Positions 1-32,839 of a DNA stretch of 32,839 nt are shown here, piece by piece. The notes beneath the pieces are model-generated. The model was not told where the DNA came from, ran no database searches, and saw only the letters and a program-made list of their open reading frames with translations. Made by a program: the position numbers and the translations under genes. The stretch's first letter is position 1, and every line of letters begins with the position of its first letter. The stretch comes from an uncultured Bacteroidota bacterium (lineage in GTDB: Bacteria; Bacteroidota; Bacteroidia; Flavobacteriales; Flavobacteriaceae): the NCBI GenBank assembly GCA_902546095.1, contig CACCIQ010000010.1:1-32839 (forward strand), in the 5' to 3' direction.

Positions 1-1279
1 TTGGGTTATCCTCTCGTGTAACTATATTCATTTCTGGTCTTACTCTCTGTCTTGTCATTTGAATCAAACCTATTTTACTAGGTGGAAGAATTTTGTGCTT
101 AGCTCTATCAGATTCCATTTCTGACTTGAAATGGTTAAAAAGTTTTCTTCTGTTTTCATGTTTCAGCATATCGATAAAATCAATTACAACTATTCCGCCC
201 ATATCTCTTAACCTTAATTGCCTAGCTATTTCACTAGCAGCAATCAAGTTCACTTCAAGAGCAGTCTGTTCTTGATTTTCACTTTTATTTGATCGATTTC
301 CACTATTTACGTCAATAACATGAAGAGCTTCAGTGTGTTCTATAATTAAATATGCACCTTTACTCATTGATACAGTCCTTCCAAAGGCAGATTTAATCTG
401 TCTTTCGATTTTGAAATGTTCAAAAATAGGTTTGTCTGATTTGTAATATTTAACTATAGACTTCTTCTTTGGAGCTATTTGCAGGATATAATCTTTTAAT
501 TCATAACAAAGATTTTTATCGTTACAATAAACACCCTTAAATTGATCATCAAATAAATCCCTTAATATTGAAGAGGATCTATTTAATTCACTATGTATTC
601 TAGAGGGAGGTTTTGCTCCGTTTATTTTACTACAAAGTGATAACCATTGGTTATATAAACTTTGTAAATCTTTTTCTAATTCAGCAACTTTTTTTCCTTG
701 AGCAACTGTTCTTATGATTACTCCAAAACCTTTTGGCCTAAATTCTTCAATGAGTTTTTTTAATCTGTCACGTTCCTTTTTACTTTTAATTTTCTGTGAA
801 ACTGAGATTCGATTAGATAAAGGGATTAAAACTAAAAATCTTCCTGCGAAGGAAAGTTCTGAACTAATTCTAGGTCCCTTAGTTGAAATAGGCTCTTTTA
901 TAATTTGGGTAAGAATGGTATCGTTTGGAGAAAATACATTATCAATTTTACCTTGTTTGTCAATTTCTTTTTCAAAGTTTAGTTTTTCAAGTGAATAGTT
1001 AGTGATTTTGCCTTCACTTACAAGTTTCATAAACTTCATAAGTGTTTTTATTTTAGGTCCTAAATCATGATAGTGTAGAAAAGCATCTTTTTCATAACCA
1101 ACATTTACAAATGCTGCATTTAAACCGGTGATGGTTTTTTTCACTTTAGCAATAAAAATATCACCTACATTAAATTTATTATTATCCTTTTCTTTGTGTA
1201 ATTCAATAAGCTTTCCATCATGTAAGACTGCAAAATCAACTGCTGAATTAATTGATCGAATAACAATTTCTTTATTCAC
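1..1279 (-). CDS. rng: Ribonuclease G/E family endoribonuclease (3' end cut by window)
   Basis: Single-strand-specific endoribonuclease of the RNase E/G family, acting in mRNA decay and rRNA maturation. I read it from a GTG at 1279-1277 (VNKEIVIRSI...) without a stop for 426 codons to the window edge. An S1-type RNA-binding part lies at about residues 35-120 (GDIFIAKV, GLNAAFVNVG). The two metal-binding catalytic aspartates are visible: D323 in VIDVNSGN and D367 in VVIDFIDM. Their spacing of 44 residues is close to that of D303 and D346 in E. coli RNase E. The last in-window residues (MTRQRVRPEM) come just before the usual zinc-link region, so roughly the last 80-90 residues should lie outside the window. 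It follows hup and the 29-residue ORF on the same strand. No ATG lies near the N-terminus, so GTG is the likely start. Confidence 0.93.
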   Translation of the reverse strand, partial: MNKEIVIRSINSAVDFAVLHDGKLIELHKEKDNNKFNVGDIFIAKVKKTITGLNAAFVNVGYEKDAFLHYHDLGPKIKTLMKFMKLVSEGKITNYSLEKLNFEKEIDKQGKIDNVFSPNDTILTQIIKEPISTKGPRISSELSFAGRFLVLIPLSNRISVSQKIKSKKERDRLKKLIEEFRPKGFGVIIRTVAQGKKVAELEKDLQSLYNQWLSLCSKINGAKPPSRIHSELNRSSSILRDLFDDQFKGVYCNDKNLCYELKDYILQIAPKKKSIVKYYKSDKPIFEHFKIERQIKSAFGRTVSMSKGAYLIIEHTEALHVIDVNSGNRSNKSENQEQTALEVNLIAASEIARQLRLRDMGGIVVIDFIDMLKHENRRKLFNHFKSEMESDRAKHKILPPSKIGLIQMTRQRVRPEMNIVTREDNP

Positions 1280-1368
1280 AATTAATTTGTTTTGATTAAA
1301 CTTAATTTATTTCAGTCGAAGATTTAAAATCTTCTATTTCAATGAACTTAATTAAAAAATAATTTATA

Positions 1369-1458
1369 TTACTTTTTTTTATGTCTATTAGCTCTACTTC
1401 TTTTTTTTCTCTTGTGAGTAGAAACTTTATGTCTTTTTCTTTTTTTACCGCTTGGCAT
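1369..1458 (-). CDS. 29-residue highly basic protein, probable ribosomal protein (bS22/mS38-like or bL38)
   Basis: A tiny ORF starting ATG at 1458 and ending TAA at 1371-1369, encoding a protein that begins MPSGKKRKRHKVSTHKRKK and ends RANRHKKK. Eighteen of its 29 residues are Lys or Arg, and there are no acidic residues. From memory, near-identical short proteins sit beside hup and rng in other Flavobacteriia. The stretch HKRKKRSRANR lines up by eye with the HKxxKRxxRNR core of the AURKAIP1/COX24 family, whose members are mitochondrial mS38 and mycobacterial bS22. It lies 10 nt after the hup stop and is probably co-transcribed with it. A role in the small ribosomal subunit is inference. The alternative is the Bacteroidota-specific bL38 reported in the Flavobacterium johnsoniae ribosome, whose sequence I cannot recall. 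As a gene I am fairly sure; as a function, less so. Confidence 0.75.
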   Translation of the reverse strand: MPSGKKRKRHKVSTHKRKKRSRANRHKKK

Positions 1459-1468
1459 ATATTTTTTT

Positions 1469-1750
1469 TTAGTTGTTGTTTTTTACATCCTCAACAAAGA
1501 CTTTAGCAGGTTTAAAAGCCGGAATGGAATGAGCAGGTATCTTAATTGTTGTATTTTTAAGAATATTTCTTCCGGTTTTCTCAGCTCTTTTCTTTACAAT
1601 AAAACTTCCAAACCCTCTTAGATATACATTCTCACCTTCACTCAAAGAATTTTTTACTTCATCCATAAAATTTTCAATAGTTGCTAATACTTCATTTTTT
1701 TCTAATCCTAAATTTGAGGAAATTTTATTTACTATTTCTGCTTTAGTCAT
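1469..1750 (-). CDS. hup: HU/IHF-family DNA-binding protein
   Basis: Nucleoid-associated protein that dimerises and bends DNA. The 93-residue form starting MTKAEIVNKI matches the usual length of the family (about 90-95). The reading frame extends further upstream (to 1819), but that N-terminal addition has no family counterpart, so the ATG at 1750 is chosen. The helical dimerisation half is residues 1-45. The beta-arm signature follows, with GFGSFIVKKR, GRN, and IPAHSIPAFKPAK at the C-terminal end. It is divergent from mutY (93 nt apart) and leads the hup - small basic ORF - rng cluster. The product could be HU- or IHF-like; the sequence alone does not separate the two. Confidence 0.93.
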   Translation of the reverse strand: MTKAEIVNKISSNLGLEKNEVLATIENFMDEVKNSLSEGENVYLRGFGSFIVKKRAEKTGRNILKNTTIKIPAHSIPAFKPAKVFVEDVKNNN

Positions 1751-1843
1751 TTTTAATAGTTTAATATTTGGTTGCGAATATATAAATTTATATGATAAAA
1801 AAACTATTGTAATATTCATTATTTTTAACTATACAAATTTGTA

Positions 1844-2863
1844 ATGTCAGCGTCTTTTTCAAATAAACTTATTGATTGGTACAGGCAAAATAAAAGAGAT
1901 TTACCATGGAGGAAAACTAAAAATCCATATAAAATCTGGGTCTCTGAAATTATCTTGCAACAAACAAGAATTGAATTTGGAACTAAATACTACAATAGGT
2001 TTTTAGAGAAGTATCCTGATGTTAAGAAACTTGCAAATAGCTCAGATAGTGATCTAATGAAAATTTGGGAAGGATTGGGTTATTACTCAAGAGCTATTAA
2101 TATGTTAAAGACAGCAAAAATTATCTTGAATAGTTATAATGGAGTGTTTCCCTCTAAATATGACCAACTAATTCTATTACCTGGAATTGGAGACTACACA
2201 GCTTCTGCAATAAGTTCCATTTGTAATAATGAATTGCAGCCAGTTGTTGATGGAAATGTTTTAAGATTTCTGTCAAGAATGCATAAAATTGATTTGCCAA
2301 TCGAATCAATTAAAACAAAAAAATATTTTAAAAAATTAGGTTTTAGGTTGATTAAAGATGTAAATCCAGGAGACTTTAATCAAGCATTAATGGATTACGG
2401 ATCTATGATTTGCAAGCCAAAAAAATTCGATTGTAAAAGTTGTCTTTTCTCAATTGATTGCAAGGCCTATAATTCAAATAGTGTAGAAAATTATCCAACA
2501 AAAAAGAAAAAAATTAAAGTAAAGGAACGTTATTTAAATTATGTTGTTGTGGTAACGGATGATAATAAAACTCAGATTAAAAAGAGAGATGGTAGTGGAA
2601 TTTGGAAAAATTTATATGAGTTCCCATTAATTGAGACTGAAACACAGACATCAGCCAAACATATTTCAAAAGAGCTTGACCTAGATTTTACAGATCTTTT
2701 ATCAGTTAAAAGAATCAATCATAAGTTGTCTCATCAGCTTCTACATATTGCTTTTTTTGTTTTTAGAGCTAATAATAAAATTGATGATTTGGTTGATATC
2801 AACTCTTTGATTAATTACCCTTTCCCAAGGCCACTAAATAAATTTATTTCTGAGCTTGTCTGA
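1844..2863 (+). CDS. mutY: A/G-specific adenine DNA glycosylase MutY
   Basis: Base-excision repair enzyme that removes adenine mispaired with 8-oxoguanine. The 339-residue length is normal. The catalytic Glu is E35 in SEIILQQTR, and the helix-hairpin-helix is LLPGIGDYTA at 111-120. The catalytic Asp is D136 in VVDGNVLRF. The [4Fe-4S] loop C190-x6-C197-x2-C200-x5-C206 is complete. Residues from about 225 onward form the NUDIX-like 8-oxoG recognition domain (GSGIWKNLYEFPLIE). The start ATG directly abuts a 12-bp palindrome at 1832-1843. It is followed 26 nt later by ssb, a mutY-ssb order common in Flavobacteriia. Confidence 0.96.
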   Translation: MSASFSNKLIDWYRQNKRDLPWRKTKNPYKIWVSEIILQQTRIEFGTKYYNRFLEKYPDVKKLANSSDSDLMKIWEGLGYYSRAINMLKTAKIILNSYNGVFPSKYDQLILLPGIGDYTASAISSICNNELQPVVDGNVLRFLSRMHKIDLPIESIKTKKYFKKLGFRLIKDVNPGDFNQALMDYGSMICKPKKFDCKSCLFSIDCKAYNSNSVENYPTKKKKIKVKERYLNYVVVVTDDNKTQIKKRDGSGIWKNLYEFPLIETETQTSAKHISKELDLDFTDLLSVKRINHKLSHQLLHIAFFVFRANNKIDDLVDINSLINYPFPRPLNKFISELV

Positions 2864-2889
2864 CTTTTTTTTTAGTTATATTTATAATT

Positions 2890-3327
2890 ATGAGTGGATC
2901 ATTAAATAAAGTTATGTTAATTGGAAATTTAGGTGATGACATAAAAATGCATCACTTTGAAGATGGTGGTTGCATTGGAAGATTTCCAATTGCAACTAAC
3001 GAAAATTATACAAACAAACAAACAGGTGAGAAGGTTATGAATACTGAATGGCACAATATTGTTGTTAGAAATAAGGCTGCTGAAATTTGCAACAAATATT
3101 TAAAAAAAGGCGATAAGGTATATGTTGAAGGAAAATTGAAAACCAGAAAGTGGCAAGGTGAGGATGGAATTCAAAGATATTCAACCGAAGTTCATGTTAA
3201 TGAATTTAATTTTTTAAATAATAAATCTGATGCTGACGCTCCAATGAGCCCTATTAATTCTGAAAATTCTCAGACGCAGACAACTAGCGATGACACTCAA
3301 AATCAAGTTGACGATCTCCCTTTTTAA
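2890..3327 (+). CDS. ssb: Single-stranded DNA-binding protein SSB
   Basis: Binds ssDNA as an oligomer during replication, recombination and repair, and recruits partner proteins through its acidic tip. The OB fold covers residues 1-110 (LNKVMLIGNLGDD, TEWHNIVVRNKAAEIC, KGDKVYVEGKLKTRKW). A Ser/Thr/Gln-rich linker follows, then the C-terminal tip DDLPF at 141-145. The length of 145 residues is typical of the phylum. It lies between mutY and gldD. The same DDLPF ending recurs in the DUF3127 protein at 16948. Confidence 0.96.
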   Translation: MSGSLNKVMLIGNLGDDIKMHHFEDGGCIGRFPIATNENYTNKQTGEKVMNTEWHNIVVRNKAAEICNKYLKKGDKVYVEGKLKTRKWQGEDGIQRYSTEVHVNEFNFLNNKSDADAPMSPINSENSQTQTTSDDTQNQVDDLPF

Positions 3328-3338
3328 TTGAAAATTTA

Positions 3339-3887
3339 TTGGTTTTTAGACTCTTATTTTTATTTGTAATTATAATATCTTGTGATAGTACTAATCTCCC
3401 AAAGCAAAGAGGGTTTTTTGCTCCAGAATTCTCTTTACCTAGTTATAAAATTTTAGAATCTTGCAATCATAATTTTAAAGTAAATGACTTAACAAATATC
3501 ATTTCTAAACCTGATTGTAATTATGAAATTGAGTATAATGAACTAAATGCAAAAATTTATGTCAGTAGTATAATAGTTGAAAATAATATGGAAATTATTT
3601 CTAAAAAATTTGATGAAAAAGTTTTTAATAATTCTGAATTTGCTGATCAAATTTTAACAAGTGAATTTTCAAATCCATACAAGGATGTGTTTTCTAAAGT
3701 TTATTTTTTTGTTGGTGAATCACCCTCAAATATTCAATTTTTTATTACTGACTCAACGCAAAATTTTTTATCAGCAAGTTTATTATTTGATTCAAAACCA
3801 AATTATGATTCATTATTGCCTTACATACATTATATTCGCAACGATATAAAAAAAATCATAGAAAGTTTTGATTGGTCAAGTAAGTGA
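3339..3887 (+). CDS. gldD: Gliding motility lipoprotein GldD
   Basis: Lipoprotein needed for gliding motility and T9SS-linked functions in Flavobacterium; its molecular role is unclear. Recognition rests on RGFFAPEF after the lipid-anchored N-terminus, the mid-protein cysteine pair, SPSNIQFFITDST, and the C-terminal NYDSLLPYIHYIRNDI, all of which resemble GldD. The N-terminus MVFRLLFLFVIIISC is a lipoprotein signal with lipobox Cys at residue 15. The start is uncertain: TTG at 3339 is used, but the frame is open upstream and ATT at 3327, overlapping the ssb stop, is possible. In many Flavobacteriia gldE sits between ssb and gldD; here only 11 nt separate them. It overlaps the next gene by 20 nt if that gene starts at 3868. 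Confidence 0.85.
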   Translation: MVFRLLFLFVIIISCDSTNLPKQRGFFAPEFSLPSYKILESCNHNFKVNDLTNIISKPDCNYEIEYNELNAKIYVSSIIVENNMEIISKKFDEKVFNNSEFADQILTSEFSNPYKDVFSKVYFFVGESPSNIQFFITDSTQNFLSASLLFDSKPNYDSLLPYIHYIRNDIKKIIESFDWSSK

Positions 3888-4758
3888 AAACAATAAGAGA
3901 TGGTTGTATTTAGCTGTTTTATCGATAATCTGGGGTAGTTCTTTTATTCTTATAAAAAAGGGTTTAGTTGGCTTGACTCCATTTCAGTTGGCAAGTCTAA
4001 GGATGATATTTGCAGCAACTGCTATAGCTATTTATTCATTCAACTCTTTAAAAAAAATACCTAAGAAAAGTTGGAAATGGATAATTATTACAGCTTATTT
4101 TGGAACGTTTTTTCCTGTATACTTAATTAGTTATGGTCAAACAGAAATTGAAAGTGGATTAGCATCAATAATTACAACAGTAACACCTATAAATACGTTG
4201 ATTATTGGAATTATTTTTTTCAGTCTAACATTCACGACCAAGCAATTGTTAGGGTTATTTGTTGGACTGGCAGGATCAATATTATTGCTTTATGAGGCAA
4301 AAGAAACTAACTCAGATACAAACATTTTTTATTCATTTTTTGTCTTTATGACGACTGTTGGATATGCTGCATCAGTCAACTTAATAAAAAAATACCTTAC
4401 GGAAATACCACCTGAGGCTGTAACAGCTGGAATATTTTTATCCATATCCCCTCCAGCACTTTTGGTATTAATTTTCTCTGACTTTGGTTCATTAGATTTT
4501 TATGATTCAAAAGTTACAACTTCAATTTTATTTGTTTTTATACTAGGTGTGTTCAGTAGTGCATTAGCTCAGACTTTATTTAACAAGTTCGTTAAAATAG
4601 CTTCACCACTATTCGCCTCAGCAGTAACATATACAATGCCGATTGTAGCAATTTTTTGGGCACTATTGGATGGAGAAGTATTAACGATAATGCAATATTT
4701 TGCAGCAGCAATAATATTAATTGGGGTTTATATGGTAAACAAAAAAAAGACTAATTAA
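3868..4758 (+). CDS. DMT-superfamily EamA transporter
   Basis: Inner-membrane drug/metabolite transporter family protein; substrate unknown. The 296 residues carry about ten hydrophobic segments arranged as two EamA repeats (about 12-140 and 152-292). The typical first-repeat signature is IIWGSSFILIKKGL...PFQLASLRM, and the second repeat contains YAASVNLIKKYL. The chosen start is TTG at 3868, which overlaps the end of gldD by 20 nt. A later in-frame TTG just before TM1 would remove most of the leader. It ends convergent with the M16 peptidase gene, overlapping it by 8 nt (CTAATTAA), so no intrinsic terminator fits between them. Confidence 0.9.
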   Translation: MIGQVSENNKRWLYLAVLSIIWGSSFILIKKGLVGLTPFQLASLRMIFAATAIAIYSFNSLKKIPKKSWKWIIITAYFGTFFPVYLISYGQTEIESGLASIITTVTPINTLIIGIIFFSLTFTTKQLLGLFVGLAGSILLLYEAKETNSDTNIFYSFFVFMTTVGYAASVNLIKKYLTEIPPEAVTAGIFLSISPPALLVLIFSDFGSLDFYDSKVTTSILFVFILGVFSSALAQTLFNKFVKIASPLFASAVTYTMPIVAIFWALLDGEVLTIMQYFAAAIILIGVYMVNKKKTN

Positions 4759-6835
4759 AAAAGTCATCATCAATTTCTTCATTGACAATTACCTGATCTG
4801 CTTCAATTACAATTGTCTGTGGACCAGTTACTATTTCAGTCTTAAAGGCAAATTTGATTCCATCAACTTCTTTATAATCAGAAAATTTAGTCACTGTAAT
4901 TATTTCATTTCCCATTGCAGAAGTAGTTTCTTCTGTCATGACTAAAAGTCCTGTCTCTGCATCATAAAACCTAAATGAATCATCTTTAACTTTGATTTTG
5001 TAAACATCTTTCCCATCAACAGGTGAGAGGCTAACAATTTCCATTTCTGATGGGTCCATATAAGTTTCTTCAAACAATCCTAATTTTTCTTTTTCAGCAT
5101 TTTTCTGATCATCTTCGTATGGGATTTTTTGACCCATTTGCTCTATGTATCCGTCTTCTCCATTGAATTTCTGAGACATCAAAGTTCCCATGCCAGGTAC
5201 TGACATTTCCATTGATGATTTATTTGGATATTTTTCTTTAATGATGGCACTTGGCTTAAACGGTGCTCCAGGGATAGTAACAGCTGCAGTGATAGTTATC
5301 GATTTAACTGAATTTAATTTTTCAGCCCCTCCAATTGATTCAATGTGTTTGTCAAAAATACCTTTGACTGTTATATCATCGCTAATTTCTTTTTTAAATA
5401 CAGGTTTATCTATTGAATTACCATATTTATCATAGTAATATACCTGTAATTTTTTTCCATCAAACTCAATATTTTCAAGTTTATCAGAAAGAGCAGAACC
5501 TTTTCCTGCAACTATTATCTGACCATTATCTAGATCAAAGTATTTATTTGCTGTATTTCTTACCTGCTCAATTGAGATTGAGTTAATTTTAGATAAATAA
5601 TTTTTATAAAAATCTTTATCTAAGTTTTCTGTTTTTATTTGAACTGCATAATTTGCTATAGTTGATGGACTCTCAGTTGCAAGTACAAAGTCTCCAAAAT
5701 ATTTTGCTTTTACATCTTCTAATTCTTTGAGTTCAACATCAAAGTTTTTAATTTTTTTTATTTCACTTAAGATTTCAATAATAGCGCTGTCAGTAACTTG
5801 TTCACGAGTACTGGTAAAGGCTCTAAATCTACTGTCTAAATATTTACTAGTTCCAAATGTAGATCTTGCTACATATGTATACCCTTTATTTTCTCTAATT
5901 TGTTGCTCTAATCTATTCTCAGCACCTCCTCCTAGTATTTTATTCGTAATAAGTAGAGAAAAATAATCAGGATTATTCTTCTTAAGATTTATAAGATTTT
6001 GAAATGATATTTCAGACTGTATTGCATTTGGCATGTCAATAAAATGAATAGCTGTTTTAGTAGGTGGATTTGATGAAAATTCGGAATAAGAGATTTTACC
6101 CCTTTTCCATTTTTTAAATAGTATTTCAATTTGTTTAATTGTGGTATCAACATCAAAGTCACCAACAACAACCATGTAAGAGTTATTGGGTTTAAAGTTT
6201 AATCTAAAAAACTTTTCAATATCACCAAATTCAATATTATTTATAGATTTTTCCGTTGCATATTCGCTTCTTGGATGGTTTTTACCATATGCTAGTATAT
6301 TACCAACCCTTCGTGCAGCAGCTGGTACACTATTTTCATCGGATTTTATCCCCTCAATTAATCTTTCCTTTGACTTAATAAATTCCTCATTATCAAAAAC
6401 AGGATTAAATAATCCGTCCGAAGCCATTTCTAGTAACTTTGGGAAAAATTTTGAAAGTGAAGATCCAAATGCTCCTGTGGCACTTAAATTTAAGTTAGCT
6501 CCCATAAAGTCAATCTCATCTAAAAATTTATCTTTTGATACATTTTTTGTACCCTTTCCCAATAAAGATGATGTTATTGATAATATACCTGCCTTTTCTC
6601 CTTCAAAAATAGGTTGACTGTCAATAAATAGGTTAAAGAAAACTCTAGGTAGCTTACTATTTTGTACAAGTATTATTTTTAAACCATTTTTAAGTTCATA
6701 CTCTACTGGTTCTCCTAAGTTGATTTCTGGTGCTGGCCCAGATGAAGGGACTTTGGATCTGTCAAATTGTGAGTAAGAAAATAGACAAATAAAAAAACTA
6801 ATTGTGTATATAATATTTCTCATTTTATTTTTCAT
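4751..6835 (-). CDS. M16 peptidase-fold protein without zinc motif, with C-terminal LolA-like domain
   Basis: Predicted exported, non-catalytic partner of the M16 peptidase encoded just upstream. After a signal peptide (MRNIIYTISFFICLFSYS) come two M16-type lobes (about residues 40-480). Where an active lobe has HxxEH, this protein reads GILSITSSLL, so zinc ligands are missing. The second lobe keeps the glycine-rich loop GGGAENRLEQQIRENKGYTY. From about residue 500 (FDKHIESIGGAEKL) a separate domain of about 190 residues resembles LolA/outer-membrane lipoprotein-sorting folds, with PGAPFKPSAIIKEKYPNK and DYKEVDGIKF. The start is either ATG 6835 (MKNKMRN), overlapping the upstream stop by 11 nt, or ATG 6823 (MRNIIY), 1 nt after it. 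Longer forms lack support. Active/inactive M16 pairs are well known. Confidence 0.88.
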   Translation of the reverse strand: MKNKMRNIIYTISFFICLFSYSQFDRSKVPSSGPAPEINLGEPVEYELKNGLKIILVQNSKLPRVFFNLFIDSQPIFEGEKAGILSITSSLLGKGTKNVSKDKFLDEIDFMGANLNLSATGAFGSSLSKFFPKLLEMASDGLFNPVFDNEEFIKSKERLIEGIKSDENSVPAAARRVGNILAYGKNHPRSEYATEKSINNIEFGDIEKFFRLNFKPNNSYMVVVGDFDVDTTIKQIEILFKKWKRGKISYSEFSSNPPTKTAIHFIDMPNAIQSEISFQNLINLKKNNPDYFSLLITNKILGGGAENRLEQQIRENKGYTYVARSTFGTSKYLDSRFRAFTSTREQVTDSAIIEILSEIKKIKNFDVELKELEDVKAKYFGDFVLATESPSTIANYAVQIKTENLDKDFYKNYLSKINSISIEQVRNTANKYFDLDNGQIIVAGKGSALSDKLENIEFDGKKLQVYYYDKYGNSIDKPVFKKEISDDITVKGIFDKHIESIGGAEKLNSVKSITITAAVTIPGAPFKPSAIIKEKYPNKSSMEMSVPGMGTLMSQKFNGEDGYIEQMGQKIPYEDDQKNAEKEKLGLFEETYMDPSEMEIVSLSPVDGKDVYKIKVKDDSFRFYDAETGLLVMTEETTSAMGNEIITVTKFSDYKEVDGIKFAFKTEIVTGPQTIVIEADQVIVNEEIDDDFFN

Positions 6836-8135
6836 TAGGTAGATATTCAACTTCAATTCTTTGGTTTGTATTAAGATATTTATTTGCAACATCTCTCATT
6901 TCTTCTCTTGTAATTGACATGTAGATATCAATTTGATCATTAATTAAATTAACATCATCATAAAGCATATGATATGTTGCTAATGAACTAGCAATTCCTT
7001 CGAAAGATGCATTTGAACTTACAAATTGGCTTTCAATCTTATTTCTAATCTTTTCGAAATCTCTTTCACTTATTAGTTCATTTTGGATTTTATAAATCTC
7101 CTCATCAATTTCTTTATTCATTTCATCAAATGTCTTTTCCCCCATTGGCAAACTAAAAACAATATAAATTCCATAATCTTCCTGAGACAAATTTATTGCC
7201 TGTACTGCCAATGCCATTTTCTTTTCATCAACAATTTTTTTAAACAATTTAGAACTTTCTCCATCGCTTAAATATGTAGAAATCATATTTAATACCCACG
7301 AGTCTCTCTCATTTTGGGGTGGAGTCCTGTAAGCAAGAACATATGCAGGAATTTGTATATTTTTATCATAAGCCTTTACTCTTTTACTTTCGGTTATTGG
7401 TTTTTCTTTAGGGAAGTTTCTTTCAACATCTTTTCCCCTAGGAATGTCACCAAAATATTTTTTCACCAATTCCAATGTTTTGTCAACCTCAATATCACCG
7501 GCAACAACTAATACTGCATTGTTAGGTACATGAAATTTTTTATTAAATTTTTTGTAGTCTTCTTCGGTTGCGGCATCTAAGTGTTCCATTTTCCCAATAA
7601 CAGTTCCTTTATATGGATGCACTTCGAATAAATTTTCAGAAACAACCTCAATTAATTTTCCATATGGTTGATTTTCTCCAAGTCTTTTTTCTTCTTTAAC
7701 AACCTCGTTTTGAGTATTTATTCCTTTTTGGCTGACAACTGGGTGCAGCATTCGCTCAGATTCAAGCCAAAGACCAATTTCAAGCTTATTTGATGGGAAT
7801 ATTTCATAATAATATGTTCTATCTGCAGTGGTATTAGCATTAAATGTTCCGCCATTTGAATTTATAATCTGATTCCAACCACCATATCCACCATCAATAT
7901 TTTTTGTTCCTTCAAAAAGTAAATGCTCAAAAAAATGAGCAAAACCAGTTTTGTCTGCGTCCTCATCTTTTGCACCTACATGATACATAACTGAGGTTAC
8001 TACAACTGGAGCACTATTATCTTGATGTAAAATTACATCAAGCCCATTTTCCAGGGTGTGTTTTTCAAAATCAACGGATTGTGAATACGTAGATATAGTT
8101 AATAGAGTTAAAAAGATATTTATCAAATTTTTCAT
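6825..8135 (-). CDS. Zinc-dependent M16 (insulinase-family) peptidase
   Basis: Secreted or periplasmic metallopeptidase of the pitrilysin/insulinase family. The 436 residues begin with a signal peptide (MKNLINIFLTLLTISTYSQS). The inverted zinc motif H67-F-F-E70-H71 is intact in TGFAHFFEHLLFEGT. The third ligand is a downstream Glu in NEVVKEEKR (E148 or E149), at the family spacing. The second lobe includes YLSDGESSKLFKKIV. It is the first gene of a two-gene unit with the zinc-less partner, and the near-zero gap suggests translational coupling and a heterodimer. The substrate is unknown. Confidence 0.93.
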   Translation of the reverse strand: MKNLINIFLTLLTISTYSQSVDFEKHTLENGLDVILHQDNSAPVVVTSVMYHVGAKDEDADKTGFAHFFEHLLFEGTKNIDGGYGGWNQIINSNGGTFNANTTADRTYYYEIFPSNKLEIGLWLESERMLHPVVSQKGINTQNEVVKEEKRLGENQPYGKLIEVVSENLFEVHPYKGTVIGKMEHLDAATEEDYKKFNKKFHVPNNAVLVVAGDIEVDKTLELVKKYFGDIPRGKDVERNFPKEKPITESKRVKAYDKNIQIPAYVLAYRTPPQNERDSWVLNMISTYLSDGESSKLFKKIVDEKKMALAVQAINLSQEDYGIYIVFSLPMGEKTFDEMNKEIDEEIYKIQNELISERDFEKIRNKIESQFVSSNASFEGIASSLATYHMLYDDVNLINDQIDIYMSITREEMRDVANKYLNTNQRIEVEYLPNEK

Positions 8136-8218
8136 AGGAACGTGAAATTAATAATTAATTGTAACATTTAAAGATCAAAATATAACTACTCTTTAAATTA
8201 ATTACTTTATATGAGATA

Positions 8219-8242
8219 AAATGTTATTTATTTATAACATTT
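8219..8242. repeat. Perfect 9-bp inverted repeat in the M16/rplU divergent region
   Basis: AAATGTTAT and ATAACATTT form a perfect 9-bp inverted repeat around a 6-nt TTATTT spacer. Its right arm runs into the TTTG at 8240-8243, the proposed -33 element of the rplU promoter. There is no G/C core or T-tract, so it is a poor terminator and a better candidate for an operator. Chance occurrence in A/T-rich DNA is possible. Confidence 0.4.
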
Positions 8243-8269
8243 GAAAATAATTATAAATCTGTATATTTG
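8240..8269 (+). promoter_or_regulatory. Bacteroidota-type promoter for rplU-rpmA
   Basis: TTTG at 8240-8243 and TATATTTG at 8262-8269 match the Bacteroidota sigma consensus (TTTG, about 19 bp, TAnnTTTG) with an 18-bp spacer. Transcription would start near 8276, giving a leader of about 38 nt before the rplU ATG at 8314. This is the cleanest promoter in the window. Confidence 0.75.
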
Positions 8270-8313
8270 CCCCGCAATTATTGATACTTTATCAATTTTA
8301 TAGTACAAAAATT

Positions 8314-8715
8314 ATGAATGCTATTGTAGAGATTTCTGGAAAACAGTTTAAGGTTGAAAAGGATACAAAGTTATTTGTCAATAGATTAGATGCAAAAGAG
8401 GGGGATAAGGTAACCTTTGATAACGTCTTATTATTAGACAATGGTTCTAAAGTAGTAGTTGGAAAGCCAACTGTAAAGGATGCAACAGTGGAAGCCAAAG
8501 TTTTAAAGCATTTAAAGGATGATAAAGTAATTGTATTTAAGAAGAAAAGAAGAAAAGGATATAAAGTTAAAAATGGACATCGTCAAGCATTAACTGAAAT
8601 TATCGTTGAAAAAGTTTCAGAAAAGGCTGTGAAAGCGAAGCCAGCAAAAAAATCAGCTGAGGACAAATCCTCAAAAACTAAAAAAGCTGCACCAAAAGCT
8701 AAATCTAAAAAGTAA
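8314..8715 (+). CDS. rplU: 50S ribosomal protein bL21
   Basis: Large-subunit ribosomal protein binding 23S rRNA. The chosen start is MNAIVEISGKQF at 8314, which matches the conserved bL21 N-terminus. An in-frame TTG at 8281 would add 11 unsupported residues. The body (KGDKVTFDNVLLL, GKPTVKDATVEAKVLKHLKDDKVIVFKKKRRKGYKVKNGHRQ) is standard, with the GHRQ end of the fold at about residues 87-90. A Lys/Ala/Ser-rich tail of about 30 residues follows, longer than in E. coli (103 residues) and common in the phylum. It is in an operon with rpmA, 6 nt apart. Confidence 0.96.
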   Translation: MNAIVEISGKQFKVEKDTKLFVNRLDAKEGDKVTFDNVLLLDNGSKVVVGKPTVKDATVEAKVLKHLKDDKVIVFKKKRRKGYKVKNGHRQALTEIIVEKVSEKAVKAKPAKKSAEDKSSKTKKAAPKAKSKK

Positions 8716-8721
8716 AACAAA

Positions 8722-8979
8722 ATGGCACATAAAAAAGGAGTAGGTAGTTCAAAAAACGGTAGAGAGTCAGAATCGAAACGATTAGGGGTTAAAATCTTTG
8801 GAGGTCAAAGAGCAATAGCTGGTAATATTATTGTTCGACAAAGAGGAACTAAGCATAAGCCTGGTGATAATGTTTATTTAGGAAAAGATCATACTTTACA
8901 TGCAAAAGTTGATGGAATTGTAAAGTTTACAAAGAAAAAAGATGACAAATCTTTTGTATCAATTATACCTGAAGCCTAA
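8722..8979 (+). CDS. rpmA: 50S ribosomal protein bL27
   Basis: Ribosomal protein whose N-terminus reaches the peptidyl-transferase centre. Eighty-five residues starting [20 protein letters not shown]. The conserved [21 protein letters not shown] block is close to the family pattern. There is no Firmicutes-style cleaved N-terminal extension. It directly follows rplU. Confidence 0.97.
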
Positions 8980-9008
8980 TCTCATAATTTATATCTTTAG
9001 GACTTATA

Positions 9009-9635
9009 ATGCCAGTTATAGTCCAAAAATCAATTTCCAACAACATCTCTTTATCAATCTGGAGCATTGAAGAGTCATTGGATTTTTTTTTATCAAACCT
9101 AAGTTTAACTAAAAACTGTAAGCAAAGGCTAGATAAGTTGAGATCTGATGAAATGAAAAAGCAGTTTTTGGCAGTTAGAAAATTAATTCAATTAAATGGA
9201 ATTAGTTTAGATAGCCTACATTACAGCCCTGAAGGAATACCTTTTCTTAAAAATGAAAAAAATATTTCAATAAGCCATACTAAAGGATTTAGCTCTATTG
9301 CCATTTCTCCAAAACCTGTAGGTATTGACATACAAGAGCTTAGAGACAAAATTTTAAATATTTCCAAAAAGTTCATAAATTCTGAAGAAAGAGATTTGAT
9401 AGATCCTAATTCAATTAAAGAATTGACTTTAGTTTGGTGTATAAAAGAGGCAACATATAAGGTGCATAGAAAACCTGGTTTGGACTTTAAAGATGAAATT
9501 AAAATTCAATCAATTTCTGATAACTTATCTCATTCAATAATCAAAGTAGAAAAATTAAATAAAAAACATTTTTTTGAGTCATTTAATATTACAGAGTCAG
9601 ATTACATTTGTTCAATAGTTGAATCCAATGAATGA
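9009..9635 (+). CDS. 4'-phosphopantetheinyl transferase superfamily protein
   Basis: Transfers the phosphopantetheine arm of CoA to a carrier-protein serine, requiring Mg2+. The family's two signatures are present: the metal-binding G105-I-D107 (PVGIDIQE) and W143-C-I-K146-E147-A-T-Y-K151. The upstream ISISHTKGFSSIAIS block is also typical. The length of 208 residues fits the Sfp/HetI-like type rather than the short AcpS type. No carrier-protein synthase is nearby, so the natural substrate (fatty-acid ACP or another carrier) is unknown. It begins the run of plus-strand genes leading to pnuC and overlaps it by 8 nt. Confidence 0.88.
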   Translation: MPVIVQKSISNNISLSIWSIEESLDFFLSNLSLTKNCKQRLDKLRSDEMKKQFLAVRKLIQLNGISLDSLHYSPEGIPFLKNEKNISISHTKGFSSIAISPKPVGIDIQELRDKILNISKKFINSEERDLIDPNSIKELTLVWCIKEATYKVHRKPGLDFKDEIKIQSISDNLSHSIIKVEKLNKKHFFESFNITESDYICSIVESNE

Positions 9636-10257
9636 TATAATTAATTACTTATTTCAACAATATTCTACCTATTCACAGCTTGATGTGGGTCTAGAAATTT
9701 TCGCGGTCATTTTTGGTTTTTTTTCTGTTTGGTTCTCAAAAAATAATAATGTATTGGTTTTTCCTACTGGTTTAGTGAACACCTCTATTTTTGTCTATTT
9801 GTTGTTCAAGTGGGAGCTTTTGGGAGATATGGTTATAAATGCATACTATTTTGTAGTAAGTATATATGGCTGGTATTATTGGACTCGAAAAAACAATAAT
9901 GAATATACACCTATAACTAAGCTCAATATTTCTGATAAAAAAATTATGTTATTGATTGCAGTTCTATCCTGTTTATTTGTTTCATTAATGTATACTTACT
10001 TTGATAAGTGGAGTGGAGTAGTCTCCTATGTTGATATTCTTACAACCTCAATATTTTTTGTTGGAATGTGGTTGATGGCCAAACGAAAAATTGAAAGTTG
10101 GATTTATTGGATAATTGGAGATATTATTTCAGTTCCTCTTTACCTTTATAAAGGACTAGCTTTCACAAGTTTTCAATACTTTATTTTTACCTTTATTGCT
10201 ATTGCAGGATACTACAAATGGAAAAGTATTTACAACAGGAAAAATCAAATTGCTTAA
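9628..10257 (+). CDS. pnuC: PnuC-family vitamin transporter (nicotinamide riboside or thiamine)
   Basis: Inner-membrane facilitator of the PnuC/PnuT family. About seven hydrophobic segments in 209 residues, with the family block FPTGLVNTSIFVYLLFKW and GDMVINAYYFVVSIYGWYYW. The ATG at 9628 is chosen because it overlaps the upstream stop (ATGAATGA); a TTG 9 nt earlier is possible. The next gene is a NadR-type kinase, which would trap nicotinamide riboside by phosphorylation, so NAD salvage is the first reading. However, Bacteroidota also use PnuT for thiamine, and a TPP-riboswitch TonB receptor lies 3 kb downstream. The sequence does not let me separate these. Confidence 0.85.
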   Translation: MNDIINYLFQQYSTYSQLDVGLEIFAVIFGFFSVWFSKNNNVLVFPTGLVNTSIFVYLLFKWELLGDMVINAYYFVVSIYGWYYWTRKNNNEYTPITKLNISDKKIMLLIAVLSCLFVSLMYTYFDKWSGVVSYVDILTTSIFFVGMWLMAKRKIESWIYWIIGDIISVPLYLYKGLAFTSFQYFIFTFIAIAGYYKWKSIYNRKNQIA

Positions 10258-10784
10258 AAGTTGTTTTATTTGGGCCTGAGTCTACAGGAAAATCCTCATT
10301 AGCTAAAGAATTAGCACTTCACTACAATACTTATTATGTTGATGAATATGCAAGACATTATTTACAAGAAAAATGGGATAAGTATCAAAAGATTTGTGAA
10401 TTAGATGATATTATGCCCATTGCAAAAGGACAGATAAATAATGAAAATATAATCTCAAAAAAAACTGATAAAATAGTATTCTGTGACACTGATTTATTGA
10501 CCACTGCTACATATTCAAAATTGTATTTTAATAATTATTGTGATCCTTTGCTAGATAAATACTCTAAGCTTAATTATTATGATTTATATCTGTTAATGGA
10601 TATTGATATTCCATGGGTAAAAGATGATTTAAGAGATAGACCAAATGAAAGAGATATCTTTTTTAATTCATTCAAAATGGCACTTGAAATGAATAGTAAA
10701 AATTATTTTACAGTCTCAGGTTCATTTCAAAAAAGAAAGCAAAAGGCAATTGAATTAGTGAACAATTTGCTAAATTTGCAATGA
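10218..10784 (+). CDS. NadR-type P-loop kinase (ribosylnicotinamide kinase-like)
   Basis: Cytoplasmic P-loop ATPase resembling the C-terminal ribosylnicotinamide kinase domain of NadR, which makes NMN from nicotinamide riboside. The Walker A is G19-P-E-S-T-G-K25-S (FGPESTGKSSLAKEL). Typical blocks YYVDEYARHYL, FCDTDLLTTATYSKLYF and VKDDLRDRPNERD follow. It has no nucleotidyltransferase or HTH domain, so it is a stand-alone kinase of 188 residues. It overlaps pnuC by 40 nt, an unusually long overlap that implies tight coupling. If the PnuC protein is a thiamine carrier, this could instead act on thiamine. Confidence 0.83.
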   Translation: MEKYLQQEKSNCLKVVLFGPESTGKSSLAKELALHYNTYYVDEYARHYLQEKWDKYQKICELDDIMPIAKGQINNENIISKKTDKIVFCDTDLLTTATYSKLYFNNYCDPLLDKYSKLNYYDLYLLMDIDIPWVKDDLRDRPNERDIFFNSFKMALEMNSKNYFTVSGSFQKRKQKAIELVNNLLNLQ

Positions 10785-10796
10785 TTTTCAGATAGA

Positions 10797-11111
10797 ATGT
10801 CAAAAAAACTAATCATTTCCCTTTTTATTTTTTCGGTATTTATTCCCTATATAGCTCATGTATCGCATATATTCGTGCATTCTCATGAACATGATCATAC
10901 TCATCATGAGCATTTTCAAAATGGAATAAATGAAATGGAGGAGGATTGTGTATTATGCTTGATCTTAAGTAATCCACTAAATCATTTTCTCATTTCATTT
11001 GCATCCATATTTATAATTGCATCTTATAACTCAAAAATTTTATTTGAAAATATAAATCTTAAATTTTCTAAACAATATTTAATTTATTTACGTGGGCCGC
11101 CCAGCATATGA
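10797..11111 (+). CDS. Small His-rich membrane protein with CxxC, DUF2946-like
   Basis: A 104-residue protein with an N-terminal hydrophobic segment (LIISLFIFSVFIPYIAHV) and a His-rich stretch with nine His between residues 21 and 39 (HSHEHDHTHHEH). C51-V-L-C54 follows, then a second hydrophobic segment, and the protein ends RGPPSI. The layout of His cluster, CxxC, one more TM and an R-x-PP ending resembles DUF2946-type proteins next to metal-linked TonB receptors. It lies 12 nt after the kinase gene and 46 nt before the His/Asp-rich receptor, so a periplasmic metal-binding or metal-sensing role alongside that receptor is likely but inferred. Confidence 0.7.
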   Translation: MSKKLIISLFIFSVFIPYIAHVSHIFVHSHEHDHTHHEHFQNGINEMEEDCVLCLILSNPLNHFLISFASIFIIASYNSKILFENINLKFSKQYLIYLRGPPSI

Positions 11112-11157
11112 TTTTATCTAAACAAAAATTAAAATCAATTAACGTAAATAATTAAAA

Positions 11158-13260
11158 ATGAAAAAAATATACAGTATAATTTTAGGATTATTATTTATCC
11201 TAAATATAAACCAAATACATTCACAAGAGGCTACAAATGATACAATTGTACCAGTATCACTAGAGGGGGTAGTTGTATCAACACCATTTAATGAATCTCT
11301 TGAAAATAATGTAATTAGTGTTGATAAAGTCAATTTAGGAGATTTAAGCTTTTTGAAAAGTCAATCTATTCCTAAAGCACTTTATAATGTTCCAGGTGTG
11401 TCATTCATAACTACAGGTCCTGGGATACAAAAACCAATTATTAGAGGTTTAAGTGGAAATCGAGTTGTAACTGTTTATCAAGGAATCAGGTTTGAAAATA
11501 TGCAGTGGGGAGATGAACACGGCTTAGAAATCCATACATCAGGTATTTCCAGTATCGAAGTTATAAAAGGTCCGATGTCTGTACTTTATGGAAGTGATGC
11601 TATTGGAGGTGTTTTATACATTGCACCTGAGAAATATCTTTCAGAAAATGGTTTAAAAGTTAACATTGAAAGTTTGTATAATGCAAATTATTCAGGAATC
11701 AATACATCTGTTGGCTTAAATACGAAGATTAATAAATTCAGTATTCTTGCTAGAGCAAGCATAATTGATAATGGAGATTATGAAAATACAGATGGTGTTG
11801 TAGAAAATACATGGACTGAAATGGAAGATTTCAAGTTTGGTGTTGGTTTTGAATCTAATGGTTTTGAATCGGATTTAAGATTTAACCACACAGCCACTAA
11901 ATTAGGAATACCTCACGAAGAGGAAGAACATGATGATCACGATGATGGAGATGATGATCATGATGATGGAGATGATGATCACGATGAAGAACATGAAGAG
12001 GAGGAAGAAAGCTATCAGGAATTAGAAAATACCATTATCAGTTGGAAAAACTCTTTAAAATTTAACAATAAGTCAGAGTTACAAGTGACATTAGGACTTT
12101 CTGATAATTTAAGAAAAGAGTTTGGTCATCATGATGAAGAAGGTCATGATGATCATGACGATGATCACGATGATGGTGATGATGATGATCATGATGATCA
12201 TGATGATCATGAAGGGGGAGCTCATATTGATATGCAGCTCCAGACAACATCTTTAGATTTCAAATATATTTTCCCTAAGACTGATAAATTTGAGTTCATT
12301 CTTGGAGGAAGTATTTTAAATCAAGAAAATTTAAATTTTGGAGAAGAAGAATTAATACCTGATGCTGAGAAAAAAGACTTAGGTTTTTATGGTATTTCTC
12401 ATGTTCACCTGGACAATTTGGATTTGATGGTTGGTTTTAGAGGTGATCAAAGAGATATTCACGCTCATGATCATCATACAAATTCTGATTTTGAAAAATC
12501 ATATTCAAGTTTTACTTCATCAATTGGGATTAAGAAAAACCTTGGAAGTTCTTCAAACTATAGATTAAATTTTTCTACTGGTTATAGAGCCCCAAATTTA
12601 TCTGAGCTTTTTGCCGATGGAGTTCATCATGGTGTTGCAAGATATGATATGGGAGATGAGAATTTAGGTGTTGAAAAAAGTAATCAAGTTGACTTTGCAT
12701 TTAATACTTTTTCTGAAAAAACTACATTTGGTGTAGATGTATTCTACAATTCTTTAGATAATTACATATATATTAAACCATCTGGTAAAGAGATGGAGGG
12801 TATGCCATTGTATAATTATGTACAAGAAGATGCAAATCTTTTTGGACTTGAAGTCACAATTTCAGGAAAAACTAATGCAGACTGGTTAACATACAACACA
12901 TCTATTGAGTATCTTTCTGGTAAAGTAAGAGACGGTGGGTATTTACCATTCATTTCTCCACTTACATTTAAATTAGATTTTGATTTAGACTTTGATCAGG
13001 CTGGTAGTTATGAAATTGGATTGCTCTCGAAAGCAAATCAAAATGATGTAGCAGATTTTGAAACTACAACTGAATCTTACAGTCTTGTTGATATTTCAGG
13101 ATCTTATATGTTAAACATGGCCAACAACGATTTAAATCTATTCTGGTCAGTTTCCAATCTATTTGATAAGGAATATGTTGATCATTTATCAAGACTGAAA
13201 AATTTAAATCTACACGATATTGGAAGAAATATCTCTGTTGGTTTAAAATATTCTTTCTAG
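11158..13260 (+). CDS. TonB-dependent receptor with His/Asp-rich loops, candidate zinc (metal) transporter
   Basis: Outer-membrane 22-strand barrel receptor driven by TonB. The 700 residues begin with a signal peptide ending near NQIHSQ. The plug domain is at about 45-165 (GVVVSTPFNESL, KPIIRGLSGNRVV, IEVIKGPMSVLYGSDAIGGV). The C-terminal end ISVGLKYSF has the terminal aromatic. Two stretches, at about residues 251-284 and 323-357, consist almost only of Asp, Glu and His. Such clusters in extracellular loops are a feature of the zinc receptor ZnuD, so zinc or another divalent metal is the best guess. The upstream neighbour is also His-rich. The terminator at 13274-13304 closes the unit. Confidence 0.9.
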   Translation: MKKIYSIILGLLFILNINQIHSQEATNDTIVPVSLEGVVVSTPFNESLENNVISVDKVNLGDLSFLKSQSIPKALYNVPGVSFITTGPGIQKPIIRGLSGNRVVTVYQGIRFENMQWGDEHGLEIHTSGISSIEVIKGPMSVLYGSDAIGGVLYIAPEKYLSENGLKVNIESLYNANYSGINTSVGLNTKINKFSILARASIIDNGDYENTDGVVENTWTEMEDFKFGVGFESNGFESDLRFNHTATKLGIPHEEEEHDDHDDGDDDHDDGDDDHDEEHEEEEESYQELENTIISWKNSLKFNNKSELQVTLGLSDNLRKEFGHHDEEGHDDHDDDHDDGDDDDHDDHDDHEGGAHIDMQLQTTSLDFKYIFPKTDKFEFILGGSILNQENLNFGEEELIPDAEKKDLGFYGISHVHLDNLDLMVGFRGDQRDIHAHDHHTNSDFEKSYSSFTSSIGIKKNLGSSSNYRLNFSTGYRAPNLSELFADGVHHGVARYDMGDENLGVEKSNQVDFAFNTFSEKTTFGVDVFYNSLDNYIYIKPSGKEMEGMPLYNYVQEDANLFGLEVTISGKTNADWLTYNTSIEYLSGKVRDGGYLPFISPLTFKLDFDLDFDQAGSYEIGLLSKANQNDVADFETTTESYSLVDISGSYMLNMANNDLNLFWSVSNLFDKEYVDHLSRLKNLNLHDIGRNISVGLKYSF
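11932..11987 (+). repeat. 21-bp in-frame tandem repeat encoding Asp/His-rich loop
   Basis: The unit GATGATCAYGATGATGGAGAT occurs at 11932-11952 and 11953-11973, with a partial third copy from 11974. It encodes DDHDDGD within the first His/Asp-rich loop of the TonB receptor. Because the unit is a multiple of three, copy-number change would lengthen or shorten the loop without a frameshift. Confidence 0.8.
12184..12210 (+). repeat. 9-bp in-frame tandem repeat (GATGATCAT x3)
   Basis: Three exact copies of GATGATCAT encode DDH-DDH-DDH in the second His/Asp-rich loop of the receptor. Imperfect GATGATCAC/GATGATGGT versions surround them from about 12145. Like the 21-bp repeat, it can change length without breaking the frame. 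Confidence 0.8.
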
Positions 13261-13273
13261 TATAAATTAACTC

Positions 13274-13304
13274 AAAAAAAAGGGCCTTGTGCCCTTTTTT
13301 TTTT
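13274..13304 (+). terminator. Strong intrinsic terminator after the metal-type TonB receptor
   Basis: AAAAAAAAGGGC, loop CTTGT, GCCCTTTTTTTTTT: a 12-bp stem (13274-13285 with 13291-13302) with a 4-bp G/C core, a 5-nt loop and a T run. It lies 14 nt after the stop of the receptor gene. The A-tract on the left would also let it work on the minus strand, but no minus-strand gene abuts it. Confidence 0.9.
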
Positions 13305-13311
13305 AGCTTTG
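13304..13311 (+). promoter_or_regulatory. Probable -7 element (TAGCTTTG) for the riboswitch-controlled receptor
   Basis: TAGCTTTG matches the Bacteroidota TAnnTTTG element exactly. It begins at the last T of the preceding terminator. A start about 7 nt downstream (near 13318) would fall on the first base-paired nucleotides of the TPP aptamer. No good -33 TTTG lies at the normal distance (only CTTG inside the terminator loop, 14 bp away), so the -33 element is weak. Confidence 0.55.
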
Positions 13312-13316
13312 AACAA

Positions 13317-13381
13317 ATTTGGGGTGCTAAGGCTGAGATTATACCCATTGAACCTGACAAAGTAATTTTTGTAAGGAAAAT
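13317..13381 (+). ncRNA. TPP riboswitch (THI element)
   Basis: The conserved thiamine-pyrophosphate aptamer blocks occur in order: GGGGTGC (13321-13327), GCTGAGA (13332-13338), ACCC (13343-13346), TGAACCTGA (13349-13357), GTAAT (13362-13366) and AAGGAAAAT at the 3' side. P1 is short (ATTT with AAAT). P4 forms from CAAA with TTTG around GTAATT. It lies 40 nt before the start of the TonB receptor gene at 13421. TPP should bind when thiamine is plentiful and turn that gene down. ACCCC at 13401-13405 can pair with GGGGT at 13321-13325 as an alternative structure. Confidence 0.93.
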
Positions 13382-13420
13382 GACACTCACTTAACTTTTT
13401 ACCCCGTTAATATTATAATT

Positions 13421-15580
13421 ATGAAAAAATTTTTATTAGCGGTGTTTCTTATTTCTAATGTTATTAGTTCACAAGAAATTATTAATGATACGCTACAAAC
13501 AACAAGACAAGACTTAGATGAGGTCATTGTTAAAGGCATTCGTGCTAAATTTTCATCACCAATCAGTTTTACAAATGTTGATAAACAGGATTTAAAATCT
13601 AAAAATCTTGGACAAGATCTTCCAATTTTATTAAATTTTTTACCATCTGTTGTTACAACATCTGATGCAGGTGCTGGAATAGGTTATACTGGAATTAGGA
13701 TAAGAGGAGTGAGTCCACAATCAACAAATATTACTATTAATGGAATTCCATTTAATGATCCCGAGTCAATGGGTACCTTTTGGGTTAATTTGCCAGATTT
13801 TAGCTCCTCAATTGAAAGCTTGCAAGTTCAACGAGGTGTTGGAACATCTACAAATGGCTCCGGTGCTTTTGGAGCAAGTATTAATATTTTAACGGACATT
13901 GTTTCTGATCAACCTTATGCTGAGCTATCAAGTAGTTTTGGAAGTTATAACACCTTAAAAAATACAATTAAGTTTAGTACAGGGAAGATTAATGATTATT
14001 TTGAGTTATCTGGTAGGTTATCAAAGATTGATTCTGATGGATATGTTGATAGGGCTTATTCAGATTTAAAATCATACTTTATCCAAGGCGCTTACACAAA
14101 TGGAAGTACATTAATCAAGGCTATATCATTTGGTGGACATGAAAAAACATATCAAGCATGGGATGGCTTATCTATGGATCAAGTTCTGGAAAATAGACGT
14201 CAAAATCCACTTACTTATGAAAATGAAATTGATAATTATAAGCAAGATCACTTTCAGCTGCATTGGAATGAAAAAATAAATAATTATTGGTCATTTAATT
14301 TAGGATTAAATTACACCGATGGAAGAGGTTACTTTGAACAATATAAAGAGGATGATGATATTAATACATATGGAGGAATTGTTAAATCAGACATTGACAG
14401 TAACGGAAACGAAACTGGAACGACAGACTTAATAAGAAGAAGATGGTTAGATAATGATTTTTACGTTTTAAATAGCTCAATTAATTATATCAAGGATAAG
14501 ATTGACTTAACTTTAAGTAGTTCTTACAGCTCCTATGTTGGAGATCATTATGGAGAAGTAATTTGGGCTCGTAGTCTTAGTAATACTGGTGAAATAAGAG
14601 ATAGGTATTATGAGGGCCTTGGTGAAAAAAAAGATTTAAGTTTTTTTGCTAAACTGCTGTATTCCATTAACAAAAAAACTGAATTATATACTGATATTCA
14701 GCTCAGAGGAGTAAAATATAATACATCCGGAATCACATCAGATTTAATCAATATGGTTTTAGATAAATCATATAATTTTTTCAATCCTAAAATTGGGTTA
14801 TCCTATAAGTTGAATTCAAGTTCATTAATTTATGCTTCATACGCTAGAGCTAATAGAGAACCAAACAGAACGGATTTTGAAAGTAATTCTGAAATTAAAC
14901 CTGAAAGGTTAAATGATATAGAAATAGGTTGGCGGTTTAGAAATGAAAATATTCTACTAAATCTAAACAGTTACTTTATGCTTTATGATGAGCAGCTAGT
15001 TTTGACGGGCGAAATTGATGATGTTGGGAACCCTATAAGAACAAATAGTGGATCAAGCTCTAGGATTGGTTTAGAAATTGAAAATTCAATAAAATTATCG
15101 GATTTATTTTCTGTGCAAACCAATATTACATTAAGTTCAAATAAGAATAAAAATATCTTTTCTATGGTTGATGGTTCATTATATAATTATGGAAAAACAA
15201 ATATCTCTTTCTCCCCGTCATTTATTGGTTCAAATACTATAAACTACAAATACTCTGAAAATTTAAGTTTTACATTTTTATCTAAATATGTTGGCAAACA
15301 GTATATGAGTAATACTGATCAACCTAATTCAATTCTTGATAGTTACTTTATAAATGACTTAAGTATTTCATATATATTACAACCAAATAAAATTTTTGAA
15401 TCTATTTCAATTAATTTATTAATTAATAATTTGCTTAATAAAGAATACATCTCAAATGGATATTATTATACATATGATGATACATGGAGCATTCCAGGTC
15501 AAATAATAACATTGGATGGTACCGGATATTATCCTCAAGCCACAAGAAATTTTTTAGCCGGATTTATTTTTAAATTTTAG
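13421..15580 (+). CDS. TonB-dependent receptor under TPP riboswitch control, probable thiamine importer
   Basis: Outer-membrane receptor of 719 residues with signal peptide MKKFLLAVFLISNVISS. The plug domain is at about 45-160 (DLPILLNFLPSVVTTSDAGAG, GIRIRGVSPQSTNITINGIP, IESLQVQRGVGTSTNGSGAFGASINI). The barrel ends in FLAGFIFKF with the terminal Phe. The substrate assignment comes from the TPP riboswitch directly upstream; TPP-regulated TonB receptors (omr1) are established in Bacteroidetes. No periplasmic or inner-membrane thiamine permease follows it. The only candidate nearby is the pnuC-type gene at 9628, which is outside this transcript. It converges with the Rieske-like lipoprotein gene, overlapping by 4 nt (TTAG). 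Confidence 0.92.
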   Translation: MKKFLLAVFLISNVISSQEIINDTLQTTRQDLDEVIVKGIRAKFSSPISFTNVDKQDLKSKNLGQDLPILLNFLPSVVTTSDAGAGIGYTGIRIRGVSPQSTNITINGIPFNDPESMGTFWVNLPDFSSSIESLQVQRGVGTSTNGSGAFGASINILTDIVSDQPYAELSSSFGSYNTLKNTIKFSTGKINDYFELSGRLSKIDSDGYVDRAYSDLKSYFIQGAYTNGSTLIKAISFGGHEKTYQAWDGLSMDQVLENRRQNPLTYENEIDNYKQDHFQLHWNEKINNYWSFNLGLNYTDGRGYFEQYKEDDDINTYGGIVKSDIDSNGNETGTTDLIRRRWLDNDFYVLNSSINYIKDKIDLTLSSSYSSYVGDHYGEVIWARSLSNTGEIRDRYYEGLGEKKDLSFFAKLLYSINKKTELYTDIQLRGVKYNTSGITSDLINMVLDKSYNFFNPKIGLSYKLNSSSLIYASYARANREPNRTDFESNSEIKPERLNDIEIGWRFRNENILLNLNSYFMLYDEQLVLTGEIDDVGNPIRTNSGSSSRIGLEIENSIKLSDLFSVQTNITLSSNKNKNIFSMVDGSLYNYGKTNISFSPSFIGSNTINYKYSENLSFTFLSKYVGKQYMSNTDQPNSILDSYFINDLSISYILQPNKIFESISINLLINNLLNKEYISNGYYYTYDDTWSIPGQIITLDGTGYYPQATRNFLAGFIFKF

Positions 15581-15999
15581 TTGTAAATTCTGAGGTTGTT
15601 ACCAATTCGTTCTGTTTTGTAACGGATTAATGGGTAATTTGATGTAGTATTACTATTGAGTAATTGTCCAGTAGCAAGACTATATATATTTCCTATACAA
15701 TTACATTTTGCTTGAACTCCGTCAATTTCAAGTTTTGGACAATCATCTCTTTTTTTGTGGTTTGGGTCACAAGCCTCCCAAGCTAAAATATCGTTGTTAA
15801 AATTGAATAGTATTACACCACAAACACCAAGACCATCAATAATAACAGAACCTCCAGTAAAATTTAAATTATCATAGCTGGGAAGATTTAAATTAATTAT
15901 TCTCTCGAAACTTATATCAGGTAAATAAGGGTTGTAAAGCGATTGTTCATTTTCACAACTAATTAGAAAAAAAAATACAATCAAATAGTTTTTAACCAT
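15577..15999 (-). CDS. Rieske-fold lipoprotein lacking the cluster histidines
   Basis: A 140-residue exported lipoprotein: signal MVKNYLIVFFFLIS followed by lipobox Cys15. The second half has the order of a Rieske domain: WEACDPNHK in place of the first C-x-H box, CPKLEIDGVQAKC, then CNCIGNIYSLATGQLL where a normal protein has C-x-x-H-G-S-x-F. It closes with YPLIRYKTERIGNNLRIYN, as in Rieske ferredoxins. The cysteines are C77, C87, C99 and C101. The ligand His of box 2 is replaced (N104 region), and box 1 has C-x3-H, so [2Fe-2S] binding of the usual type is unlikely. Similar proteins with CPCDG-type boxes occur in other Flavobacteriaceae. Function unknown. Confidence 0.72.
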   Translation of the reverse strand: MVKNYLIVFFFLISCENEQSLYNPYLPDISFERIINLNLPSYDNLNFTGGSVIIDGLGVCGVILFNFNNDILAWEACDPNHKKRDDCPKLEIDGVQAKCNCIGNIYSLATGQLLNSNTTSNYPLIRYKTERIGNNLRIYN

Positions 16000-16030
16000 A
16001 GTGAATGTAAATTTAATTAAATAACACTTA

Positions 16031-16038
16031 TAAATTTG
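16031..16038 (+). promoter_or_regulatory. Probable -7 element (TAAATTTG) of greA
   Basis: TAAATTTG matches TAnnTTTG. A start near 16045 would give a leader of about 34 nt that contains the hairpin at 16052-16075. No clear -33 TTTG lies at the right distance, so this is moderate evidence. Confidence 0.5.
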
Positions 16039-16051
16039 TATATTAGTTGGA

Positions 16052-16075
16052 CCTCTTACAAGAGGATTTTTTTTT
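16052..16075 (+). terminator. Terminator-like hairpin in the greA leader (possible attenuator)
   Basis: CCTCT, loop TACA, AGAGG, then A and nine T: a 5-bp stem followed by a T-tract, ending 3 nt before the greA ATG. No plus-strand gene ends immediately upstream; the neighbour is divergent and the nearest plus-strand stop is 470 nt away. The hairpin therefore sits in the 5' leader of greA itself. It looks like an attenuator that would release a transcript of about 30 nt. Confidence 0.6.
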
Positions 16076-16078
16076 AAT

Positions 16079-16549
16079 ATGGGAATTAGTTATTACACGA
16101 AAGAAGGTTTAGATAAATTAAGAGCTGAGCTAAATCAGCTAAAAGATATTGAAAGACCAAATGCATCCAAAGCAATCGCTGAAGCTAGAGATAAAGGAGA
16201 TTTAAGTGAAAATGCTGAATATGATGCTGCAAAGGAAGCGCAAGGACTTTTGGAACTTAAAATTTCTAAACTGGAGGAAACTCTATCTAATGCAAGATTG
16301 ATTGATGAGTCACAATTAGATACTTCAAAAATTCTTGTATTATCAAAAGTTAAAATTAAAAACCAGTTAAACGGGGCAACTGTTGAATATCAGCTTGTTG
16401 CTGAGAGTGAGGCCGACCTGAAAAGCGGGAAGATTTCTGTAAATTCTCCAATTGGCAAAGGCCTTCTGGGAAAGTCTGTAGGAGATGTAGCTGAAATTAG
16501 TGTTCCTAGTGGTAAATTAAAATTTGAAATATTATCAATTAACCGATAA
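16079..16549 (+). CDS. greA: Transcription elongation factor GreA
   Basis: Rescues backtracked RNA polymerase by stimulating transcript cleavage through its coiled-coil tip. The N-terminal coiled coil is residues 1-75, with the acidic tip GDLSENAEYDAAKE carrying D41 and E44, the functional pair. The C-terminal FKBP-like domain (about 80-156) includes EYQLVAESEAD and NSPIGKGLLGKSVGDV. The length of 156 residues is standard. It is the first gene of a greA - HIT - DUF3127 - aat run with gaps of 2-3 nt. Confidence 0.97.
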   Translation: MGISYYTKEGLDKLRAELNQLKDIERPNASKAIAEARDKGDLSENAEYDAAKEAQGLLELKISKLEETLSNARLIDESQLDTSKILVLSKVKIKNQLNGATVEYQLVAESEADLKSGKISVNSPIGKGLLGKSVGDVAEISVPSGKLKFEILSINR

Positions 16550-16552
16550 ATT

Positions 16553-16945
16553 TTGTCATCTATTTTTACTAAAATAATAAGAGGAGATATACCATGTTAC
16601 AAGGTTGATGAAACTGAGGATTGTCTTGCTTTTCTAGATATAAACCCTAATTCATATGGACATACTTTATGTATTTTAAAAAAAGAGATTGACTATATTT
16701 TTGATTTATCAGATGAGGAATTTTTATCATTAATGAGATTTTCAAAAAGAGTTGCATTAGCCATAAGAAAATCTGTTGATTGTAAGCGAGTGGCGATGTC
16801 CGTGGTAGGTTTGGAAGTTCCTCATGTTCATGTTCATTTAATTCCAATTAATAATATGAATGATTTAAATTTTTCTAATAACTTAGGATTGGAAAAAATC
16901 AGTTTTGAACAAGTGTGTAATAAAATAAAAAGTAATTTAGATTAA
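16553..16945 (+). CDS. HIT-family nucleotide hydrolase/transferase
   Basis: Histidine-triad protein, a hydrolase of purine nucleoside phosphoramidates or similar. The triad is H91-V-H93-V-H95 in VPHVHVHLIP, with H93 the expected nucleophile. The N-terminal SSIFTKIIRGDIPCYKVDE and FLDINPNSYGHTLCI blocks are typical of the Hint branch. Length 130 residues. The start is TTG at 16553, 3 nt after the greA stop. The greA-HIT order is common in Flavobacteriia. The physiological substrate is not known. Confidence 0.93.
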   Translation: MSSIFTKIIRGDIPCYKVDETEDCLAFLDINPNSYGHTLCILKKEIDYIFDLSDEEFLSLMRFSKRVALAIRKSVDCKRVAMSVVGLEVPHVHVHLIPINNMNDLNFSNNLGLEKISFEQVCNKIKSNLD

Positions 16946-16947
16946 AG

Positions 16948-17319
16948 ATGAATATTTCAGGAAAAATAAAATTAATTAATGAAACAAAAGAGTACGGATC
17001 CAATGGTTTCAGAAAAAGAGAATTGGTAGTTACCACTCAAGAGCAATATCCACAAAATATTTTAGTTGAATTTGTACAAGACAGATGTGAAATTCTCGAT
17101 TCATTTAAAGTTGGGGAGTTAGTAAAAATTGATATAAATATCCGTGGAAGAGAATGGACAAATAAAGATAATGAAGTCAAGTATTTTAATTCTATTCAAG
17201 GCTGGAGGATCGAAAAGATTGAAGAAAATTATGATTCACAACTTCCACCAATCCCAACCAAAGAAGACTTGGGTACTAGTCAAGAAATCAATAAAGAACC
17301 TGATGATCTTCCATTTTAA
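16948..17319 (+). CDS. DUF3127 protein, SSB-like OB fold with DDLPF tail
   Basis: A 123-residue protein of the Bacteroidota DUF3127 family. Residues 1-90 form a beta-rich OB-like domain (SGKIKLINETKEYGSNGFRKRELVV, KVGELVKIDINIRGREW, YFNSIQGWRIEKIE). A Pro/Thr/Glu-rich linker follows, and the protein ends in DDLPF, the same five residues that end the SSB of this window. In SSB this tip docks repair and replication enzymes. A DNA or RNA-binding role that shares SSB partners is a reasonable inference but not shown. It starts 2 nt after the HIT gene stop and ends 3 nt before aat. Confidence 0.85.
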   Translation: MNISGKIKLINETKEYGSNGFRKRELVVTTQEQYPQNILVEFVQDRCEILDSFKVGELVKIDINIRGREWTNKDNEVKYFNSIQGWRIEKIEENYDSQLPPIPTKEDLGTSQEINKEPDDLPF

Positions 17320-17322
17320 AAG

Positions 17323-17958
17323 ATGGTTAGACTTGGTGAAGATTTTGTTTTCCCCTCACCCAGAAGCGCAGATAGCCATGGTATTGTAGCCTATGGTGGT
17401 GATCTAAAACCCTTAAGAATAATTCAAGCATATAAAAATGGTATTTTCCCTTGGTTTGAATCAGATGATAATCTACTTTGGTGGTCACCTGATCCAAGGA
17501 TGGTATTATATCCTGAAAAAATAAAAGTTTCAAAAAGTTTAAAATCCTTTATCAAAAAAACCACACTAAAAGTTACATTTAATAATGATTTTGAGGAAGT
17601 AATCAATTCATGTTCAAACATAAAAAGACTTGGTCAAAAAGGAACTTGGATAACACCAGGTTTAAAAAAATCATTCATTAAGTTACACGAAATGGGTTTA
17701 GCAATCTCAGTAGAGGTTTGGAAAAATAGTGAAATTGTTGGGGGTTTATATGGATTGGATCTTGGAGATGTTTTTTGTGGTGAAAGTATGTTTTCAAAAT
17801 CTACTAATGCAAGTAAATTGGCATTGGTTAGTTTATCTCGTGAGCTAAAAAAAAATAACTATAAGTTTATTGATTGTCAAGTGCCTTCTGAACATTTAAA
17901 AAGCATGGGTGCTGAGGAAATTTCCAGAGAAGAGTTTCTAAAAATATTAATTAAATAA
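17323..17958 (+). CDS. aat: Leucyl/phenylalanyl-tRNA-protein transferase
   Basis: Adds Leu or Phe from aminoacyl-tRNA to proteins with N-terminal Lys or Arg, marking them for ClpS/ClpAP degradation (N-end rule). The signature blocks are GIVAYGGDL, AYKNGIFPWFESDDNLLWWSPDPRM, LGQKGTWITPGL, and GGLYGLDLGDVFCGESMFS. The end block FIDCQVPSEHLKSMGAEEISREEF is also typical. Length 211 residues is usual. It overlaps the convergent truB by 12 nt. Confidence 0.96.
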   Translation: MVRLGEDFVFPSPRSADSHGIVAYGGDLKPLRIIQAYKNGIFPWFESDDNLLWWSPDPRMVLYPEKIKVSKSLKSFIKKTTLKVTFNNDFEEVINSCSNIKRLGQKGTWITPGLKKSFIKLHEMGLAISVEVWKNSEIVGGLYGLDLGDVFCGESMFSKSTNASKLALVSLSRELKKNNYKFIDCQVPSEHLKSMGAEEISREEFLKILIK

Positions 17959-18642
17959 TAGTTTGTTTATTTGATCCATAGTCATACAGTCTTTAATGCT
18001 ATAATCACCAATTGAGGATCTCTCAAGATACTTTAGATAAGCACCACTATTTAGTTTTTTTCCAAAATCATGAGCTAATGACCTAATATATGTACCTTTT
18101 GAACATCTAATTTTAAAATCAAGCTCGGGAAAATTATTGTTGAGTAAATTAAAATCGTAAATATTAATCTTTCTGTAATTGATCTTAACATTCTCTCCCT
18201 TTCTAGCCATTTCATATAGCCTTTTTCCTTTCACTTTTAGTGCAGAATAAATTGGTGGTTGTTGTTTAATTTCACCAATAAAACTATTCATGCTTTTTTC
18301 TATCAATCTATCGTTAATATGATCAATGGGGTAATTTTTATCAAATTCAGTTTCTCTATCAAATGAAGGTGTGGTTTTACCAATACAAAAAGTTGCATAA
18401 TATGTTTTATCTAAGTTTTGAAGTTTTTCTATTTCTTTAGTTTTTTTTCCTGTGCAAATTAAAAGTAATCCAGTAGCAAGTGGGTCAAGTGTGCCAGCGT
18501 GACCAACCTTAATTTTTTTTATCTCAAATGATTTTTTAAAATCATACCTTATTTTTTTTACAACATCAAAAGAGGTCCAATTAAAGGGTTTAAAAACAGG
18601 AATGATTAATCCTTCAATAATTGAATCTTTATTAATCTTCAC
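17947..18642 (-). CDS. truB: tRNA pseudouridine(55) synthase TruB
   Basis: Isomerises U55 in the T-loop of tRNAs. The catalytic aspartate is D53 in the conserved HAGTLDPLATGLL block. The N-terminal PVFKPFNWTSFDVV and the later QQPPIYSALKVKGKRLYE and CSKGTYIRSLAHDFG blocks are typical. Length 231 residues. It starts with GTG at 18642, directly following the uppP stop (TAG-GTG). It is the last gene of the ftsX - DUF3098 - uppP - truB cluster that is conserved in Flavobacteriia. Confidence 0.96.
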   Translation of the reverse strand: MKINKDSIIEGLIIPVFKPFNWTSFDVVKKIRYDFKKSFEIKKIKVGHAGTLDPLATGLLLICTGKKTKEIEKLQNLDKTYYATFCIGKTTPSFDRETEFDKNYPIDHINDRLIEKSMNSFIGEIKQQPPIYSALKVKGKRLYEMARKGENVKINYRKINIYDFNLLNNNFPELDFKIRCSKGTYIRSLAHDFGKKLNSGAYLKYLERSSIGDYSIKDCMTMDQINKLLFN

Positions 18643-19434
18643 CTATACAATTGAATATAAAATTGATGAAATCCCGATTATAAAGCAGTAAAGCGCAAAG
18701 TATTTTAATTTACTTTTTCTAACAAAAAAAATCATCCATTTACACGCATAATACCCCGAAATCAATGCTGCAAAGAAACCAATTATGTAGTTAATAAGAA
18801 TAGACCCATCATAAACAATATCATCAAATAATATCATTTTTAATGATGAACCAACAATTATTGGTATCACCATTAAAAATGAAAATTTTGCTGCAAGGTC
18901 TCTATTTATACCTATAAATATAGAGGTCGCAATTGTTGAGCCACTTCTTGATATACCTGGAAGTATAGCTAGAGCTTGTGCTAAACCAATTAAGAATGAA
19001 TTTTTGGTATTAAGTTTTCTGTTTTTGGATTTGATTTTATCTGAAATTAGCAGTAAAATGGATGTAATTATTAGCATAGATCCAACCAATAATAAATTTC
19101 CATTAAAAAGTTGATTTATTTTTTCTTCAAGAAAAAATCCAACTAAACCCGCTGGAATCATTGATACTATTATCATCAAAGTAAAATGAAAATTTTCATC
19201 ATTCTTAAATTTAATTGTACTTTTTAAAATATTTTTTACATCATCCCAAAAATATATTAATGCACTAAACGCGGTTGCAAGGTGTAGTATTAATGTAAAA
19301 AAAAGTCCATTTTGGGCTTCGAATGATAAACCTAAGATTTCTTTAAAAATTTCAATGTGACCACTTGAAGAAACAGGTAAAAATTCTGTTAAGCCTTGTA
19401 CTATCCCTAGAATAAAAGATTTAATAATTTCCAA
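18643..19434 (-). CDS. uppP: Undecaprenyl-diphosphatase UppP/BacA
   Basis: Inner-membrane phosphatase that recycles undecaprenyl diphosphate for peptidoglycan and other glycans. It shows the two family motifs: QGLTEFLPVSSSGH at 13-26 (catalytic E17) and LPGISRSGSTIATS at 157-170 (R162). About seven to eight hydrophobic segments in 263 residues. The start is TTG at 19434, 1 nt after the DUF3098 stop. It connects this cluster to the cell-wall genes at the end of the window. Confidence 0.95.
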   Translation of the reverse strand: MEIIKSFILGIVQGLTEFLPVSSSGHIEIFKEILGLSFEAQNGLFFTLILHLATAFSALIYFWDDVKNILKSTIKFKNDENFHFTLMIIVSMIPAGLVGFFLEEKINQLFNGNLLLVGSMLIITSILLLISDKIKSKNRKLNTKNSFLIGLAQALAILPGISRSGSTIATSIFIGINRDLAAKFSFLMVIPIIVGSSLKMILFDDIVYDGSILINYIIGFFAALISGYYACKWMIFFVRKSKLKYFALYCFIIGISSILYSIV

Positions 19435-19435
19435 A

Positions 19436-19663
19436 CTATTCTGATTTTGTTAAAATTGCATAAACTTCAATAATAAAACCTGTTACAACAAGGATTGGTG
19501 CCAGCCGTATCCTTCTAAAACTATATATTTCTTCATTGAATATATTTGGATCATCACTTCCTCCTCCAGACATTAAAATGAAACCTATAGCAATAAAAAA
19601 AAGACCTATAATCATGAACTTGTAATTTCTTTTTCCAAATAGTAGTTTGTTTTTTTTATTCAT
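19436..19663 (-). CDS. DUF3098 small membrane protein
   Basis: A 75-residue protein with two hydrophobic segments (about 15-31 and 52-70) separated by a loop containing GGGSDDPNIFNEEIYSFRRIRLAP. This G-S-DDP-x-x-F motif followed by R-x-x-LAP is the pattern of the DUF3098 family, found between ftsX and uppP in Bacteroidota. Function unknown; the position suggests a link to FtsX or to the cell envelope. Its ATG overlaps the ftsX stop by 1 nt. Confidence 0.9.
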   Translation of the reverse strand: MNKKNKLLFGKRNYKFMIIGLFFIAIGFILMSGGGSDDPNIFNEEIYSFRRIRLAPILVVTGFIIEVYAILTKSE

Positions 19664-20526
19664 TAGTATAATTTATCAATTTTTGAGTTAAGAAATTTAG
19701 AGGTAATGTAATTTGTAGATATAACTGAAATTAAAAAACTTAATATAAACGCAATTGCAATAGAAATTAAAAATGAATTTTTAATTAATAACAAATCTAT
19801 TTCAAAATAATTTGAGTTTAAATAGTATACTAATGATATAAATAGTAAAGAAGAAATGATCGCACTAATTAATCCCAATTTTAATTGAGTTAAAATGAAT
19901 GGTTTTTTTATAAAGAATTTTGTTGCCCCAACTAATTGCATAGTTTTAATTGTCATTCTTTGAGAATAAATAGAAAGCCTTATAGTATTATTAATTAGCA
20001 TTATGGAAATAAATATGAAGAAAATAGCAATATATAAAACCCAATCTTGTACTTTTTTAAAATTATCGTTTATTAAAAAGATTAAGGGAGCATCATAAGA
20101 GACCTCATTAATAAAATCTTCACTTTCAAAACTTTTAACAATCTCATTTATGAATAAAGATTCAACTCTTTCTGAATAAAAATAAATATCAAATGAATTT
20201 AACAGTGGGTTATAGCCTAGGAACTCTACAAAATTTTCTCCAATATCAGAACTAAATTTAACTGCAGCATCATTTTTTGATGTGTAAACAAAGTTTTTGA
20301 TATTAGGATCAATACTTAATTTTTTTTCAAATTGTGAGATCTCAACATCGCTTGCAACATCCTCTAGAAAAACAACAACAGGTATTTTTTCTTTAAAATC
20401 ATCAATAATTTTATTGCTGTTTAATACAAAAAATGTAAATGATGATAAAAAAAATAGAACAGATGAAATACTAATAACTACTAAAAGATAGTTTGAAAAA
20501 ATTCTATTACTTTTTGAATTTGACAA
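19663..20526 (-). CDS. ftsX: Cell division protein FtsX
   Basis: Permease-like partner of FtsE that signals to peptidoglycan hydrolases during division. One N-terminal TM (about 13-34) and a periplasmic domain (IPVVVFLEDVASDVEISQFEK...) come first. Three C-terminal TMs follow, with the conserved RMTIKTMQLVGATKFFIKKPFI between the first two. Length 287 residues. The start is taken as TTG at 20526. The frame stays open upstream for about 18 codons without ATG, GTG or TTG, so the true N-terminus could be a little longer. ftsE is not in the window. Confidence 0.92.
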   Translation of the reverse strand: MSNSKSNRIFSNYLLVVISISSVLFFLSSFTFFVLNSNKIIDDFKEKIPVVVFLEDVASDVEISQFEKKLSIDPNIKNFVYTSKNDAAVKFSSDIGENFVEFLGYNPLLNSFDIYFYSERVESLFINEIVKSFESEDFINEVSYDAPLIFLINDNFKKVQDWVLYIAIFFIFISIMLINNTIRLSIYSQRMTIKTMQLVGATKFFIKKPFILTQLKLGLISAIISSLLFISLVYYLNSNYFEIDLLLIKNSFLISIAIAFILSFLISVISTNYITSKFLNSKIDKLY

Positions 20527-20578
20527 TTTAAAATTATTAGTAAAAGTAAGAAAGCTATTTAATTTTGAAGAACTTTTA

Positions 20579-20606
20579 TTGGATTAGCTTTAAAACAGTA
20601 TTTTTG
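20579..20606 (+). promoter_or_regulatory. Probable promoter of leuS
   Basis: TTG at 20579-20581, a 17-bp spacer and TATTTTTG at 20599-20606 fit the Bacteroidota promoter pattern. Transcription would start near 20613, only about 8 nt before the leuS ATG, so the leader would be very short. Confidence 0.6.
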
Positions 20607-20620
20607 TTTTTATAAAAATT

Positions 20621-23311
20621 ATGTCTTATAATTTTCTTGAAATAGAAAAGAAGTGGCAAAATTACTGGCTTGAAAATAAAGTATTTAAGGCTAGTAATAA
20701 TTCCCACAAGCCTAAATATTATGTTTTGGACATGTTCCCTTATCCATCCGGAACAGGTCTTCATGTTGGACACCCCCTTGGCTACATTGCATCGGATATA
20801 ATTTCAAGATTTAAGAGGAACAAAGGTTTTAATGTTCTCCATCCCATGGGGTTTGATTCATTTGGTCTTCCAGCAGAACAGTACGCAGTGAAGACTGGTC
20901 AACATCCTAAAACAACAACTGAAAAAAATATATTAAGATTTAAAGATCAATTAGACAATCTTGGATTATCTTTTGATTGGGACAGAGAAATTAAAACCAG
21001 TGATAGTAATTATTATAAATGGACTCAATGGATATTCTTAAAACTATATAATAGTTATTATGATAAAAAGTTAAATAAAGCACAACCGATTGAAAAATTA
21101 AAAATACCATCAAATATTCCCCAAGAAAAAATGGACGAATTTATTGATTCTAAACGACTTGCATATGTTGATGTTATAGATGTCAATTGGTGTGAAGAGT
21201 TGGGTACCGTTTTAGCAAATGAGGAAGTTATCGGAGGACTAAGTGAAAGAGGAGGTTTTCCTGTTATTAAAAAGCCCATGAGACAGTGGGTAATGAGAAT
21301 AACTGACTATGCTGATAGATTATTGGAAGATCTAGAGGATCTAGAATGGCCGGAATCAATTAAACTTTCACAAAAAAATTGGATTGGAAAATCAGAAGGA
21401 GCTCAAATTAAATTTGAGGTTGATAAAAAAAACTTTATAGAGGTTTTTACTACAAGACCCGATACGATTTATGGTGCAACATATTTAGTTTTAGCTCCAG
21501 AACATCCTTTGATTCCAGTTATAACTTCAACAACAAACAAAAAAGAAATTGATCAGTACATTCATCAAACTTCAATGAAGAGTGATTTGGAAAGGCAAGA
21601 GGGTGAAAAGATTAAAACAGGTGTTTTTACTGGTGCATATGCTTTAAATCCAATGTCAAAGAAAAAAATACCCATTTGGATTTCTGATTATGTACTGTAC
21701 TCTTATGGAACAGGAGCTATAATGGCTGTTCCAGCACACGATGAAAGAGATTATGAATTTGCCAAAAAATTTAATCTCGACATAACCAGGGTAATTGAAG
21801 GTGGAGAAGATATTGACTGTTACACTGGCAATGGTAAAATTATAAATTCAGAAAATTACAATGGCCTAGATAATCTGGAATTTAAAATTATTGCTACAGA
21901 CTTTTTAGAGAAGCAAAAAAAAGGAGAAAAAAAGGTTAATTACAAACTTAGGGATTGGATATTTACAAGACAGCGCTACTGGGGTGAGCCAATTCCTATT
22001 TTGTATGATGGTGAAAAAAAGAAAGATTTGGACTATGAGGATTTACCCTTGAAATTACCTGATGTTGAGAGTTATCTTCCAACAAAAGATGGCTCATCAC
22101 CACTTGCTAGAAATAAAAATTGGGTCTCTATGCAAAAAGATGGTAAAGAATATCAAAGAGAAACTAACACAATGCCACAATGGGCAGGATCTTGTTGGTA
22201 TTTTTTAAGATTTTTAGACCCTCTAAACGATAATGAATTTGCTAACAAAGATATTATCAAATATTGGATGCCAGTGGATTTATATATTGGAGGAGCCGAG
22301 CACGCTGTTTTACATTTACTTTATGCAAGATTTTGGCATAAAGTTTTATTTGATTTATGTTTAGTTAACACAAGCGAACCATTTAAAAAGCTAGTCAATC
22401 AAGGAATGATACTTGGTAATAGTGCATTTATACATAGGATTAAGAACACAAATGATTTTATTTCATTTGATTTGATTAACGCACATGAAACGCAAAAAAT
22501 TCATGTTGATATAAATATGGTTGATGAAAAAAATAATTTAGACATTAAAAAACTGCAAAAATCAAATCCTGAATTTGAAGACGCAAATTTTATTTATGAA
22601 AAGTCTTTCATAGTTTCTAGAGATATTGAGAAAATGTCAAAATCAAGATATAATGTTGTAAGTCCAGATGAAATTTGTAAAAAATACGGTGCAGATACTT
22701 TAAGGTTATACGAAATGTTCCTTGGACCAATTGATCAATCCAAGCCATGGAACACGTCTGGAATTACAGGAGTATTCTCATTCTTGAACAAATTTTGGAA
22801 TTTGTTTCACACTAATGGTAAATTTAATGTTAATGATGAGAAACCTAATGATCAAATTTTAAAATCATATCATAAAGTTGTTAAAAAAGTTAATTCTGAC
22901 ATTGAAAATTTTTCTTTTAATACTTCAGTTAGTGCATTTATGATTTGTATCAATGAATTGTCTTCATTAGGCTGTAAATCGAAAGATATTTTAGCAAACT
23001 TGTGTATATTACTATCTCCATTTGCTCCACATATTTGTGAAGAATTGTGGTCTTTGTTAGGGAATAAAACTTCTATATCATATGAAAAATTTCCTATGCA
23101 TGATGAAAAGTATCTAATAGAGTCAATGATTGAATACCCAGTTTCATTTAATGGAAAACTTCGATTTAAAATTAATTTATCAGCTAGCCTAAAACAAAAA
23201 GAAGTAGAGGATTTAATAAAAAATCATCAATCAACAGAGAAATATCTAAATGGTAACACAATAAAAAAAATAATTTTTGTACCAAAAAAAATTATTAATG
23301 TAGTTTGTTAG
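20621..23311 (+). CDS. leuS: Leucyl-tRNA synthetase
   Basis: Class I synthetase charging tRNA-Leu. The HIGH motif reads HVGH at 48-51 (FPYPSGTGLHVGHPLGY), and KMSKS is exact at 671-675. The CP1 editing domain has the Thr-rich FTTRPDTIYGATY and the aspartate block VPAHDERDYEFA, so post-transfer editing should work. The anticodon-binding domain begins near residue 730. Length of 896 residues is normal for the phylum. It is divergent from ftsX (94 nt) and convergent with lpxB, overlapping by 4 nt. Confidence 0.97.
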   Translation: MSYNFLEIEKKWQNYWLENKVFKASNNSHKPKYYVLDMFPYPSGTGLHVGHPLGYIASDIISRFKRNKGFNVLHPMGFDSFGLPAEQYAVKTGQHPKTTTEKNILRFKDQLDNLGLSFDWDREIKTSDSNYYKWTQWIFLKLYNSYYDKKLNKAQPIEKLKIPSNIPQEKMDEFIDSKRLAYVDVIDVNWCEELGTVLANEEVIGGLSERGGFPVIKKPMRQWVMRITDYADRLLEDLEDLEWPESIKLSQKNWIGKSEGAQIKFEVDKKNFIEVFTTRPDTIYGATYLVLAPEHPLIPVITSTTNKKEIDQYIHQTSMKSDLERQEGEKIKTGVFTGAYALNPMSKKKIPIWISDYVLYSYGTGAIMAVPAHDERDYEFAKKFNLDITRVIEGGEDIDCYTGNGKIINSENYNGLDNLEFKIIATDFLEKQKKGEKKVNYKLRDWIFTRQRYWGEPIPILYDGEKKKDLDYEDLPLKLPDVESYLPTKDGSSPLARNKNWVSMQKDGKEYQRETNTMPQWAGSCWYFLRFLDPLNDNEFANKDIIKYWMPVDLYIGGAEHAVLHLLYARFWHKVLFDLCLVNTSEPFKKLVNQGMILGNSAFIHRIKNTNDFISFDLINAHETQKIHVDINMVDEKNNLDIKKLQKSNPEFEDANFIYEKSFIVSRDIEKMSKSRYNVVSPDEICKKYGADTLRLYEMFLGPIDQSKPWNTSGITGVFSFLNKFWNLFHTNGKFNVNDEKPNDQILKSYHKVVKKVNSDIENFSFNTSVSAFMICINELSSLGCKSKDILANLCILLSPFAPHICEELWSLLGNKTSISYEKFPMHDEKYLIESMIEYPVSFNGKLRFKINLSASLKQKEVEDLIKNHQSTEKYLNGNTIKKIIFVPKKIINVVC

Positions 23312-24399
23312 TTGTTAATTATGTGATTAACTATTTTAGACTCAATGTCTTCACCTTTTAGTAAATTTCTTAAATCTTTATAGTCTTTTTGTATTTGATT
23401 TCTTTTACCTTTTAAAATTAAGTTGAGTTCAGTTTTAATCATTTCTTTATTGAAATCAGATTGAATAAGTTCTTTGACAACCTCTTTATTTAAAATTAAA
23501 TTAACAAGTGAAATAAAATTTATTTTAACAAATAATTTAGCCAAAAACATATTTAAACTATTAGTTGCGTAACATACGATTTGGGGTGTTCCAATAAGAG
23601 CAGTTTCTAATGTTGCCGTTCCGCTTGTTACTATTGCTGCATTTGAATTTTTTAATAAGTCATATGTCTTATTGTATAATACTTTGACAGAAGCACCACT
23701 TTTAGCAACAGCTTCATCATAAATATTTTTATTAATATGATTTAGCCCAGCAATAATGAATTGATATTTTTTAAAATCTTTTACAATTGATAAAACTTTA
23801 TTCAATGTAGAATATATTTCCTGTTTTCTACTCCCTGGTAAAATAGCTATAATAGGTTTTACATTTTTTATTATTTCTTTATTTTTCAATGATTCATCTA
23901 TTATATTAACTAATGGGTGTCCATAATATTGTACTTCATAATTATATTTTTCCTTGTAAAAATTTTTTTCAAATGGCATAATAACATACATATGATCAAT
24001 ATATTTTTTTATTGTTGCAACTCTGTTCTCTTTCCAAGCCCATACTTGTGGACTTATGTAATAAAAAGTTTTAAATTTTTTCTTTTTTGCCCATTTTGCA
24101 ATCCTTAAATTAAATCCAGGATAATCAATAAAAATTATTTTATCAGGACTAAAATTTATAATATCATTTTTACATAAAGTAAAATTTTTTAAAATTTTAA
24201 AAATATTTGTTAGTACCTCAAAGAAGCCCATAAAAGCTAAATCTTTATAGTGTTTTACAAGTGTTCCACCTGACTCTTTCATTAAATCTCCACCCCAGAA
24301 TCTAATGTTAGCTTTACTGTCAGATCTTTTGATTTCATTAATTAATCTTGATCCATATATATCGCCTGATGGTTCTCCAGAGATTATGTAGTATTTCAT
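23308..24399 (-). CDS. lpxB: Lipid-A-disaccharide synthase LpxB
   Basis: Joins UDP-diacylglucosamine and lipid X in lipid A synthesis at the inner membrane. Conserved blocks: YYIISGEPSGDIYGS at the N-terminus, FIDYPGFNLRIAKWAKK, YYISPQVWAWKENR, MPFEKNFY, YYGHPLVN, AILPGSRKQEI and TSGTATLETALIGTPQIVCY. Length 363 residues. It follows surE by 1 nt, the usual flavobacterial order, and its stop overlaps that of leuS (TTAG). Confidence 0.96.
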   Translation of the reverse strand: MKYYIISGEPSGDIYGSRLINEIKRSDSKANIRFWGGDLMKESGGTLVKHYKDLAFMGFFEVLTNIFKILKNFTLCKNDIINFSPDKIIFIDYPGFNLRIAKWAKKKKFKTFYYISPQVWAWKENRVATIKKYIDHMYVIMPFEKNFYKEKYNYEVQYYGHPLVNIIDESLKNKEIIKNVKPIIAILPGSRKQEIYSTLNKVLSIVKDFKKYQFIIAGLNHINKNIYDEAVAKSGASVKVLYNKTYDLLKNSNAAIVTSGTATLETALIGTPQIVCYATNSLNMFLAKLFVKINFISLVNLILNKEVVKELIQSDFNKEMIKTELNLILKGKRNQIQKDYKDLRNLLKGEDIESKIVNHIINN

Positions 24400-24400
24400 T

Positions 24401-25171
24401 TTAGAGATTCCAAGATTTAATTTTGCTAATAACCTCGTAATTGGTTAAATCGTGCTTCACAGGAACCACAGAAACATATCCATTTTTAAGGGCCCACTCA
24501 TCTGATTCTTTAGATTCATCGTTGTTAATAAATTCACCTGTAAGCCAATAATATTCTCTGCCCTGTGGATTAATTCGTTTATCAAATTTTTCAATCCAAT
24601 AAGTATTAGCTTGATTACAAATTTTAATGCCTTTTATTTCGTTTTCATTTAAGTTGGGAAAATTAACATTTAAAGCTGTCCTAACGGGGATACCCTCCTT
24701 GAGTGCTTTTAATGTTATTTTTTTTACAATTTTTTTAATAGGATTAAAATTTGCTTTCCAACTATAGTCCAATAATGAAAAACCAATAGCAGGAACTCCT
24801 TCAACGCTGGCTTCAATAGCAGCACTCATAGTCCCTGAATAAATTACGTTAATTGAAGCATTAGAACCATGATTAATTCCTGAAACACACAAATCTGGCT
24901 TTTTATTTAAAATTTCATTAATTCCCAATTTTACACAATCAGCAGGTGTTCCAGAACAGGTGTACTCCTGTTGTGGCCCATCATCAATTTTTATTTTGTG
25001 ACATTGTAAAGTTGAATTTATAGTTATGGCATGTCCCATAGCTGATTGAGGACTGTCGGGTGCTACAACAACTACATCTCCAATTTCATTCATTACAGAA
25101 ATTAGAGTTCTAATTCCTGGTGCAGATATTCCATCGTCATTAGTAACTAATATTAAGGGTTTTTTTGCCAT
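24401..25171 (-). CDS. surE: 5'/3'-nucleotidase SurE
   Basis: Metal-dependent nucleoside-monophosphate phosphatase. The N-terminal LVTNDDGISAPGI (D12, D13) supplies the metal ligands, with the later APDSPQSAMGHA, SGINHGSNAS and VIYSGTMSAAIEA blocks. Length 256 residues. It is divergent from ctp, with a clear promoter upstream at 25191-25224. Confidence 0.96.
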   Translation of the reverse strand: MAKKPLILVTNDDGISAPGIRTLISVMNEIGDVVVVAPDSPQSAMGHAITINSTLQCHKIKIDDGPQQEYTCSGTPADCVKLGINEILNKKPDLCVSGINHGSNASINVIYSGTMSAAIEASVEGVPAIGFSLLDYSWKANFNPIKKIVKKITLKALKEGIPVRTALNVNFPNLNENEIKGIKICNQANTYWIEKFDKRINPQGREYYWLTGEFINNDESKESDEWALKNGYVSVVPVKHDLTNYEVISKIKSWNL

Positions 25172-25190
25172 TCTTGGTATAATTATTGGA

Positions 25191-25224
25191 CAAAAGTAAC
25201 CAATTCAACATATTTTTTTACAAA
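25191..25224 (-). promoter_or_regulatory. Probable promoter of surE-lpxB
   Basis: On the minus strand TTTG (25224-25221) is followed after 22 bp by TACTTTTG (25198-25191), an exact TAnnTTTG. The start would be near 25184, about 13 nt before the surE ATG. The spacer is at the long end of the accepted range. Confidence 0.6.
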
Positions 25225-25266
25225 AGATGATTTCTAAATTCAAAATAATTATTTTTATAAGTTCAG

Positions 25267-27372
25267 ATGAAAATTAATTTTTTACATATTACCTTTTTTG
25301 TAGCAATAATTATATTTGGTTTTGCTTTTTCTGACAAGAAGTTTTCAGATCCTAACAAAGAAAAGTTACTAATTGAAGTTGTGAAATATGTTGTTGAAAA
25401 AGGCCATTATAATTCAATTGAGATTGATGATGGTATCTCTGAAAAAATCTTTAATTCTTACATTGAGCAGTTAGATAATCAAAAAAGATTTTTTCTACAA
25501 TCTGATATAAGACAGTTTGAAAAGTACAAATTCAAACTTGATGATCAATTAAAAGATCATGATTTAACTTTCTTCGACTTAGTTTTTCAGGTATCAAGAG
25601 AAAGAATTGACGAAGTGAAAGATTACTATTACGATATCATGGAAAAAGGCTTTGATTTTTCATCAGATGAAAATATTGACTTAGATTTTGAAAATAAGTC
25701 ATTTGCAAGAAGTAAAAATGAGATTAAAAATAGGTGGAGAAAACAGTTAAAGTATTCTACGCTTGATATTCTTACTTTGAAGTTAGGCGATTCAATTAAA
25801 ATAATTGATAATAAAACACTCGATGAGTCAATGTCTTTAATAAAAAAAAATACTGAAGATTTCTTTGATTATGTAAGTGAAATGGATAGAGATGATTGGT
25901 TTGCAAATTATATTAATGCCTTTTTAAATCAACTAGACCCACATACAGTTTATTTCAATCCTGATGACAAAGATAGGTTTGATACTAATATATCTGGAAA
26001 ATTTAATGGTATTGGAGCTAGATTACAAAAAACCGAAGGTGCTGTCAAAATAGTTGATATTATAGTTGGAGGACCTATTTGGAAAGATAAGTTGTTAGAT
26101 ATAGGTGACATTATTTTAAAGGTTGCTCAAGAAAATGAAGATCCAGTTGATATTATTGGTATGAAGTTAGATGACGCGATTAAGTTAATTAAAGGTCCGG
26201 CAGATTCTGTTGTAAGGCTAACCATTAAGAAAATAGACGGAGAAATCAAGGATGTCTCAATAAAAAGAGGTCTTGTTGAGCTTGAAGAACTATATGCAAA
26301 ATCAACATTGATAAGTAAGAATAATAAAAATTATGGATATATAAGCCTGCCAAAATTTTATGTTGATTTTTCAGATAAAAACAGTAGGAATTCAGCAAAT
26401 GATGTTAAAAATGAAATAATAAAATTAAAAAATAACGGAATCAAAGGTTTAATTCTGGATTTGAGAAATAACGGCGGTGGAGCTCTCCAAACTGTTGTTG
26501 ACATGACAGGGCTTTTTATTGAAAGAGGGCCAATAGTTCAGGTAAAGTCTACTGGAAATAGAAAACAAATTTTGTATGATAAAGACCCAAAAATCGTATG
26601 GGACGGACCTTTGGTAATATTGATGAATAAAATGTCAGCATCTGCATCTGAAATCCTTGCTGGCGCACTTCAAGACTATAATAGGGCAGTTATTATAGGT
26701 AATGAAAAATCATTTGGTAAAGGAACAGTTCAAAACGTAATTGATTTAAACAGATTTATTTCTAATTCCTCCTATGATTTAGGAGCTATTAAAATAACAA
26801 CAGATAAATTTTACAGGATAAATGGAGAGTCAGTTCAGCTGGAGGGAGTAAAAAGTGATATAGTAATTCCAGATTCGTATAAATATGTATTTAATGGAGA
26901 AAAGGATGAAAAAAACCCACTTGATTGGGATAAAATTACTCCTGCCAACTTCCAAAAATGGAACCAAAAAGACATAGTTACAAAAATCTCCACAAATTGT
27001 CAATCTAGAATTGATAATGATAATTATTATACCTTAATTAATGATAGGGCAAAATGGATCAAATCTCAACAGTCTAATAAGAGTATTTCTTTAAATTTTG
27101 ATATTTATAATAATTATTTGAGTGACCAGAGAGAGAAAAATAAAAAATTTGAAAGTCTTTCAAAATATGAAAACAATCTAATATTTAAATTATTAAAAAC
27201 TGAAAAGCAATATGTAATGTCTAACAAGGAGCTTTTAAGTAGTAGAAATAGATGGCATAGAAATTTAACTAAAGACTTATATGTAGAGGAGGGGGTAAAG
27301 GCCCTTGAAATGTTATCTGCTTTAAGTGAAAATAATCTTATTTTAGCAGATAATGACAAAAAACTAAATTGA
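25267..27372 (+). CDS. Carboxy-terminal processing protease (S41, Prc/Tsp type)
   Basis: Periplasmic serine protease cleaving unstructured C-termini. It has an N-terminal TM or signal (MKINFLHITFFVAIIIFGFAF), a long helical Tsp N-terminal domain, and a PDZ domain at about 238-340 (NGIGARLQKTEGAVKIVDII). The S41 core follows with LILDLRNNGGGAL. The catalytic centre is S459 in MSASASEILAG, with D470, and K485 in SFGKGTVQ. A C-terminal Tsp region extends to 701. The size fits the large Prc class. The downstream permease gene starts with TTG overlapping the stop (TTGA). Confidence 0.95.
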   Translation: MKINFLHITFFVAIIIFGFAFSDKKFSDPNKEKLLIEVVKYVVEKGHYNSIEIDDGISEKIFNSYIEQLDNQKRFFLQSDIRQFEKYKFKLDDQLKDHDLTFFDLVFQVSRERIDEVKDYYYDIMEKGFDFSSDENIDLDFENKSFARSKNEIKNRWRKQLKYSTLDILTLKLGDSIKIIDNKTLDESMSLIKKNTEDFFDYVSEMDRDDWFANYINAFLNQLDPHTVYFNPDDKDRFDTNISGKFNGIGARLQKTEGAVKIVDIIVGGPIWKDKLLDIGDIILKVAQENEDPVDIIGMKLDDAIKLIKGPADSVVRLTIKKIDGEIKDVSIKRGLVELEELYAKSTLISKNNKNYGYISLPKFYVDFSDKNSRNSANDVKNEIIKLKNNGIKGLILDLRNNGGGALQTVVDMTGLFIERGPIVQVKSTGNRKQILYDKDPKIVWDGPLVILMNKMSASASEILAGALQDYNRAVIIGNEKSFGKGTVQNVIDLNRFISNSSYDLGAIKITTDKFYRINGESVQLEGVKSDIVIPDSYKYVFNGEKDEKNPLDWDKITPANFQKWNQKDIVTKISTNCQSRIDNDNYYTLINDRAKWIKSQQSNKSISLNFDIYNNYLSDQREKNKKFESLSKYENNLIFKLLKTEKQYVMSNKELLSSRNRWHRNLTKDLYVEEGVKALEMLSALSENNLILADNDKKLN

Positions 27373-28457
27373 TCTCCTCAAAGTTATTTTCTAAATTTTT
27401 AAGTAATACACCTTACTATTTTTCATTTTTTTTTATAGGAACTTGCTTTATTTTCTCAATTTTTTCTTATTTGATTATCCCTGATAAAACAAGAAATGCT
27501 AATACTATGAACTTAAATATCCAGTCTGTCAAGCCTGGATTTAAAGTTCAAACACTCTCTTTACCCTCTAAAAAAAATAAAAAATTATCTGAATATGTAT
27601 TTGGAACAGATTATTCAATCGAGCAGTATGCTATAAAGAATTATCATTTTTCAACTGATTCAATATATTTTACCTTATACAATAAATACGAAGATTATTA
27701 TGACGAACTATCTATTAGTCTAGATATATACAAAAATAATGTACCAAATAATGTACAAGATATTAAATCCTATATTGTTGATAACTTTATCTCTGAAAAA
27801 ATATTTTATTTCGGAACTGATCTTTATGGTCGTGATTTATTTAGTCGTGTAATTTTAGGCACACGTGTTTCATTTTCAATAGGATTAATGGCTGTTTTAA
27901 TTTCTACTGTTTTAGGTTTATTTTTTGGTTGTTTGGGTGGTTATTTTGGTGGAACCATTGATAAAATTGTATTATATATAATAAATGTTTTTTGGTCTAT
28001 TCCAACACTATTATTAGTAATCGCTATTTCATTGTCATTAGGAAAAGGTTTTTGGCAAGTTTATATAGCTATTGGCTTTTCAGTATGGGTAGATGTTGCA
28101 AGATTAGTAAGAGGTAAAGTTATTTCAGAAAAAGCAAAAGACTATATTGTCGCCTCTAAAATTTTAGGTTTTAATAATTTTAGAATCATCATATCTCACA
28201 TAGTTCCAAATATTTTAGGCCCTTTATTAATTATTGCTGCTGCTAACTTTGCTTCCAGTATATTATTGGAAAGTGGTCTCAGTTTCCTTGGTATTGGCAC
28301 ACAACCACCAGTCCCAAGTTGGGGATATATGATTAAAGAAAATTATCAATACATTATTTTAGGCAACGCCTATTTGGCTTTTATTCCAGCTTTTTTTCTT
28401 GTTTTATTAGTTTCTAGTTTTATGTTTTTGTCTAACTATTACTCCGAAAAAAAATAA
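27369..28457 (+). CDS. DppC/OppC-type ABC transporter permease with long periplasmic insertion
   Basis: Inner-membrane subunit of a peptide/nickel-type importer. The second half is standard: FYFGTDLYGRDLFSRVILGTR, TM segments, and the cytoplasmic EAA loop ASKILGFNNFRIIISHIVPN. The end block LLESGLSFLGIGTQPPVPSWG is also typical. Between TM1 (about 17-40) and the FGTD motif lies a soluble stretch of about 100 residues. No DppB, solute-binding protein or ATPase is beside it, so partners must be encoded elsewhere. The TTG start at 27369 overlaps the protease stop by 4 nt. It ends 3 nt from the convergent rodA. Confidence 0.9.
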   Translation: MISSKLFSKFLSNTPYYFSFFFIGTCFIFSIFSYLIIPDKTRNANTMNLNIQSVKPGFKVQTLSLPSKKNKKLSEYVFGTDYSIEQYAIKNYHFSTDSIYFTLYNKYEDYYDELSISLDIYKNNVPNNVQDIKSYIVDNFISEKIFYFGTDLYGRDLFSRVILGTRVSFSIGLMAVLISTVLGLFFGCLGGYFGGTIDKIVLYIINVFWSIPTLLLVIAISLSLGKGFWQVYIAIGFSVWVDVARLVRGKVISEKAKDYIVASKILGFNNFRIIISHIVPNILGPLLIIAAANFASSILLESGLSFLGIGTQPPVPSWGYMIKENYQYIILGNAYLAFIPAFFLVLLVSSFMFLSNYYSEKK

Positions 28458-28460
28458 AGA

Positions 28461-29705
28461 TTACCATTTCTCCTTCTTGTTAGCATCAATTTTAATGTAA
28501 CCAGTAAACAGAATAGTAAATGCTAACATGCTTGAACCTCCATAACTAATAAATGGAAGAGGTATTCCAACACTTGGAAAAATACCTAGTACCATAGAAA
28601 TATTTATTGCAAAATGAAAGAATATTATACTTATTACACAATAAGAATATATTTTATAGAATAGATTTCTTTGCGTTGATGTTCTTTCAATTATTCTTAA
28701 TAGTAAAAATGCAAAAATTATAATAGTTAATACTGATCCAACAAAACCCCATTCCTCACCAATAGTTGTAAATATGTAATCGCTGTGTTGTTCAGGGATA
28801 AAATCACCCTTAGTTTGAGAACCTTTTAGAAATCCTTCACCCAAAATCCCTCCAGCTTTAAAAGCGAGCTGCGATTGATTGGTGTTGTAACCAATACCCT
28901 TGAGGTCTTCATCTAATCCTAAAACTACATTAAATCTATCTCTATGTCTTTGTTCAAAAATATTATTAAAAATAAAATCTACTGAAAAAATGAAAATTGC
29001 AGCTATTAAACCCAGATATATTAATCTCCTTTTTGGGAGACTCTTATATAACCTAATGATTAGCATTAGAACAAAAATTATAGAACCTATTAATAAAATA
29101 TTATTTCTGCCAAATAATATCGTTATTATAAAAATTGAAATTGATGCTACAAAAATATTAAGATAAAAAGAGGGTAATCCAACTACATGCAAAACAAGAT
29201 AAAAGCTTAAAAAAATTAATGCTGTGCCAGGATCTGGTTGCATTATAATTAAAATAAGGGGAATAGAGATAATTAAAAAACTATAAAATTGTATACTTCT
29301 TCTTTTTATATCAGAGTGTATATTACTTAAGTATTTAGCAAGTGCTAATGCGGTTACAGGCTTCATAAATTCAGAAGGCTGAAAACTAAATCCACCCAGA
29401 GAAAACCAAGATTTAGATCCATTAACCTCATTTCCAAATATTAAAACAGCTATTAATAGTATTATCATTAAAATATATATTATACTAGCATACTTAAAGT
29501 AAAACTTAATATCAGGTGTAAGTGATATGAAGAAAGTAAGAATACAAATGAAAAAGAAAAAAAGTTGTTTACCAAAAAAGTTGCCAGTAGAGAAAAAGTC
29601 CATATTTTCAAAATATGTCACTGAATATATATTGACCAATCCAATTAACATCAATGTCAACACTAGTAAACACGAAACAAGATCAAAGTTTCTAATACTA
29701 CTCAT
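28461..29705 (-). CDS. rodA: Rod-shape SEDS glycosyltransferase RodA
   Basis: Peptidoglycan polymerase of the elongasome, working with PBP2. About ten TMs in 414 residues. SEDS signatures include GSKSWFSLGGFSFQPSEFMKP, IMQPDPGTALIF, EQHSDYIFTTIGEEWGFVGS and VGIPLPFISYGGSSML. The catalytic Asp region falls in the large loop with HSDYIF and EEWG. It overlaps mrdA by 8 nt and ends the mre operon in this window. Confidence 0.96.
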   Translation of the reverse strand: MSSIRNFDLVSCLLVLTLMLIGLVNIYSVTYFENMDFFSTGNFFGKQLFFFFICILTFFISLTPDIKFYFKYASIIYILMIILLIAVLIFGNEVNGSKSWFSLGGFSFQPSEFMKPVTALALAKYLSNIHSDIKRRSIQFYSFLIISIPLILIIMQPDPGTALIFLSFYLVLHVVGLPSFYLNIFVASISIFIITILFGRNNILLIGSIIFVLMLIIRLYKSLPKRRLIYLGLIAAIFIFSVDFIFNNIFEQRHRDRFNVVLGLDEDLKGIGYNTNQSQLAFKAGGILGEGFLKGSQTKGDFIPEQHSDYIFTTIGEEWGFVGSVLTIIIFAFLLLRIIERTSTQRNLFYKIYSYCVISIIFFHFAINISMVLGIFPSVGIPLPFISYGGSSMLAFTILFTGYIKIDANKKEKW

Positions 29706-31557
29706 TAATATTAAAATTACTTGTCAAATAGGGCTTGAGATATTCTGCTGAAAGATCACCTTCCAAAATATATTTTTCAAGCCAATTTCTTTCAATTTTA
29801 CCATTAATATATTTCTCTATTATCAAACTGGAAATTGGAGCTGCCCATCTTGAACCCCAATATCCATTTTCAATAAAAACACAAACAGCAATTTCAGGAT
29901 CATCTGCAGGTGCAAATCCTATAAAAATTGAATGATCAGTTAGTTGTTTCTTTATTCCATTTATTTTAACAAAATTTTCTGCTGTTCCAGTTTTTCCAGC
30001 AATTTTAATATTACGAATAATTGAATTAGTTGCTGTTCCTTTTTCAACAACATTAATCATTCCTTGTATAACTGGCTCAAAATGCTCAGAATTAATAAGA
30101 GTTTTATTTTTCTTCCTATAATTAATGTTAATTGAATCGTTTTCTATTTCTTTTACAAAGTGAGGAGTAATATACCAACCTCTATTTGCAATAGTAGCAG
30201 CAAAATTTGCTAATTGAATTGGAGTTGTCAATATTTCTCCTTGACCAATTGAATTTGAGATAGTTGTTACAGCCTTCCATGAATTGTTATACCAACTATT
30301 GTAGTAAGCTGATGTTGGAATAAAGCCTGGTTTTCCAGTAGGATGATCATACCCTAAATAATTTCCAAAGCCAAATGATTTTACATAATTAACCCATTTA
30401 TCTAATCCAAGTGATGGACTATCATAATTTTCTATAATTCCCCTATAGGTTTTAGCAAAATAAGTATTACAAGAAGTATATACTGCATTATTTAAATTCG
30501 TAAAAGTAGGTTCTGATGTGTGACATTTCATAAAAGAATTTCTTGCATAAAAATGACCACCATCACATTTGAAAGTTGTTTCTTCTTTGATTATATTTTC
30601 CTGTAAACCAATGAGTGCATTTATAATTTTAAATGTTGAGCCAGGGGGATATTGACCTTGTAAACCTCTGTCGAAGAGGGGCTTTCCAATTGAATCATTA
30701 TTTAAAGATCTATATCTTTCAGATCTTTCTCTTCCTACTAGTAAGTTTGGATCATATCCTGGTGAATTTACTAATGCAAGTATTTCACCACTTTTTGGTT
30801 CGATAGCTACAATACTTCCATATTTGTTATTCATTAGAGAATCTCCATATGTTTGAAGATCGATATCTAAAGTCAGTTTTAGTTTTTTTGATATAGTTGG
30901 AAGTGTATCATTAATTCCATCATTGAACTTACCAATAATTCTATTGAACTTATCTTTTTGAAAATAATTAACACCTTTTTCACCTCTCAAAATTGATTCA
31001 TAAGTTTTCTCCAAACCTTGTCTACCAATCATCTCACCAGATTTATAATATGAATTGTTTTTTATCTCATAATCATTCACTTCACTTATATATCCAAACA
31101 GATTTGCAGCAGTTGAATAGTTATACTTTCTTTTAGAATTTTTTTGAACAAAAAAGCCACTTAATTTCCACATTTTTTCCTGAATCTTGGCATATTCTTC
31201 TTTGGTGAGGCTAGAGATGAATATTGAAGCTTTTAGTGGGGAAAATTTTCTCGCTTTTTTATATTTTGTATTAAAATCTTTTACACTTATTCCTAGATCA
31301 TTAGCAATTTTAATACTGTCGTTAATATTAACATCATTTGGTACAATTAATAGATCATAATATGGCTGATTTGAAACGATAAGTTTGTTATTACGGTCAT
31401 AGAGATAACCTCTCTCTGGGAAGTTGTATATTTTTTGTACTGATGCTTTAGAAGATACATCGCTATTTTTTTTATTTAAAACTTGAAGATTAAAAAGTTG
31501 AATTATTAGTATCGATGAAATAACAATTATTAATACTTGAAGTAATTTATCTCGCAT
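29698..31557 (-). CDS. mrdA: Penicillin-binding protein 2 (transpeptidase)
   Basis: Elongasome DD-transpeptidase cross-linking peptidoglycan, partner of RodA. One N-terminal TM (about 7-24), then a pedestal domain, then the transpeptidase. The motifs are S307-T-F-K310 (PPGSTFKI), S362-C-N364 and K522-T-G (GKTGTAEN). Length 619 residues is typical. It overlaps mreD by 11 nt. Confidence 0.96.
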   Translation of the reverse strand: MRDKLLQVLIIVISSILIIQLFNLQVLNKKNSDVSSKASVQKIYNFPERGYLYDRNNKLIVSNQPYYDLLIVPNDVNINDSIKIANDLGISVKDFNTKYKKARKFSPLKASIFISSLTKEEYAKIQEKMWKLSGFFVQKNSKRKYNYSTAANLFGYISEVNDYEIKNNSYYKSGEMIGRQGLEKTYESILRGEKGVNYFQKDKFNRIIGKFNDGINDTLPTISKKLKLTLDIDLQTYGDSLMNNKYGSIVAIEPKSGEILALVNSPGYDPNLLVGRERSERYRSLNNDSIGKPLFDRGLQGQYPPGSTFKIINALIGLQENIIKEETTFKCDGGHFYARNSFMKCHTSEPTFTNLNNAVYTSCNTYFAKTYRGIIENYDSPSLGLDKWVNYVKSFGFGNYLGYDHPTGKPGFIPTSAYYNSWYNNSWKAVTTISNSIGQGEILTTPIQLANFAATIANRGWYITPHFVKEIENDSININYRKKNKTLINSEHFEPVIQGMINVVEKGTATNSIIRNIKIAGKTGTAENFVKINGIKKQLTDHSIFIGFAPADDPEIAVCVFIENGYWGSRWAAPISSLIIEKYINGKIERNWLEKYILEGDLSAEYLKPYLTSNFNINE

Positions 31558-32065
31558 TTTTTGTGTAAAAAATAAGAATGAAAATGTAACATAAAATTAT
31601 AGAAATTATTGTACTTATCAGAGTTTTTTTAATAATCCAATCTAATTTTTCAAATGAAAAAGCTTCAACACTAAAAAGTAAAAATTGATGAGTGAAATAC
31701 ATTAAAATTAAAAATGTTAATTTTTGGTATAAGCTAGTTTCTTTAATGTAGTCAGCTGTTTTTCTAACCTTACTAGCATCAAAGTGACCAAAAGAAAATT
31801 TTAAAAAATATGGTCTGAACCAAGCTGAAAGCAAGAGAGAAAATGTAATTATTCCATAAGTATTTGAAAAAAAATCAAGAATTAATCCTGCTATAAAAAT
31901 ATATATGTAGAATAATGATTTATTATAAGTTAATGGAAAAACTATCAGAAATATTAAATAAATATTAGGGCTGATTCCATAAATTAAAATATTATTAAAA
32001 ATCAATATTTGACTTAATATTATAAATAGAAATCTTAAAAAAACTAATTGATTAATATTTTTCAT
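31547..32065 (-). CDS. mreD: Rod shape-determining protein MreD
   Basis: Inner-membrane elongasome protein. 172 residues with about five hydrophobic segments and little conserved sequence, but correctly placed between mreC and mrdA. The block YTHQFLLFSVEAFSF is seen in flavobacterial MreD. It overlaps mreC by 14 nt. The identification depends on position and topology more than on motifs. Confidence 0.88.
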   Translation of the reverse strand: MKNINQLVFLRFLFIILSQILIFNNILIYGISPNIYLIFLIVFPLTYNKSLFYIYIFIAGLILDFFSNTYGIITFSLLLSAWFRPYFLKFSFGHFDASKVRKTADYIKETSLYQKLTFLILMYFTHQFLLFSVEAFSFEKLDWIIKKTLISTIISIILCYIFILIFYTKNAR

Positions 32066-32839
32066 TACTTTTTTCTAAATCTTTAATCTCTTGCTTAAAG
32101 TTGTTTTTTACTACATACACATTATTCACTGCACCAATATCTTCAAAAAGTTTTACTTTAATTTTATAGTAATTACTAGCATCCGGAAGAGAATACTCTA
32201 TTATTGTACCAATTGGAATATTTTCTGGAAATATTGATGACATTCCACCAGTTTGAATTGTATCCCCGTTTTTAATGAGTGCACTTTTTGGGACATCATC
32301 AAGATTCATTATCTGAAAATTATTTGCATCCCAACTTAAAGATCCAAAATGGTTTGTATTTTTAACTTTTGCATTTATTTTTAGATCTGTATTGAGTATA
32401 GAAATAACTGTTGAAAACTTATCAGAGTTATTATTAATAATTCCTATAACGCCTATCTTGGAGATAACACCATCTTCAACATTTATTTTTTGATTAATTC
32501 CTTTATTTATAGTAATGAAATTTTTAGAAAATTTTATGCTATTAGAAATAATTTTTGCGGGTATATATGTATAATTTTCATCAGAGATAATTGAATCATT
32601 TTGAGCTTTATTAATAGAGTTATTTTTTAAAAGTGTATTTTCTATAATTAAATTTTCATTGATTATTTTTAATTCAAAATATTCAGAAAAATTTTGTTTG
32701 AAATCATTTATTGTATTAATTACTGTGTTTGAATAAAAATTAAATTTAGAATTATGATAAAAATTTTTATCAATTATCTGAATTAGTGAAAATGAGAGTA
32801 GAAAAGTAAACGTTAATGAGTGAATGTTTTTAATTAAAA
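32052..32839 (-). CDS. mreC: Rod shape-determining protein MreC (5' end cut by window)
   Basis: Periplasmic scaffold of the elongasome. The frame is open from the window edge, so the start lies just outside; about 262 codons are visible. A TM (HSLTFTFLLSFSLIQII) is followed by a coiled-coil-prone stretch and then the beta-barrel domain: YIPAKIISNSIKFSKNFITI, NVEDGVISKIGVIGII, FGSLSWDAN and GDTIQTGGMSSIFPENIPIG. A short internal reading from the Met at 32309 is only the C-terminal third of this gene. The operon order mreC-mreD-mrdA-rodA suggests mreB lies beyond the edge. Confidence 0.92.
   Translation of the reverse strand, partial: LIKNIHSLTFTFLLSFSLIQIIDKNFYHNSKFNFYSNTVINTINDFKQNFSEYFELKIINENLIIENTLLKNNSINKAQNDSIISDENYTYIPAKIISNSIKFSKNFITINKGINQKINVEDGVISKIGVIGIINNNSDKFSTVISILNTDLKINAKVKNTNHFGSLSWDANNFQIMNLDDVPKSALIKNGDTIQTGGMSSIFPENIPIGTIIEYSLPDASNYYKIKVKLFEDIGAVNNVYVVKNNFKQEIKDLEKSNEKY

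Follow-up and report, generated by a model that had tools for sequence, protein, structure and literature searches.

Ribosomal protein bS22 assigned to a 29-residue reading frame between hup and rng in a Flavobacteriaceae bacterium, and its apparent loss in some relatives of bearers

bS22 and a short basic reading frame beside hup

In the 70S ribosome of Borrelia (8FMW), the protein bS22 is described as occupying a pocket of 16S rRNA made by helices h2, h27, h44 and h45 and as touching H68 of 23S rRNA; the same account has this pocket filled in mycobacterial and Bacteroidetes ribosomes, places Borrelia bS22 nearer to that of Flavobacterium johnsoniae than to the mycobacterial protein, and counts it as an essential-gene candidate in Borrelia (PMC10618245). 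The bS22 of C. acnes is reported between h27, h44 and h45, where a contact with H67 of 23S rRNA forms an extra bridge, and it superposes on its F. johnsoniae counterpart, with which it shares 37% identity (PMC10085706). Yeast mS38 is said to stabilise h44, and mitoribosomes reportedly need it to form efficiently; mycobacterial bS22, which is similarly placed, is taken there as sharing the origin of mS38 (PMC6582356). As described in these sources, actinobacterial bS22 (M. smegmatis, C. acnes) and mS38/AURKAIP1/COX24 are basic helices at the same 30S site (PMC10618245, PMC10085706, PMC6582356).

The window analysed here, by which we mean the whole 32,839-nt stretch of contig CACCIQ010000010.1 from an uncultured member of the Flavobacteriaceae, carries on its minus strand, from 1458 down to 1369, a complete ORF of 29 residues (ATG at 1458, TAA stop at 1371-1369), whose product is MPSGKKRKRHKVSTHKRKKRSRANRHKKK. 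Such an ORF between hup and rng had been pointed out in an earlier note on this DNA, and Pfam matches name both neighbours accordingly. Upstream lies hup (1469-1750, minus strand, ATG at 1750, stop at 1471-1469), encoding a 93-aa HU-type DNA-binding protein that matches Bac_DNA_binding at E 2.3e-27 (scanned as the 1472-1819 frame). Downstream lies rng, for ribonuclease E/G (2-1279, minus strand), with a probable GTG start at 1279, truncation by the left end of the window and a match to RNase_E_G at E 7.3e-100. All three genes share one strand; the ATG of the short ORF falls 10 nt past the hup stop, and 89 nt separate its end from the rng GTG. It is probably co-transcribed with hup. Divergent from hup on the plus strand is a mutY-like glycosylase gene (1844-2863; HhH-GPD and NUDIX_4), a syntenic neighbour outside the system. 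Our scan of the locus found no terminator, an AT hairpin between the ORF and rng folds no better than shuffled sequence (z 0.35), and the six promoter-like sites compare with 4.0 +/- 2.3 in shuffles, for which we claim no excess.

The peptide contains 16 Lys/Arg among its 29 residues, to be read in place of the 18 given earlier, plus three His. The window has 140 ORFs that start with ATG and measure 20-60 aa; none has a higher K/R fraction than this one (0.55), and the runner-up reaches 0.35.

Identity, conservation and selection

In a phmmer search of PDB chains, three matched the peptide at E<=10, each without gaps over 28-29 residues and each equalled by 0 of 1000 shuffles. The best is chain 5 of 7jil, an entry which we take to be the F. 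johnsoniae ribosome and with whose chains comparison had been proposed (E 4.1e-11, 27/29 identities, no gaps); this 30-residue chain has Ala where the window protein has its two Ser. The second is 9i5v_10, named 'AURKAIP1/COX24 domain-containing protein' (E 5.9e-8, 23/29), and the third 8fmw_V, named 'bS22' (E 5.2e-6, 20/28). The latter is the Borrelia burgdorferi protein (bb0822), from another phylum and with a GUG start (PMC10618245), which shares the THKRKK and NRHKK motifs with the window peptide. A 22-sequence profile, whose alignment (A1) includes two of the matched PDB chains, recovered the same three at E 2.1e-15, 3.0e-14 and 7.7e-13, with no fourth at E<=10. By our own reading, the features of A1 are a length of about 28-32 aa, an MPxG start, and THKRKK and NRHK cores, and the window peptide conforms to them. 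Copies in genus g108 carry KHKRKK in place of THKRKK, and two of the 22 rows, from same-order genomes (G046 and G058), start with MSGAKKKK and end in KTK with both cores intact. None of the Pfam families matched the peptide at E<=10, nor did any NCBIfam model (the 22 rows of A1 gave one match, at E 5.3), and phage records held no match to bS22 at E<=10.

The gene is widespread. With the peptide as query, bS22 was matched in 53 of 60 relatives, including all 32 with completeness of at least 90% and contamination of at most 5%, and in 288 of 296 genomes of the phylum. The seven relatives without a match belong to the same genus, are 55-84% complete, and also lack rng (0/7) and hup (0/7), so their assemblies probably omit this region. 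Gene order was compared over 84 loci (85 minus L063), made up of 76 with bS22 and eight rng loci from genomes lacking it. Among the 76, hup lies within 120 nt upstream in 61, at 522-1098 nt in eight (five of these with an identity of just 25-41%) and was not found in seven; rng lies downstream in 64, and a mutY-like gene on the opposite strand in 58. The start codon is ATG in 74 and GTG in two. In the 57 closest loci a same-strand hup is always upstream and rng is downstream in 56, the exception (L003) being a contig end. One single-contig genome of 344,793 bases (G051) retains bS22 beside rng, with hup missing at the locus. Relative to the window copy, pN/pS ranges from 0 to 0.31 over 75 loci and from 0 to 0.13 among same-genus copies, with pS up to 0.78, values obtained by simple counting over 29 codons with multiple hits uncorrected. 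Restriction to close relatives, equal frequencies of synonymous and nonsynonymous change, and want of a matching ribosome chain, the outcomes named beforehand as speaking against the gene, are thus none of them found.

From these matches and their conservation we conclude that the ORF is a real gene for ribosomal protein bS22, and we are nearly certain of this assignment, with the protein most likely working as its F. johnsoniae and Borrelia counterparts reportedly do. The identification itself is already known, the protein having been modelled previously in ribosomes of related bacteria. The earlier proposal of a Bacteroidota decoding-site protein therefore holds as bS22, by the matches to 7jil_5 and 8fmw_V, with the site taken from the Borrelia description (PMC10618245). 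Carried over from the published ribosome papers, the most likely mechanism is that bS22 would form a bent, highly basic helix in the 30S pocket of 16S h2, h27, h44 and h45, close to the decoding centre, where it would neutralise rRNA phosphates, steady upper h44 and touch 23S rRNA on subunit joining. We infer that it is present in the ribosome of this organism, with such a stabilising role.

Alternative readings and the link to mS38

So short an ORF, with A/T-rich flanks, could be a chance frame in AT-rich intergenic DNA. In 100 random windows drawn from a first-order Markov model, none of 21,852 ORFs of 20-60 aa exceeded a K/R content of 0.4545, and because conservation is phylum-wide and pN/pS lies far below 1, we regard this reading as refuted and leave it practically no probability. 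The earlier note had also raised bL38, an additional protein of the F. johnsoniae ribosome that is defined here by a place on the 50S near 23S H95, and '50S ribosomal protein L38' is indeed one of two names attached to the best-matching PDB chain sequence. Against it, the peptide also matches Borrelia bS22, a protein of the 30S pocket, and bL38 is handled in the same source as a distinct 50S protein (PMC10618245), which makes bL38 highly improbable. As to the names, the 7jil_5 sequence stands in five PDB entries (7jil, 9oz9, 9ozn, 9ozz and 9p0e), where the same 30-aa chain is called both 30S S22 and 50S L38; one of the two may be mistaken.

It is also conceivable, if very unlikely, that bS22 has a second, extra-ribosomal job, either antimicrobial as in C. 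acnes, whose bS22 is reported to inhibit growth and cell-free translation (PMC10085706), or tied to hup and rng, to which it is tightly linked in the 57 closest loci. This linkage is incomplete over the 76 bS22 loci, and the alignment of C. acnes bS22 with the window protein is no better than that of shuffles. bS22 as a ribosomal protein remains our reading.

Its relation to mS38 is a separate matter. The earlier note had aligned the core by eye with that of mS38 and mycobacterial bS22, a likeness that did not survive formal comparison. The window peptide has no match at E<=10 to COX24_C (Pfam PF08213, cut-off 23 bits), the family search that the note had suggested, and its own genome has none; the family is reached weakly by three of the 22 relatives in A1 (best E 0.099). 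BLASTP against mycobacterial bS22 returned no alignment, and hhalign against actinobacterial bS22 gave a probability of 3.5% (E 0.012) over five columns. Global alignment with two actinobacterial bS22 proteins yielded 9/29 and 7/29 identities (z 0.9 and -0.2), equalled by 204 and 564 of 1000 shuffles. In these tests the likeness of actinobacterial bS22 and mS38/AURKAIP1/COX24 to the window protein is only compositional; counter to this missing similarity stands the 37% identity quoted above for C. acnes and F. johnsoniae bS22 (PMC10085706). The COX24/mS38 link is accordingly not demonstrable from sequence here and draws on published structures, that is, on ribosomal place and shape. Common descent with mS38, favoured by the authors in the cited text (PMC6582356), may hold, our sequence tests neither showing nor excluding it.

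Apparent losses of bS22

Eight genomes of the phylum have rng and no bS22 match. Searching them with the 22-row profile also gave no hit at E<=10; in their relatives the profile does detect bS22. Three of the eight belong to genus g108 and three to family f49, and two (G304 and G351) are draft assemblies in 310 and 450 contigs. Within g108, five of 12 genomes carry bS22 (profile E 3e-12 to 7e-12); two further matches, at E 0.47 and 0.71, which bring the total at E<=1 to seven, are at chance level. In the seven g108 genomes without bS22 (L100-L106) both flanking genes are present, the downstream gene being 71-80% identical, and the interval from hup to its neighbour measures 93-199 nt, whereas it is 300-398 nt in the three bearers measured. 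No basic ORF was seen in the interval of these seven loci in the three frames inspected. With bS22 absent from the hup locus in seven of the 12, some species seem to manage without it.

Ten loci from named records repeat this division. bS22 is found in Aliifodinibius salipaludis, three uncultured Aliifodinibius, a Balneolaceae MAG and a Balneolia MAG, with intervals of 266-398 nt, and it is lacking in Fodinibius halophilus, F. salsisoli, F. sediminis and F. roseus (L118, L123, L124 and L125), with intervals of 128-184 nt. Since the neighbour proteins of eight of the ten are identical to those of sampled genomes, the two sets are not independent. Weak tblastn hits to rng (E 0.33-0.75) and to bS22 in L123 (E 0.38, off the hup locus) were taken as chance. 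On the neighbour-gene tree the label of presence or absence needs two changes, and a single change is still conceivable. In family f49 (G204, G251, G255 and others), bS22 is confidently found in three of 27 genomes (E about 5e-14, all of genus g179); three more reach just E 0.095-0.82, and 21 have no match. The f49 absence, as judged from the genome profile search, possibly reflects loss, or else divergence or assembly gaps, and in either lineage a copy may have moved and diverged past the profile.

16S rRNA was found in ten of the 24 genomes searched, and nine were usable, four with bS22 and five without. No position inside the 16S separates these four bearers from the five lackers across both lineages; the two columns that do so fall in the flanks, beyond the limits of E. 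coli 16S (ahead of position 1 and past position 1542). Compensation, if any, may therefore lie elsewhere. Taken together, we consider it likely that a clean deletion has removed bS22 from part of the Fodinibius-holding genus and that it goes undetected in most of f49; close relatives with and without the protein would then amount to a natural experiment on its function. Among the open-licence PMC papers that our searches brought up, bS22 loss in Balneolaceae is reported in no title or abstract opening.

The gene of the window is thus a further copy of a known ribosomal protein, short enough to escape notice and unnamed by any Pfam or NCBIfam model searched. The sole point beyond routine is the apparent natural loss of bS22 in some close relatives of bearers, which contrasts with Borrelia, where it is an essential-gene candidate in the cited account (PMC10618245), and which would offer a comparative route to the function of this conserved protein of the decoding region.
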